DNA of 64,000 nt from Lachnospiraceae bacterium (GTDB taxonomy: Bacteria; Bacillota; Clostridia; Lachnospirales; Lachnospiraceae): positions 1 through 64,000 of the forward strand of contig JAEENO010000017.1 in the NCBI GenBank assembly GCA_016283755.1. Direction: 5' to 3'. The position numbers were made by a program, and so were the translations under genes. The notes below the pieces were generated by a model that was not told the DNA's origin, did not search any database, and was given only the letters and a program-made list of their open reading frames with translations. Below, piece by piece: positions 1-64,000 of this stretch; position 1 is the first letter of the stretch, and the number at the start of each line of letters is the position of its first letter.

Positions 1-94
1 ATGAACTTTTGAAAAAACTTGATTGAAATTAATTGAATTTTCAGAAAAAAAGGTGTATTATATAATCAAAATTGACATCTAAGGAGGCGATTTT

Positions 95-739
95 ATGGGA
101 AATTTAATAGTTACTATAGGACGCGAATTTGGTTCTGCAGGTAAAAACGTTGGTTTAAGCCTTTCAGAACACTTAAATGTACCTTGTTATGATAAGGAAT
201 TATTGGAACGAGCAGCAAAAGAATCCGAATTTTGCGAAGAAATATTCGAGCATCATGATGAAAAGCCTACAAACAGCTTTTTATACTCATTGGTAATGGA
301 TTCACATGCCTTGGGTACATATCAGACTGCACCGGGATTACTTGATATGCCTCTTAATCAGAAGGTTTTCCTTGCTCAGTTTGATACGATTAAGAAGATT
401 GCCGACCAGGAATCATGTGTTATGATCGGCAGATGCGCTGATTATGCTTTACAGGATTATGATAACGTTGTTTCCGTGTTTATTCGTGCAGATGAGGAAT
501 TTAAGCTTGCACGTCTTATGGAAAGATATCAATGCAATGAAAAAACCGCACGTGACTTAATGATTAAGACAGATAAAAAACGTGCAAGTTATTATGATTA
601 TTATACGAGTAAAAAATGGGGAGCTGCATCAAGTTACGACTTATGTATCAATACAAGTGATGTAGGTATTGAAGGCGCCGTTGATGTAATCCTTAATTAC
701 ATTGATATTAAGAAAAAGCATAAAGAAGGACTTATATAG
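95..739 (+). CDS. Cytidylate kinase-like family protein (AAA/P-loop)
   Basis: ORF with N-terminal TIGREFGSAGKNVG P-loop-like motif typical of cytidylate kinase-like proteins; RBS aaggagg upstream. Confidence 0.85.
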   Translation: MGNLIVTIGREFGSAGKNVGLSLSEHLNVPCYDKELLERAAKESEFCEEIFEHHDEKPTNSFLYSLVMDSHALGTYQTAPGLLDMPLNQKVFLAQFDTIKKIADQESCVMIGRCADYALQDYDNVVSVFIRADEEFKLARLMERYQCNEKTARDLMIKTDKKRASYYDYYTSKKWGAASSYDLCINTSDVGIEGAVDVILNYIDIKKKHKEGLI

Positions 740-845
740 CGATTTTTCCTTAAATATCGTTCTAACTTTTCGTTAAACTTGACTTTCGCGAATAGTTGCA
801 TGTCGGATAAGCAATGCTCTTATATCGGAATTTCAGTATAAAATT

Positions 846-877
846 AAAGGCTAGCCATATATGAATGGTTAGCCTTT
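846..877. terminator. Bidirectional intrinsic terminator between convergent genes
   Basis: AAAGGCTAGCCAT..TGAATGGTTAGCCTTTT hairpin with flanking A/T tracts. Confidence 0.75.
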
Positions 878-886
878 TCCTTTATA

Positions 887-1333
887 TTATAATTCATTTG
901 AATCAAGTAATATTGTAAACGGTCCGTCGTTTAGTAAATCTACTTTCATATCAGCACCAAATTTACCGGTTTCAACTTTAAATTCAAGCTTTTTAAATTC
1001 ATTAATAATATATTCGTAAAGCTTATTGGCGTGATCCGGAGAACCTGCATTGATAAATGATGGTCTATATCCCTTTTTACAGTCTGCATATAATGTAAAC
1101 TGCGAAACAAGTAAAAGTTCTCCGCCGACATCATTTAACGATAGATTCGTCTTACCGTTTTCATCATCGAATATCCTTAAACCGGCAGTTTTCTTAATCA
1201 TTTTATCGGCTGTATCTTCGGTGTCATCATTACATATTCCTATTAATACAAGAAAACCTTTATCAATACTTCCGATAATCTTCTCTTCTACAGTAACACT
1301 TGCATGGGTTACTCTTTGAATAACGAATTTCAT
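887..1333 (-). CDS. dtd: D-aminoacyl-tRNA deacylase
   Basis: [16 protein letters not shown]... [17 protein letters not shown] motif. Confidence 0.95.
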
Positions 1334-1449
1334 AGCATACCTCTTATAATTTATTCAGTAAAGATATATTATCATTTATGGAATAATTTTACAATCTATA
1401 GTATAATTAAGCCATAGAAACCACAGTATTTTGCATAAGGAGTTGTTTT

Positions 1450-2502
1450 ATGCCTGATGAAGCTTATCATAATCAAGTTAATAAAAGAAATCAGCTTAAG
1501 CTTCGAGAGCTTTTGAAGGATTTACCTGAATTCTGTAAGGAATTCTTTATCGGAATCGAGCAACAGACTCAGTCTAGGACTCGTATTGCTTATGCTTACG
1601 ATCTTGGTGTATTCTTCCATTTTATGCATGAAAATAACCCGGAATGCGCCAAAATGGAGATTAAAGACTTCCCTATATCTGTTCTTGACAGAATTTCTGC
1701 TGCGGATATTGAAGAATATCTCTCCTATCTTCGCTATTATGAGAAGGACGGCAAAGAATTTACAAATGACGAGCGTGGTCTTGTTCGTAAGCTTGCATCT
1801 CTTAAGAGTTTCTATAACTACTTTTACAGACGAGAACTTATAGAAAAGAATACTGCAGAGCTCGTTAAGCTTCCAAAAAGGCACGAAAAGAATATTATTC
1901 GCCTTGATGTCGATGAAATAGTCAAATTTTTAGATCAAGTTGAAAATGGCGATAAATTGACGCCAAAACAACAAGCCTTTCACGAGCAGACTAAGGTACG
2001 AGATCTTGCGATGATGACTCTTCTACTCGGAACCGGAATCCGTGTATCGGAGTGCGTAGGAATCAATATTAACGACATTGATTTTGAGAATAACGGAGTT
2101 AAGATATTCAGAAAAGGCGGTAACGAATCTGTTGTATATTTCGGCCCCGAAGTTGAGGAAGCGCTTCATGACTACTATTATGAGCGTCAGGGAATAATGC
2201 CTGTTGAAGGTCATGAGAATGCTTTCTTCCTTTCCTTGCAGAAAAAGCGCATATCGGTACGTTCCGTTGAGAATCTGGTTAAGAAGTACTCTCGCACTGT
2301 TACTTCTTTAAAGAATATTACACCTCATAAGCTAAGAAGTACATACGGTACACAGCTTTATCGAGAAACAGGTGATATATATCTTGTAGCCGATGTGCTT
2401 GGTCATAAGGACGTTAATACTACCAAGAAGCATTATGCAGCTCTTGAAGACGAAAGACGTCGCAGAGCCGCAAATGCAGTACATCTAAGAAAAGATGAAT
2501 AA
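1450..2502 (+). CDS. Tyrosine recombinase (XerS/XerC-like)
   Basis: Catalytic motifs GTGIRVSE, HKLRSTYGT, LGHKDVNTTKKHYA; N-terminal SAM-like domain. Confidence 0.85.
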   Translation: MPDEAYHNQVNKRNQLKLRELLKDLPEFCKEFFIGIEQQTQSRTRIAYAYDLGVFFHFMHENNPECAKMEIKDFPISVLDRISAADIEEYLSYLRYYEKDGKEFTNDERGLVRKLASLKSFYNYFYRRELIEKNTAELVKLPKRHEKNIIRLDVDEIVKFLDQVENGDKLTPKQQAFHEQTKVRDLAMMTLLLGTGIRVSECVGININDIDFENNGVKIFRKGGNESVVYFGPEVEEALHDYYYERQGIMPVEGHENAFFLSLQKKRISVRSVENLVKKYSRTVTSLKNITPHKLRSTYGTQLYRETGDIYLVADVLGHKDVNTTKKHYAALEDERRRRAANAVHLRKDE

Positions 2503-2536
2503 TTTAAAGGCCGTGGAAATTCACACGGCCTTAAAT
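2503..2536. terminator. Bidirectional intrinsic terminator
   Basis: TTTAAAGGCCGTGgaaattCACACGGCCTTAAA between convergent CDSs. Confidence 0.8.
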
Positions 2537-2542
2537 GTTTTA

Positions 2543-4585
2543 TTATTTTACTTTTCTCTTTTCTATATCTGACCAAACTCCGTAAATCTTCTTTCCGACA
2601 GAATCATATCTGAAGCCACGTACCTTAACATAATAGGTCTTTCCCGACTTAAGTCCCGTAAAGTATTTAACTCTGCTAAACGGAGCGGCTGAAATCGTCC
2701 AATTCTTCTTGTCTGTAGAAATAGCAATTTCATAACCGTTAACCTTGGTAAGAATTGTCTCCCATTCTACGGTCAAGCAACCTTTCTTCCATGACTTAGC
2801 TTCTATTCCCCAACTTTTACCGCAGAATACTTTACGCCAATGTGCATAGAGAGTAATATCCTTAGTACAAATTGTGCCGGCCCATACTCTGTCGCCTCCG
2901 ACAGGTTCTGTATACCATCCTTCGAATATGTAGTCTTCCTTTATGAAATAAGAAGGTACATATGTAAATCCATATGAAGAACCAATCTTAACCTTCATTG
3001 TCCTATCGCCGTAGTATTCTCCGCCATTACCATCGAATGTAACGGTTGCTTCCTTGCATGCGCTGACATTTACGGTAATCTGTACATCATTTTTAGTACT
3101 ACCGTTATATTTGGTAAGATCTATGTTGCCGAATATGATATAAGTCTGAGCGCTTTTATTATCAGGACTATAGCTTCTCTCTCCGTATATTGAATGTAAC
3201 TGATCATAAAATGTTGCATATCTGTTACTGGAGCTTCCTACAAATCCGGGTGTTACATCGATTGTAGATGTAGTTCCGTCTTCAAATTTAATGGTAGTCT
3301 TTTTAATTGAGTTTAAAGTTGACATAAACTCGGTTAAAGAAATACCGTTTTCGACATTTATTGTAATAGGTTCAATTTTGGTTACTTTCTTGGCAGCTCC
3401 GACAATAATTTTAATAGTAACTACTGTATCCTTGAGCTTACCGTATGGTGACAAATCAATATGACCGGTTATTTCAAAGTTCTGTGTAGTGGTTTTGTTC
3501 TTGTCATATCCCTTGCTACCCGGATACTTGGCAGTAAATTCTTCATAGAAAGATGAATATCTTGTCTGGGTTGAAGCTCTGTAAATCGGATAAACCTTTA
3601 AGCTTACGGTTGTATTATCATTAAATCTAACAGTAGCGTTAGGTACGGCATTTACAGCTGCTTTAAACTGCTCTTCGCTAACACCGGAATTAATCTTAAT
3701 TTCAATATTATCTACAGACTTAACCGTCTTATTCTCGGTAACTTTAATTATAAAAGCAATTGCTCTCTTGGTTGTAACACCGTAATTCGATAAATCAACA
3801 GATACTTCCATTACATATTGTCTTACAGAAGTATCGTTTGGATTATAAGTATATCGGTACCATAAATCAAACATTTCATAGTAAGAAGAATATGAATATG
3901 AATTCGATGCAAGTCCTATGAATATCGGTACTTGTACAACACTGTTATCGGTAAGTCTGACCCTTGCTAATTTGGTGGCAGCATTAACTGTACTCTTAAA
4001 CTGGTCTAATGATGTTCCGGCTTTAACCTCTACCGTAATAGTAGAATCAACCATCTCCTTAAACATTGGAGAAATTGTAAGCTTTACGAATACTGCTTCT
4101 GTAGCTGAAAGCTCTGGGTCGCCAATTGAATGTAAATCAGCGATTCCGTGTAAAGTATATGTTCTGCCGGTAAAGTTTGCTGCATAAGGTGCATATTCTT
4201 TATTTCCAAGTTGCTTTTTAAGTTCTTTATAAAGATCTCCATCATATTCCGGAAGGCCGGTAACCGGGAATGTTCCCAGAGGGGCGCCAGTATTATCTTT
4301 AACAGTAACTCTGGCTGCTGCAAGCGCTGCTTTTAATTCATCAAGAGTTTCATTAAAGTTTACTCTGACTTCAGCATCTACAACAGTATTACCGGAAGCT
4401 GTTGTCTTACCGCCTACAGTCTCAAAAGCACTGTTAATACGATCAATAATACCCGATTCGGTATCACTTGCCTTGCGATTAACTGAATAATCAGCGCTTA
4501 CCGCTTTTACATCAACAACGTGAAACATTGATACCAGCATAGTCAATGCCATAAGTACGGAAACTAGTTTTTTAATACTTCTCAT
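2543..4585 (-). CDS. Secreted repeat protein with InlB B-repeat (Listeria/Bacteroides-type) and FN3-like C-terminus
   Basis: Signal peptide; about four ~110-aa internal repeats; VTFDGNGGEYY...EGWYTEP...TLYAHW InlB-B type motif; C-terminal FN3-like segment. Confidence 0.75.
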   Translation of the reverse strand: MRSIKKLVSVLMALTMLVSMFHVVDVKAVSADYSVNRKASDTESGIIDRINSAFETVGGKTTASGNTVVDAEVRVNFNETLDELKAALAAARVTVKDNTGAPLGTFPVTGLPEYDGDLYKELKKQLGNKEYAPYAANFTGRTYTLHGIADLHSIGDPELSATEAVFVKLTISPMFKEMVDSTITVEVKAGTSLDQFKSTVNAATKLARVRLTDNSVVQVPIFIGLASNSYSYSSYYEMFDLWYRYTYNPNDTSVRQYVMEVSVDLSNYGVTTKRAIAFIIKVTENKTVKSVDNIEIKINSGVSEEQFKAAVNAVPNATVRFNDNTTVSLKVYPIYRASTQTRYSSFYEEFTAKYPGSKGYDKNKTTTQNFEITGHIDLSPYGKLKDTVVTIKIIVGAAKKVTKIEPITINVENGISLTEFMSTLNSIKKTTIKFEDGTTSTIDVTPGFVGSSSNRYATFYDQLHSIYGERSYSPDNKSAQTYIIFGNIDLTKYNGSTKNDVQITVNVSACKEATVTFDGNGGEYYGDRTMKVKIGSSYGFTYVPSYFIKEDYIFEGWYTEPVGGDRVWAGTICTKDITLYAHWRKVFCGKSWGIEAKSWKKGCLTVEWETILTKVNGYEIAISTDKKNWTISAAPFSRVKYFTGLKSGKTYYVKVRGFRYDSVGKKIYGVWSDIEKRKVK
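3056..4384 (-). repeat. About four diverged tandem copies of an ~110-aa domain within the secreted protein
   Basis: Recurring pattern: I.v...G.s..qF...vna...vr..Dnt.v.v.p......t.rYssfYe......y....t...y...g.iDLs.yg in residues ~68-510. Confidence 0.6.
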
Positions 4586-4607
4586 AACAATTATCTCCTT
4601 AAAACAT

Positions 4608-5372
4608 TTAGATTAGTATTGCTCCCTCAGGAATCTCTTCATATACATCCTCAACAGGAATATTATCGAGTTCAGCAAGCTTTTCAGCTATTCTAGAGCG
4701 CACAAGCTCAGCTACTTCCTGAGTCTTAAGATCTTTATATTCATCGTAATAAATAGGCGGTAGGAAATATATATCATTCTCCATGTGTCTAAGAGTTGTA
4801 TATTTATAAACATCACCCATATTATAAAGAACCGTAGGAACTATAGTTGAATGAGCTTTTAAAGCACACTTAAAAGCACCGGGCTTAAAAGGATATAATT
4901 TATTGCCCTTATCTCTTAAGTATCCGCCTTCCGGGAAAATGAGAAATCTTCTGCCTTTCTTCAATTCCTCGGTAACTTCGGCCATAACTGTAATTGCCTG
5001 TCTGACATCGTCTCTTTTAAGACGTTTGCCGTCAACCATACGCATTACTTCATCGCACAAAACCATATGCGAACGTTTGTAATCCATTACAATCGACATC
5101 GGATCTTTGAAAGATGGTAAAAGCGCTATAGTGTCATATTTGCCCTCATGATTAATGTAAGCGACATAGTTGCCATCTTTAGGTATATTCTCTGTACCAT
5201 GGTAATTGGTTGTAACGTTACTGGCGTGTGTTACATGTCTTACTACTCTTTGAACCAGAGAATACTTGTATTCCGGTGAATATTTGTCCTTATGCATATC
5301 GACATATCTCATGTATGGAATAAGCCATAAATGGAAAAAATTCATTATAATTGAGTAATAAAATCTTATCAT
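4608..5372 (-). CDS. 1-acyl-sn-glycerol-3-phosphate acyltransferase-like
   Basis: INHEGKYDT (variant of NHxxxxD), FPEGGYLRD; start chosen at MIRFYYS with RBS aggagat (ORF track extends to 5456). Confidence 0.75.
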   Translation of the reverse strand: MIRFYYSIIMNFFHLWLIPYMRYVDMHKDKYSPEYKYSLVQRVVRHVTHASNVTTNYHGTENIPKDGNYVAYINHEGKYDTIALLPSFKDPMSIVMDYKRSHMVLCDEVMRMVDGKRLKRDDVRQAITVMAEVTEELKKGRRFLIFPEGGYLRDKGNKLYPFKPGAFKCALKAHSTIVPTVLYNMGDVYKYTTLRHMENDIYFLPPIYYDEYKDLKTQEVAELVRSRIAEKLAELDNIPVEDVYEEIPEGAILI

Positions 5373-5438
5373 ATTGTATCTCCTATAATGTATATTATAT
5401 CTGAATTTGAGATAAAAACAACAAATAAAATACAAGAA

Positions 5439-5461
5439 AACACTTGCCAAAAGCAAGTGTT
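5439..5461 (-). terminator. Intrinsic terminator of the LysM gene
   Basis: AACACTTGCtttt/GCAAGTGTT stem followed on the minus strand by a T-rich tract. Confidence 0.7.
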
Positions 5462-5497
5462 CCTTGTAAAAATGTATAAATAATAAGTGGTGAAGGA

Positions 5498-5863
5498 TTA
5501 ATTGTCTGTACCGGTCAATGGAATAATTATGTACTCACCGGCATCAATATTATCGGAATCGATATTATTGATTCTGCAAATACTTTCTATGAAGTTTTCT
5601 TTGGTTCCGGAATAAGAACTGTAATACTTATCCGCAAGTGAAAAAAGTGTATCACCATCTTCTACCATTACTGAAATGTAACATGTACTGAAATCAGATG
5701 ATGCATTTGCTCTTCTTCCGCCGTTATTAAAGGCAATTCCGATAAAAACAATAAATGTTAAAGATAATGCTATAAGAAAAAGATAAAAGATGTTCTTATA
5801 GGTTCTCAACTGCTTCTCTCTTGCAGCGACTCTCTTAATATATTCCTCGTTATTGTACTTCAT
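5498..5863 (-). CDS. LysM-domain membrane protein, YneA-like (candidate SOS cell-division inhibitor)
   Basis: N-terminal TM helix plus LysM (VEDGDTLFSLADKYY...ICRINNIDSDNIDAGEYIIIP), divergent from lexA with SOS boxes between. Confidence 0.75.
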   Translation of the reverse strand: MKYNNEEYIKRVAAREKQLRTYKNIFYLFLIALSLTFIVFIGIAFNNGGRRANASSDFSTCYISVMVEDGDTLFSLADKYYSSYSGTKENFIESICRINNIDSDNIDAGEYIIIPLTGTDN

Positions 5864-5875
5864 AATCCAAACCTC

Positions 5876-5972
5876 CGAAAATATGTTCCGAACAACTGTT
5901 TGATTATATTATAATAATCGAACAGCTGTTTGTCAACAGTTTTTTCGAACAAATTTTCGGAATATATGTTTG
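5876..5972. promoter_or_regulatory. Cluster of Gram-positive type SOS (LexA) boxes
   Basis: CGAAAATATGTTCC (5876-5889), CGAACAACTGTTTG (5889-5902), CGAACAGCTGTTTG (5919-5932), CGAACAAATTTTCG (5946-5959), weaker GGAATATATGTTTG (~5959-5972). Confidence 0.85.
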
Positions 5973-6032
5973 CATATTCTTCTACCCTATGATATTATAT
6001 ATATATATATACAGATCTTAAGGAGGGATATG

Positions 6033-6662
6033 ATGACACTGAAAAGAGATGAAAGAGGACTTACATCCAAACAGTTAGAGATAATGAATTTTATTAAGCA
6101 AGAGATTCTCTCGAAAGGTTATCCGCCTACTGTTCGAGATATATGCGAAGCCGTCGGTTTGAAATCTACTTCTACCGTTCATGCTCATTTAGAGCGTCTC
6201 GAGATGAAGGGACTGATAAGACGTGACCCAACGAAGCCTCGTGCGATCGAACTTGTAGATGATGAATTCACAGTTATCAGAAAAGAAATGGTTAATGTTC
6301 CTGTTGTTGGTCAGGTTGCTGCAGGTCAGCCGCTTCTTGCTGTTGAGAACATATCTAACTACTTCCCTATTCCGGTTGAATATATGCCTAATCAGCAGAC
6401 ATTTATGTTACGTGTTAAGGGTGAAAGCATGGTTAATGCCGGTATCTTCTCGGGAGACCTAATCCTTGTCGAACAGACTCAGGATGTAAGAAACGGCGAT
6501 ATAGTTGTTGCTCTTGTTGATGATTCCGCAACGGTTAAGACGTTCTTCAAAGAGAAAGATCACATTCGTTTACAGCCTGAGAACGATCATATGGATCCGA
6601 TTATTGTCAACGACTGCAGCATATTAGGTAAAGTAATCGGTGTCTTCAGATTCTTCAGATAA
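6033..6662 (+). CDS. lexA: LexA transcriptional repressor
   Basis: [41 protein letters not shown]; cleavage site [15 protein letters not shown]; start adjusted to ATG after AGGAGGG (ORF track starts 5970). Confidence 0.97.
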
Positions 6663-6671
6663 TATATAATT

Positions 6672-6702
6672 AATAATGCCTCCGTATAACGGAGGCATTT
6701 AT
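6672..6702. terminator. Bidirectional intrinsic terminator (lexA/rsfS)
   Basis: AATGCCTCCGTataACGGAGGCATT. Confidence 0.8.
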
Positions 6703-6707
6703 TATAT

Positions 6708-7094
6708 TTACTGTTCTTCTTTTTTCTTAATAATATCTTTAACAGGAATTTCGACACCGTCCTGCCATAACTTCTCAAGATTATAGAATTCTCTGTCTTC
6801 CTCAGTGAATACATGAACAATAATATCGGTATAATCAAGAAGAATCCAAGTTGAATAGCTGTTACCTTCCTGGGATTTAAGATTATATCCTGCTTTGGTA
6901 AGCATTTCATCTACATTTCTTGTTAAAGCTGACATCTGATTGGGATTGGATGCAGCGGCAATAACGAAATAATCAGCAACGAGAGAAACATTGCTTATGT
7001 CTATTACTCTTATATCAATCGCTTTTTTCTCATCAAGAGCGTTAACAGCGATTTCCATCATTTCTTTTGCGTTATTCATTAGTTTCTCCTTCAC
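6708..7094 (-). CDS. rsfS: Ribosome silencing factor
   Basis: AxDEKKAIDIRVIDIS..VADYFVIAAASNPNQ..; position next to yqeK/nadD. Confidence 0.93.
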   Translation of the reverse strand: MKEKLMNNAKEMMEIAVNALDEKKAIDIRVIDISNVSLVADYFVIAAASNPNQMSALTRNVDEMLTKAGYNLKSQEGNSYSTWILLDYTDIIVHVFTEEDREFYNLEKLWQDGVEIPVKDIIKKKEEQ

Positions 7095-7662
7095 TTATCT
7101 TTCTATAGTATTCAAGTAATTCAAGCGTTGAATCTGTTACCTCATATCCGGATTTTTTAAGGTAACATACAACGTTTTCAAGTTTGGCATATATAGCTTT
7201 ATCTATATCCGTAAAAGCAAGAACCCTTATCTTTGATAACTTAGGGCACTCTTTTCTTGATGGTTCTATATAATCCGCAACATAAACAATCTTATCAAGA
7301 AGACTTAAGTCCTTACCTGCTAAGGTATGAACTCTTACGGCATGTAATACTTCCGGATCGGTTACTCCATACTTATGCTCTGCATAATATGCTCCCAGAG
7401 GTGCATGGAGCAAATGCGGCAATGCCATTTCCTGAGGAGTCGCTTCAATACCCAGACTCCGGCATTCTGCCACATAATCTTTACATGTATATATCTTTGC
7501 GCAGTCATGAAGAACACCGGCAAGCATAGCTTTATTCGGGTCATATTCATATCTGAAGGCAAGAGCGCCTGCGGTATACATTACACCTAAAGTATGTTCA
7601 TATCTCTCGCATTTCATCTGCGGACGTATGTCTTTTAAGATTTTGCTTATTGTTGCATCCAT
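7072..7662 (-). CDS. yqeK: HD-domain bis(5'-nucleosyl)-tetraphosphatase YqeK
   Basis: RYEHTLGV..LAGVLHDCAK motif; synteny with nadD. Confidence 0.93.
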   Translation of the reverse strand: MDATISKILKDIRPQMKCERYEHTLGVMYTAGALAFRYEYDPNKAMLAGVLHDCAKIYTCKDYVAECRSLGIEATPQEMALPHLLHAPLGAYYAEHKYGVTDPEVLHAVRVHTLAGKDLSLLDKIVYVADYIEPSRKECPKLSKIRVLAFTDIDKAIYAKLENVVCYLKKSGYEVTDSTLELLEYYRKISEGETNE

Positions 7663-7663
7663 A

Positions 7664-8272
7664 TCAGTTAATTTCCTTATATAGATTATTGTCGGTAATA
7701 TATTCTATTGCGGCATCGCATAACATATATCTGACACTTTCGCCGGAGGCAATTCGTCTTCTTATATCCGTTGAAGATACATCATATGTCGGAGTCTTGA
7801 TAAAACCGACATTACCGTTAAAAAGTGCTTTGAGCTCATCTGCATAACACTTTAAATCGTCTGTATCGTCATTATCACGAACAGCTGCAAGTACTGTCGC
7901 GTTATCGAATATAATTTGCGGATTGCGCCAGTTTTTAATCGTCTTAAGAGAATCGGCACCCAGGATGAAGAAAAGCTCATCCTCAGGATTATTTGCCTTC
8001 ATATCGGACAGTGTTAAGTAAGTATAGCTTATCGAATCGGAATCAATCTCTCTCGGATCCATCACAAAATGAGGATTATCGGCTATTGAAAGCTCAATTA
8101 TCTTCTTTCTGTGCTCTTTATCAAGTACCTTCGTATCAATCTTAAATGGAGAAATATGTGCAGGCATAATATTGACCCTGTCTAACTTAAACTGTTCGAA
8201 TGCATTCTCTGCTATAAGTAAATGTCCAAGATGAATAGGGTTAAAAGTACCGCCCAAGATTCCAATTCTCAT
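7664..8272 (-). CDS. nadD: Nicotinate-nucleotide adenylyltransferase
   Basis: GILGGTFNPIHLGHL, SSTDIRRRI. Confidence 0.96.
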   Translation of the reverse strand: MRIGILGGTFNPIHLGHLLIAENAFEQFKLDRVNIMPAHISPFKIDTKVLDKEHRKKIIELSIADNPHFVMDPREIDSDSISYTYLTLSDMKANNPEDELFFILGADSLKTIKNWRNPQIIFDNATVLAAVRDNDDTDDLKCYADELKALFNGNVGFIKTPTYDVSSTDIRRRIASGESVRYMLCDAAIEYITDNNLYKEIN

Positions 8273-8283
8273 AAGGCCTCCGA

Positions 8284-8580
8284 TTATAACGGCAATGTGT
8301 AAGCCGAATCTTTCTTTTTCTGCTTAAAAAGCACAATCTTCTTGCCTATAATCTGCACAACGGTCGACTGAGTTCTTTCAGCAATCGTATTGGCGATTTC
8401 CTTCGGATCGTCGAGGCAATTCTGCAATATATGAAGCTTAATAAGTTCGCGCTTCTCAATAGCTTCCGATATTGATTGAACAAGTTCTGTTGTAACGGAC
8501 GACTTGCCAATCTGTAACACAGGGTCCATTGTCTGCGCTTTGCTTTTTAAATATGCTCTTTGTTTACTGGTAAGATTCAT
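8284..8580 (-). CDS. yhbY: YhbY/CRM family RNA-binding protein
   Basis: LTSKQRAYLKSKAQTMDPVLQIGKSS. Confidence 0.93.
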   Translation of the reverse strand: MNLTSKQRAYLKSKAQTMDPVLQIGKSSVTTELVQSISEAIEKRELIKLHILQNCLDDPKEIANTIAERTQSTVVQIIGKKIVLFKQKKKDSAYTLPL

Positions 8581-8591
8581 AATTTATCCTC

Positions 8592-10240
<1,649 letters not shown>

Positions 10241-10245
10241 GATGT

Positions 10246-10569
10246 TTACACCTCCCTATAGTTCAAATTAATATGTTGACTGTATGTCTTTTCAATTCCT
10301 TTTATGCCAAGTTCCAACGAATTAATGAGAAGTATCGCATTGTAAGACGGGTTGTCCACAAATGAGAATTTAACATGTCCCATATCTTCATCGATATCCA
10401 GCATATATTTGTCTTCGCAGAATTCCTCAACCGAATTAATCATGTTAAGAACCAGTGAAGACACGCCGGCACATACAATGTCTTTACCTGATTCGGCATA
10501 GCCTGCATGTCCTGAAAATTCAAAGCCTATAAGGCTTTTGTCTCTAATATCAAACGTAACTTCAATCAT
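10246..10569 (-). CDS. prp: Ribosomal-processing cysteine protease Prp
   Basis: [20 protein letters not shown] with His/Cys motif; between L21 and L27. Confidence 0.94.
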
Positions 10570-10575
10570 TATTGA

Positions 10576-10884
10576 TTAAGCGTTGATCTTCTCGATCTTA
10601 ACCTGTGTGAAAGGCTGTCTGTGACCGTTCTTCTTGTGATAACCAGATTTTCTCTTGTACTTATAAACGATAACTTTCTTTGCTCTGCCTTCACGAACAA
10701 CGGATCCTGTTACGGTTGCACCCTTAACTACCGGTGAACCAACGGATAACTTGCCGTTATTAACAGCTAATACCTGATCGAATGTTACGGCATCACCGTC
10801 ATTCATACCAAGCTTTTCAATGGTAATGATATCGCCTTCAGCTACTTTGTACTGCTTACCACCTGTTGCAATAATTGCGTACAT
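10576..10884 (-). CDS. rplU: 50S ribosomal protein L21
   Basis: [18 protein letters not shown]; start trimmed from ORF start 11010; RBS aggagg. Confidence 0.97.
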
Positions 10885-10889
10885 ATGGC

Positions 10890-11040
10890 ACCTCCTATTT
10901 ATCATTACTCGCCAATGTTGGTGTCTCTCTTGGCTTTGGCCAAGAGTGCCCGTCGGCATTGAGACATCAAAAGAATCCTTAAGGATTCTTTCCTTGTCGC
11001 CGGCTTGCATAGAACTTTTAACCTAATTGTGCGGCATACT
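10890..11040 (-). ncRNA. L21 ribosomal-protein leader (candidate)
   Basis: Structured leader immediately upstream of rplU: hairpins AAAGAAUCCUUAAGGAUUCUUU and CUCUUGGCCAAAGCCAAGAG and UGCCGACGGGCA; same position as the known L21 leader family. Confidence 0.6.
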
Positions 11041-11070
11041 AAAGTATAATAACACAGCCTATTATTGAAG

Positions 11071-12288
11071 TCAAGCATTTTCTTCTCTTACTTGTTCAAT
11101 TAACGGACGATTTACTTTTTTTCTTGTAACTTCAACAAGATTAAGCTTTGTCATATCTACAAGCGTCGTTGTAATATGATCTTTTGATAAAAGTTCCCTG
11201 AATGTATCGATAAGCTTGGATTTATGTTCGGGATCTTTCATATCGATAAAGTCTATCATGCACATGCCGGATATATTTCTAATCTTTAACTGGCGTGCAA
11301 TCTCTTTAGCTGCTTCAAGATTAATTGTTAAGAAGAAGTCTCCAAAGTCTTTATTGGCATTCTTACCGCTGTTAACGTCGATAACCGTCATTGCTTCGGT
11401 ATATTCTATAACAAGGTATGAGCCTGACTTAAGCCATATAACCTTATCAAGTGCCTGACTTATCTCACGCTGCAGTGAAAAGAGTTTTTCCAACGGATAA
11501 GAATCATTGTAGAATCTAAGCGGTGTATGAAGGGTTTCCGGAAAAGTATTCATATATTCGGTTATTGTGTCGAACTTTTCCTTGTCATCGGTAATTATCT
11601 CATCAAATTCGCCCTTATAACTGTTCTTAATAAGGTTCAAGTATTCCGGCATAGCTTTATATATGCAGGTATATCTTGTTTTATAAGGCGCAGTCTTTAA
11701 CATCTCGTTAAAGACTTCAGCCATATCATGCGCTTCTTTTAAGATTTCTTCATTACTTACGTGCTTTGCATTGGTTCTTGCAACTATACCGATTTCAGGA
11801 TATTCGTCGTTAATCTCCTTCATAAGCTCGGACAGATGCTCACGCTTACGTCCCGTGATTTTCTTACTCACACCGCTTTGCTTTTTATTACTCGAAAGCA
11901 CAACGTATTGTCCGGATAATGTTATGGCTGTTGATGCAGCTGCAAGCTTAGTCTTAATAGGGTCTCGAACAATCTGTATTAAAAGCTCATCCCCGACAGC
12001 TATGCTCTTCTTCGAAAGCTTTTTCGTAAATATTGCATATTTCGCATCGGAATAAGGTACATAGCAGGTCTCGTTCGGACCGAATTTAACAAAGAACGCG
12101 TGAATGTTCTCTGCTATTTTATCTACACGACCTATAAATACATGATTAATAAGCGAACCTTGTCTGTCCGATATCACGTTAAGGTCGGTTAAGTGATCGT
12201 TCTCAATCTTGGCCGCAACCAATAGTTCTTTATTGGTCGCAACCTCATGATTAATCTGCATTTTGGTTAGAATCAGTTTAGTACTCAA
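11071..12288 (-). CDS. Ribonuclease E/G family protein (no Zn-link motif seen)
   Basis: S1-like N-terminus; IDVNSGKN..IDFIDM catalytic Asp motifs; ends before usual CPxCxG. Confidence 0.88.
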   Translation of the reverse strand: MSTKLILTKMQINHEVATNKELLVAAKIENDHLTDLNVISDRQGSLINHVFIGRVDKIAENIHAFFVKFGPNETCYVPYSDAKYAIFTKKLSKKSIAVGDELLIQIVRDPIKTKLAAASTAITLSGQYVVLSSNKKQSGVSKKITGRKREHLSELMKEINDEYPEIGIVARTNAKHVSNEEILKEAHDMAEVFNEMLKTAPYKTRYTCIYKAMPEYLNLIKNSYKGEFDEIITDDKEKFDTITEYMNTFPETLHTPLRFYNDSYPLEKLFSLQREISQALDKVIWLKSGSYLVIEYTEAMTVIDVNSGKNANKDFGDFFLTINLEAAKEIARQLKIRNISGMCMIDFIDMKDPEHKSKLIDTFRELLSKDHITTTLVDMTKLNLVEVTRKKVNRPLIEQVREENA

Positions 12289-13030
12289 TGTTAGCTCCCA
12301 AATCGTTAAGAGATACTAGATTCTCGCTTTCATCGCGACTATATACTTCCAAACGATATATCTGATAAATATTCTCATTGAATTCTTCCTTGCAGTAATC
12401 AAAGAATGACTGCAAAAGAAGTTCAGGCTTAATGTTGGTAAGAGAACCTGTTGAAATATTGAAGATAAGACAGGCTCTGTCTACTGCTTCTTCATCAGGA
12501 AAGCTCTTAACTTCCGCCTTAAATTCATATATAAAAGGTTTAAGGTTGAGTGTTGTCTCGCCTTTCTTAGTTTCTTTGGTAATAAGGATTTCCTCTTGGC
12601 TTAAATAATCAGAAATCATCTTATTAAGGTAATCAACGTCGTTTATGAATCCAACGCCCGAAGTCTTATTATATATCGCATATTTTGCAGATGCAACTAT
12701 TGACATTGAATTCTTTGCATTATCCGGTAAAAGCTTATAATCTTCAACTCTTATGCCTTCTACCATGCATTCGTTCAATGCTCTTATTGAATCTGCCGAA
12801 GACTTAGTCGATTTAACCCTAATATCCATATATTCGCCGTCACTTACAACACCTACGGATAAAGGTGCCGCAAATGACATGATCTGATGCGGATTAAATC
12901 CTTCGGAATATGCAATATCTATACCGGCACGTATGATTGCCTTCTGGAAAAAGCGCATGATATCAAGGTGTCCTATAAACTTCATTGAACCATGCTTTGA
13001 AAACTTAACCCTTATGTTCAACGCAGACAC
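12278..13030 (-). CDS. TIGR03936 family radical SAM-associated protein
   Basis: RVKFSKHGSMKFIGHLDIMRFFQKAIIRAGIDIAYSEGFNPHQIMSFA. Confidence 0.9.
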   Translation of the reverse strand: MSALNIRVKFSKHGSMKFIGHLDIMRFFQKAIIRAGIDIAYSEGFNPHQIMSFAAPLSVGVVSDGEYMDIRVKSTKSSADSIRALNECMVEGIRVEDYKLLPDNAKNSMSIVASAKYAIYNKTSGVGFINDVDYLNKMISDYLSQEEILITKETKKGETTLNLKPFIYEFKAEVKSFPDEEAVDRACLIFNISTGSLTNIKPELLLQSFFDYCKEEFNENIYQIYRLEVYSRDESENLVSLNDLGANIEY

Positions 13031-14870
13031 CTCCTTTATATTGAGCTATACCGCAGCCGGCGCATTTTTTACGACAGTTAGGCGTAACAATACCCTTCTT
13101 GGCATTTTCATACTCTCTTATAAGGAAATCTTTGCTTACACCTGCATCAATAAAGTCCCAAGGAAGGATTTCGTCGTAATCTCTTTCACGGAATATATAG
13201 AAGTCAGGGTCAACATCACATTCCCTGAAGCACTCATTCCATACGTCAACCTTAAAGTATTCTTCCCATGCATCAAAAATCTGGCCTTTTTCGTAAGCCT
13301 TAAGGATTACGTCGCAGAGTTTTCTGTCGCCTCTTGCAAATATACCTTCAAGAATTGTTACATCCTCGTGATGCCAGATATAGTGCATACTCTTTTTATT
13401 AAGCTGTTCCATCATGGTTGCTTTAACAAGCTTGGCTGACTCGATAAAGTAATCGGAAGTAGCCATCTTAACCCACTGGAATGGTGTAAAAGGCTTAGGA
13501 ACAAAGAAAGAAGTACTCATTGTTACCTGACATTTTCCGTTTCTTTGGTCCTTAGGAATCTCGTAATATCTTCTGCAGATCTTCTCCGCAAGCTGCGGAA
13601 TTCCCTTGATATCGTCTTCTGTTTCAAGAGGAAGTCCGAGCATAAAGTATAGTTTTACCTTCTGCCATCCCCCGTCAAAAGCAAGTCCGGCACCGTTAAG
13701 AATATCTTCTTCGGTAAGACCTTTATTGATAACATCACGAAGACGCTGAGTTCCGGCTTCGGGCGCAAAGGTTAATGAGCTTTTTCTGACATCCTGCACT
13801 TTACTCATTACATCAAGTGAAAAAGCATCTATTCTTAATGAAGGAAGAGATATATTGACTCCCTTTCCGTTGTATTTCTCAATTAAATAGTCAAGTAATT
13901 CCTTCAAAGGTCGATAATCACTCGAGCTTAAGGAGCTTAACGATATTTCATCGTAACCGGTCGAAGAAAGCATTTGATCAGCCATAGCCTTAAGTTCGTT
14001 AACATCGCGCTCTCTTGTAGGTCGATATAACATACCTGCCTGACAGAATCTGCAGCCTCTTATACAGCCTCGCATAATTTCAAGCGTAACTCTGTCCTGT
14101 ATAGCTTTTATAAAAGGAATAACGGGCTTTCTCGGCCAACCTATATTACTTGTGTTCATCTCGACGTTCTTCTCGATAACCGCAGGAATGTCGTCATATA
14201 TAGGCTTAAATGAACTTATAGTTCCGTCTTCGTTATATGTTACATCATAAAGTGCAGGTACATAAATACCGCGAATCTTGGCAAGTTCATGCAATATATC
14301 TCGCCTGTCGCAGCCTTCGTCTCTCATTTTCTTATAGGTATCGAGAAGCTCGTCGTATACGGTTTCCCCTTCTCCTATATAAAATATGTCGAAGAAATCG
14401 GCAATCGGTTCAGGATTATATGTACAAGGACCACCACCAATAACGATAGGATGCTCATTAGTTCTATCCTTTGATAAAAGCGGAACCTGAGCCAGGTCAA
14501 GAATCTGTAAGAGATTCGTGTAGCACATCTCGTACTGTATTGTAATACCAAGAAAATCAAAATCCTTCAAAGGATCCTGAGATTCAAGCGCAAAAAGAGG
14601 AATGTTCTTCTCCTTCATAATCTTATGAAGATCAGGCCAAGGAGAATACACTCTCTCACACCATGTGTCTTCTCTCTGATTGAACATATCGTAGAGAATC
14701 TGAATGCCCAAGTGCGACATACCGATCTCGTATACATCAGGAAAACACATACAAAATCTAATATCTATCTTGTTTTTATCTTTTACAACACTGTTAACTT
14801 CGTTTCCGATATAGCGCGCAGGCTTATCTATGGACATTAATATGTCATCGGATAAGGCAAGTTTTCTCAT
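13005..14870 (-). CDS. TIGR03960 family B12-binding radical SAM protein
   Basis: EIMRGCIRGCRFCQAGMLYRPTRER; FPDVYEIGMSHLG. Confidence 0.92.
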   Translation of the reverse strand: MRKLALSDDILMSIDKPARYIGNEVNSVVKDKNKIDIRFCMCFPDVYEIGMSHLGIQILYDMFNQREDTWCERVYSPWPDLHKIMKEKNIPLFALESQDPLKDFDFLGITIQYEMCYTNLLQILDLAQVPLLSKDRTNEHPIVIGGGPCTYNPEPIADFFDIFYIGEGETVYDELLDTYKKMRDEGCDRRDILHELAKIRGIYVPALYDVTYNEDGTISSFKPIYDDIPAVIEKNVEMNTSNIGWPRKPVIPFIKAIQDRVTLEIMRGCIRGCRFCQAGMLYRPTRERDVNELKAMADQMLSSTGYDEISLSSLSSSDYRPLKELLDYLIEKYNGKGVNISLPSLRIDAFSLDVMSKVQDVRKSSLTFAPEAGTQRLRDVINKGLTEEDILNGAGLAFDGGWQKVKLYFMLGLPLETEDDIKGIPQLAEKICRRYYEIPKDQRNGKCQVTMSTSFFVPKPFTPFQWVKMATSDYFIESAKLVKATMMEQLNKKSMHYIWHHEDVTILEGIFARGDRKLCDVILKAYEKGQIFDAWEEYFKVDVWNECFRECDVDPDFYIFRERDYDEILPWDFIDAGVSKDFLIREYENAKKGIVTPNCRKKCAGCGIAQYKGGVCVEHKG

Positions 14871-14876
14871 ATTTAC

Positions 14877-16166
14877 CTACTTTCTCTGTGAAAGCTCATT
14901 CATAATGTCATCCCAGGAGATGTTAAATTCGCTCATCATAATCATCATAAGGAAGATAAGATCTGATATCTCTGCTCTTACGCCTTCCGTATCATGAACT
15001 TTTGCCGATAATACAAGGTCTGTACCTTCAGCCATAAACTTTTTTGCAATTCCGTTCTTACCGGATTCAAGAACAGAAGTTGTATACGAACCCTCTCGAG
15101 GATTAACACGACGCTCGCAGATATGATTATATATGGTTTCAAGTAATTTACCGGTGTTTTTATCGGCAAAATCCTTATGAAGAATCTCGATTAAGAAAGG
15201 TTCGTCATCTTTTGCCGTAGAATCAAGCTGAGAAACCTTAACTACTATTCCGTGCTTGCCCTTATCTGCATATACCGACTTGATATACTGGAAGTTATTA
15301 TTCTCCCAGCCCTGTCTTATGACCTTGCCTGTTTTAGGGTCAAGATAATGCATTTTACCGTTTTGCATACTGGTTTCGAATGCTTCTTCATTCATAATTC
15401 CGTATCCGATTACTTCATTGGTGATGTAATCCTGAGTTACGTAATGAATAAAGCCTACCTTATCAATGTTGAAATCCTGATAATGCATTGAAGCTTCGTA
15501 TACATTAACATTTATTCCGTTATTACTTAAAGAACGCTTAAGTAATACGATATCCGTAAGCGTATCATTGATAAGCGGACCCATAACGCCCAAGCAATGT
15601 GGATTCTCAAGAGCTTTTTTGTATTCCTCTGTTTCTACGGAAGAAACCATGTAATAATATGGGAATGATGTCATAAAAGCTATAGAATCAAGGATATTGT
15701 CGTCAAATACATATAAATCGTGGAAACTTTCATCAATCTCCGCTCTTTTCTTGAATAAGAAGTTAACGTCATCGATTGCAAGAGACAATCTGTCTTTCTT
15801 AAATAACTGAAGACACTCCGGCAGAATATTCAGTAATTCAGGGTCTGAAGAGTTAAGAACTACTCTCTTACAGCCCGATACAAGATATTCTCTGATATTA
15901 CGAACCGTACCGGTAAAGCCGAAAGCATATGAAGGGATCTCAAGAATCCTGTTGATTTCCTTGATTACAGATAACGTTCTTTCGTGTTCTTCTATTGTCT
16001 CGGAAAGATCGTATAGCAACAATTCATCTACACCGGAATCGTTGTAAATACGTGCGATATCTACAGCTTTGCCCAAAGTTGTATTATCTTCGGCACTTTT
16101 AATTGCGCGACCCGCCTTAAGATAAATGGTCGCCATCAGGTTTTTCTTATCTGTTGTGATATCCAT
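14877..16166 (-). CDS. HisA/HisF-like + HisI-like + HisE-like three-domain protein, catalytic motifs degenerate
   Basis: N-terminal TIM-barrel-like; HisI-like YGIMNEEAFETSMQNGKMHY..; HisE-like RRVNPREGSYTTSVLESGKNGIAKK; but lacks SRSR, DCDxD and CHTGxxSC. Confidence 0.8.
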   Translation of the reverse strand: MDITTDKKNLMATIYLKAGRAIKSAEDNTTLGKAVDIARIYNDSGVDELLLYDLSETIEEHERTLSVIKEINRILEIPSYAFGFTGTVRNIREYLVSGCKRVVLNSSDPELLNILPECLQLFKKDRLSLAIDDVNFLFKKRAEIDESFHDLYVFDDNILDSIAFMTSFPYYYMVSSVETEEYKKALENPHCLGVMGPLINDTLTDIVLLKRSLSNNGINVNVYEASMHYQDFNIDKVGFIHYVTQDYITNEVIGYGIMNEEAFETSMQNGKMHYLDPKTGKVIRQGWENNNFQYIKSVYADKGKHGIVVKVSQLDSTAKDDEPFLIEILHKDFADKNTGKLLETIYNHICERRVNPREGSYTTSVLESGKNGIAKKFMAEGTDLVLSAKVHDTEGVRAEISDLIFLMMIMMSEFNISWDDIMNELSQRK

Positions 16167-16175
16167 TTTTAACTC

Positions 16176-16706
16176 CTATCTTGACTGTAAGTCCTGGTTT
16201 AATTTATCGAGATACGGTACCAATACACCGTTTTTACTTTTAAAGAAATATTCTTCATCAAGTTCATCGAAAGTAAAGCTTTTTCTTCCGCCTTCTTCGG
16301 CTCTTTTATGAAATTGAAGCAATTTCTCGAGTGTCAGATAATAGAATATGTCTCTTTTTGTATAGTACAAAAGGAAAAAAGCTATACCCTGCTGATGCTC
16401 GAATTCTTTCATGAAATTAATCTGGTGCTCATGAATGTTATGAAGAGTAAACGTATCATCATTACATTCTTTCGCATCAAAGCACACAGGAATACCCTGC
16501 ACAGCGCCTATATAGTCGACCGTGCTTTTCTTATCAAAATATGCAAGTGTAATCTGCTTAGTATCGTGATCTATTTCAATCGGCGTTATCGGAGTCGGAA
16601 TCTTCTGAATAAGCGCAAGTCCCGATTCTTCGTACTTGTCATTCGACATATTAATCATTTCTTCAAGCGCCGAGCCTCGTAAACCACGCGAATTATATGT
16701 TGGCAT
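16176..16706 (-). CDS. recU: Holliday junction resolvase RecU
   Basis: NSRGLRGSALEEMI..; VDYIGAVQGIPVCFDAKEC. Confidence 0.9.
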   Translation of the reverse strand: MPTYNSRGLRGSALEEMINMSNDKYEESGLALIQKIPTPITPIEIDHDTKQITLAYFDKKSTVDYIGAVQGIPVCFDAKECNDDTFTLHNIHEHQINFMKEFEHQQGIAFFLLYYTKRDIFYYLTLEKLLQFHKRAEEGGRKSFTFDELDEEYFFKSKNGVLVPYLDKLNQDLQSR

Positions 16707-16715
16707 AATCTGTCC

Positions 16716-17681
16716 TCACACACCAAATTCTATCTTATAAAAAATTTGTGGAATCGGTGCGATTATTTTGTTTCCGTTTTTAAAATCTATTTCATACGCA
16801 TGCAAAAGCTGTGAATTGATGTCGTACCTTATTTTCAATTCTTTGTTAAGCTTATGATTACCATACTTTTCATCTCCGAGTAACGGATACCCCAGGAATG
16901 CAAGATGTGCTCTTATCTGATGGCTTTTTCCGGTAATAAGATGAACACGAAGTCTTGTATATTTCCCGTTATCAGATAAGGGTTCATACTCGGTTATAAT
17001 ACTTTTTGCACCTTTAAAGTATGAATCTTTAACTATAACTTTGTTGGTTTTTTCATCCTTTATAAGATAAGCTTCAGTTTTAATTTTATCCTTGATTACA
17101 CCTTCACAAAGACATACATAATACTTATCGATACTTCGTTCTTTCAGTGCATCCGATAAATAATGAAGTCCTTTCATAGTCTTACCGAAAAGCAATAACC
17201 CCGACGTATTCCTGTCGAGGCGGTTGGCCACAGAAGGCTTAAATACTTTATATTCTTCAAGTGTAAGAAGCTTATTCTTTATCATATATGATAAGAAAAG
17301 CTCATTAGCCGAGATATCATTCTTCTCTGCTTTCTGAGAAAGCATTCCGACAGGCTTATTGATAGCCAAGATATCTTCATCTTCATATATTACTTCAAAT
17401 TCATTTGTATCAAGCTTTGAAAGTATATCGAATTCCCTATCGACCGAACCGGAATCAGTATTACCCGAAAACTTATTAAAAGTGTCATCGGAAAAGAACA
17501 CAGATATAGTGTCACCTGCTGCAAGGTGCTCTTTGCCGTCGCATTTCTTACCGTTAAGAACTATGTTCTTCTTTCGTATCATCTTATATAAAAATGATGA
17601 AGTGGCATTTGGAAAATGCTTGATAAGCACTTTTATTAAAGTTGTATTCTCTTCGTTTTTACTGATTTTAATCTCTTTCAT
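16716..17681 (-). CDS. RluA-family pseudouridine synthase
   Basis: VANRLDRNTSGLLLFGKT; HQIRAHLAFLGYPLLGDEKYG. Confidence 0.93.
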   Translation of the reverse strand: MKEIKISKNEENTTLIKVLIKHFPNATSSFLYKMIRKKNIVLNGKKCDGKEHLAAGDTISVFFSDDTFNKFSGNTDSGSVDREFDILSKLDTNEFEVIYEDEDILAINKPVGMLSQKAEKNDISANELFLSYMIKNKLLTLEEYKVFKPSVANRLDRNTSGLLLFGKTMKGLHYLSDALKERSIDKYYVCLCEGVIKDKIKTEAYLIKDEKTNKVIVKDSYFKGAKSIITEYEPLSDNGKYTRLRVHLITGKSHQIRAHLAFLGYPLLGDEKYGNHKLNKELKIRYDINSQLLHAYEIDFKNGNKIIAPIPQIFYKIEFGV

Positions 17682-18328
17682 TTTATTTCGATTTCGTTAT
17701 AATCCTTGATATAATAATCTGAAAGTGCACGCTTTTCATCATCAAGATAAGCCGTTAAGTCATCTTGTACCGCCACAACCTTCATACCTGCAGCCTTACC
17801 GGCTCTTATTCCTCCCGGAACATCTTCAAATACAAGACAATTCTCAGGCTTGGAATTAAGAACTTCCGCAACTTTTAAGTAAATATCAGGAGCAGGTTTA
17901 CCGTTACTTACTTCATCGTTGGTAATAAATACACTGATGTAATCGCTTATATGAAGTCTTGAATCTATAGCTTCTACAAGATCTCTTGAGTTACTTGTCG
18001 CAATACCCATCTTAAAGCCCTTTTCTTTGGCTTTCTTAATGAATTCTTCCGCACCTTTTTTATACGGAATCGTATTCTTATAATGGTCGTAGCTCATCTT
18101 ATGCCAGATTGCCTGGATTTCTTCTTTGGTATAATCAAACTTATAATAGTTAATGAACAAATAAGCGGTATCATCAAAGGATAATCCGTCTAACTTTTTG
18201 ACAAGGTCTGACGGAAACTCTCTCCCATGGTTTTCAAAGAATTCTTTATCAATCTCGTGCCATATATTCATTGAATCTATGAGCGTTCCGTCCATATCGA
18301 AAATTAGAGTATCTATATTATCAAACAT
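17678..18328 (-). CDS. HAD family hydrolase (beta-phosphoglucomutase-like)
   Basis: IFDMDGTLIDSMNIW; VFEDVPGGIRAGKAAGMKVVAV. Confidence 0.9.
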   Translation of the reverse strand: MFDNIDTLIFDMDGTLIDSMNIWHEIDKEFFENHGREFPSDLVKKLDGLSFDDTAYLFINYYKFDYTKEEIQAIWHKMSYDHYKNTIPYKKGAEEFIKKAKEKGFKMGIATSNSRDLVEAIDSRLHISDYISVFITNDEVSNGKPAPDIYLKVAEVLNSKPENCLVFEDVPGGIRAGKAAGMKVVAVQDDLTAYLDDEKRALSDYYIKDYNEIEIK

Positions 18329-19043
18329 TGTATTCCTCTATACTTTTAATCTCTTCTTCGTTAAGCAGACGCCATTCGCCGGTATTTAATGATTCGGGAA
18401 GGGTAATCGGCCCCATGGAAAGTCTCTTAAGATATATAACTTCATGTCCCAAGGTATGCATCATCTTCTTAACCTGATGAAACTTGCCCTCATGAATCGT
18501 AATTTCGGCCGTACAGTCATTTTCTTCTGTCGAAAGTATATTTAATCGTCCCGGAAGTGATGGCTTCTCTTCACCGTAATCAAAGCCTGTTTCAACCTTC
18601 TTGACATCATCTTCGTTACAAGGCGAATCGGTTCTTATGAAATAAGTCTTGTCAAAATGATGCTTGGGAGATGTAATCTTATGATTAAGCGCACCGTCAT
18701 TGGTTATAAGCATTAATCCTTCCGTATCGATATCAAGACGTCCCACAATCGAATAATCCTTATATTCCTTCGGTAAAAGCTCGAACACCGTTTTATGTAC
18801 GTTATCTGAATTGGCTGATACGTACCCTGCAGGCTTATTTAGAATAATATAGGTATATTCGGGCTTTGAAGTTATTGACTTACCGTTAATCGTAATTTCC
18901 GAGGCGTAAGGATCGAATTTATAATCGGAATCTTTGATTCTTACACCGTCAACAACAATATTATTGGCCTTAATATAATCCTTGGCTTCTTTTCTTGTTT
19001 TATTAAGATTATCGCATATCCATTTATCAAGTCTTATCGTCAT
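18321..19043 (-). CDS. RsuA-family pseudouridine synthase
   Basis: S4 domain; GRLDIDTEGLMLITNDG. Confidence 0.93.
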   Translation of the reverse strand: MTIRLDKWICDNLNKTRKEAKDYIKANNIVVDGVRIKDSDYKFDPYASEITINGKSITSKPEYTYIILNKPAGYVSANSDNVHKTVFELLPKEYKDYSIVGRLDIDTEGLMLITNDGALNHKITSPKHHFDKTYFIRTDSPCNEDDVKKVETGFDYGEEKPSLPGRLNILSTEENDCTAEITIHEGKFHQVKKMMHTLGHEVIYLKRLSMGPITLPESLNTGEWRLLNEEEIKSIEEYNV

Positions 19044-19055
19044 ATCACCTTAAAA

Positions 19056-19083
19056 AACCGGGAAGCAATAATGTTTCCCGGTT
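19056..19083 (-). terminator. Intrinsic terminator after pepD
   Basis: AACCGGGAAgcaataatgTTTCCCGGTT followed by U tract on minus strand. Confidence 0.75.
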
Positions 19084-19094
19084 AATCTAATCAG

Positions 19095-20543
19095 TTATTT
19101 TGCTCTTCTTAAGAATTCAACCAATAATTTCCAATACTTCTCTGTTGAAGATATACTTAATCTCTCCTGAGGAGTATGAATATCGAAATTAGCCGGGCCG
19201 AAGGAAACCGCATCAAGATCCTTAATCATCGAATCAAAGTATCCGCACTCAAGTCCTGCGTGAATTGCTTTGATCTGAGGCTCTTCATTAAAGAGTTCTT
19301 TGTAAAGATCTGCAATCTTGCCTCTTACAGCTGATTCTTTCTTATATTCCCATGCAGGATAATCATCACCCTTAGAAGCATCCGCTCCTAAGAATTCACC
19401 GAGGAAGATAACTCTGTCAACGAGTTCGTACTTTCTTGATGATACCGAGCTTCTGATTGATACGCATAAGTTATATGCATCCTTTTCAAGCTTTGAGATA
19501 CCTAAATTCATTGATGTCTCAACAAGATCAGGAATCTCTACGGACATAGCCTGTACTCCGTAAGGAATTTCTCTAAGCAAGAAGATAATCTTGGTTAAAG
19601 ATGTAGGATCGATAACATCGATTGAATTACCGTCTAACTTCTCAACACTAACAAATACATCCTTATCTGCTGTTCTATACTCGTTCTTGAAATCGGCTTC
19701 AATTTCCTTAACGGCATTCTTAACAACTTCAACGTCCGAATCATCTACAACGATTGTTGCATAAGCCATACGTGTGATCGCGTTATGCTTCTGTCCACCG
19801 GCAAGTTCAGCCATCTTAAAGTCAACAGAATCATATAATTTCTTAAGTACACGGGCAATAAGCTTATTGGCATTACCACGCTCTTTGTGAATCTCTGCTC
19901 CTGAATGACCTCCGACAAGACCGTTAACGGTAACCTTAAGGATTGTTCCTTCTGCTTTCTGTCTTTCAACAGGAAGAGAAATATTAACTTCGGCACCGCC
20001 TGCGCAGCTTGTTAAGAAGATACCTTCTTCATCGGAGTCAATATTAAGCATTATATGTCCCTTTATAGGACTTAAATCGATTGCCTGAACACCGTCCATA
20101 CCGGTCTCTTCGTCAACCGTGAAAATCATTTCCATTCTGGGATGCTCAAGATCTTCTTTCTCAAGAAGCGCAAGTCCGAAAGCAATTGCAATACCGTCAT
20201 CACCGCCGAGAGTTGTTCCGCGAGCCTTAAGAAGATCTCCGTCAACATAAAGGTCAAGACCGTCTTTTTCAAAATCGATATTGCAGTCTTCTTCCTTTTC
20301 GCATACCATATCAAGGTGTCCCTGAATAATGATAGGTTCAGCCTTCTCGTATCCCGGTGTAGCTTCCTTAATAATTATAACGTTATTGATTTCATCCTGA
20401 TGATACTCAAGATTATGAGCTTTTGCAAAATTCACGCAGTAATCGCTTACTGCCTTTGTATTGCCTGAGCCGTGAGGAATCTTGCAAAGCTCCTCAAAAT
20501 AGTAAAATACCTCATCCGGATTAAGATTTAATGAATTACGCAT
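19095..20543 (-). CDS. pepD: Aminoacyl-histidine dipeptidase
   Basis: IQGHLDMVCEKE; LGGDDGIAIA; GGHSGAEIHKERGNA. Confidence 0.94.
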   Translation of the reverse strand: MRNSLNLNPDEVFYYFEELCKIPHGSGNTKAVSDYCVNFAKAHNLEYHQDEINNVIIIKEATPGYEKAEPIIIQGHLDMVCEKEEDCNIDFEKDGLDLYVDGDLLKARGTTLGGDDGIAIAFGLALLEKEDLEHPRMEMIFTVDEETGMDGVQAIDLSPIKGHIMLNIDSDEEGIFLTSCAGGAEVNISLPVERQKAEGTILKVTVNGLVGGHSGAEIHKERGNANKLIARVLKKLYDSVDFKMAELAGGQKHNAITRMAYATIVVDDSDVEVVKNAVKEIEADFKNEYRTADKDVFVSVEKLDGNSIDVIDPTSLTKIIFLLREIPYGVQAMSVEIPDLVETSMNLGISKLEKDAYNLCVSIRSSVSSRKYELVDRVIFLGEFLGADASKGDDYPAWEYKKESAVRGKIADLYKELFNEEPQIKAIHAGLECGYFDSMIKDLDAVSFGPANFDIHTPQERLSISSTEKYWKLLVEFLRRAK

Positions 20544-20565
20544 TATTCTTCCCCTCTCACATTAC

Positions 20566-21195
20566 TTAGTTTAAATTGTCGATTTTTCCTGTATTACCGA
20601 GCGGAAGATCGATCTCTTTTTCAAGTCTCTCAAGAACAGGGATGTCATCCTGCTTCTCATCAGGTAAAAGTTCATCCTTGTTGGAAAGTACAACGTCGAG
20701 ACAGTTATTAAGGTTATTGATAAATGCTTCCTGACGCTGCTTTGATGTATCTATAGCGGTTCTTAAGATAGTTTCAACATTGTTGAGCATATCATGTGTA
20801 TAAGAAATCGCTGCTGTTCTAATGTTATTGGCATCCGTTGTTGCATTGTCGAGAATCTCCTGTGCCTGATTGGTTGCAAGAGTTACTACTCTGTTAGCCT
20901 CTGCATAAGCCTGCTGCATAATCTGATGCTCTGATACAAGTTCGTTGGTGTGAACCTGTGCTTCGGATATAATATCTTCGGCTTTCTTTCTTGCATCTGC
21001 AAGAATAGCTTCCTGATTGGCTATAATCTTCTGATACTTCTTAATTTCTTCCGGAGTCTTATTCTTTAAGTCCTCGATAAGCTCCAATAATTCATCATGA
21101 TTAACGATGATTTTGTCTTTTGAAAGAGGCGCGAATTTACAGCTTTCAATATACGCTTCAATCTCTTCAATCATCTGTTCCATCTTGCTTGTCAT
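20566..21195 (-). CDS. Coiled-coil protein, DivIVA/ATPase-subunit-like, unknown function
   Basis: Long A/E/Q-rich coiled coil next to coaD. Confidence 0.6.
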   Translation of the reverse strand: MTSKMEQMIEEIEAYIESCKFAPLSKDKIIVNHDELLELIEDLKNKTPEEIKKYQKIIANQEAILADARKKAEDIISEAQVHTNELVSEHQIMQQAYAEANRVVTLATNQAQEILDNATTDANNIRTAAISYTHDMLNNVETILRTAIDTSKQRQEAFINNLNNCLDVVLSNKDELLPDEKQDDIPVLERLEKEIDLPLGNTGKIDNLN

Positions 21196-21213
21196 CTTTA
21201 TTCCCCTTTCGAT

Positions 21214-21690
21214 TTATATATATTTTGCTTCTAATTCGCACTTTACGTTACTCGGTACAAGCTTATCTATATTACCGTGATACGAGGCTATTTCCTTAAC
21301 TATCGAGGATGACAGATAAGCATATTCAAGGCTTGTTGTTAAGAATACCGTGTCGACTTCAGGTTCCATAACCTTATTGGTCTGCGCTATCTGAAGTTCA
21401 TAATCAAAATCGGTAATGGCACGAAGTCCTCGAACTATTGCCGTAATGCCGTTATTCTTACAATAATCGACAAGTAATCCGTCGTATGATACGACCTCTA
21501 CATTAGCGATATCGCCTACTGCTTCCTTAATCATAGTAACACGATTATCAATAGAAAACAACGGATTTTTGGAGCTGTTAGAGAGCACTCCGACGTAGAG
21601 TTTATCGAATAATCCCGATGCTCTTCTGATAATATCAATGTGTCCGTTTGTAACCGGATCGAATGAACCCGGATATATAGCTTTTACCAT
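21214..21690 (-). CDS. coaD: Pantetheine-phosphate adenylyltransferase
   Basis: [34 protein letters not shown]. Confidence 0.97.
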
Positions 21691-21697
21691 AGTTCTC

Positions 21698-22246
21698 CTA
21701 ACTTAAGGCAATAAATAAATGCCTGTTTGTCTTATATATTTTCTCTTTTATAAGTGTAAACCCATACTTTTCAAGGTATGAAAAATCGGTATTAAGGTCT
21801 GCTTCAACGATTATTAAGGAATCCTTGTTAATCTTCTTATTGTCGGCGAGCAGTTTAAGAGCTTTTTTCTCATATTCATTGCCGTAAGGCGGGTCCATGA
21901 ATACAATTTCAAATTCGCCTCTTAATGTCGGAATTGTCGAGAATACATCACCTTTAATAAGGTGTGCACGAGATTCGGCTTTGGTTTTCTTAATGTTATT
22001 CTCTATGCACTTAATAGCATCTCTATTATTCTCAATGAAATAACATTCTCTCGCGCCTCGGCTTATTGCTTCAAGTCCTATTCCGCCGCTTCCCGAAAAA
22101 AGATCCAGGAATCTTATATCATAGAGCTTATCATTAATCATATTGAAAAGAGTTTCTTTAATTCTGTCCTGTGTCGGTCTTGTATTATCCCCTTTCGGAG
22201 TCTCCAATATAAGTCTTCTGAATTCACCGGCTATTACACGCATCAA
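21698..22246 (-). CDS. rsmD: 16S rRNA (guanine966-N2)-methyltransferase
   Basis: [27 protein letters not shown]. Confidence 0.95.
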
Positions 22247-22256
22247 AAGCTCCTTA

Positions 22257-22763
22257 TCAATCCAACTTCATGTTCCTTAATACAATATTCTCCGTAAAAC
22301 GCATAAAGGCATACTCGCAGGCTTTCTGCCTTAATTCGTTTCTTGTAAGTCCGGGTAAGTACTCTCTTGTAACAAGAGTATAACCTCTGTCGTACATTCC
22401 GATGTAAAAAGTTCCGACAGGATCCTTGTCGGTTCCTCCCGTAGGTCCCGCATATCCCGTAACGGATATTGCACAATCCGCATTGAATAACTCCGCTGCG
22501 TTAACTGCCATCTCTAATGCTGTCTGCTCGCTTACAGCTGTATATTCATTAATTGTAAAAGGTTTAACATTAAGATTATTAACCTTTACTTCATCGGAAT
22601 ATGATACAAGCGAACCCTTAAATACGGAACTTACACCGGGTATATCGCAAAAGTTGGCTGCAAGTAGGCCTGCAGTACAGCTTTCCGCGAAGGTAACCGT
22701 CAAGTCATTATCAGTAAGATATTCAAATAATTCTTGTGTTTCTTTACTTAAATCAATATTCAT
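22257..22763 (-). CDS. Standalone CinA C-terminal domain / nicotinamide-nucleotide amidohydrolase
   Basis: TVTFAESCTAGLLAA; SVTGYAGPTGGTDKDPVGTFYIG. Confidence 0.93.
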   Translation of the reverse strand: MNIDLSKETQELFEYLTDNDLTVTFAESCTAGLLAANFCDIPGVSSVFKGSLVSYSDEVKVNNLNVKPFTINEYTAVSEQTALEMAVNAAELFNADCAISVTGYAGPTGGTDKDPVGTFYIGMYDRGYTLVTREYLPGLTRNELRQKACEYAFMRFTENIVLRNMKLD

Positions 22764-23299
22764 TAACTGATCTCTTTAAATACAAATCTGTTCTTGATAA
22801 GATAATCGACAAGCGAAATTACCGTAAGTGCTGTCGCAACAATGATTGATAAAAGCTCAAGGTAATTATAATAAGGCCAGTCAAAGTGTAAAAGTAAGAT
22901 TATTACCATTGTCATCTGAGATACGGTCTTGGCCTTGCCCCACATAGATGCAGCAATTACAACATTCTCCGATGCTGCAACGAGGCGAACCGCCGAGATA
23001 ATAAATTCACGTGCAATAATAATAATTACAGCAATTGCAGGAAGTCTGTCGATATCCATAAGGCATAACATTGCGGTACATACAAGCAATTTATCTGCCA
23101 AAGGATCCATAAGCTTGCCGAAATTGGTAATAAGATTATACTTTCTTGCAATCTTGCCATCGAAAAGGTCTGTAAGTGAAGCAACAATAAAGATAATAAG
23201 TGCGATCACATCACCGTAAGGCATAAACGGCTGCATAAAAAGTACGAATAAAGGTATTAACAATACTCTGAATACTGTAAGTTTGTTAGGTAAGTTCAT
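22763..23299 (-). CDS. pgsA: CDP-diacylglycerol--glycerol-3-phosphate 3-phosphatidyltransferase
   Basis: MNLPNKLTVFRVLLIP; DLFDGKIARKYNLITNFGKLMDPLADK; start trimmed from 23323. Confidence 0.95.
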   Translation of the reverse strand: MNLPNKLTVFRVLLIPLFVLFMQPFMPYGDVIALIIFIVASLTDLFDGKIARKYNLITNFGKLMDPLADKLLVCTAMLCLMDIDRLPAIAVIIIIAREFIISAVRLVAASENVVIAASMWGKAKTVSQMTMVIILLLHFDWPYYNYLELLSIIVATALTVISLVDYLIKNRFVFKEIS

Positions 23300-24545
23300 T
23301 TTTAAGTTCTCCCAGTAAATCATATTCCGAAGCGCCCGTTATCTTAACATTAACAAAAGCTCCGGTAAGAAGTTCATGGTCACATTCGAAGAAAACATAT
23401 CCGTCAATATCAGGTGCATCCATGTAACTTCTGGCTATATAGGTATCTTCGTCGGGAACTTTTCCTTCAACAATGCAGGTAAAAGTTTTACCGATACGTT
23501 CTTTTCCTTTTTTGGCGATAACTTTCTCTGATACAGACATTATATCGTCTTTGTACTTTACTTTGACATCTTCTTCTATCTGATTGTCCATATCATACGC
23601 TTTGGTTCCTTCTTCAGGTGAAAAAGTGAATACTCCCAGTCTGTCGAACTTAATCGTCTTGACAAAGTCCTTAAGTTCTTTATGATTCTCTTCGGTCTCA
23701 CCCGGAAAGCCGCATATAAGCGTTGTTCTAAGTACTATATCAGGAATCTCTTCGCGAAGTTTATTAATTCTTTCCGTAAGTTCCGCCTTATTGGTTCTGC
23801 GGTTCATATTACGCAAAACTTCATCGGAAGCATGCTGAATAGGCATATCAATATAATGGCAGACCTTTTCATTAGTCTTAATCTCTTCTATAAGCTCGTC
23901 GTAGATTTCTTCGGGATAACAATACATGATTCTTATCCATTTTAAACCTTCTATCTTACTGAGTTTATTAAGAAGAATATGTAAGGATTTCTTGCCGTAA
24001 AGATCGACTCCGTACATCGTAGTCTCCTGTGCAACAAGGATTAATTCCTTAACGCCGCGGGATGCAAGGCCTCCCGCTTCTTTAACAAGATCTTCTATCG
24101 GATAAGATACATATTTACCGCGAATCGAAGGAATGACGCAATATGCACAGTTCTTGTTACAGCCTTCAGCAATTTTTAAATGTGCGTAATGACCCGGTGT
24201 TGAGATAATTCTGTCAGCCTTAATGTTGAAAAGCTCTTTCATAGGGATTATCTCGTCTACTTCAGGGAGTTCCTTCTTGAATTCATCCTTATAGCGCTCG
24301 GAAAGACATCCGGTTACGATTAACTTCTTAAGATTGCCGTCTTTTTTATGCTCAGCCATCTCTAAAATCGTATCAATGCTTTCTTCTTTCGCGTCATGAA
24401 TGAATGCGCAGGTATTGATTACAATAACATCTGCTTCATATTCATCATCGGTTAATGTATAACCCTGCTCGATAAATCGTCCCAGAAGCTTCTCCGAATC
24501 AACAAGGTTCTTATCACAACCAAGTGATGCAAGAAAAAGTTTCAT
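23286..24545 (-). CDS. rimO: Ribosomal protein S12 methylthiotransferase
   Basis: SLGCDKNLVDSE; AEGCNKNCAYCVIPSIRGKY. Confidence 0.97.
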   Translation of the reverse strand: MKLFLASLGCDKNLVDSEKLLGRFIEQGYTLTDDEYEADVIVINTCAFIHDAKEESIDTILEMAEHKKDGNLKKLIVTGCLSERYKDEFKKELPEVDEIIPMKELFNIKADRIISTPGHYAHLKIAEGCNKNCAYCVIPSIRGKYVSYPIEDLVKEAGGLASRGVKELILVAQETTMYGVDLYGKKSLHILLNKLSKIEGLKWIRIMYCYPEEIYDELIEEIKTNEKVCHYIDMPIQHASDEVLRNMNRRTNKAELTERINKLREEIPDIVLRTTLICGFPGETEENHKELKDFVKTIKFDRLGVFTFSPEEGTKAYDMDNQIEEDVKVKYKDDIMSVSEKVIAKKGKERIGKTFTCIVEGKVPDEDTYIARSYMDAPDIDGYVFFECDHELLTGAFVNVKITGASEYDLLGELKNELT

Positions 24546-24569
24546 TTATTTCTCCATTTCAAAAAAGAA

Positions 24570-24590
24570 AGTGCCTTGAGTTAAGGCACT
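24570..24590 (-). terminator. Intrinsic terminator after rpoZ
   Basis: AGTGCCTTaactcAAGGCACTTTCTTTTTT on minus strand. Confidence 0.7.
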
Positions 24591-24609
24591 AACTGTAAAG
24601 GCTTATAAT

Positions 24610-24846
24610 TTAAGCCTTTTCGTCTGTCATAATCTTGATTTTGCCGCGATATAACTCTTCTACAGCTGTAGAGAAAGGCTTACCGCATGTGCTGATTGCT
24701 CTAGGCTCTGCACCGTCGATAATCTGACGTGCACGCTTAGCTGTTGCGATTACGATGGAATAACGGCTGTTAACTACCGGTTCTTCACCGATTTCAACAC
24801 CGCTGTTAACTACCTGCATAAGATCTACATAAGATGGATGTAACAT
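24610..24846 (-). CDS. rpoZ: RNA polymerase omega subunit
   Basis: NSRYSIVIATAKRARQI; adjacent to gmk. Confidence 0.9.
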   Translation of the reverse strand: MLHPSYVDLMQVVNSGVEIGEEPVVNSRYSIVIATAKRARQIIDGAEPRAISTCGKPFSTAVEELYRGKIKIMTDEKA

Positions 24847-24847
24847 A

Positions 24848-25492
24848 TTAATCTCTCCTTTGATATTTGTTAAGACCGTTCTTTAAAGCTTCGATTGTAT
24901 CGGCCTTAAATACTGTGCGGTCGTGTGTATTCTTAATTATTTCATGAACGTGACTTACACATTCATTAATATCATCATTAATAACAAGATAATCGTATCT
25001 GTCGATGACCTTGGCTTCATTAACGGCCTGGTTCATACGCTTAGCGATTACATCGTCTTCTTCCGTACCTCTCCCCTTAAGACGGTCATATAAGATATCC
25101 GCAGAGGGCGGAGTTACGAAAAGCAATAACGTGTCGGGATATTTCTCTTTAACTTTCAAAGCTCCCTGTGTCTCAATCTCAAGGATTACATCGAATCCTT
25201 CATTAAGCTTCTGCTCTACATAAGCCTTAGGTGTGCCGTAATAATTACCGGCATACTGAGCATATTCAAGCATCTCATCATTCTTGATAAGCTCTTCGAA
25301 TTCAGGAACAGTCTTGAAAAAGTATTCAATTCCTTCTCTTTCGCCTTCACGAGGAGATCTCGTTGTGGCCGATACCGAAAGAGCATATGTATCGGAGTGA
25401 TTCTCCATAAGCTTCTTCATAATCGTTCCCTTTCCGGAACCGGAAAAGCCGGAAAATACAACTAAAACACCTTTTTTATTCATTTTTGTCAC
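24848..25492 (-). CDS. gmk: Guanylate kinase
   Basis: VFSGFSGSGKGTIMKKL; SVSATTRSPREGE. Confidence 0.97.
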   Translation of the reverse strand: MTKMNKKGVLVVFSGFSGSGKGTIMKKLMENHSDTYALSVSATTRSPREGEREGIEYFFKTVPEFEELIKNDEMLEYAQYAGNYYGTPKAYVEQKLNEGFDVILEIETQGALKVKEKYPDTLLLFVTPPSADILYDRLKGRGTEEDDVIAKRMNQAVNEAKVIDRYDYLVINDDINECVSHVHEIIKNTHDRTVFKADTIEALKNGLNKYQRRD

Positions 25493-25493
25493 C

Positions 25494-26372
25494 TTATTCG
25501 ATATTCTGTATCTGCTCTCTTATCTTCTCAATAAGAGTCTTAAGTTCGATTCCTATATTGGTAATCTCAAGATCTGTCGACTTGGAAAGTGTTGTGTTAG
25601 CTTCTCTATTCATCTCCTGAGCGATGAAATCAAGCTTTCTTCCGACACTGTCGCCGGATAAAAGCGCTGAACACATAGCTTCTATATGGCTTTTAAGTCT
25701 TACAATCTCTTCATCTACGCATACCTTATCCGCATAGATTGTAACTTCCTGAGCAATTCTTGATTCGTCGATCTTATTGTCACCGAGTAACATTTCAATC
25801 TTCTCGACAAGCTTATTCTTATACTCTTCGATAATCTGCGGTGAACGCTTCTCGATGAAATCAACATATCCTTTCATCTCATCAAGCTTAACAAGAAGGT
25901 CTTCTTTTAACTTCTCGCCTTCAACCTCACGGGCTTCAACGAACTTCTTGCAGGCATCTTCTATTACAATGCTTAATTCTGAGAAAAGTGCATCTTCGTC
26001 AACTTCAAGCTCTTCCATAGTGAATACTTCCGGAAATCTCGAAAGAGTCGATACTCTGATATCGTTCTCAAGTCCGAAATCTTCACCCATCTGTTTCAAG
26101 TACTTAAGATATTCGCCTGCTATCTCATGATTGTACTTAACAAGTGCATTCTCTTCCGTATAATCTTCGAAAGAAATATAAAGGTCTACTTTACCACGCT
26201 CAATATAATTCTTGATAAGTGCTCTTATCTGATTCTCGAACATGTTGAGCTTCTTAGGCATCTTGATGCTAAGATCAAGATATCTGTGATTAACAGCTTT
26301 GAGTTCGGCGGTAAATTTGTGCTGTTCATTAACGGCTTCCGCACGGCCAAAGCCGGTCATGCTCCTTAACAT
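25494..26372 (-). CDS. YicC/YloC family endoribonuclease
   Basis: MLRSMTGFGRAE; KLDFIAQEMNREANTTLSKS. Confidence 0.96.
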   Translation of the reverse strand: MLRSMTGFGRAEAVNEQHKFTAELKAVNHRYLDLSIKMPKKLNMFENQIRALIKNYIERGKVDLYISFEDYTEENALVKYNHEIAGEYLKYLKQMGEDFGLENDIRVSTLSRFPEVFTMEELEVDEDALFSELSIVIEDACKKFVEAREVEGEKLKEDLLVKLDEMKGYVDFIEKRSPQIIEEYKNKLVEKIEMLLGDNKIDESRIAQEVTIYADKVCVDEEIVRLKSHIEAMCSALLSGDSVGRKLDFIAQEMNREANTTLSKSTDLEITNIGIELKTLIEKIREQIQNIE

Positions 26373-26393
26373 AATGTCTCCTTATATTCAATT

Positions 26394-26443
26394 AAAAGTA
26401 TTGTGTGCATCCAACAAATTTGTATCTGTGCACAGATACTTTT
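26394..26443 (-). promoter_or_regulatory. Palindromic leader of the yicC operon, just downstream of a predicted promoter
   Basis: 18-bp palindrome GTATCTGTGCACAGATAC (26422-26439) and longer inverted repeat AAAAGTATTGTGTGCA / TGCACAGATACTTTT; upstream on the minus strand TTGACT-17 nt-TATAAT. Confidence 0.6.
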
Positions 26444-26536
26444 ATTATAGATAAAATCTTGTTTTAAGTCAATAAAATGCGTATAATAATTGAATGTGAC
26501 AAGTTATAATTTTTAATTGATTATGAGGTTTAAAAA

Positions 26537-28273
26537 ATGGCTTTTGACGGAATTACCGTTGCTTCTATCGTAAGCGAAATAAAGGATAATTTCATAAACG
26601 GAAGAATTACCAAGATTACACAGCCCGAAAAGGATGCTCTTGTTATTACGCTTAAAAATACAAAAGAGCAAAGAATGCTTCTTATGTCTGCATCCGCTTC
26701 TCTTCCGCTTATTTATTTTACTGAAAATAAAAAGAATAACCCTATTACAGCGCCTGCATTTCTTATGCTTTTAAGAAAACACATAGGAAATGCCCGAATT
26801 ATCGATGTTACCCAGCCTGAATTTGAGCGAATCATCGATTTTAAGCTTGAACATTTAAACGAAATGGGTGATTTATGCGTTAAGCACTTAATAATTGAGC
26901 TTATGGGCAAGTATTCCAATATCATCTTTACCGATGACAACAACATAATACTTGATGCAATTAAGCATGTTCCTTCATCCGTATCATCCGTTCGTGAGGT
27001 TTTACCGGGCAGAACTTACTTTATACCGAATACAATGGATAAGATTAACCCTTTAACCGTTACGGATGATTCATTTAAAGAGATACTTAAGAAACCGTCT
27101 TCCGTTGTAAAAGCTCTCTCATCTTCTTTTACGGGTGTAAGTAATGTTGCCGCAATTGAAATCTTAATAAGAGCTTCCGTAGACCCTGACAGAATAACGG
27201 ATTCTCTTACAGATATAGAGCGTATTCATATAATCAATACATTTAATAATTATTTCGATGACGTTAAAAACAGCGCTTTTACACCATATGTCTATTATGA
27301 AGGCAATAAGCCTGTTGAATATACTTGCTTTGATTATGTGAGTCTCAAAGACCGCAATAAGCGTATGTACGAATCTATTTCAAAAGAGCTCGAAGATTTT
27401 TATCTTGAAAAAGAAAAGTACTTACGTAATCGCCAGAAATCATCGGAATTACGGGCTCTTGCAACGCAGGTGCTCGAAAGAAACGTAAAAAAACTTGATC
27501 TTCAGTTAAAACAGCTTAACGATACAGAATCAAGAGATAAATACAAGATTTACGGCGAATTATTGCATACCTACGGATATAATATTGAGCCGGGAAGTAA
27601 AGAATTTACCTGCCTTAATTACTATACCAACGAAGACATTACCATTCCTCTTGATAATACCAAAACCGCAATGGAAAATGCTCAGAAATACTTCGACAGA
27701 TACGGTAAATTAAAAAGGACCAAAGAAGCTCTTGATGTTCAGATTGTTGAGACAAAAACAGATATTGATTACTTGGAGTCGGTACTCTCCTGCCTTGATA
27801 TGGCTGAAACAGAGGACGATCTTAAAGCCATTAAGGATGAATTATCTGCAGAAGGATATATCAAAAAGCACGTTAAGGGAAAGAAAGAAAAGTATAAAAG
27901 TGCTCCGCTTCACTTCGTTACAAGCGAAGGCTTTGATATCTATATCGGCAAGAACAATACCCAGAACGATGAATTAACCTTTAAATTTGCAGGTAATAAT
28001 GATTACTGGTTTCATGCCAAGAAAATACCGGGAAGCCATGTAATTTTACGTGCAAACGGTAAAGAGCTTACCGATAAATCTTATACGGAGGCTGCAGCAG
28101 CTGCCGCATATTATTCGAAAGCACGCGATACCGATAAGGTTGAAGTAGATTACCTGATTAAATCCAAGGTTAAAAAACCAAACGGCGCAAAGCCGGGATT
28201 TGTCGTATACTATACGAACTATTCCATGGCTATTACGCCGTCTGTAGAATCACTTACATTAGTTAAAGATTAA
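26537..28273 (+). CDS. rqcH: NFACT / RqcH family protein (ribosome-associated quality control)
   Basis: MAFDGITVASIVSEIK; WFHAKKIPGSHVILR; C-terminal NFACT-R. Confidence 0.93.
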   Translation: MAFDGITVASIVSEIKDNFINGRITKITQPEKDALVITLKNTKEQRMLLMSASASLPLIYFTENKKNNPITAPAFLMLLRKHIGNARIIDVTQPEFERIIDFKLEHLNEMGDLCVKHLIIELMGKYSNIIFTDDNNIILDAIKHVPSSVSSVREVLPGRTYFIPNTMDKINPLTVTDDSFKEILKKPSSVVKALSSSFTGVSNVAAIEILIRASVDPDRITDSLTDIERIHIINTFNNYFDDVKNSAFTPYVYYEGNKPVEYTCFDYVSLKDRNKRMYESISKELEDFYLEKEKYLRNRQKSSELRALATQVLERNVKKLDLQLKQLNDTESRDKYKIYGELLHTYGYNIEPGSKEFTCLNYYTNEDITIPLDNTKTAMENAQKYFDRYGKLKRTKEALDVQIVETKTDIDYLESVLSCLDMAETEDDLKAIKDELSAEGYIKKHVKGKKEKYKSAPLHFVTSEGFDIYIGKNNTQNDELTFKFAGNNDYWFHAKKIPGSHVILRANGKELTDKSYTEAAAAAAYYSKARDTDKVEVDYLIKSKVKKPNGAKPGFVVYYTNYSMAITPSVESLTLVKD

Positions 28274-30272
28274 GACTCTGTTGCTGCAATAATTCTCTGT
28301 ATTTAGAGATTGTTGCAGCATCTTTTATTTTGGAGACTTCATTTGAAGCTGTCTTAAGGATTTCTGCATCGTTATATATATCCGCAACAACAAAATTAAG
28401 CTCACCGCTCTGTCTTATTCCGAATATGTCTCCCGGGCCTCGTAATTTAAGATCCATATTTGCAATATAGAATCCGTCATTACTTTCGTTTAATATCTTA
28501 AGTCTCTTATTGATTTCACCGTTATTTCCCTGCATAAAGATGCAATATGACTGGCTCTCACCTCTACCGATTCTTCCTCTAAGCTGATGAAGCTGTGAAA
28601 GTCCGAATCTCTCGGCATTTTCAATCATCATAACCGTTGCATTCGGTACGTCTACACCTACTTCAACTACGGTTGTTGATATAAGAACATCGATTTTCTT
28701 GTTCTTAAAATTCTCCATTATCCTTGTCTTATCTTTATTACGCATCTTTCCGTTTAAAATACCTACTTTAACTCTGTCACCGTAATAATCGGTCATCATC
28801 TTAAAGTAGCTTTCGGTGTCACAAAGGTCAAGGCCGTCAGATTCCGAGACAAGCGGACAGATAATATATGCCTGATGACCTGCTTTCACTTCGTTTTCTA
28901 TAAATTCATAGCTTTTATTACGGAATGACCTATTTACCACGCAGTTTTTAATCGGAATTCTGTTACTCGGAAGCTCCGTAATAAGGGAAACCTTAAGGTC
29001 ACCGTATAGAATTATGGAAAGCGTACGCGGTATCGGGGTTGCGGACATAACAAGTACATGCGGATTAACCCCTTTTAAAAACATGGTTTCACGCTGCTTT
29101 ACGCCGAATCTGTGCTGCTCATCCGTAATTACAAGTCCAAGCTTGGGAAGTACCACGTCTTCTTCAAGAAGAGCATGCGTACCGATAACAAGTGCAGTAT
29201 CGTCATTTTGTATTGCTTCTTTTATCCTTATCTTTTCCTTCGGAGTAACACTTCCCGTAAGAAGATATACATTAAAGTCAAGTTCTTGTGTGCTAATAAA
29301 GTCGCATAATTTCTCATAATGCTGAGTTGCAAGTACTTCGGTCGGTGCCATAAGTATTGACTGATGTCCCGAAAAAGCGCAATCCAGCATGGAAAGAAAG
29401 GCCACAATGGTCTTACCGGAGCCTACATCACCCTGCAGGAGACGCTGCATTGGAATATCAGACTCAAGATCGGTTAATATATCATTTAATGCGTTGCTCT
29501 GTCCGTTCGTTAATGTAAAGGGCAGATTATCGGCAATTTTTAATACGTCATTCTTATGTGTGAATACAATTCCATTATGAAGTACGCTTTCCTTATTAAG
29601 CTCGATTTTAAGTAAAAATAAGAAAAACTCTTCAAATACTATTCTTTCTCGGGCCTTTATAAGCTCATTAAAGTCAGACGGGAAATGCATTGTCTTAATC
29701 GCATCTTCTTTGGTTGATAACTTATTTTCCGTAATAACGGAATCAGGAAGATAATCATCAAGAAGACATGCAAAACTTAAGGCTTCTTTTACATACTTCG
29801 TAAAAGCATTATTGGATAAGCCCTGTGTCAGATGGTATACAGGCACAGGAGCTTTTCTAACTAAATTATATTCTTCTTCAGAGAATATCTTAGGCTGAAT
29901 AAGCGCGCGATTAGAGTTTTTTCTGGAAATCTTACCGTAGAATACATATGTATCGCCTACATGGAGGTTGTTCTTTACATACGGCATATGAAAGAAAAGG
30001 ACGCTTAAGTTCCCCGTACCGTCCGTAATTCTTGTAATAACCTGGTCGTTTTTACCGCCCTTTTTATACGGAACTGCGCAAACTTTTCCTTTAATTGCAA
30101 CAAGTACATCATCTTCGGACGCAGCAATATCAGTAACTTCCGGATACTCCAAAAATGAGTACGGAAAACGAAGGAGTATATCCCTTACGGTATATACTCC
30201 TATCTTATTTAACGTCTTGGCTGTTTTTTCTCCTATTCCTTTAATAACGGATACAGGTGAATTAAGGTCCAT
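28263..30272 (-). CDS. recG: ATP-dependent DNA helicase RecG
   Basis: LLQGDVGSGKT; DEQHRFGVKQR; VMSATPIPRT. Confidence 0.97.
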   Translation of the reverse strand: MDLNSPVSVIKGIGEKTAKTLNKIGVYTVRDILLRFPYSFLEYPEVTDIAASEDDVLVAIKGKVCAVPYKKGGKNDQVITRITDGTGNLSVLFFHMPYVKNNLHVGDTYVFYGKISRKNSNRALIQPKIFSEEEYNLVRKAPVPVYHLTQGLSNNAFTKYVKEALSFACLLDDYLPDSVITENKLSTKEDAIKTMHFPSDFNELIKARERIVFEEFFLFLLKIELNKESVLHNGIVFTHKNDVLKIADNLPFTLTNGQSNALNDILTDLESDIPMQRLLQGDVGSGKTIVAFLSMLDCAFSGHQSILMAPTEVLATQHYEKLCDFISTQELDFNVYLLTGSVTPKEKIRIKEAIQNDDTALVIGTHALLEEDVVLPKLGLVITDEQHRFGVKQRETMFLKGVNPHVLVMSATPIPRTLSIILYGDLKVSLITELPSNRIPIKNCVVNRSFRNKSYEFIENEVKAGHQAYIICPLVSESDGLDLCDTESYFKMMTDYYGDRVKVGILNGKMRNKDKTRIMENFKNKKIDVLISTTVVEVGVDVPNATVMMIENAERFGLSQLHQLRGRIGRGESQSYCIFMQGNNGEINKRLKILNESNDGFYIANMDLKLRGPGDIFGIRQSGELNFVVADIYNDAEILKTASNEVSKIKDAATISKYRELLQQQSLNL

Positions 30273-30280
30273 GTTTGCTC

Positions 30281-31954
30281 CTATTCTACTGAGATAAGGT
30301 AATAGTATACAGGCTGGCCTCCGTAATATACTTCGCAGTCGCAGTCCGGATAATACTCATTAAACTTACTCATAAGTGCATTGGCATCATCTTCTGTCTT
30401 ATCCTCACCGTAATAAATGGTGATAATCGAAGAATCTTCGTCAACCATCTTATCTAGCATCTCTTTTATAACAACGTCCATATCGGTTCCGGCTGAAAGA
30501 ATTGTCTTGTCACCGATTCCCATATAGTCGTCCTTATTAATCTTAACATTGTCTATTTCGGTATCACGAACCGCATAGGTAACGGAACCTGTCTTAACAG
30601 TGCTAAGAGCTTCAATCATTGTTGCTTCATTCTCTTCGGCTGTTCTCTCAGGAATAAAGTTAATCATAGCAACAATACCCTGCGGAATGGTCTTAGAAGG
30701 GATTACGTGAATTGTCTTATCCTCTGTAAGATCTCTTGCCTGATTAGCTGCCATAATAATGTTACCGTTATTCGGAAGAATGAATATATGCTCGGCATTA
30801 ACCTTTTCAATTGCATTAAGCATATCTTCCGTACTGGGATTCATGGTCTGACCGCCCTTAATCATATAGTCAACCTGTAATCCCTTGAATATCTCATCAA
30901 GACCTTCACCCGCACTTACGGAGATAAATCCGAACTGCTTACGCTCAGAAGGTTCTTCCTTTTTTTCTTCTTGCATAGCCTGCTCTTTTGCAAGCTTTTC
31001 TGCGTCCTTAAAGAGCTTCTCCTGATGCTCTTCACGCATGTTATCAATCTTGATACGACTTAAAGAACCGAATGTAAGCGCCTTGGATATTGCCTTACCC
31101 GGGTCGTTCGTATGAACGTGAACCTTGGTAATCTCATCATCTGCAACAAGAACGATTGAATCACCGATATTATCAAGGAAAACTCTGAATTCGGATTCTT
31201 CTGCCTCTGTCATAGGTTTATTAAGTACTATAATAAATTCGGTACAGTAACCAAACTTAATCTCTGCTTCAGTCTCAGCTGTAATCTTAGCAAATGAAGA
31301 AACTCCACCCGACTTACCTGCTTCGATAGAATAATCAACTTCCTTACCCTTAAGTACATCGAGTACACCTCTTAATACTTCGATAAGGCCCTGTCCGCCG
31401 GAATCAACAACTCCTGCCTGTTTTAATACAGGTAAAAGATCCGGTGTGGTCTGTAAAACTGCTTCGCCTTCTTCAAAAAGAATCGAAACAAACTCTTCTA
31501 TATCATCAACCTCGTTAACGAGGGATAATGCCTTTTCACTGATTCCTCTTGCAACCGTAAGGATTGTACCTTCTTTCGGCTTCATAACTGCCTTATATGC
31601 AGTCTCTACAGCCTTCTCAATTGCTTCGGAAAGCGTTACAACATCTATTTCATTATAATTCTCACATACTCTTGTGAAACCACGCAAAAGCTGTGAAAGA
31701 ATAACTCCGGAGTTACCTCTTGCGCCTCTTAAAGAACCTGATGCTATTACCTTACACAAGGTCTTCATATCAGGATTGCTTAAGTTGGCTACTTCAGATG
31801 CGGCAGACATAATTGTCATTGTCATGTTCGTACCTGTATCACCGTCGGGAACAGGAAATACGTTAAGCTCGTTAATCCATTCCTTCTTGGCTTCCAGGTT
31901 CTTGGCACCCGCAACAAAACACTTGCCAAGTAATTCAGCATTTATAGTTAACAT
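30281..31954 (-). CDS. DAK2-domain fatty-acid kinase FakA/YloV-like
   Basis: NVFPVPDGDTGTNM; RGARGNSGVILSQ. Confidence 0.94.
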   Translation of the reverse strand: MLTINAELLGKCFVAGAKNLEAKKEWINELNVFPVPDGDTGTNMTMTIMSAASEVANLSNPDMKTLCKVIASGSLRGARGNSGVILSQLLRGFTRVCENYNEIDVVTLSEAIEKAVETAYKAVMKPKEGTILTVARGISEKALSLVNEVDDIEEFVSILFEEGEAVLQTTPDLLPVLKQAGVVDSGGQGLIEVLRGVLDVLKGKEVDYSIEAGKSGGVSSFAKITAETEAEIKFGYCTEFIIVLNKPMTEAEESEFRVFLDNIGDSIVLVADDEITKVHVHTNDPGKAISKALTFGSLSRIKIDNMREEHQEKLFKDAEKLAKEQAMQEEKKEEPSERKQFGFISVSAGEGLDEIFKGLQVDYMIKGGQTMNPSTEDMLNAIEKVNAEHIFILPNNGNIIMAANQARDLTEDKTIHVIPSKTIPQGIVAMINFIPERTAEENEATMIEALSTVKTGSVTYAVRDTEIDNVKINKDDYMGIGDKTILSAGTDMDVVIKEMLDKMVDEDSSIITIYYGEDKTEDDANALMSKFNEYYPDCDCEVYYGGQPVYYYLISVE

Positions 31955-31970
31955 GTATTACGTTCCTCCC

Positions 31971-32327
31971 TTAATCTATGACGCGGACGCCTTCAACATA
32001 TATATTGATCTTCTCAATCTTAAGTCCGGTAAACTCTTCTACCTGATACTTAACTGTGCTGATCAATGTCTCTGAAATAGTCTCAATATTAACGCCATAA
32101 GCAATAATTACATGGAAGTCGATATCAATCTTGTTATCAAAGATACGACATGCGATTCCATGATTGTAATAATCTTTCTTAAGAAGATGAACGATTCCGT
32201 CTTTCATATTAACAGCAGCCATGCCGACAATACCGAAACATGAAACTGCCACACTACCGGCATAAGCTTTGATTACTTCTTCATCAATAACTACTTTGCC
32301 AAGCTTTGTGTCTAATCTACCGTTCAT
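31971..32327 (-). CDS. Asp23/Gls24 family envelope stress response protein (YloU-like)
   Basis: GKVVIDEEVIKAYAGSVAVSCFGIVGM. Confidence 0.93.
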   Translation of the reverse strand: MNGRLDTKLGKVVIDEEVIKAYAGSVAVSCFGIVGMAAVNMKDGIVHLLKKDYYNHGIACRIFDNKIDIDFHVIIAYGVNIETISETLISTVKYQVEEFTGLKIEKINIYVEGVRVID

Positions 32328-32425
32328 AAGATTCCCTCCATTTAATATCCAAATGTCAACGACCTAACTATTATATCCTTTTTTGGTACACTCGTCAAAT
32401 TCAAAACATTTTATTGAAAAAGTTC

Positions 32426-32454
32426 TTGCATTATAGCAAGAGGTTTGTTAAAAT
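32426..32454 (+). promoter_or_regulatory. Predicted sigma-A-like promoter of rpmB
   Basis: TTGCAT-17 nt-TAAAAT upstream of rpmB. Confidence 0.5.
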
Positions 32455-32507
32455 ATACGTGTTGCGATTTTGGCATGTTGAGCCATTCGTAGTAAATTTG
32501 CAAGGAG

Positions 32508-32702
32508 GTGCTTAGAATGGCAGTATGTAGTGTATGTGGAAAAGGCGTTCACTTCGGTAACAATGTTTCCCACGCAAATAACAAATCATCTAGAATGTGG
32601 AAATCTAACATCAAGTCCGTTAAGTGTATGGTTGACGGTACACCAAGAAAGATGTATGTTTGCACTTCTTGCTTAAGAAGTGGCAAGGTTGAAAGAGCAT
32701 AA
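32508..32702 (+). CDS. rpmB: 50S ribosomal protein L28
   Basis: CSVCGKGVHFGNNVSHANNKSSR. Confidence 0.97.
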   Translation: MLRMAVCSVCGKGVHFGNNVSHANNKSSRMWKSNIKSVKCMVDGTPRKMYVCTSCLRSGKVERA

Positions 32703-32716
32703 TTGTAGTTGATTTA

Positions 32717-32743
32717 AAAGCCGAGGATTTAATCCTCGGCTTT
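32717..32743 (+). terminator. Intrinsic terminator after rpmB
   Basis: AAAGCCGAGGATTtaAATCCTCGGCTTT + ATTTTTT. Confidence 0.85.
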
Positions 32744-32755
32744 ATTTTTTACTTA

Positions 32756-33181
32756 TTACTCTTCTTTTGCCTCTTCCGTATTTTTATTATTCTTCTTATC
32801 TTTTCTGATATTCTTTACATGATCTACCATATCATCAAGTGAAGGCTCCTTGCCTGCTGTAAATCTGTCAACTATATCAGGAACCATATCAAGAATCTTG
32901 GTCATGGAATCCTGATTCTTAACATTAACAAGCTTGGTATGACCGTTCTGAATAACAAGGATTGCGCAAGGTGAAACCTTACCGCCGAGACCACCGGCAC
33001 CGCTTTCATTATGAGCTTTTTCAAAAGCGCCTGCAGCGCAACCGAAAGACACATCGGCAAGCGGAAGGATTATTGTATCACCGATATGAACTGCCTCACC
33101 TACAACAAGACCTGCATGTATGAAATTATCCATTCCGTGGAAAAGTGATTCTACAGTTGAAACAAAATTATTCTCTGACAT
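32756..33181 (-). CDS. GerW family sporulation protein (YtfJ)
   Basis: VGEAVHIGDTIILPLADVSFGCAAG; GAGGLGGKVSPCAILVI. Confidence 0.93.
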   Translation of the reverse strand: MSENNFVSTVESLFHGMDNFIHAGLVVGEAVHIGDTIILPLADVSFGCAAGAFEKAHNESGAGGLGGKVSPCAILVIQNGHTKLVNVKNQDSMTKILDMVPDIVDRFTAGKEPSLDDMVDHVKNIRKDKKNNKNTEEAKEE

Positions 33182-34088
33182 TATCTATTCCTCCTTGCTT
33201 ATGTCTCTTCAATAGTCTCCTAAATCTTCTTACATCTCTATTAAAGTATATCAGTATTGCTGCATTAAGTAAATGCACAAGTCTTAAATGACCTTTTATA
33301 TGTATTTCACCGTTAATGTAATTCTTATCAAAGCAAAAATCAGGATATACATGAAATTTGCCCGTATACATAAAAGGAAAAAGGCTTAAAAATCCGGTTA
33401 TAAGTCCTGTATTCGAAGGATCGTCAAGTCCAAAATTGACATATCCAGCCGCTTTTCTCGGCATATAATGCTTAAGTAATTTCTTAAGACGCTTAATGCA
33501 ATAACCGAAGGCATCTTTATTATGCTCATCTTTAAGCATCTTATAGTAGAACTTAATCTCTCTCCAAAGCTTTTTAAACTTACCCTTTTCTTTCTTTGCT
33601 TTAGGCTTCTTTTTATTCGTAGGCTTCTTCGGTTTTTTACTACCGAATTTATGTCCCGTATTCTTCGATGGTTTAGACTCTTCTTTTTTAACAGGTTCTT
33701 TAACGGTCGTCTCTTTCGGAATTTCTTTCGTAATATCTTCCGACGGTTTAGCAGTTATCTTATCGGAAACTTCTTTATTTACAACTTCACTCTCATTTTC
33801 ATGAACAGGTTCAGTATCTTTGAACTTATCTAAGTTTATCTTAAAGCATAAGACTTTAAGCCTGTAATTAAGGTTCATTTCCTTATATTCGACCCACACT
33901 CTTATTAGATGCATGTATCTAATATAAGCACTTACAGAACTTAACTTAATGTCTTCTTCCGGAATAACCGCATCAATTCTATATCTTGTCGGCACAAAAA
34001 GAATCATAAGGATTAAAAGAACAATAATCCCTAAGATTACCAATAGTGTTATTCCGATTATCTTAAGTGTCAGCAAAAATATAGCCAT
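33168..34088 (-). CDS. DUF2953 family protein (YtfI-like)
   Basis: N-terminal TM, K/P-rich linker, adjacent to ytfJ homologue. Confidence 0.75.
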   Translation of the reverse strand: MAIFLLTLKIIGITLLVILGIIVLLILMILFVPTRYRIDAVIPEEDIKLSSVSAYIRYMHLIRVWVEYKEMNLNYRLKVLCFKINLDKFKDTEPVHENESEVVNKEVSDKITAKPSEDITKEIPKETTVKEPVKKEESKPSKNTGHKFGSKKPKKPTNKKKPKAKKEKGKFKKLWREIKFYYKMLKDEHNKDAFGYCIKRLKKLLKHYMPRKAAGYVNFGLDDPSNTGLITGFLSLFPFMYTGKFHVYPDFCFDKNYINGEIHIKGHLRLVHLLNAAILIYFNRDVRRFRRLLKRHKQGGIDNVRE

Positions 34089-34097
34089 ATTTATCCG

Positions 34098-34406
34098 TTA
34101 GCAAAAGTACTCTCTTATCTTGTCCGTGTCTCCCGTCTTCTTTATAGCATCTTCTACCATAAGACCTACAAGCTTGGTTGCTTCGTCGGTACCCTTGGCA
34201 ATACCCAATATATAGGCATCATCTTTCGGGTAGAACTTTTGTAAGAAAAGCGCAGACGGTATGATTTTAAAATTATCCTTGCCGTTGGTTGAAAGAAGTA
34301 TTAAATAAATACTTGGCTGCAGCACATTGTGCTCAATCTTCCATACGATCTTCGTTTTCTTCTTTTCTATAGATTCTCCGATATATAGAGGCTTATACCA
34401 TTTCAT
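34098..34406 (-). CDS. Uncharacterised small protein
   Basis: 102-aa ORF, tight spacing with NUDIX gene; no family recognised. Confidence 0.6.
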   Translation of the reverse strand: MKWYKPLYIGESIEKKKTKIVWKIEHNVLQPSIYLILLSTNGKDNFKIIPSALFLQKFYPKDDAYILGIAKGTDEATKLVGLMVEDAIKKTGDTDKIREYFC

Positions 34407-34859
34407 TTAAAAGTACTTCTTGCTCCTCCACAAATTCTTCTTAACCATGTTAAGGTACTCGTTGTATGCTTCCTCAAGGATTGCCTTCTCATTTGAAAAC
34501 TTAAGCATATGATATGCTTCGTGGAACTTATAATAGCCTGAATCTTTGAAAAATTCTTCCTTCTGCGGCTTGCTGTGATAGTTCTCAGAAGACATCAAAA
34601 ACCAGTGAACCGTCTTCTCTATCGTATCTTCCGGAGCATTAAAAGAATAACTGCTCTCTCCGATATACTTGATTATTGAGGCTGTGGCATCGGTCTCTTC
34701 CTTGACTTCACGAACTGCCGTATCTGAGAGCTCTTCTCCCTCTTCAACCGTTCCCTTCGGCAAAACCCATCCGTCATAGCGATTCTTATAATTCTTATAA
34801 AGAAGCAGAATCTTACCGCGAAATATTACTACACCACCACTGCTCGTAGCTTTTATCAT
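34407..34859 (-). CDS. NUDIX hydrolase
   Basis: GWVLPKGTVEEGEELSDTAVREVKEETD Nudix box. Confidence 0.93.
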   Translation of the reverse strand: MIKATSSGGVVIFRGKILLLYKNYKNRYDGWVLPKGTVEEGEELSDTAVREVKEETDATASIIKYIGESSYSFNAPEDTIEKTVHWFLMSSENYHSKPQKEEFFKDSGYYKFHEAYHMLKFSNEKAILEEAYNEYLNMVKKNLWRSKKYF

Positions 34860-34931
34860 TGTACGCCCTCCATGATGTTGCTCAGTTAATTGTCTTAATT
34901 ATAACGCATCAAGGCACTAAAATCAAAGGAA

Positions 34932-37115
34932 TCATTCCACGCCTTTTTTAAAGTGCTGTTTTGTAAATTGCGATAATTCTTTTGCTTTTACATTGCTCTT
35001 AAGTATATTGGCTTCGTATAAAGATAAGATATTCTCAATCTCGTCTATATTCTCGTTTAAAAAGCTTATTCTGTATGATCCGAAGTTCTCTTTAAATTCC
35101 GTAGGCTTATTGATAAGGCATATAGGTGCGCTGTTAAATATAAGATTCTCGCAGAATGCGCATCTATTTAGTACCGAGAAGTTGAATCCCATCTTATCTC
35201 TAATGTACAAAAGTTTTGTATTCTTAATACATTTATTATATGTGTTATGAATGCAGTTTGCCGTAATCATTGCAGGTACATATCCGTATAATAAAAGCTC
35301 TGAACCGCTACGTGCTCTATCACTCATCTCGTACTCGGAAAGTTCGTAAGGTACTGTTAATCCCTCGACAAGATTAAATGAACTTAAGTAATCAACAGTA
35401 TATTTCGAATATGAATATATATTCTGATCAAGTATAATCGGCTTTTTAAAACGTCTTGCATATGAATAACCATCCAGGGAACGGGCCAAAATACCGTCGA
35501 AGTAATCACTTCCCAATGATTCTATAGCTTTAGCAATCTTATTCTTATTATGATTCCTTAAGATATAAGGGAAAGAAAGATAAACTTCCTTGGAATCATA
35601 CTTATCTTTGATATGCTTTATAAGCTTAATCGTATTATCGTTAAAGTTAGCAAGTTCAATATAGATTCGTTTTACGTATTTCTTATCAAGAAACGCATCC
35701 GGTATGAAATTCTCATATGAACCGACAGATAAATACGGTGCTGTCCCGTCACTTACAGAAGATACATGTGGCTTAATTCTCGAAATCTCGCCCCTGAATC
35801 TTCTCTTCTTATTCTGAAGCAGATTATTGATAAGCTCATATAACGCTTTTCTTCTTAACTCATTTAGCTTTGATACAGGTACAAACAGGTCTCCTTCTAT
35901 CGAAATATTAAGGTCTTTCTCATCATCTTCAACCACAAAGAATGTATTGCCGAGCTTTTTAAGCTGTTTGGCAAAGTCGTCTCTTGTCATGGCTTTGTTC
36001 AAAGCCGGCTCGGTTATACTGTCACGCGACCATATATTATTAACGATAGATACATTATCTTTATTATTCTTAAGCGAAACTTTAATTGCATCGTCGCCCA
36101 CCGAAAATTTTGCATCAATTACAATCGGGAGCTTTTTCGAAGTACAGATTTCCGCTTCATCAATATTTCCCTTGGCGCTTTCATGATTGGCGGATGAAAG
36201 TGTTACCATATCTTTGCCGTTATGCTTATTGTAATAGCCTTCTGTAAAACCGTTTCTGTTACCTGCGTTAAGCAAGGCATCGTAATCTTCCTTTTTTACC
36301 TTGTATTCACCCTTAGGATTATTAAGATAGATATCAAGATACTTTCTGTAAATTGAAGTTACAGTATAAGCATATGAAGCCTGCTTCATTCTGCCTTCAA
36401 TCTTAAGAGAAGTCACTCCGGCTTTAATAATCTCCGGTAAAAGCTCAATAGTACATAAATCTTTAAGACTTAAGATATCGAGTTCCTTAGTCATAGCTTT
36501 TTTATTCTCGTCAAGGACCTTATAAGGCATGCGGCAAGGCTGTGCACACCGACCTCTGTTGCCGGAACGTCCACCGATAAATGAACTTAACAGACATTGA
36601 CCGGAATATGAATAGCACAAAGCACCGTGAATAAACGATTCAATATCGATATTTACGGCGTCCTTAATATTCTTAATTTCAGAAAGGGATAATTCTCTGG
36701 ATGTTACAACTCTTACTACGCCCTGTTCCTTTAAAAATGAAGCACCGGCCGCATCACTTACTGACATCTGAGTACTTGCATGAATCTCCATTCCCGGAAA
36801 ATATTCTTTCAAATATGGAATTAATCCTAAGTCCTGGATAATTACCGCATCAAGTCCGGCTTCGTAGAAAGGAATGAGCATCTTAAGAGATTCGAAGAAT
36901 TCTTCATCCTTAAGAAGTATATTGAAAGTCATATAGACTTTCTTTTTGAATAAATGAGCATAATTAATCGCGGTAATGAGTTCTTCTTCGCTGAAATTCT
37001 TCGCATATGCCCTTGCACCGTACTTCGGTCCGCCCACATACACAGCATCAGCGCCGGCATTAATTACCGCATAAAATATTGGCAAGCTCCCTGCCGGAGC
37101 CAATAATTCGATCAT
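34932..37115 (-). CDS. U32 family peptidase (DUF3656-type C-terminus)
   Basis: ELLAPAGSLPIFYAVINAGADAVYVGG; GALCYSYSGQCLLSSFIGGRSGNRGRCAQPCR. Confidence 0.94.
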   Translation of the reverse strand: MIELLAPAGSLPIFYAVINAGADAVYVGGPKYGARAYAKNFSEEELITAINYAHLFKKKVYMTFNILLKDEEFFESLKMLIPFYEAGLDAVIIQDLGLIPYLKEYFPGMEIHASTQMSVSDAAGASFLKEQGVVRVVTSRELSLSEIKNIKDAVNIDIESFIHGALCYSYSGQCLLSSFIGGRSGNRGRCAQPCRMPYKVLDENKKAMTKELDILSLKDLCTIELLPEIIKAGVTSLKIEGRMKQASYAYTVTSIYRKYLDIYLNNPKGEYKVKKEDYDALLNAGNRNGFTEGYYNKHNGKDMVTLSSANHESAKGNIDEAEICTSKKLPIVIDAKFSVGDDAIKVSLKNNKDNVSIVNNIWSRDSITEPALNKAMTRDDFAKQLKKLGNTFFVVEDDEKDLNISIEGDLFVPVSKLNELRRKALYELINNLLQNKKRRFRGEISRIKPHVSSVSDGTAPYLSVGSYENFIPDAFLDKKYVKRIYIELANFNDNTIKLIKHIKDKYDSKEVYLSFPYILRNHNKNKIAKAIESLGSDYFDGILARSLDGYSYARRFKKPIILDQNIYSYSKYTVDYLSSFNLVEGLTVPYELSEYEMSDRARSGSELLLYGYVPAMITANCIHNTYNKCIKNTKLLYIRDKMGFNFSVLNRCAFCENLIFNSAPICLINKPTEFKENFGSYRISFLNENIDEIENILSLYEANILKSNVKAKELSQFTKQHFKKGVE

Positions 37116-37522
37116 AATAACTTTTTCTCCAAAGCAGCTTCAAGCTGCTCTTTGTTATGAAGAAGCTCTTTGTTTCTTGTCTCGAGCTCCAAAATAGAAT
37201 CTTTCAAGGTGTCCATCTTAATCTGCAAAGCAATCAATTCATGCTTCATATCAGCCTGATTCTGCTTATAATCGGCAAGATCTGTCTCGAGTTCGTCGAC
37301 ACGCTCTTTGCTCTTGAAATATTCATCGGCAATATTAAGTTGTAAAAGCAAAGCCTTGGTATCCTGCGGCAGACGGTTATAACCTTCAAGTCCGTTAACA
37401 AGCTCATCTATCTTCTTGTTAAGGAATGAAGCTACTTTATGTAGGTATTCTTCGCTTTCATAACCGCTTAATGTATATACTTTGCCACCGATAAGCACAT
37501 CGGCACTGATCTTGGTTGCCAT
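37112..37522 (-). CDS. zapA: Cell division protein ZapA
   Basis: VLIGGKVYTLSGYESEEYLHKVASFLNKKI. Confidence 0.88.
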   Translation of the reverse strand: MATKISADVLIGGKVYTLSGYESEEYLHKVASFLNKKIDELVNGLEGYNRLPQDTKALLLQLNIADEYFKSKERVDELETDLADYKQNQADMKHELIALQIKMDTLKDSILELETRNKELLHNKEQLEAALEKKLL

Positions 37523-37602
37523 ACAATAACCACCTTATATGAATTAAATTACACTATATATTGTATATTATAACCTCGTTAGCCACTAATTACAATAGTG
37601 AA

Positions 37603-38607
37603 TTATTCGATTGCAGGCTTAGGTCTTTTGAAGTGTTCATAAGCTCTGTCTGTTGCCATACGGCCACGCGGAGTTCTTGTAATAAAGCCTTGTTTTAAAA
37701 GATAAGGCTCATATACATCTTCTATGGTTCCCGAATCCTCACCGATTGATGCCGCCATTGTCTCAAGACCCAAAGGACCGCCGTTAAACTTATCGATTAA
37801 TGTAAGAAGAATTAATCTGTCGTTTCTGTCTAAGCCCAGTTCATCAACTTCTAGATTGGTAAGCGCTTCATCCGCAACGGCTTTTGTTATAACCCCGTCA
37901 TATTTAACTTCTGAGAAGTCTCTAACTCTCTTTAACAATCTGTTGGCAAGTCGTGGAGTTCCTCGAGATCTTCTTGCAAGCTCGATTGCACCGTCTTCCT
38001 CAATCTTTACGTTTAACTTTTTCGAAGAAGCAAGGATAATATCCTTTAATTCTTCAGGAGTATAGAAATCAAGATGATTTACTACACCGAATCTGTCACG
38101 AAGCGGTGCTGAAAGCATTCCGGCACGTGTTGTTGCGCCTATTAAAGTAAAATGCGGCAAGTCAAGATGAACGGACTTAACCGATGTGCCCTTGCCTATC
38201 ATAATATCAATCGCAAAGTCTTCCATCGCAGGATACAATACTTCTTCTATCTCACGGTTAAGTCTGTGAATCTCATCCACAAACAATATATCGCCTTCTG
38301 ATAATGAACTTAATATAGCAGCCATATCACCCGGCTTTTGAATTGCAGGGCCTGAAGATATCTTAATATTAACACCCATTTCATTGGCGATAATATAAGA
38401 AATTGTTGTCTTACCAAGTCCCGGAGGTCCGTAGAAAAGGCAATGATCGAGCGGCTCATTACGTCTTTTTGCAGCTTCTATCGCTATCTTCATATTCTCT
38501 TTGACCTTACTTTGTCCGATATACTCGCTTAAAAAGTGCGGTCTTAAAGATTGTTCTATCTTCTCGTCTTCTTTTAATATATTGGTTTCGATAATACGTT
38601 TCTCCAT
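37603..38607 (-). CDS. ruvB: Holliday junction helicase RuvB
   Basis: [24 protein letters not shown]. Confidence 0.98.
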
Positions 38608-38620
38608 AACGCACCCCTAT

Positions 38621-39229
38621 TTAAAATGCAAGATACTGTAATGCTTTTCTTAATATTTCATTAGACTTCATGCCTTCGGTAACTTCCACACGGGAAACGG
38701 CATTCTTGCTTTCTGTCGAAGAATAACCGAGAGAAGTAAGTGCAAGAACCGCATCGTTAATCTCCTGTCTAATACCCGATATCTCTTCCTTGGCACCTTT
38801 ATCTAATGATCTGTTTATCGTTCCTTCATAATCAAGCTTATCTTTAAGCTCTAAAATAAGCTTCTGAGCCGTTTTCTTACCTATACCCGGTGCTTTACTT
38901 ATAGTTGCATCATCACTGTTAAATATGGCCATTATAAGCTGCTCCGGTGACATAATTGAAAGAATCGCAAGAGCTCCCTTAGGTCCTATGCCGTTAACGG
39001 TAATAAGCTTTTTAAAAAGCTCCTTATCTTCTTTCGTAAGAAAACCGAATAACTGCAATGCGTCTTCTCTTACCGAAAGATAAGTATATAATCTTATTTC
39101 CTCATGAAGAGACGGCAATTCGTTAATTACAGACATAGGTACTGCAATTCTGTATCCAACGTTATTGGCCATTATTGTTACTTCGGAAGCATCTATATCT
39201 TCAAGAGTTCCTTGTATAAAAGCATACAT
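38621..39229 (-). CDS. ruvA: Holliday junction helicase subunit RuvA
   Basis: MYAFIQGTLEDI; ITVNGIGPKGALAILS; GIGKKTAQKLILELKDKL. Confidence 0.98.
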   Translation of the reverse strand: MYAFIQGTLEDIDASEVTIMANNVGYRIAVPMSVINELPSLHEEIRLYTYLSVREDALQLFGFLTKEDKELFKKLITVNGIGPKGALAILSIMSPEQLIMAIFNSDDATISKAPGIGKKTAQKLILELKDKLDYEGTINRSLDKGAKEEISGIRQEINDAVLALTSLGYSSTESKNAVSRVEVTEGMKSNEILRKALQYLAF

Positions 39230-39240
39230 ATTAAGTCCTC

Positions 39241-40698
39241 CTAGGCTTTCGCGGTTCCTATAAAGTAAAATCCCTTACATTCATCAAGAGTAACATTTAT
39301 ATACTTACCGATTAAGGACTTGTCGCCCTTAAAGTGTACAATGGCATTGTTCTCAAGTCTTCCGGTAACGTATCCTTCAAGCTGCGAATTAACATCTTCC
39401 ACAAGCACTTCTACGGTAAAACCTGTAAGTTTTTCCATATTCTCGTTGGAAATCTTCTGGACCACATCAAGAAGTCTGTCAAAGCGTGCGGATACTACAT
39501 CTTCAGGTACCTGATTCTCCATCTTGGCAGCAGGCGTTCCGGTTCTCTTCGAATAAATAAAGGTAAATATCGAATCGTATCGAACTTTTTTAACAAGGTC
39601 GATTGTCTCTTCGAAATCTTCTTCAGTCTCGCCCGGGAAGCCGACAATAATATCCGTTGTAAGCGAAATATCAGGAATACGGGCACGAATCTTATCAACA
39701 AGTGCAAGATACTGCTCTTTCGTATATTTTCTGTTCATAACTCGCAAAATCTCGGTACTTCCGGACTGAACAGGCAGATGAAGATGCTTACATATCTTAT
39801 CCGAGGATGCCATAACTTCAATTAGTTCGTCGGATAAATCCTTCGGATGCGATGTCATGAATCTTATTCTCTTTAAGCCATCAATCTCTGTAATCTTTGA
39901 TAAAAGCTCTGCGAATGTCATAGGTGTCTCAAGCTCTTTACCGTAAGAATTAACATTCTGACCGAGAAGCATAATCTCGGTAACACCGTCTTCTACAAGC
40001 GTCTTAATCTCATTAATAATATCTTCCGGCTTTCTGCTACGCTCTCTTCCTCGAACATAAGGAACTATGCAATAAGAGCAGAAATTATTGCAGCCGAACA
40101 TAATATTTATACCGGATTTAAAAGAATACTTACGTACAATAGGAAGTTCTTCGACAATTTTGTCAGTTGAATCCCATACTTCCATAACCTGCTTATTCGT
40201 ATATACGGCATTAACAACAAGTTCTGCAAACTTGAAGATATTATGTGTACCGAATACAAGATCAACGAAACGATAAGTTTCCTTAATCTTCTCTCTCACA
40301 TGTTCTTCCTGCATCATACAACCGCATAAAGCAATTATCATATCAGGGTTCTTACGCTTTAATGAACCTAAGTAGCCAAGACGGCCGTATACTTTGTTAT
40401 TGGCATTCTCGCGAACTGTACAGGTATTATATATAACAAAATCAGCATGCTTCTCATCTTCAGCTTCTTCATATCCTGCTTTTTCAAGGACTCCCAGGAT
40501 TTTCTCGGAATCTCTGGCATTCATCTGGCAACCGAAAGTGTTAACCATGCATTTTAACTTTCTGCCGAGGCGCTTTTCTCGTTCCTCAACTTCTTCTCTT
40601 AATTTTTCAATAAAATATTCCTGACGTGAAACCTCTTCTTCGGGAGCATTGTCAAGAATATCATAAAGCTTTGGATTAATTACAAGTTTCTTACTCAT
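39241..40698 (-). CDS. miaB: tRNA-2-methylthio-N6-dimethylallyladenosine synthase
   Basis: NTFGCQMNARDSEKI; GCNNFCSYCIVPYVRGRERSR. Confidence 0.97.
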   Translation of the reverse strand: MSKKLVINPKLYDILDNAPEEEVSRQEYFIEKLREEVEEREKRLGRKLKCMVNTFGCQMNARDSEKILGVLEKAGYEEAEDEKHADFVIYNTCTVRENANNKVYGRLGYLGSLKRKNPDMIIALCGCMMQEEHVREKIKETYRFVDLVFGTHNIFKFAELVVNAVYTNKQVMEVWDSTDKIVEELPIVRKYSFKSGINIMFGCNNFCSYCIVPYVRGRERSRKPEDIINEIKTLVEDGVTEIMLLGQNVNSYGKELETPMTFAELLSKITEIDGLKRIRFMTSHPKDLSDELIEVMASSDKICKHLHLPVQSGSTEILRVMNRKYTKEQYLALVDKIRARIPDISLTTDIIVGFPGETEEDFEETIDLVKKVRYDSIFTFIYSKRTGTPAAKMENQVPEDVVSARFDRLLDVVQKISNENMEKLTGFTVEVLVEDVNSQLEGYVTGRLENNAIVHFKGDKSLIGKYINVTLDECKGFYFIGTAKA

Positions 40699-40770
40699 CT
40701 TATATTCCTTACTACAATTACTTTCAAATGATATTTTATCATATTACTCATTTAATCGTAAAGAAAATAA

Positions 40771-40804
40771 AGACCTTCAAATCGATATTTCGACTTGAAG
40801 GTCT
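40771..40804 (-). terminator. Intrinsic terminator after rnfB
   Basis: AGACCTTCAAGTCGaaataTCGATTTGAAGGTCTTTATTTTC on minus strand. Confidence 0.8.
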
Positions 40805-40809
40805 TAAAC

Positions 40810-41595
40810 TTACAATATTGCGTGCTTCGGACACTTCTCAGCACATATTCCGCACTGATTGCACTTTTCCTGATCGATATGAGCAAGATTGTCTGTGACA
40901 GTAATTGCACCGCTTGGACAATTCTTTTCACAGATCTTACATCCGATACAACCTTCGGAACATACTTCATTAACTTTCTTACCGAAGTCTTTACTTGAAC
41001 AATGTACAATATGCTTTGCATCATACGGTACAAGCTCTATCAAGTGGAACGGACAAGCGTTAACGCACTTTCCGCAAGCCATACAATTGTCTTTATCTAC
41101 AACCGCAATACCATCGATTACATGAATTGCATCAAACTCGCATACCTTGGTACAGTTACCGTAACCTAAACAACCGTAATCACATCCCTTAGCTCCCTGT
41201 CCCGGAACTTTAAATGCAAAGTTACAATCAAGCTTACCATAGTACACATAATTGTTACCGGCTTTTTCGCAGTTTCCGCTGCACTTAACAAATGCCGTCA
41301 TTCTCTTCTGGTCAGCTACGAATACACCCATTATATCACCGATTGCCTGACCTACCGGATTACCTCCGACAGGACACTTGTTACAAGGCTCAAGGCCTTT
41401 TGCAATCGCAGCTGCAAGTCCTGCGCATCCCGGATATCCGCATCCGCCGCAGTTATTGCCCGGAAGAAGCGAAAGAATCTTTTCTTCCTTCTCATCAACC
41501 TCAATCTCGAACTTTTTACCTGCAATACCGAGGAAGATACCGATAAATAAACCTACACCGGCAATTAATGCGCCGGCAATAATTATTCCCTGCAT
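40810..41595 (-). CDS. rnfB: Rnf complex subunit B
   Basis: LLPGNNCGGCGYPGCAGLA; several CxxCxxCxxxC ferredoxin motifs. Confidence 0.96.
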   Translation of the reverse strand: MQGIIIAGALIAGVGLFIGIFLGIAGKKFEIEVDEKEEKILSLLPGNNCGGCGYPGCAGLAAAIAKGLEPCNKCPVGGNPVGQAIGDIMGVFVADQKRMTAFVKCSGNCEKAGNNYVYYGKLDCNFAFKVPGQGAKGCDYGCLGYGNCTKVCEFDAIHVIDGIAVVDKDNCMACGKCVNACPFHLIELVPYDAKHIVHCSSKDFGKKVNEVCSEGCIGCKICEKNCPSGAITVTDNLAHIDQEKCNQCGICAEKCPKHAIL

Positions 41596-41605
41596 TTTAT
41601 CCTCC

Positions 41606-42181
41606 TTATATTAAGCCCGAGAATCCGAAGAAAGCTATTGCCATAAGACCTGCAGCGATCAATACTGATGCCTGGCCTTTGAAGCTTTCAGGATAGTCGT
41701 TGTATTCTATCTTTTCTCTTATACCCGCCATAATAATAATTGCAATCGCAAAACCTGCAGCGGTAAAAGTTCCGTTTAATGTAGATAATAATATGTTGTA
41801 GCCTGTCTGCGCATTCTTAATTGCAATACCTAAAACCGCACAGTTGGTTGTAATAAGCGGTAAGTATACACCGAGTGCATTATAGAGGCTCTTCACATTC
41901 TTCTTAAGGAACATCTCAACAAACTGTACAAGAGCTGCAATTACAAGAATAAATACGATTGTATTAAGATACTCGAGATTTGCAGGCTTAAGTATGAATT
42001 TGTCGATTATACTGCAGACAAGTGAAGCAAGCGTCATAACGAAGATAACCGCACCGCCCATACCTGCAGCTGTTTTGATTTTTTTACTTACTCCAAGGAA
42101 AGGACATAATCCGAGGAACTGGCTTAATACAACGTTATTAACGATTGCTGCGCCTAAAGTTACAACTAAAACCGTCTTCAT
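41606..42181 (-). CDS. rnfA: Rnf complex subunit A
   Basis: NNVVLSQFLGLCPFLGVSKK. Confidence 0.96.
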   Translation of the reverse strand: MKTVLVVTLGAAIVNNVVLSQFLGLCPFLGVSKKIKTAAGMGGAVIFVMTLASLVCSIIDKFILKPANLEYLNTIVFILVIAALVQFVEMFLKKNVKSLYNALGVYLPLITTNCAVLGIAIKNAQTGYNILLSTLNGTFTAAGFAIAIIIMAGIREKIEYNDYPESFKGQASVLIAAGLMAIAFFGFSGLI

Positions 42182-42192
42182 ATTATCCCCTC

Positions 42193-42936
42193 CTATTCAT
42201 TAGCTTTGTTACTGTTAATAACCTTGGTTTCGGATGCTGAGTTAAGGCAGATATTGCTGTGCGGGCAACCGAAGCAGGATTCCTTACAGTTTGCTTCATA
42301 GACCTTACGGCCTTTTTTGATATTGTTAAGTTTTACTCTGTTGATTATAGCCATTATAATACCAAGTACAAAGAATGCACCCGGTGCAAGCACTATAATC
42401 GAAATCGGAATATATCCGTGGGTACCGGCTGCTACATCCTTAATCGGAATAATATTAAAACCAAATACCGTACCGGAACCGATAAGTTCACGTACTGCGC
42501 CGATAATTGTAATTGAACAGGTAAATCCGAGACCCATTCCGATACCGTCGAATAATGAAGGAATCGGTGGATTCTTGGAAGCATAGCTTTCCGCACGTCC
42601 TAAGATAATACAGTTAACAACGATTAAAGGAATATAAATTCCAAGAGCACTGTATATTGCAGGTACATAAGCCTGTAACAAAAACTGTACCATAGTTACG
42701 AATGAAGCTACGACAACGATGAAAGAAGGAACTCTTATTCTATCGGTAATTACCTTACGTAAAATCGATATAAGTAAGTTGGATAATGCAAGTACTACCG
42801 TTGTGGAAAGTCCCATTCCAATACCGTTAATTGCAGAAGTTGTAACCGCAAGTGTCGGACACATACCAAGCATAAGCACAAAGGTAGGATTCTCTTTGAT
42901 AATACCGTTATATAATCTCTCAAGAGGCTTATTCAT
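42193..42936 (-). CDS. rnfE: Rnf complex subunit E with Cys-rich C-terminal tail
   Basis: NPTFVLMLGMCPTLAVTTSA; tail CKESCFGCPHSNIC. Confidence 0.95.
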   Translation of the reverse strand: MNKPLERLYNGIIKENPTFVLMLGMCPTLAVTTSAINGIGMGLSTTVVLALSNLLISILRKVITDRIRVPSFIVVVASFVTMVQFLLQAYVPAIYSALGIYIPLIVVNCIILGRAESYASKNPPIPSLFDGIGMGLGFTCSITIIGAVRELIGSGTVFGFNIIPIKDVAAGTHGYIPISIIVLAPGAFFVLGIIMAIINRVKLNNIKKGRKVYEANCKESCFGCPHSNICLNSASETKVINSNKANE

Positions 42937-43565
42937 TAGTTATCACCTCCGTCTTCATAATATCCCAGTACGGAATTTTTGTATAAAAGCGCTCCGTTTA
43001 CAGCTGAAGTAACTGCATTTGAAGTTTTTGTTGCACCGGAAATCGCATCAATTTCATCTTCGCCTGTCGCTCCGGATTTCGTCAAACGGAACTTTTCGGT
43101 CTTAACATTAGCAAACTGGGAATAAAATCTCTCTTCTTTTGCTTTCATACCAAGACCCGGTGTCTCGTTAAGCGTTAAAAATGAAATGCCGTTAACCGTA
43201 TTGTCATTTCTTATACCTACAACAATTGTTACATCTCCGCCATAACCCTTTGATGATGTTGCGGTTACGCAATAACCGAGAATCGCTCCGTCCTTATCAA
43301 CTGCGGTAATAACTTCATTAATTGTAACACCTTCAATTCCCTGACTTTCAAATAATTCACCGTAAGAAGCATCAATTATTGAAGCATCCCAGTCATCATG
43401 GAAATCGGCAGCATCTTCAAATACCATCGAATATGCTTCAATCTTCGCATTCTTCTCAGCTTCTTCAATCGGATCCTTGGTAATCATATATGTTGCACCA
43501 AGTAAAACTCCTGCAATAAGAGTAATTAAGAAGATTCTTAATGTATCGTTAATTATTCTATTCAT
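42936..43565 (-). CDS. rnfG: Rnf complex subunit G
   Basis: SGATKTSNAVTSAV flavinylation motif; start trimmed from 43685. Confidence 0.95.
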   Translation of the reverse strand: MNRIINDTLRIFLITLIAGVLLGATYMITKDPIEEAEKNAKIEAYSMVFEDAADFHDDWDASIIDASYGELFESQGIEGVTINEVITAVDKDGAILGYCVTATSSKGYGGDVTIVVGIRNDNTVNGISFLTLNETPGLGMKAKEERFYSQFANVKTEKFRLTKSGATGEDEIDAISGATKTSNAVTSAVNGALLYKNSVLGYYEDGGDN

Positions 43566-44514
43566 TCTTCTTACCTCCCGTCTTTTCGAAACCAAACGGT
43601 AACGGCATTGATATCTTATCAATAAGCGGTACAAGAAGGTTTGAGAATATAATTGCGAATGATACGCCTTCTGCGGATGCACCATAGATTCTGAATAATC
43701 CTGTAAGGATACCTAAAATTGCACCGTAAATAATGCGACCCTTTGTTGTAATAGGACTTGTTACATAATCGGTTGCCATAAAGAATGCACCGAACATTAA
43801 TCCGCCTCCGCAAAGATGAGCGGTTAAGAAATGCATATCAAATCCATGCTTACCAAATAAAAGGATAAACACGGAGAAAGTAAGAATATACATTCCCGGT
43901 ATTGTAATATCAATAATTCCGAAAGCAAGAAGAATTATAGCACCGATAAGAATAGCAATAACAGATGTCTCGCCAATTGTACCCGAAATATTACCGAAGA
44001 ACATCTTGAATACATCTACACTCTCACCTGCTTTGAGTAATGTTAAAGGTGTTGCACGACCCATTGCATCTAACGGGAAGTTTGTCATATATCCCGCAAA
44101 GGAGATAACCATAAAGCATCTTGCAGCTAATGCAGGATTCATAAAGTTCTGACCTAAACCGCCGAATACCATCTTTACAAAGAAAATTGCAAAGAAACCG
44201 CCGATAATCGCAAGATACCAAGGTAATGTTGACGGGAAGTTAAGCGCAAGCAAAAGTCCCGTAACAACTGCAGATAAATCATTAATTGTCTGCTTTCTCT
44301 TTAATACAAGATTAAATACGTATTCTGTCAATACGCAAGTTGCAATTGTTACTAAGATAAGTAACAATGAATTCAAGCCGGATACGGCATAAAAGTTAAT
44401 TACACCAAAGATCGTAGCAGGAAGTAATGAAATTATTACCATAAGCATGATTCTTTGAGTTGTAAGCTTGCATCTTACATGCGGTGATGAAGATACATTT
44501 AATAAATCTCCCAT
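43558..44514 (-). CDS. rnfD: Rnf complex subunit D
   Basis: Multi-TM; MGRATPLTLLK; GGLMFGAFFMATDYVTSPI. Confidence 0.95.
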   Translation of the reverse strand: MGDLLNVSSSPHVRCKLTTQRIMLMVIISLLPATIFGVINFYAVSGLNSLLLILVTIATCVLTEYVFNLVLKRKQTINDLSAVVTGLLLALNFPSTLPWYLAIIGGFFAIFFVKMVFGGLGQNFMNPALAARCFMVISFAGYMTNFPLDAMGRATPLTLLKAGESVDVFKMFFGNISGTIGETSVIAILIGAIILLAFGIIDITIPGMYILTFSVFILLFGKHGFDMHFLTAHLCGGGLMFGAFFMATDYVTSPITTKGRIIYGAILGILTGLFRIYGASAEGVSFAIIFSNLLVPLIDKISMPLPFGFEKTGGKKNE

Positions 44515-44523
44515 GATTTCCTC

Positions 44524-45846
44524 CTACTTCTTCTTTCTTCTATTGGCAAGAACCGTCTGACGACCTGTTCTTATCATCTGTGTCAAATGCTTCTTAGCCG
44601 GACATATATAATTGCAGGAACCGCATTCCATACATTCCTGTCCGTTCATCTTTTCGAAGCCTTCGATATCATTATGTTCCATAAGCTTGGCAAGTCTTGA
44701 AGGAACAAGTCTCTGAGGACATACCTCAACGCACTTACCGCAGTTAATGCAATGTGTGGATTCATACATTGCAACCTGATCCTTAAGGAAGCAAAGCATT
44801 GCGCCGCTTGTCTTAACAATCGGAATATCCATATTGGATACCGCAAATCCCATCATAGGACCGCCGCAGATAATCTTAGCCGGTGTATCAACAAATCCGC
44901 CTGCTTCTTCAACAAGTTCCATAAAGTTGGTTCCAAGTGGAACATCGAAGTTACGAGGATCCTTGATTGCTTCACCTGTAATGGTAACTATTCTGTGTGT
45001 AAGCGGTCTTCCGAACTTAACAGCCTTATACATGTTCATAATAGATGAGTTATTAAGAACGATGCATCCGAGATCAGACGGCAACTTGGAAGAATTAAGC
45101 TTTCTTCCTGTGGTTGCGAAGATTATCTGACGCTCACCACCCTGAGGATACTTGGTTTCAAGAACTTTAACTTCGATCTTGTCATTATCCTTAACCAGCG
45201 CTTTAACTTTCTCTATACAGTCAGGCTTATTATTCTCTATAGCTATATATCCTCTTGCATTGTCAAATAATGAAACAAGAATCTTCATACCTTCAACAAG
45301 GGATTCAGGCTCTTCCATCATAAGTCTGTAATCTGATGTAAGATAAGGCTCGCACTCAGCACAGTCTGCAATGATATATTCTATCTTCTCAGGCTCCTTA
45401 GGACTAAGCTTAACATGCTGTGGGAAACCCGCACCGCCCATGCCGACAATACCCGATTTCGTAATTCTCTCCATTATCTCTTCGCGTGTAAGCTTAGTTA
45501 CATCTTCAACCTCAGAGAATTCAACGCTTTCATAGTTATTATCGTTCTCAATAACGATAGAATCAACGTAATTGGACATTGCATTCATTCTCTTGTCAAA
45601 AGCTTTAACCGTACCTGAAACCGATGCATATATAGGTGCTGACATAAAACCGTCAGCTGCAGCAATGAGCTGACCGATCTTAACATGCTCTCCTATGGTA
45701 ACAACAGGCTTTGCAGGTGCTCCGATATGCTGTGACAGCGGATATACCAATTCGCCCTTTGGACGATATTCTTTAATCGGCTTATCCATTGAGAGTTCTT
45801 TGCCTTCATAAGGATGAACTCCGCCTTTAAAAGTTAAATCTCCCAT
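44524..45846 (-). CDS. rnfC: Rnf complex subunit C
   Basis: TFKGGVHPYEGKELS; CINCGKCVEVCPQRLVP; CMECGSCNYICPAK. Confidence 0.96.
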   Translation of the reverse strand: MGDLTFKGGVHPYEGKELSMDKPIKEYRPKGELVYPLSQHIGAPAKPVVTIGEHVKIGQLIAAADGFMSAPIYASVSGTVKAFDKRMNAMSNYVDSIVIENDNNYESVEFSEVEDVTKLTREEIMERITKSGIVGMGGAGFPQHVKLSPKEPEKIEYIIADCAECEPYLTSDYRLMMEEPESLVEGMKILVSLFDNARGYIAIENNKPDCIEKVKALVKDNDKIEVKVLETKYPQGGERQIIFATTGRKLNSSKLPSDLGCIVLNNSSIMNMYKAVKFGRPLTHRIVTITGEAIKDPRNFDVPLGTNFMELVEEAGGFVDTPAKIICGGPMMGFAVSNMDIPIVKTSGAMLCFLKDQVAMYESTHCINCGKCVEVCPQRLVPSRLAKLMEHNDIEGFEKMNGQECMECGSCNYICPAKKHLTQMIRTGRQTVLANRRKKK

Positions 45847-45985
45847 ATTCGTCTCACTTTCCTGTTTATTTTATTTAAATAATTAAGTACGAAAAAATAC
45901 AATTTAATTATATCATAGGGATTTACTATATGATATTATGTTATTATTCTAACGTGGTTTTTTTCAAATACAAAATAATACAAAA

Positions 45986-47014
45986 ATGAAAGGATGTCCG
46001 TCTGTGAAAATCATTCAAAGTGAATTGAAAATTAAAGATATAAACGGAATTAACGAAACATACATCCCCGAGGATGCGCTTTTCTTTGATATTGAAACTA
46101 CGGGCTTTTCGGCCAAGACATCCTCTCTTTATATGATCGGATGTGCAAAAAGAAAAGGCGATTACCTTAACATAGTTCAGTATCTTGCTGAGGATAAAAA
46201 GGAAGAAGTATCGCTTCTTACTTCATTCTTCTCTCAGAACATCGGTATAAATTCTTACATAAGTTATAACGGTAACCAGTTTGATATACCGTACCTTATT
46301 GAAAAAGCAGATAAATACAATATTGATACAGATATGTTCATGCTCCCGTCCTATGACATATACAAGGAATTAAAGCCATATAAGGACTTTTTTAAATTAC
46401 CGGATATGAAGCAGAAAACCCTTGAAAAGTTCCTCGGAATAGATAGACGAGACCCTTATTCAGGCGGTGAATTAATTAAAGTATATGAAGCATATCTTCA
46501 CTTACACGATAAAGAAAATGAAGCAATACTTCTTCTTCATAACTATGAAGATGTCCTCGGTATGATTAAGCTTCTTAATATTAAGGACTACTTAAAGCCA
46601 TTATCCGGAGAATTCTCATATAAAAGCGCACACACAGAGAAATCCAATGATTACTACGGTAATGAAATCGAAGAACTTGTACTTATAGGAAGTATCGAAA
46701 ACGAAGTCTTAAATCCTGTGTCTTACAATAAATATGGTTATTACATAAGCATATATGATAAAAAGATTGTAATAACAAGTCCCGTTAAAGACGGCAAGAT
46801 AAGGGTCCCGTATAAGAATTACAAGGAGTATGTATATCTTATAAGCGAAGATATGGCTGTATTAAAGGAACTTGCCACTTGCGTTGATAAGAATAATAAA
46901 AAACGCGCGACTAAAGAAAACTGCTACGGAAAATACACACTTGATAAAGACAGTTTAAACAACAAAGAATTGCTAAAGGAATATATGCTGGCAATACTGC
47001 GGGTTATAATATAG
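45986..47014 (+). CDS. YprB-like ribonuclease H-like domain protein
   Basis: FFDIETTGFSAKTSSLYMIG; SYNGNQFDIPYL; HNYEDVLGM. Confidence 0.88.
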   Translation: MKGCPSVKIIQSELKIKDINGINETYIPEDALFFDIETTGFSAKTSSLYMIGCAKRKGDYLNIVQYLAEDKKEEVSLLTSFFSQNIGINSYISYNGNQFDIPYLIEKADKYNIDTDMFMLPSYDIYKELKPYKDFFKLPDMKQKTLEKFLGIDRRDPYSGGELIKVYEAYLHLHDKENEAILLLHNYEDVLGMIKLLNIKDYLKPLSGEFSYKSAHTEKSNDYYGNEIEELVLIGSIENEVLNPVSYNKYGYYISIYDKKIVITSPVKDGKIRVPYKNYKEYVYLISEDMAVLKELATCVDKNNKKRATKENCYGKYTLDKDSLNNKELLKEYMLAILRVII

Positions 47015-47192
47015 AAAACGGGTTTCTCTTAGAGAAACCCGTTTTCTATTAGACTTAAGGCGCGGCGTCTAATGAGAATGCCGCGCCTTACCCGCTTCGC
47101 GGCAAGTCCTTCGGACTTGGTCATATACGGAAGGAGTTTCCCTAAGGGAAACTCCTTCCTGCAAAAAGAGCCCCCTATTCGGAGACTCTTTT
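47012..47192. repeat. Array of tandem hairpins/terminators in convergent intergenic region
   Basis: 47012-47048 TAGAAAACGGGTTTCTCTTAGAGAAACCCGTTTTCTA; 47056-47090 TAAGGCGCGGC..GCCGCGCCTTA; 47092-47102 CCGCttcGCGG; 47103-47119 CAAGTCCttcGGACTTG; 47129-47159 GGAAGGAGTTTCCCtaaGGGAAACTCCTTCC; 47166-47192 terminator-like stem for minus strand. Confidence 0.8.
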
Positions 47193-47248
47193 CAAAACTT
47201 ATTTGATCTACAGTAGATAAGTGACACTATACGTCATCAAATCTCAAA

Positions 47249-48034
47249 CTATTTGTTCTTGGTGAAGAAGAAAGACTTGGAACGGTCATAACCTAATTCG
47301 CGATAGTTGATGATCTGTTCTGTTGAGCCAATAAAGAGTGTACCATTTGTCACAAGTGCATCATTGAACTTGGCATAAATGTCCTCTTTTGCTTCTTCAG
47401 TGAAATATATTAATACGTTTCTGCAAACTATTAAATGACAGCCAGTCGGGTAAGGATCCTTTAAAAGATTATGTTCCTTAAACTCAACTCTCTGCTTGAT
47501 CGCGTCAGAGATCTGGTAGGAGCCGCCTATTTCAGTGAAGAACTTTTTCTTCAGATCAGCCGGTACATTCTCAACGCTCTTGGCTGCATATAATCCAACC
47601 TTAGCCTTGGCAATGACCTGCTTATCTATGTCAGTTGCAAATATTTTGATTTTCTCTAACGGTAAATGTCTGGACAAAGCCATAACCAGTGAATATGGTT
47701 CGTCGCCTGTCGAGCAGGCTGCACTCCAAACCTTAAGGTTATTACCAAATTTGCTGATTAAGTTAGGAAATACTTCTTTGTCAAGAAGCTCCCACTGTTC
47801 AGGGTTACGATAGAACTCAGACACATTAATCGTAAGAAAGTTGACAAATTCTTCAAAGCGTTCTTTGTCTCCGCGAATTAATGCAACATATTGATCGTAT
47901 GTGCTGCACATATTCTTACCGATCAGCGTATCAATACGCCTTTTCATCTGCTTCTCTTTGTAAGCATTAAGATCAATCTTTGTAAGATTGAACACGTCGC
48001 CTTTAAACTTCTCGTAACCTTCAAGAACTGGCAT
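47249..48034 (-). CDS. cheR: CheR-type protein-glutamate O-methyltransferase
   Basis: NVSEFYRNPEQWELL; VWSAACSTGDEPYSLVM; CRNVLIYF. Confidence 0.95.
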   Translation of the reverse strand: MPVLEGYEKFKGDVFNLTKIDLNAYKEKQMKRRIDTLIGKNMCSTYDQYVALIRGDKERFEEFVNFLTINVSEFYRNPEQWELLDKEVFPNLISKFGNNLKVWSAACSTGDEPYSLVMALSRHLPLEKIKIFATDIDKQVIAKAKVGLYAAKSVENVPADLKKKFFTEIGGSYQISDAIKQRVEFKEHNLLKDPYPTGCHLIVCRNVLIYFTEEAKEDIYAKFNDALVTNGTLFIGSTEQIINYRELGYDRSKSFFFTKNK

Positions 48035-48047
48035 TGATTCACCTCAT

Positions 48048-49142
48048 TTACTGTTTGTCTGCTAAGTCTTCGGAAGCCTCAGCCGGTGCATCAGGTTCAA
48101 GCATTGCTTTGATGCTTAAGCTGATCTTCTTATCAGCCTCGTTAAAGTCAACAATCTTAGCTTCGATTGTATCTCCAACCTTAAGCACATTTTCAGGCTT
48201 CTCGATATGCTCTTTGGAAATCTGTGACACATGTAATAATGCATCAACGCCTTCATCAAGTTCGATGAATGCTCCAAAGTCAGTCATTCTAGCAACTTTA
48301 CCCTTAACGATGTTGCCAACAGCAAAACGGGTTGTTGCATCTCTCCAAGGATTCTCATCTTCAAACTTTCTTGAAAGAGCAATCTTTGTATCTTTAATAG
48401 CCTTAACGAAAACTCTTACGCTGTCGCCCGGCTTAAAGACCTTCTTAGGGTTGTCAATTCTGCCCCATGACATTTCGGAAATATGAAGAAGTCCGTCAGC
48501 TCCGCCGAGGTCAACGAATGCACCGAAATCAGTAACATTCTTGATTGTTCCTTCGATAACATCTCCTTCTTTAATCTTTCCGAGTAATTCTGCCTGTGCT
48601 TCAGCTCTCTTGGAAGCAACAAGCTGTTTTCTGTCACCGATGATTCTGTGACGTCTCGGATTAAATTCCGTAATAACGAATTCAATCTCCTGATCTTTGT
48701 ACTTTGTAAGATCTTTTTCAAAAGTATCGGAAACGAGACTTGCAGGAATGAATACCTTAGCTTCGTCAACGATTACACTAATTCCGCCCTTTAATACCTC
48801 GGTTACACGAGCTTTTAATACTTCGTGATTGTTAAATGCGGCTTCGAGTCTCTCATTGCCTGCTTCTGCTCTTAATCTCTTATAGGAAAGCATTACCTGG
48901 CCTTCACCGTCGTTAACCTTAACGACTTTGACTTCCATCTTATCGCCCGGCTTTGCAACAGTAGTTAAATCAACAGGCTCGTTGGAATACTCATTGCGTG
49001 AGAGAATTCCGTCTGCCTTATAGCCGATGTTAAGAACGATTTCTTCCGGCTTAACGCTGATAACTGTACCTTCAACGACCTCCCCATTCCTTATAGTTTT
49101 AAAAGATTCTTCAAGCATTTGTTCAAAACTTACTTCTGACAT
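48048..49142 (-). CDS. rpsA: S1 RNA-binding domain protein (30S ribosomal protein S1-like), four S1 repeats
   Basis: Four S1 motifs (e.g. VTDFGAFVDLGGADGLLHISEMSWGRI); start MSEVSFEQML after AGGAGG, overlapping ispH 3' end by 20 nt. Confidence 0.9.
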   Translation of the reverse strand: MSEVSFEQMLEESFKTIRNGEVVEGTVISVKPEEIVLNIGYKADGILSRNEYSNEPVDLTTVAKPGDKMEVKVVKVNDGEGQVMLSYKRLRAEAGNERLEAAFNNHEVLKARVTEVLKGGISVIVDEAKVFIPASLVSDTFEKDLTKYKDQEIEFVITEFNPRRHRIIGDRKQLVASKRAEAQAELLGKIKEGDVIEGTIKNVTDFGAFVDLGGADGLLHISEMSWGRIDNPKKVFKPGDSVRVFVKAIKDTKIALSRKFEDENPWRDATTRFAVGNIVKGKVARMTDFGAFIELDEGVDALLHVSQISKEHIEKPENVLKVGDTIEAKIVDFNEADKKISLSIKAMLEPDAPAEASEDLADKQ

Positions 49143-49974
49143 TAGTTTGAACCTCCTCAATTAATTTGTGTGGGGTTGATGCCCCTGCTGTAATACCTAC
49201 AGAATGGACCTCTCGAGGAAAATCACCCTCAAGATCGTTGATGGTTTGAATATAGTAAGTATTGGCGCATGTATTTAAACAGATCTCATACAGCTTACGC
49301 GTATTCGAACTGGTCATACTCCCGATAACAATCATGCAATCAGAAGTCCTCGCAAGAGATTCGGCTTCTTCCTGTCTCTCTCTTGTTGCGTTACAAATGG
49401 TATTTATAACATTTATATCATACCTTTTTTTACGAATAATTTCAACTAATTGTTCAAATTTATTAAGATTAAATGTTGTCTGTGAAACAATACATATTTT
49501 TTCATTTTTTTCTGCACGAAATTCTTCCGCTTCTTCTGCCTTGTCAATCGCGTAAACCTTAGAGTTTACGCACCATCCCATGATACCTTTTACTTCCGGA
49601 TGGTTCTTATCTCCTATTATCAGAATTGTTTCACCGTTACTTGAATGTTCGTAAACCAGCGTATGAATTTTTTTCACATTGGGACAGGTTGCGTCCTCTA
49701 CCGTAAACCCACTTTCCCTAAGTAAAGCCTCTTCTGCACGTGTTACACCATGCGAACGAATGACAACGATTCCTTTCGGATATTCGGAAAGCTTATTAAG
49801 GTCGTTTATTATCTTAACGCCTCTTTCTTCAAGTTCTTTTACTACTTCTTCGTTATGGATTATCGGACCGTATGTATATATCGGAATTTTGGCATTCTCC
49901 GAAAGCTTATATACTTTATTTACTGCAAGTTTGACTCCGAAGCAAAATCCTGCGGTCTTAGCGACTTTAATTAT
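49123..49974 (-). CDS. ispH: 4-hydroxy-3-methylbut-2-enyl diphosphate reductase; 5' end without canonical start codon
   Basis: By-eye translation upstream of the ORF-track start (GTG at 49677) reads PIIKVAKTAGFCFGVKLAVNKVYKLS...GPIIHNEEVV...VIRSHGV...EDATCPNVKKIH; no ATG/GTG/TTG in frame before 49677. The stated 5' end (ATA codon 49974) is provisional. Confidence 0.9.
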   Translation of the reverse strand: MIKVAKTAGFCFGVKLAVNKVYKLSENAKIPIYTYGPIIHNEEVVKELEERGVKIINDLNKLSEYPKGIVVIRSHGVTRAEEALLRESGFTVEDATCPNVKKIHTLVYEHSSNGETILIIGDKNHPEVKGIMGWCVNSKVYAIDKAEEAEEFRAEKNEKICIVSQTTFNLNKFEQLVEIIRKKRYDINVINTICNATRERQEEAESLARTSDCMIVIGSMTSSNTRKLYEICLNTCANTYYIQTINDLEGDFPREVHSVGITAGASTPHKLIEEVQTNVRSKF

Positions 49975-50636
49975 TGGTTTTTTTTTACGTAAGAAGCAAT
50001 TTTCTCAACAACTTCATCAATTGTCATATCGGAAGAATCTACGAATATCGCGTCGTCTGCTTGCTTTAACGGTGCTATATCTCTATGCATATCTCTATAG
50101 TCACGCTCTTCTATATCCTTTTTAATCTTCTCCATGTCAGCGTCTTCGCCTTTTTCTTTAAGTTCCGTATAGCGACGTCTTGCACGTTCTTCAACGGATG
50201 CCGTAAGGTATATCTTAAGATCCGCATTAGGCAATACGCAGGTTCCGATGTCACGTCCGTCCATTATTACATCGTTTTCTCTTGCAAGAGACTGCTGTAA
50301 TTCAAGTAAATGAGCTCTTACAGGACCGTATACCGATGATGCGGAAGCCATATTGCCGACTTCTTCCGTACGAAGCATGGAGGTTACATTCTCACCATTT
50401 AGGATAACCTGCTGAACGCCGCCCTTATATTCAATCGTTACGGTTGCATTCTTAACAGCAGCGCAGATTCCCGCTTCATCATCTTTACTTAATCCTTGTC
50501 TTATAAAGAAAATTGCCAAAGCTCTGTACATTGCTCCCGTATCTACATAGATAAACGAAAGATTCTTGGCCAATGTCTTGGCAATTGTGCTTTTACCCGC
50601 ACCCGCAGGTCCGTCGATTGCAATATTGTAGCTCAT
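49971..50636 (-). CDS. cmk: Cytidylate kinase
   Basis: IAIDGPAGAGKSTIAKTLA; DTGAMYRA; DGRDIGTCVLP. Confidence 0.97.
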   Translation of the reverse strand: MSYNIAIDGPAGAGKSTIAKTLAKNLSFIYVDTGAMYRALAIFFIRQGLSKDDEAGICAAVKNATVTIEYKGGVQQVILNGENVTSMLRTEEVGNMASASSVYGPVRAHLLELQQSLARENDVIMDGRDIGTCVLPNADLKIYLTASVEERARRRYTELKEKGEDADMEKIKKDIEERDYRDMHRDIAPLKQADDAIFVDSSDMTIDEVVEKIASYVKKNQ

Positions 50637-50645
50637 AACGTCCTC

Positions 50646-51881
50646 CTATACTTCATCTATTCCTTTACCGGCGGTCATTCCCGTCGACCATGCAATCTGG
50701 AGATTAAAGCCTCCCGTATATGCATCAACGTCAATCATTTCTCCCGCAAAGTAAAGATTCTTAATTCTCTTTGATTCCATAGTCTTAGGATTAATATCTT
50801 TAACCGATACTCCGCCTCTTGTAACGATTGCTTCCGTAAACGGCCTTAATCCCGTAATCGTAAGCGGTAATTTCTTCATAAGCGACACAAAGTTACTGCG
50901 TTCATTCGCCTTAATCTCACACACTTTAATGTCAGGATTAATTCCCGATAACTTAACCATAACAGGTGCAAGCTTACCCGGAAAAAGCGGTGTAACAGCA
51001 TTCTTAAACTGCTTGGTCTTATTCATATCGAATTCGCGAAGTACACGCTTATCCAATTCTTCGTGACTCATGGCAGGCTTAAGATCTATGTATAACTTTA
51101 ACTGTTCCTTGGCAAGTCTCTCATTAACCACAGCAGATGCTGATATAATAATCGGTCCGCTTACACCGAAGTGTGTAAAAAGCATCTCTCCGAAATCCTT
51201 GTATAAAAGCTTATCCCGGCTATCATAGACGGAGGCTTCCACGTTTTTTAAAGAAAGTCCCATCAGTTCTTCGACAAAGGTCTCTTTGGTCTCGAACGGG
51301 ACAAGTGACTGCAAAAGGGGTTTTAGGTCGTGACCTGTCTCCCCTGCCCATCTTATGCCGTCACCGGTACTTCCCGTTGAAGGATAAGATATACCGCCTG
51401 TAGCAAGAATTACATCATCGGCCGATAATTCTTCGTTTTTAAGCTTAACTCCCTTAACGCAATCATCTTCTATAATCAATGATTTGACTTCTGTATTAAG
51501 TCTTATATCAACATTTCTTCGTAAAAGCTCATTATGTAAGACTTTTATAACATCGGAAGAATGATCCGACTCAGGAAATACACGATTACCGCGCTCATAT
51601 TTTACCTTAAGGCCGAGCTTTTCAAAGAATTCAACAGTCGCCTTATTATCAAAAGCATAAAGCGATGAATACATAAATTTACCGTTATGTACAATATTCT
51701 TGAATAACTCTTCCATATCGCAGGTATTGGTGAGATTACATCTGCCCTTGCCCGTAATATAGACTTTCTTACCGAGCTTTTCATTCTTCTCAAGAAGAGT
51801 AACTTTATTTCCGTTATTGGAAGCTGCTATCGCAGCCATCATACCTGCAGCACCGCCGCCGACAACAATTACTTTTTTCAT
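50646..51881 (-). CDS. HI0933/BaiN-type NAD(P)/FAD-dependent oxidoreductase
   Basis: VVGGGAAGMMAAIAA; KVYITGKGRCNLTN; LYFAGEMIDVDAYTGGFNLQIAWSTG. Confidence 0.94.
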   Translation of the reverse strand: MKKVIVVGGGAAGMMAAIAASNNGNKVTLLEKNEKLGKKVYITGKGRCNLTNTCDMEELFKNIVHNGKFMYSSLYAFDNKATVEFFEKLGLKVKYERGNRVFPESDHSSDVIKVLHNELLRRNVDIRLNTEVKSLIIEDDCVKGVKLKNEELSADDVILATGGISYPSTGSTGDGIRWAGETGHDLKPLLQSLVPFETKETFVEELMGLSLKNVEASVYDSRDKLLYKDFGEMLFTHFGVSGPIIISASAVVNERLAKEQLKLYIDLKPAMSHEELDKRVLREFDMNKTKQFKNAVTPLFPGKLAPVMVKLSGINPDIKVCEIKANERSNFVSLMKKLPLTITGLRPFTEAIVTRGGVSVKDINPKTMESKRIKNLYFAGEMIDVDAYTGGFNLQIAWSTGMTAGKGIDEV

Positions 51882-51898
51882 AAGATTTACCGTAATAA

Positions 51899-52819
51899 TC
51901 AGGCTTTTTCGGGCCTTGGATATCTTTGAACCGAACTTTCATCAAAATAATCTATCTCGTCGGTACCGTATACCTGATAATCATCCCATATATTCTCAAG
52001 CTCTTCGAGCGTCTTAACAACCTGCGTCTGTTTTTTCATGCAAAGCGCTACAATAAGCGCATTAATAAGTGAAAGCGGCGCCACAAGAGAATCAGCAAAA
52101 GATGTCATATGACTTTCCGCAACAAGATTGCAGGAACTGTATAGATTAAGCGGTGAATGAATCGAGTCCGAAATTGTAATAACCTTAGCACTTCTCATAT
52201 TGGCGAATTCAAGGGCTTTAATTGTTCTCATTGAATAACGCGGGAAGCTTATGCCGATTATTACGTCATCCTTATCGATATGCACCATCTGCTCAAATAT
52301 CTCGCTTAAGGAAGTTGTCTTAATCTGTCTTACATCCGGGAATGCAAGATTAAGATAAAAGCTCAAAAAATCTGCAAGCATCATACAAGAACGAAGTCCG
52401 ATTACATAGATGGTCTTCGCCTGGGATATAAGTTCCGTTGCAAGATTAAAAGTGGATTCGTCGATTGAATTAACCGTGCTTTTTAATCTGTCGATATCGG
52501 TTAACAATACTGAATTAAGAAGATTATCCTTATCAAGTCTTCCATAATTGACTTCAACCTTATTACTTGTATAAAGCTTCTCGAGAACAAGCTCTTCAAG
52601 AGCTTTTTGGAACTCAGGATATCCCTTGTATCCTAAGGTCGACGCAAATCTTACAACCGTAGATTCACTGACGCCGACTGCTTCACCAAGCTTGGCCGCG
52701 GTATAGAAAACCGCCTTATCGTACTCTTCCGAAATATACTTTGCAAGATATCTCTGTCCCTTGCTTAATGAACCGTATTTGTCATTAATTCTTGTCAAAA
52801 GATCGTTCTTATAAGCCAT
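51899..52819 (-). CDS. MurR/RpiR family transcriptional regulator
   Basis: N-terminal HTH (AVGVSESTVVRFASTLGYKGYPEFQ) plus SIS domain. Confidence 0.92.
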   Translation of the reverse strand: MAYKNDLLTRINDKYGSLSKGQRYLAKYISEEYDKAVFYTAAKLGEAVGVSESTVVRFASTLGYKGYPEFQKALEELVLEKLYTSNKVEVNYGRLDKDNLLNSVLLTDIDRLKSTVNSIDESTFNLATELISQAKTIYVIGLRSCMMLADFLSFYLNLAFPDVRQIKTTSLSEIFEQMVHIDKDDVIIGISFPRYSMRTIKALEFANMRSAKVITISDSIHSPLNLYSSCNLVAESHMTSFADSLVAPLSLINALIVALCMKKQTQVVKTLEELENIWDDYQVYGTDEIDYFDESSVQRYPRPEKA

Positions 52820-52880
52820 AACTTCCTCACAATTAGTTTAATCAAATGTATTTTAGCATAATTTTAAAGCTCTAACAATA

Positions 52881-52909
52881 AAAAGAGCAGAGAAAATCTC
52901 TGCCCTTTT
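52881..52909 (-). terminator. Intrinsic terminator after oadA-like gene
   Basis: AAGGGCAGAGAttttCTCTGCTCTTTTT on minus strand. Confidence 0.75.
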
Positions 52910-52932
52910 CTTGTATTTATTAAGATAAAATC

Positions 52933-54345
52933 TTATACGGAATAAGAACCGGTCTTCTTATCTGCAATAGAAGTATCAATCTTACCCTGTTGAGCATCTC
53001 TGTAGTTGAAATAATCTACAGCTACCTTCGGGAATAATGCATAAGTAAGAACATCTTCTTCCTGCTTAATGTACGAAGCTGCTTCTTTTCTAAGAGAATC
53101 AAGCTCGTTCTCGATTAAATCGGCAGGTCTGCAGGTAATCTGCTTCTCATCGCCAAGTGCCTTCTTAACAAGTTCGGGATTAAAAGGCTTAACTGTCTGA
53201 CCATACTCACCCTTAAGGATAGCCTTAGTCTCCTTTGTAATAACCTTATATCTCTCACCGCTAAGTACGTTAAATACAGCCTGTGTACCTACAATCTGTG
53301 ATGAAGGTGTAACAAGCGGCGGCTCACCTAAGTCCTGACGAACTCTAGGAATTTCCTTAAGAACTTCTTCGTACTTATCTTCAGCATGCTGTTCCTTAAG
53401 CTGTGAAATCATGTTGGAAAGCATACCACCCGGTACCTGATATCTTAAAGTGTTGATATTAACACCGAGTACCTTGGTATTAAGCTGACCTGATGCAATG
53501 TACTTCTCACGTAACGGTCTAAAGTAATCAGCAATCTCAGCAAGAAGATTCTGATCAAGGCCTGTGTCATACGGAGTTCCGCGAAGGGTCTCAACCATAA
53601 CCTCTGTTGCAGGCTGGCTGGTACCTAAAGCAAGCGGGCTCATTGCACAGTCGATTACGTCAACACCCGCTTCGATTGCCTTAAGATAAGTCATTGAAGC
53701 AACACCGGATGTGTAATGTGTATGTAACTGAATCGGAATATTAACCGATTCCTTTAATGCTGTAATAAGCTCTTCTGCACGGTAAGGTGTAAGAAGACCT
53801 GCCATATCCTTAATACATAAGGAATCAGCGTGCATATCTTCAATTCTCTTAGCAACGTCTTTCCAATAATCAAGTGTATAAGCATCACCCAATGTATAAG
53901 AAAGAGCTATCTGTGCATGAGCTTTTTCCTTATTGGCAGCCTTAACTGCAGCCTCTAAGTTTCTGATATCGTTAAGACAGTCGAATATACGAATAATATC
54001 GATACCGTTGGCAACAGACTTCTGTACGAAGTACTCAACAACATCATCTGCATAATGACGATATCCCAAGATATTCTGTCCTCTGAAAAGCATCTGTAAC
54101 TTGGTATTCTTGAATCCGTCACGAAGTTTTCTAAGTCTATCCCACGGATCTTCATGTAAGAATCTAAGGCAGGCATCAAATGTAGCACCACCCCAGCACT
54201 CAACTGAGTGATATCCTACTTTATCCATTTTATCAATAATCGGCAGCATCTCTTCTGTTGTCATTCTTGTTGCAATCAAAGACTGATGTGCATCACGAAG
54301 AACGGTTTCGGTAATGCCGACTTTCTTTTTAATATTCTCAGACAT
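52933..54345 (-). CDS. Oxaloacetate decarboxylase alpha / transcarboxylase 5S-like carboxyltransferase (no biotin domain)
   Basis: ITETVLRDAHQSLIATRM; QMLFRGQNILGYRHYADDVV. Confidence 0.92.
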   Translation of the reverse strand: MSENIKKKVGITETVLRDAHQSLIATRMTTEEMLPIIDKMDKVGYHSVECWGGATFDACLRFLHEDPWDRLRKLRDGFKNTKLQMLFRGQNILGYRHYADDVVEYFVQKSVANGIDIIRIFDCLNDIRNLEAAVKAANKEKAHAQIALSYTLGDAYTLDYWKDVAKRIEDMHADSLCIKDMAGLLTPYRAEELITALKESVNIPIQLHTHYTSGVASMTYLKAIEAGVDVIDCAMSPLALGTSQPATEVMVETLRGTPYDTGLDQNLLAEIADYFRPLREKYIASGQLNTKVLGVNINTLRYQVPGGMLSNMISQLKEQHAEDKYEEVLKEIPRVRQDLGEPPLVTPSSQIVGTQAVFNVLSGERYKVITKETKAILKGEYGQTVKPFNPELVKKALGDEKQITCRPADLIENELDSLRKEAASYIKQEEDVLTYALFPKVAVDYFNYRDAQQGKIDTSIADKKTGSYSV

Positions 54346-54357
54346 TTATAATTCCTC

Positions 54358-55506
54358 CTAAACCCCAAAGATTGCCATGAATACACCGGCTGCAACTGCA
54401 GTACCGATAACTCCGGCTACGTTAGGTCCCATAGCATGCATAAGTAAAAAGTTTGTTGGATCTTCTTCTGCACCGACCTTCTGTGCAACACGGGCAGACA
54501 TAGGAACTGCGGATACACCTGCAGCACCGATTAACGGATTAATCTTACCGTGTGAAATCTTGCTCATAAGCTTACCGAATAATACTCCGGCAGCAGTACC
54601 GAATGCAAATGCAACAAGTCCAAGGAATACAATCTTAAGTGTATCAAACTTAAGAAAGTTCTCTGCTGATGTTGTACCACCTACGGATACACCGAGAATA
54701 ATAACTACGATGTACATCAAAGCATTCGAAGCTGTCTCTGTAAGCTGCTTAACTACACCGGACTCTCTGAAAAGGTTACCGAGCATAAGCATACCGATAA
54801 GAGGTGTTGTCTGCGGAATAAGCAAACATACGACTATCGTAACGATAATCGGGAAAAGTATTCTCTCAAGCTTGGAAACCTTTCTTAACTGTTCCATCTT
54901 GATAAGACGTTCCTTCTTGGTTGTAAGCGCCTTCATAATAGGCGGCTGAATAAGAGGAACAAGTGCCATATAAGAATATGCAGCAACTGCGATAGGTCCC
55001 ATTAAGTCACCTTGTCCAAGCTTACCTGCAAGGAAGATTGATGTAGGACCGTCTGCTCCACCGATAATGGATACTGCTGCAGCAGCCTTATTGTTAAATC
55101 CTAATGCGATTGCCATAAAGTAAGCACCGAATACACCAAACTGTGCTGCCGCTCCGAGTAAAAAGCTCTTCGGGTTGGCAATCAACGGGCCAAAGTCAGT
55201 TGAGGCTCCGACTCCTAAGAATATGATTGACGGCAGGATTGACCATTCGTCAAGTAAATAAAAATATCTGAACAAACCACCGACTCCGTTCGGAGCATCT
55301 TCAATAGTCTGCATGATATCCGGAAACAGGTTAACAAGTAACATACCGAATGCGATAGGAACCAAAAGCAAAGGTTCAAATTCCTTCTGAATTGCAAGGT
55401 AAAGAAGAAGGCATGCTACAAGAATCATTATTCCGTTCTTCCACGTAAGGCTGAAGAAACCTGTCTGGTGAAAGAGGTTGATTAATGTATTACCAATATA
55501 CTGCAT
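54358..55506 (-). CDS. Na+-translocating decarboxylase beta subunit
   Basis: GVGASTDFGPLIANPKSFLLGAAAQFGVF; IIGGADGPTSIFLA. Confidence 0.95.
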   Translation of the reverse strand: MQYIGNTLINLFHQTGFFSLTWKNGIMILVACLLLYLAIQKEFEPLLLVPIAFGMLLVNLFPDIMQTIEDAPNGVGGLFRYFYLLDEWSILPSIIFLGVGASTDFGPLIANPKSFLLGAAAQFGVFGAYFMAIALGFNNKAAAAVSIIGGADGPTSIFLAGKLGQGDLMGPIAVAAYSYMALVPLIQPPIMKALTTKKERLIKMEQLRKVSKLERILFPIIVTIVVCLLIPQTTPLIGMLMLGNLFRESGVVKQLTETASNALMYIVVIILGVSVGGTTSAENFLKFDTLKIVFLGLVAFAFGTAAGVLFGKLMSKISHGKINPLIGAAGVSAVPMSARVAQKVGAEEDPTNFLLMHAMGPNVAGVIGTAVAAGVFMAIFGV

Positions 55507-55515
55507 GATATCCTC

Positions 55516-55881
55516 CTAATTTAAAGTTACCAATACCTGTCCTGCTTCAACCATTGAGCCTTCTTTTGCTTCAACAGATGCTACAACACCGTCTTCGCTG
55601 GAAACAATAGGTGTCTCCATCTTCATAACTTCAAGAACGGCTACGGACTGTCCTTTCTTAACTGTATCTCCAACCTTAACTTCTACCTTAAGGAGCTTTC
55701 CTGCTGCGCCGGCTGTAACGGTTTTGCCGCCCTTAGGGCCTGCAGGTGCTGCCGGAGTCGCCGGCATAACGCTCTTTACAGGAGCTGCCGGCATTTCCAT
55801 TCTAGGTGCGCCTGCTCCGTTTTCTTCAACTGTTACATCATATGCAACGCCATTAACCGTAATTGTATAATTCTTTAACAT
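55516..55881 (-). CDS. Biotin carboxyl carrier protein
   Basis: VLEVMKMETPIVS biotinylation site; Ala/Pro linker. Confidence 0.94.
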   Translation of the reverse strand: MLKNYTITVNGVAYDVTVEENGAGAPRMEMPAAPVKSVMPATPAAPAGPKGGKTVTAGAAGKLLKVEVKVGDTVKKGQSVAVLEVMKMETPIVSSEDGVVASVEAKEGSMVEAGQVLVTLN

Positions 55882-55899
55882 CTTAATATCTCCTTCTTA

Positions 55900-56199
55900 T
55901 TATCTTCTCTTAATACTTCTGACAACAAAATCGCTATCCGATGCATTGTTGCCGTATGCCATTATTGCTGCCGTAATTACGGCTACAAGCTGCGTATCAT
56001 TTGATACGTCATATGAACTTACACTTGCTTCCGGTACGGATGCGGTATTTTCGGTAACGTTCGCCTTCTTTTTAGCATTTAACTTATTCTGTAAATAAGG
56101 AACAATGTTAAGACTTGCGATAAGTAAACTTATAAGAATAAGAACCATAAATACCGATGCCATACCGATTACCATATTAAGTAATGCATCAACTATCAT
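55900..56199 (-). CDS. OadG-like gamma subunit
   Basis: Single N-terminal TM, small subunit, position in Na+-decarboxylase cluster. Confidence 0.8.
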   Translation of the reverse strand: MIVDALLNMVIGMASVFMVLILISLLIASLNIVPYLQNKLNAKKKANVTENTASVPEASVSSYDVSNDTQLVAVITAAIMAYGNNASDSDFVVRSIKRR

Positions 56200-56209
56200 A
56201 TATATTCTC

Positions 56210-57601
56210 CTATCTTAAGCCATGCTTCTTATCACATACCGCATTGTACTTTGTATATAAAAGATCATATGCTGAAAGAAGATATTTTCTTGTATCCTTC
56301 TCTGCAATGATTCTGTCTACCGCTCCACGCTTTGCAAAAGCGATTGCAGACTGATGAGTTGTATTAAAATCAGCTGTCTTAGCCTGTGCTTCAGGATCGT
56401 CACCAAAGAGAATCTTGCCGGCAAATTCAGCAGGCATCATTCCGATTGATGCTCTCTCGTAAGCATATACGAAATCAGCACCGATTGCCTTGGAATTCAT
56501 CATAACATAAGGTGTTCCGTAAGCACGTCTTGGAATTAATGTAATCTTCGGTACATCTGCTTCGCATAATGTCTTAACGAAAGCGGCCATCTCCTTGGCA
56601 ATGTGCTTTTCAGCACACATAGTTGCTTCAAATCCTACAGCATCTTCGATGAAAAGCATCGGAATCTCATATGCGTCGCAATAAAGTGCAAATGAATTAG
56701 CTTTTCTTAATGCATCAACAGTGATTCTTCCGTCCTTATCATTATTGGCTATAACACCGACAGTAATTCCGTTCATAGGAATGAATCCTGTAATCATATC
56801 AGGAGCATATAACTTCTTTGTCTCAACAAAGATATTGTTATCAGCTATCTCTGCTATTAAGTTATATGGCTCGAATGTATCAAATGTTGTTGTAATCTCG
56901 CGATTAAGATCGTCGTTACACTCATATGTTGTAACGCCTTCCGTATTGTTAAGCGGAACGAGATTTAAAATATTAATGATTGAATTTCTTATCTCTTCCA
57001 ATGTGAGGCAGTCATCAACTACACCCGTGTACTTACCCTGGAAATCTCCCGCAGAAGAATCACACTTCTCGGTGTAATTATTGTCAATGGTATTAGGCGC
57101 ATTAACAAAAAGATGTCCTTCGTCCTTAACTACATAATTAAAGTCTGACATTGACGGGATAAGTGAAAGTCCTCCGCCGCAGTTACCTGTAACAACGGTA
57201 AAAAGCGGTACAAGTCCGCTTGCGTTATTAACTGCATTAATTACATTACCGAATGCGGTAAGACAATCCGCAGACTCCTGAATACGCATTCCCGTGCTGT
57301 TTAATAAAGCTACAACAGGTGCACCGACTTTGATAGCCATGTTATAAAGCTCTTCAATCTTCTTGCAGTGCATCTCTCCCATAGAACCCTGTAAAACTTC
57401 GGCATCCTGGCTAAATACAAATACTGCTCTGCCGTTCATAAGACCGTAACCAGTTATTACACCATCAGACTCTTCGGAGAGCTCATTAATGGTAAAATCT
57501 GTAGTACGGGCACATACAGAACCTGACAGTTCAACAAAACTGTTCTGATCAAGCAAAAGCTTAATTGCATCATAAGCCTTACTGTTATGACCTTGATTCA
57601 T
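56210..57601 (-). CDS. Acyl-CoA carboxyltransferase (methylmalonyl-CoA decarboxylase alpha / transcarboxylase 12S-like)
   Basis: Carboxyltransferase fold motifs (GCGGGLSLIP-like, GFIPMNGITVGVIAN); start adjusted to MNQGHN with RBS GGAGG. Confidence 0.85.
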   Translation of the reverse strand: MNQGHNSKAYDAIKLLLDQNSFVELSGSVCARTTDFTINELSEESDGVITGYGLMNGRAVFVFSQDAEVLQGSMGEMHCKKIEELYNMAIKVGAPVVALLNSTGMRIQESADCLTAFGNVINAVNNASGLVPLFTVVTGNCGGGLSLIPSMSDFNYVVKDEGHLFVNAPNTIDNNYTEKCDSSAGDFQGKYTGVVDDCLTLEEIRNSIINILNLVPLNNTEGVTTYECNDDLNREITTTFDTFEPYNLIAEIADNNIFVETKKLYAPDMITGFIPMNGITVGVIANNDKDGRITVDALRKANSFALYCDAYEIPMLFIEDAVGFEATMCAEKHIAKEMAAFVKTLCEADVPKITLIPRRAYGTPYVMMNSKAIGADFVYAYERASIGMMPAEFAGKILFGDDPEAQAKTADFNTTHQSAIAFAKRGAVDRIIAEKDTRKYLLSAYDLLYTKYNAVCDKKHGLR

Positions 57602-57712
57602 TTTACATACCTCCGTATAAATATATATATTGAAGTTCCAAATTTCCCTCAATTTTAATAATATCATTCTTTGCCCAAAAAACAATAGATTCCGAGAATA
57701 AAGACGAAAAAA

Positions 57713-57756
57713 AACCACATCTTTACATAAAAATTAATTTATGCCCTGATGTGGTT
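57713..57756 (-). terminator. Intrinsic terminator after scpB
   Basis: AACCACATC...GATGTGGTTTTTTTTC on minus strand. Confidence 0.75.
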
Positions 57757-57766
57757 ATTATAATTA

Positions 57767-58345
57767 CTATACTTCTACTGTCTTAATATCGTTCATCTCG
57801 CGCTCTGCCTGCTCTTTGAATTCAGCCAGCTGATCCGGCTTAATCGTCGGAAGTTCATCAATGGAACGAACTCCGAACGTTCTTAAGAACTCTTCAGTCG
57901 TACCGAAAAGTAACGGTCTTCCCGGTGCATCCAGTCTTCCGAGTTCCTGTACAAGTTTATATTCAATGAGCTTATTGATTGCATGATCGCATGCAACTCC
58001 ACGGATTTTCTCGACTTCTATTCTTGTAATAGGCTGCTTATAGGCAATTATGGACAAAGTCTCAAGAAGAACGTCGGTAAGTACGTATTTACGTGGAACC
58101 TCGTTAATCTTAACAAGATAATCGTAATAATCTTCCTTGGTGCATAACTGATATGCATTCTCATAAGAGACTATTCGAAGGCCTCTATCCTCATCCTTTT
58201 CAAGTTCTTCGGCATATTCCTCGATAAGTGCTTTAACTTTATCCTTATCCATATCAAGCGCCGTAGCAATCTTACCGAGCGGAACTGTATCACCGAACGA
58301 AAATAGTATTGCTTCAATGGCCGCTTTTAATTTATTCGTATCCAT
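57767..58345 (-). CDS. scpB: Segregation and condensation protein B
   Basis: AIEAILFSFGDTVPLGKIA; LETLSIIAYKQPITRIEVEKIRGV. Confidence 0.96.
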   Translation of the reverse strand: MDTNKLKAAIEAILFSFGDTVPLGKIATALDMDKDKVKALIEEYAEELEKDEDRGLRIVSYENAYQLCTKEDYYDYLVKINEVPRKYVLTDVLLETLSIIAYKQPITRIEVEKIRGVACDHAINKLIEYKLVQELGRLDAPGRPLLFGTTEEFLRTFGVRSIDELPTIKPDQLAEFKEQAEREMNDIKTVEV

Positions 58346-58356
58346 TTATTAATCTC

Positions 58357-59112
58357 CTACTTTGCAAGATTAGATTCGATATATATATCATCAAAGATCT
58401 CTTTTTGAGATATCTTAATGGTTCCCATTTTCATATTCTCAAGAATACATAAGAAAAATGCGATTAATCTCTCTCTCGAGCAACCTGCTTCCTGCATGAT
58501 TTCTCTAAAGGTAAAATTCTTATGCTCTCTTATATAAAGATCAAAGAATTCCATGGTCTCTTCCATCGAAACTTCTTCTTTTTCAATCTTACCGAAAGAC
58601 GCACGTACAGGATCGATTCTGTCTACCTGACGTTCGATAAGTGACTTAAATATGGTATTTAACTTAAGAAGAGTCATATCGCCGACAAGTTCTTCAAGGT
58701 TAACAGGCGTAACATGCTCTTTAACTTCTTTCGGCAAAGTCTCTTTCTTGTAATAGGTCTTGCAGGCATCCATCTCTCTGTCGCGAAGTTCAAGTGAGAT
58801 GTACTTATACATCTTGTACTCGATCAACTGCTGAACAAGTTCTGCTCTAGGATCTATCTCTTCGCCTTCTTCATTGACTTCCTTAGGAAGAAGCATCTTG
58901 GCTTTAATATCCAGAAGAGTTGCCGCCATTACAAGGAATTCGCTCATGACATTTAAGTCACGGCGTTTCATTTCCTCCAAATATTCCATATACTGCTCGG
59001 TAATAAGCGCAATCGGAATATCATATATATTAACTTTATTCTTATCAATCAAGTGAAGAAGAAGGTCCAACGGTCCTTCAAACTTCTCTAATTTGAAACT
59101 GATTTCACTCAT
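58357..59112 (-). CDS. scpA: Segregation and condensation protein A
   Basis: KLEKFEGPLDLLLHLIDKNKVNIYDIPIA. Confidence 0.96.
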   Translation of the reverse strand: MSEISFKLEKFEGPLDLLLHLIDKNKVNIYDIPIALITEQYMEYLEEMKRRDLNVMSEFLVMAATLLDIKAKMLLPKEVNEEGEEIDPRAELVQQLIEYKMYKYISLELRDREMDACKTYYKKETLPKEVKEHVTPVNLEELVGDMTLLKLNTIFKSLIERQVDRIDPVRASFGKIEKEEVSMEETMEFFDLYIREHKNFTFREIMQEAGCSRERLIAFFLCILENMKMGTIKISQKEIFDDIYIESNLAK

Positions 59113-59968
59113 TACTCTCGCCTTTTTTAAGCTTAATCTCTATTAATTCAGCCATATTATGGATTCTAATATGAAATCCGTGCGTACCTAAGCCCTTGCT
59201 GACAATCAGCTTTATTTTTCTGCCGTTACTCATTATATCATAAATTCCGCCCGAATACTTTGGAAAAAATGTAAGTTCCGGACTTAAAAAAGCACCTATA
59301 AACGGGATTCTTATTAAACCACCGTGTGTATGTCCGCAAAGTATAAGATCAGGATTTAATTCTGCATAATTTCCTGCATAACATGGATTATGAGCAAGTA
59401 TTATGTTAAAACCGGACACAGAAAGGTCACCGATTACGGAACTCATTACTTCATTTGCGTCATAAGGCTTGATTTCACGCTTTTTATAGTACGATAACGG
59501 CAGATCTATCGGCATAAATGCAAGCTCACCGTAATATTCAACTTCCTTATAGAGAAGCCATACATTATTCTCGCGCAAACTGCTTATAAATGCATTAAAT
59601 TCACTCTTAAGCTCGGCATTATTATCATACGAAAGATTCTGTATAAATGCCTCGTGATTGCCGAAAGCATAGAATGTCGGTGCAATCAGTGGCAGCGAAC
59701 ATATAAAAGGCTTAACTTTTCTTATGGATTCAGCTTCGTCTTTATTGACGGAGTCACCACCTATTAAAATAACATCCGGGTTAAGCGCTTTTATCTTATT
59801 ATACAATCTCTTACCGTATGTAAAGCCGTGAAGGTCAGATATAAATGCTATTTTCAAGTCTTTACTTATCTTATCCGTCGTAATCTCACATCTTGTTACT
59901 TTAAAGAAAAAAAAGAAGATATAATGAATAGCGATAAGTGCGGGAATTATCAATAAAATATATGGCAT
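59105..59968 (-). CDS. Metallophosphoesterase
   Basis: IAFISDLHGFTYG; LIGGDSVN; GNHEAF; CGHTHGG. Confidence 0.94.
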   Translation of the reverse strand: MPYILLIIPALIAIHYIFFFFFKVTRCEITTDKISKDLKIAFISDLHGFTYGKRLYNKIKALNPDVILIGGDSVNKDEAESIRKVKPFICSLPLIAPTFYAFGNHEAFIQNLSYDNNAELKSEFNAFISSLRENNVWLLYKEVEYYGELAFMPIDLPLSYYKKREIKPYDANEVMSSVIGDLSVSGFNIILAHNPCYAGNYAELNPDLILCGHTHGGLIRIPFIGAFLSPELTFFPKYSGGIYDIMSNGRKIKLIVSKGLGTHGFHIRIHNMAELIEIKLKKGESNE

Positions 59969-59984
59969 AAACTTTTCCTTAAAA

Positions 59985-60010
59985 AAAGCCGGAGCTTATA
60001 CTCCGGCTTT
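59985..60010 (-). terminator. Intrinsic terminator after pnp
   Basis: AAAGCCGGAGtataagCTCCGGCTTTTTTT. Confidence 0.85.
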
Positions 60011-60020
60011 ATTAAATATT

Positions 60021-62123
60021 CTAGATGACCTCAGCGTTAGGATCTACGTCTTTAATGGAGAAGCTTAATCTTCCCATCTTATCCTTACCAAGACATACAA
60101 CAGTTACCTTGTCACCAAGTGTAAGAACATCTTCTACATGATTGATTCTTTCCTTGCAAATCTTGGAAATGTGAACCATTCCCTCTTTGCCCGGAGCAAA
60201 TTCAATAAATGCGCCGAATTCCTTAATACTTACAACCTTACCGGTAAATACCTGGCCTTCTTCGAAATCTGTTACGATAACCTTGATCATATGCATAGCT
60301 TCCTGCATCTTCTCAAGATCTGTACCGCAGATTGAAATGAATCCGTCATCTGTAATATCAATCTTAACACCTGTAAGCTCGATAATCGTATTGATTGTCT
60401 TGCCTCTCTGTCCGACAACATCACCGATCTTGGAAGGATCGATCTGCATCTGACGAATCTTCGGTGCATACTTGGATACTTCAGCACGAGGAGCTGCAAT
60501 TGCAGGTGTAAGTACTTCGTTGATGATGTACTCTCTTGCCTTCTTTGTCTTGGCAATTGCTTCTTCTACGATTGGTCTTGTAAGACCGTGAATCTTGATA
60601 TCCATCTGAATAGCTGTGATACCGTCGTGAGTACCGGCTACCTTGAAGTCCATATCTCCGAAGAAGTCCTCAAGTCCCTGAATATCTGTAAGAACGATGT
60701 AATCATCGTCTGTCTCACCTGTTACAAGTCCGCAGGAAATACCTGCAACCTGCTTCTTAATCGGAACACCTGCAGCCATAAGTGACATTGTAGATGCGCA
60801 GATTGAAGCCTGTGAAGTGGAACCGTTACTTTCAAAAGTCTCGGATACTGTTCTTATTGCATACGGGAACTCTTCTTCGCTAGGAAGAACAGGAACCAAT
60901 GCCTTCTCAGCCAATGCTCCATGTCCGATCTCTCTTCTTCCCGGTCCTCTTGAAGGCTTTGTCTCACCTACCGAGTATGAAGGGAAGTTATAATGATGCA
61001 TATATCTCTTGGTTGTTACAAAATCATCGATACCGTCAAGCTTCTGAGCCTCGGATAAAGGTCCTAACGTTGTAACTGTGCAGATCTGAGTCTGACCACG
61101 CTTGAACATAGCAGAACCATGAACACGAGGAATAAGATCAACTTCTGCAGAAAGAGGACGAATCTGATCGATTGCACGGCCGTCAGGACGCTTGTGATCC
61201 TTTAAAATCATCTTTCTTACAGTCTTCTTCTGATACTGATATAAAGCTTCAGGTAAAATTGCAAGCCACTCTTCGTTATCAGCAAAAGCTTCAGTCATCT
61301 TATCCATAATAGCGGAAATGTTGGCTTCTCTCTTCTGCTTCTCATCTGTGAATACTGCAACTTCCATTTCTTCAGGAGATGCAATCTTCTTCATGGCTTC
61401 AAACATCTCGTTAGGAATAGCGCAGCTTACATATTCATGCTTAGCTTTGCCTACTTCCTTAACCATATTATCGATAAAAGCAATAATGCCCTGGTTAATG
61501 TCATGGCACTTATAGATTGCTTCAATCATCTTATCTTCAGGTACTTCGTTAGCACCTGCTTCAATCATGATAACCTTTTCTCTTGTGGATGCAACAGTAA
61601 GCTGAAGGTCTCCGTTGTCCCATACTTCCTGGCCCGGGTTAACGATAAACTCGCCGTTAACCATACCAAGCTGAGTCATAGCACAAGGTCCGTCAAAAGG
61701 AATATCCGAAATGCATGTAGCGATTGAGCTTCCGAGCATAGCAACAAGTTCAGGTCTGCACTCAGGGTCAACGCTCATTACCATATTATTAAGGGATACA
61801 TCATTTCTGTAATCCTTAGGGAATAACGGTCTCATAGGACGGTCGATAACACGTGCGGTAAGAATAGAATTTTCTGAAGCCTTACCTTCACGCTTGTTAA
61901 ATCCGCCCGGAATCTTACCAACAGAATACATCTTCTCTTCAAATTCAACTGAAAGCGGGAAGAAGTCTACACCTTCTCTTGGCTTCTCTGATGCGGTTGC
62001 TGTAGATAAAATACAGGTGTCACCGTAATAAATAAGTGCAGCGCCGTTAGCCTGAGCTGCTACTCTGCCGACATCAACTCTTAAAGTTCTGCCGGCAATG
62101 TCCATAGTAAAACTCTTAAACAT
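60021..62123 (-). CDS. pnp: Polyribonucleotide nucleotidyltransferase
   Basis: GRTLRVDVGRVAAQANGAALIYYGDT; KH and S1 C-terminal domains. Confidence 0.98.
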   Translation of the reverse strand: MFKSFTMDIAGRTLRVDVGRVAAQANGAALIYYGDTCILSTATASEKPREGVDFFPLSVEFEEKMYSVGKIPGGFNKREGKASENSILTARVIDRPMRPLFPKDYRNDVSLNNMVMSVDPECRPELVAMLGSSIATCISDIPFDGPCAMTQLGMVNGEFIVNPGQEVWDNGDLQLTVASTREKVIMIEAGANEVPEDKMIEAIYKCHDINQGIIAFIDNMVKEVGKAKHEYVSCAIPNEMFEAMKKIASPEEMEVAVFTDEKQKREANISAIMDKMTEAFADNEEWLAILPEALYQYQKKTVRKMILKDHKRPDGRAIDQIRPLSAEVDLIPRVHGSAMFKRGQTQICTVTTLGPLSEAQKLDGIDDFVTTKRYMHHYNFPSYSVGETKPSRGPGRREIGHGALAEKALVPVLPSEEEFPYAIRTVSETFESNGSTSQASICASTMSLMAAGVPIKKQVAGISCGLVTGETDDDYIVLTDIQGLEDFFGDMDFKVAGTHDGITAIQMDIKIHGLTRPIVEEAIAKTKKAREYIINEVLTPAIAAPRAEVSKYAPKIRQMQIDPSKIGDVVGQRGKTINTIIELTGVKIDITDDGFISICGTDLEKMQEAMHMIKVIVTDFEEGQVFTGKVVSIKEFGAFIEFAPGKEGMVHISKICKERINHVEDVLTLGDKVTVVCLGKDKMGRLSFSIKDVDPNAEVI

Positions 62124-62140
62124 CTTAATCCTCCTTTATA

Positions 62141-62223
62141 CTTATTCGAGGATCCGAAACTACTGAAAAATCAAATGTCATATTTAACTTTTCAGTGGCT
62201 TCGGGTATAATCCCCGAATAGAC
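62141..62223 (-). promoter_or_regulatory. Long imperfect stem-loop in pnp 5' leader
   Basis: CTTATTCGAGGATCCGAAACTACTGAAAAA versus TTTTCAGTGGCTTCGGGTATAATCCCCGAATAGA inverted arms. Confidence 0.7.
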
Positions 62224-62236
62224 TTTATTTTTAAAC

Positions 62237-62268
62237 AAATAGGGCGGAAAATAAAATCCGCCCTATTT
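62237..62268 (-). terminator. Intrinsic terminator after rpsO
   Basis: AAATAGGGCGGAttttattttCCGCCCTATTT. Confidence 0.8.
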
Positions 62269-62286
62269 TTAATCTCGTATACGAGA

Positions 62287-62553
62287 TTATTTTCTGATTC
62301 CTAAACGTGAAATAAGTTCACGATATCTGTTGATATCCTTGTTCTTTAAGTAAGCAAGTAAACTACGTCTCTGACCAACCATCTTTAAAAGACCACGTCT
62401 GCTGTGATGATCCTTGTCATTAGCCTTTAAATGCTCTGTAAGCTCTTTGATTCTCTCTGTAAGAAGAGCAATCTGTACTTCAGGTGAACCTGTGTCGCCT
62501 GTGCCTCTGCCGTACTCGGCAATAATAGCCTGTTTCTTTTCCTTAGAAATCAT
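62287..62553 (-). CDS. rpsO: 30S ribosomal protein S15
   Basis: [43 protein letters not shown]. Confidence 0.98.
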
Positions 62554-62564
62554 TTTAAAATCCT

Positions 62565-62650
62565 CCTATAATCTGTCAGCAAAAGCGCCAAATACCAAGT
62601 ATCGGGTCGGAGTGTCCCAAAACATAGCAAAAGGCTACTGCTAACCATAA
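62565..62650 (-). ncRNA. Candidate rpsO (S15) leader
   Basis: Leader between nlpC terminator and rpsO with GUUAGCA...UGCUGAC closing complementarity and internal small hairpins; position only, no family match made. Confidence 0.35.
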
Positions 62651-62657
62651 TACAAAA

Positions 62658-62683
62658 GACATTCTATCATAAATAGAATGTCT
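62658..62683 (-). terminator. Intrinsic terminator after NlpC/P60 gene
   Basis: AGACATTCTATttatgATAGAATGTCTTTTGT on minus strand. Confidence 0.7.
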
Positions 62684-62712
62684 TGTAAATACAATATTTA
62701 AGTATTCTTACA

Positions 62713-63816
62713 TTAATCCGGAAGAATACGAACAACTCTTATTATCGATCTGTATGAACAGCTCGAAATCTTGATACCGTCACGCTTATTGCTTGCGTGT
62801 ACTATCTGTCCGTTACCGATGTAAATTGCAACATGTCCGATTGTTCCACCGTGTCCGTAGAAGAAAAGGTCACCCGGCTTAGCTTCCGAAGCCTTAATTC
62901 TTGTACCCATCTGTGCCTGTGAACCGGAATAATGAGGAAGTGAATAACCGAACTGCTGATATACCTTCATTGTGAAACCTGAACAGTCGATACCGTTGGT
63001 AAGTGATGTACCGCCCCATACATATCTGTTGCCCACATACTTAAGAGCAAACTGTACAAGCTTAATTCTTAAATCCGATACTCCCGAGCCAAAATACAAC
63101 TCAGAAAGTGTCATACCCTTCTTAAGTTCATAAGAAATGGTACAATAATCAGCTGCTACATAACCTTCATCATCATCTACGTTAACCTTAACCCAACCGT
63201 CAAGAATCTCAACTATCTCAAGCTGCTCACCCTTGCCGACTGTAGTCATAATTGATGAATCCGTAGACGGATTGGAACGAACTCTTAAGCAGTCTGTTGT
63301 AACTGTTACAACGTGACGTGCAACCTCATTAACGAGCTCGAGTGCTTCATCTCCGTATACAAGATACTCAGCCGAAATATATCCCTTACAATTACCGGAC
63401 TCAATTCTTGCCCAGCCGTTCTCAATCTCAAAAACTTCACATCCGCAATTGTTGGTAATCTTACCTACAATCTTACCATCCTTTGACGGCTCTTCCCTAA
63501 CATTGAGGTTACCCTCTACCTGTACGATACCGAGATTAATATAACCGCAGATTGTTCTGTTACCGTCTTCATTATATGAAATAAGTTCATCAGCTACACC
63601 ACCGTTACCGGACATAAGTGAAAGTGATGTCTGATTGGCTCTTACAGATGCAACCGTCTTCATAAGCTGATATGAAAAGGCTGCGGTAACACCTGCCTGT
63701 AATCTGTTATTCTCAATATCTGCATGTACTTCATTTGACATTCCCGCAAATGAAGAAGTAATTACCATAAATGTTATAAGCGCTCCCGCAATGAGCTTTC
63801 TTATCGGATTTTTCAT
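62713..63816 (-). CDS. Secreted SH3-domain NlpC/P60 peptidoglycan hydrolase
   Basis: Signal peptide; two SH3 motifs (LNVREEPSKDGKIVGKI; LRVRSNPSTDSSIMTTV); YVWGGTSLTNGIDCSGFTMKVYQQFGYSLPHYSGSQ. Confidence 0.94.
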   Translation of the reverse strand: MKNPIRKLIAGALITFMVITSSFAGMSNEVHADIENNRLQAGVTAAFSYQLMKTVASVRANQTSLSLMSGNGGVADELISYNEDGNRTICGYINLGIVQVEGNLNVREEPSKDGKIVGKITNNCGCEVFEIENGWARIESGNCKGYISAEYLVYGDEALELVNEVARHVVTVTTDCLRVRSNPSTDSSIMTTVGKGEQLEIVEILDGWVKVNVDDDEGYVAADYCTISYELKKGMTLSELYFGSGVSDLRIKLVQFALKYVGNRYVWGGTSLTNGIDCSGFTMKVYQQFGYSLPHYSGSQAQMGTRIKASEAKPGDLFFYGHGGTIGHVAIYIGNGQIVHASNKRDGIKISSCSYRSIIRVVRILPD

Positions 63817-63925
63817 TTTATTGAATACTCCTTACAAACATACTGATTTATAAACTTTAGTTATTATATCACTAAAAAAACACAAAGTCAAATTTTATGT
63901 AATAATTATGTAATAATTGCTCCTG

Positions 63926-64000
63926 CTAAATCGCCTCAACATCAGATTTTATCTGCATTTCAAGCTCTTCTATACTGTTAAATTTCTTCTCCGGACGGAT
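63926..64000 (-). CDS. ribF: C-terminal fragment of bifunctional riboflavin kinase/FAD synthetase (truncated by window edge)
   Basis: By-eye translation IRPEKKFNSIEELEMQIKSDVEAI*, typical RibF C-terminus, near rpsO. Confidence 0.7.
   Translation of the reverse strand: MRPEKKFNSIEELEMQIKSDVEAI

Follow-up and report, generated by a model that had tools for sequence, protein, structure and literature searches.

A HisIE fusion retained after in-place deletion of its histidine operon in a Lachnospiraceae genus, a probable exapted pseudoenzyme

The window analyzed here is a 64,000-nucleotide stretch of DNA from a rumen-type Lachnospiraceae bacterium, whose genus is known here from uncultured assemblies only. 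A hisIE-derived gene in this window (14877..16166, minus strand) stands where relatives carry the last gene of a histidine operon, of which the four upstream genes have been deleted. The HisI active site of its product is destroyed, and the reading frame is maintained under purifying selection. Judging from sequence, we consider it very probable that the product is an exapted pseudoenzyme.

The gene starts with ATG and encodes 429 amino acids, and its assignment is based on the open frame together with Pfam and NCBIfam scores. A preliminary description of the same DNA had proposed an intact gene for a three-domain HisA/F-HisI-HisE-like protein, and both points were borne out, the first domain being HisF-like. 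On the minus strand, the HisF-like (beta/alpha)8 barrel comprises residues 1–227 (15486..16166), the degenerate HisI (PR-AMP cyclohydrolase-like) domain residues 228–336 (15159..15485), and the HisE (PR-ATP pyrophosphohydrolase-like) domain residues 337–429 (14880..15158). Pfam recognizes His_biosynth at 13–133 (53.4 bits), PRA-CH at 256–314 (28.6 bits, just over the cut-off of 27) and PRA-PH at 345–428 (36.4 bits). The protein scores 114.4 bits against the NCBIfam HisIE model NF002747, under the curated cut-off of 187, and passes the PRA-PH domain model TIGR03188 with 67.6 bits against a cut-off of 42.7. Structure prediction, based on small alignments, gave a mean pLDDT of 78.5, with the barrel at ~90 and parts of HisI and HisE low; the model shows a full (beta/alpha)8 barrel, then a HisI-like beta domain, then an all-helical HisE domain. 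In Foldseek, the barrel matches HisF with a TM of ~0.74 (by target length), and HisIE 6j2l is also listed, with poor overall superposition. A canonical fusion, modeled less confidently (mean pLDDT 73.8), has its secondary-structure elements in the same order.

This architecture is not peculiar to the window. A query match was found in 284 of 299 family genomes (one per genus), and the matches listed include well over 100 near-full-length places with frames of ~420–500 aa. The HisF-like–HisI–HisE fusion is the standard HisIE of Lachnospiraceae, and a novel fusion was ruled out on this ground. The window protein belongs to this group, as a three-domain protein of ~430 aa that lies downstream of recU and has common ancestry with the other members. 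Literature searches on HisIE in Lachnospiraceae and on orphan hisI genes turned up nothing on such a protein.

Normally, the fusion is the last gene of its operon. The canonical order is a rluD-like gene, recU, hisZ, hisG, hisD, hisB and the fusion, followed in many genomes by a Radical SAM gene, DUF2344 and an RNase E/G gene; in Roseburia, a hisG/hisZ/hisD/hisBd/hisEI operon has been described, with hisFH elsewhere (PMC7478625). In the window, recU (16176..16706, minus strand) is the upstream neighbor, in the same order as in histidine-positive relatives, and only 9 bp (16167..16175, minus strand) separate its stop from the start of the fusion, at the very site where those relatives carry hisZ-hisG-hisD-hisB. 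Downstream, after a 6-bp gap, lies a Radical_SAM_N2/Radical_SAM gene (13005..14870, minus strand), so that both neighbors named in the preliminary description were found. Since the fusion directly follows recU in the window genus, and four his genes lie between them in canonical relatives, hisZGDB has been deleted. The adjacency of recU and the fusion recurs in several genomes, on contigs up to 245 kb, which argues for a true deletion with no binning gap and rules out an assembly gap as the cause of the missing his genes. The fusion has been kept in place in seven of seven genomes of the genus. Its position is thus ancestral, and relocation out of a his operon was ruled out; the gene does now stand apart from any his operon, as stated earlier, yet the site is that of the ancestral operon. 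The close spacing suggests that the fusion may be co-expressed with recU and the radical SAM gene. The surrounding region, 11071–18328 of the window, is a tight same-strand run of RNase E/G, DUF2344, radical SAM, RecU, pseudouridine synthase and HAD hydrolase genes, a gene order that congeners share and that is partly retained across the family.

The rest of the pathway is missing as well. The fusion gene is the sole PRA-CH match in the window genome (99% complete, a draft in 52 contigs), and searches of this genome returned no HisB, HisD or HisG, no plausible HisA or HisF, and no second HisI. HisB and HisD are present in one of the seven genus genomes; of the six without them, three are only 62–77% complete. 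Besides the degenerate fusion, the congener G005 has on a separate contig a complete his operon that includes a short, canonical HisIE; the fusion is therefore kept even beside a true HisIE. Mis-binning of this contig is unsupported, as its composition fits G005 (tetranucleotide correlation ~0.7–0.8 with its own contigs vs roughly 0.4–0.7 with other genomes). The G005 operon (L049, C67 277-7696) is a compact hisZ-G-D-C-B-H-A-F-IE array, unlike the split family-type operon, and the differing gene order suggests that it may have been gained later, possibly by horizontal transfer.

To judge the active sites, we mapped the window protein onto Medicago HISN2 (MtHISN2), whose HisI metal ligands are D125, C126, D127, D129, C142, H143 and C149 (PMC8102479). 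Only the first aspartate of this D-C-D-D-C-H-C set is kept, i.e. one of seven. The substrate-side SRSR/W/K motif is also gone (S276D, R277P, R279T, W283I and K285Q). For comparison, we aligned 49 fusions with 40 added ones, giving 89 rows, 80 histidine-positive and nine in pathway-deleted loci. The metal set is complete in all 80 histidine-positive fusions and in none of the nine others, where the 80 form a non-random family sample, since the 30 best query matches were taken first and the 40 added fusions came from HisB-positive genomes or the same ranking. The loss of HisI motifs noted earlier is therefore real, and the protein is predicted to be without PR-AMP cyclohydrolase activity, i.e. 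unable to open the PR-AMP ring. Degeneration is graded within the genus: the congeners G001, G002 and G005 (~50% identical) keep the three zinc cysteines and have lost two of the three aspartates and SRSR, whereas the first aspartate is the sole HisI ligand left in G000, G003 and G006, and the partial G004 copy looks alike.

Despite this loss, the gene does not behave as a pseudogene. The frame is open without stops in seven of seven genus members, one copy ending at a contig end. By the Nei–Gojobori method, omega is 0.05 between G000 and G004 (HisI 0.07, HisE 0.01; dS 1.37) and 0.09 between G000 and G003, values that are rough because synonymous sites are saturated or close to it in most pairs. 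In a neutral simulation, 0.2% of 429-codon ORFs were still open at 0.1 substitutions per site. Together, dN/dS and this simulation rule out a pseudogene. Constraint is distributed the other way round from canonical fusions, with the HisF-like and HisE parts conserved and HisI evolving fast: identity between G000 and G003 is 0.81 for HisF-like, 0.48 for HisI and 0.94 for HisE, compared with 0.48–0.54, 0.76–0.83 and 0.67–0.83 in three canonical pairs. Six replacements (E89R, K93E, A256G, F366L, D371N and A387S) are fixed in the six full-length genus members and occur in none of the 80 canonical rows, and they are spread over all three domains; T273H and P338T are also fixed in the genus, each occurring once among the 80. 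The suggestion of selection for a different role thus gains from the absent pathway, the open frames, the low omega and the inverted constraint, while the role itself can only be inferred.

The window genus is not the only case. A maximum-likelihood tree requires four independent changes to the degenerate state, in the window genus, G119, G129 and G313. At the locus, G119 and G313 keep hisZ and the fusion, and G129 keeps the fusion alone. HisI accelerates most in G129 and G313, HisE does so too, and any acceleration of the barrel is small; in G313, mean barrel identity to congeners is 0.69 vs 0.65–0.71, and that of HisI is 0.67 vs 0.75–0.81. G205 and G066 at first resembled hisB-negative genomes with a fusion, but neither was counted as a degenerate case, G205 (70% complete) having canonical motifs and G066 carrying hisZ, hisG and hisD where a contig ends. 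In G119 (L047 1198-2475) and G313 (L111 8738-9916), hisZ, which encodes the HisG regulatory subunit, adjoins the degenerate fusion at loci that have lost hisG, hisD and hisB by deletion; a search across the whole G119 genome found no HisG. The genus of G094 shows another outcome. There, a 121-aa stand-alone degenerate HisI lies beside recU in six of six genomes that are 95–99% complete (L070/L105, L099-L104, L106-L110). These HisI proteins are 65–98% identical with omega ~0.1–0.2, the HisF-like and HisE parts being gone; neither HisB nor HisG was found in the G094 genome, where an antiporter-like gene follows the stand-alone HisI. These genomes form a natural series, from the intact operon through hisZ plus fusion, fusion with partial motif loss and fusion with full HisI loss to HisI only, and it makes the role of the extra HisF-like barrel of the family HisIE testable. 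Retention is not obligatory: of roughly 25 hisB-negative genomes sampled across the family, ~20 lack the fusion, and its role is therefore dispensable in most of them.

To explain these observations, we propose that the fusion once formed the end of an ancestral hisZ-hisG-hisD-hisB-hisIE cluster, and that it would have stayed in place and been exapted when the upstream four genes were deleted, with its HisE site and barrel serving a non-histidine role. Taken as a whole, this account seems to us to stand in even balance between right and wrong. As to mechanism, HisE may bind, and perhaps slowly hydrolyze, an adenine nucleotide or other NTP, the non-catalytic HisF-like barrel would offer a conserved surface for phosphate binding or protein contacts, and HisI would be a structural linker only; we advance this ligand-binding mechanism tentatively. 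The G094 genus, which kept only HisI, is unexplained by a model centered on the barrel and HisE. Considering the four operon deletions together with this HisI-only pseudoenzyme genus, it is conceivable, though short of probable, that a second, non-histidine function of the Lachnospiraceae fusion repeatedly outlives the pathway.

Such a function could also be older than the deletions. The barrel may have had a second, histidine-independent role in ligand binding or protein contact already in canonical relatives, which pathway loss would merely unmask; we regard this as possible, if somewhat unlikely. The window barrel has the fold of HisF, and several first-half positions match (the D45, D51 and N103 equivalents), whereas the second half is strongly diverged and the catalytic Asp11 of HisF, at the end of beta-1, is replaced by Tyr15. 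The preliminary description correctly noted the missing aspartate. It is no sign of repurposing in the window protein, however, because fully canonical relatives lack it as well: the position is Tyr or Phe in 74 of the 80 canonical fusions, and the N-terminal barrel of the standard Lachnospiraceae HisIE is nearly always without Asp11. For the same reason, the role of the barrel is unexplained even in histidine-making species. An older role would fit this absence alongside D47, S55, G83, G98 and K210, which are invariant in 89 of 89 fusions, and would also fit the G313 barrel, which did not accelerate after pathway loss when HisI did. However, these invariant residues may be merely fold-critical, most hisB-negative genomes have lost the protein, and the G094 genus kept HisI without a barrel.

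Alternatively, HisE may be the only working part, acting as a MazG-type house-cleaning NTP (or PR-ATP-like) pyrophosphohydrolase on a passive scaffold of HisI and barrel, which we think rather unlikely. The HisE metal ligands of MtHISN2 are E214, E217, E234 and D237 (PMC8102479), and their equivalents in the window protein are E380, D383, E399 and D402, with one E-to-D change. S360 and T362, the phosphate-contacting residues of the SYT loop, are retained, in line with the EGSYT motif reported before; the stacking Tyr240 has become Phe (F405), and the equivalent of His241 is lost. Mapping onto these ligands rules out loss of the metal site in the window clade, and the degeneration of HisE described earlier was overstated. 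The protein thus carries the ligands and SxT loop of a functional HisE, from which activity on PR-ATP can at most be predicted. HisE is also better conserved than any other part of the protein within the window clade, with 94–99% identity among the four closest species and omega of 0.01–0.04 where estimable, and it passes the PRA-PH domain cut-off, all of which would suit an enzyme of this kind. Against it, barrel identity too is far above that of canonical pairs (0.81 vs ~0.5), the His241 equivalent is lost and the E217 equivalent is now Asp, and E399Q in the congeners G002 and G005 would disarm the site there. In G119, T380 and N399 mean that two ligands are lost. As the ligands are changed in G002, G005 and G119, HisE catalysis cannot be the role common to all degenerate relatives. 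We nevertheless take the mechanism proposed above, with nucleotide binding by HisE, as the most likely one, because E380, D383, E399, D402, S360, T362 and the aromatic F405 are kept in the window clade.

It is improbable that the gene is a slowly decaying, functionless relic, perhaps kept for continuity of translation or transcription into the radical SAM gene. Decay would agree with how closely the fusion abuts recU and the radical SAM gene, with the degeneration of HisI and with the loss of the protein from other his-negative genera, and G129, G119 and G313, each a single-species case, could be of recent origin. However, the frame is open in seven of seven species, between which dS is ~1.4 or more, omega stays far below 1 in each of the three domains, neutral survival of such an ORF is negligible, and replacements are fixed across the genus. 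That the protein is still a histidine enzyme, with its HisI site rebuilt elsewhere and a pathway that is present but missed, is very improbable: HisE could still accept PR-ATP and the genome is a draft, but HisG, HisD, HisB and plausible HisA/HisF are absent from a 99%-complete genome and the deletion is seen in place.

Compared with known systems, the HisI and HisE domains are homologous to those of bifunctional HisIE (Shigella 6J2L, MtHISN2 7BGM), and the canonical Lachnospiraceae fusion has the same three domains and the same ancestral locus after recU-hisZGDB. The window protein differs from canonical HisIE in its destroyed HisI site, absent pathway, inverted constraint and score under the curated HisIE cut-off. 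The closest published parallel found, as a histidine-pathway protein outliving its pathway, is PriA of Actinomycetaceae, which persisted in modified form once his and trp genes had been lost (Juarez-Vazquez et al. 2017, PMC5404923). PriA stayed an enzyme and was narrowed under relaxed purifying selection, whereas in the window protein one catalytic site has been abolished under strong purifying selection. The latter is a case in which a biosynthetic enzyme has given up one active site and its gene has remained under purifying selection. If the second function is true, the his operon would be a recurrent source of exapted pseudoenzymes. Automated annotation may label such proteins HisIE and so infer histidine biosynthesis that is absent. 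Fungal HIS4 also has an unexplained N-terminal region, which may be linked to the HisF-like barrel (PMC1963479).
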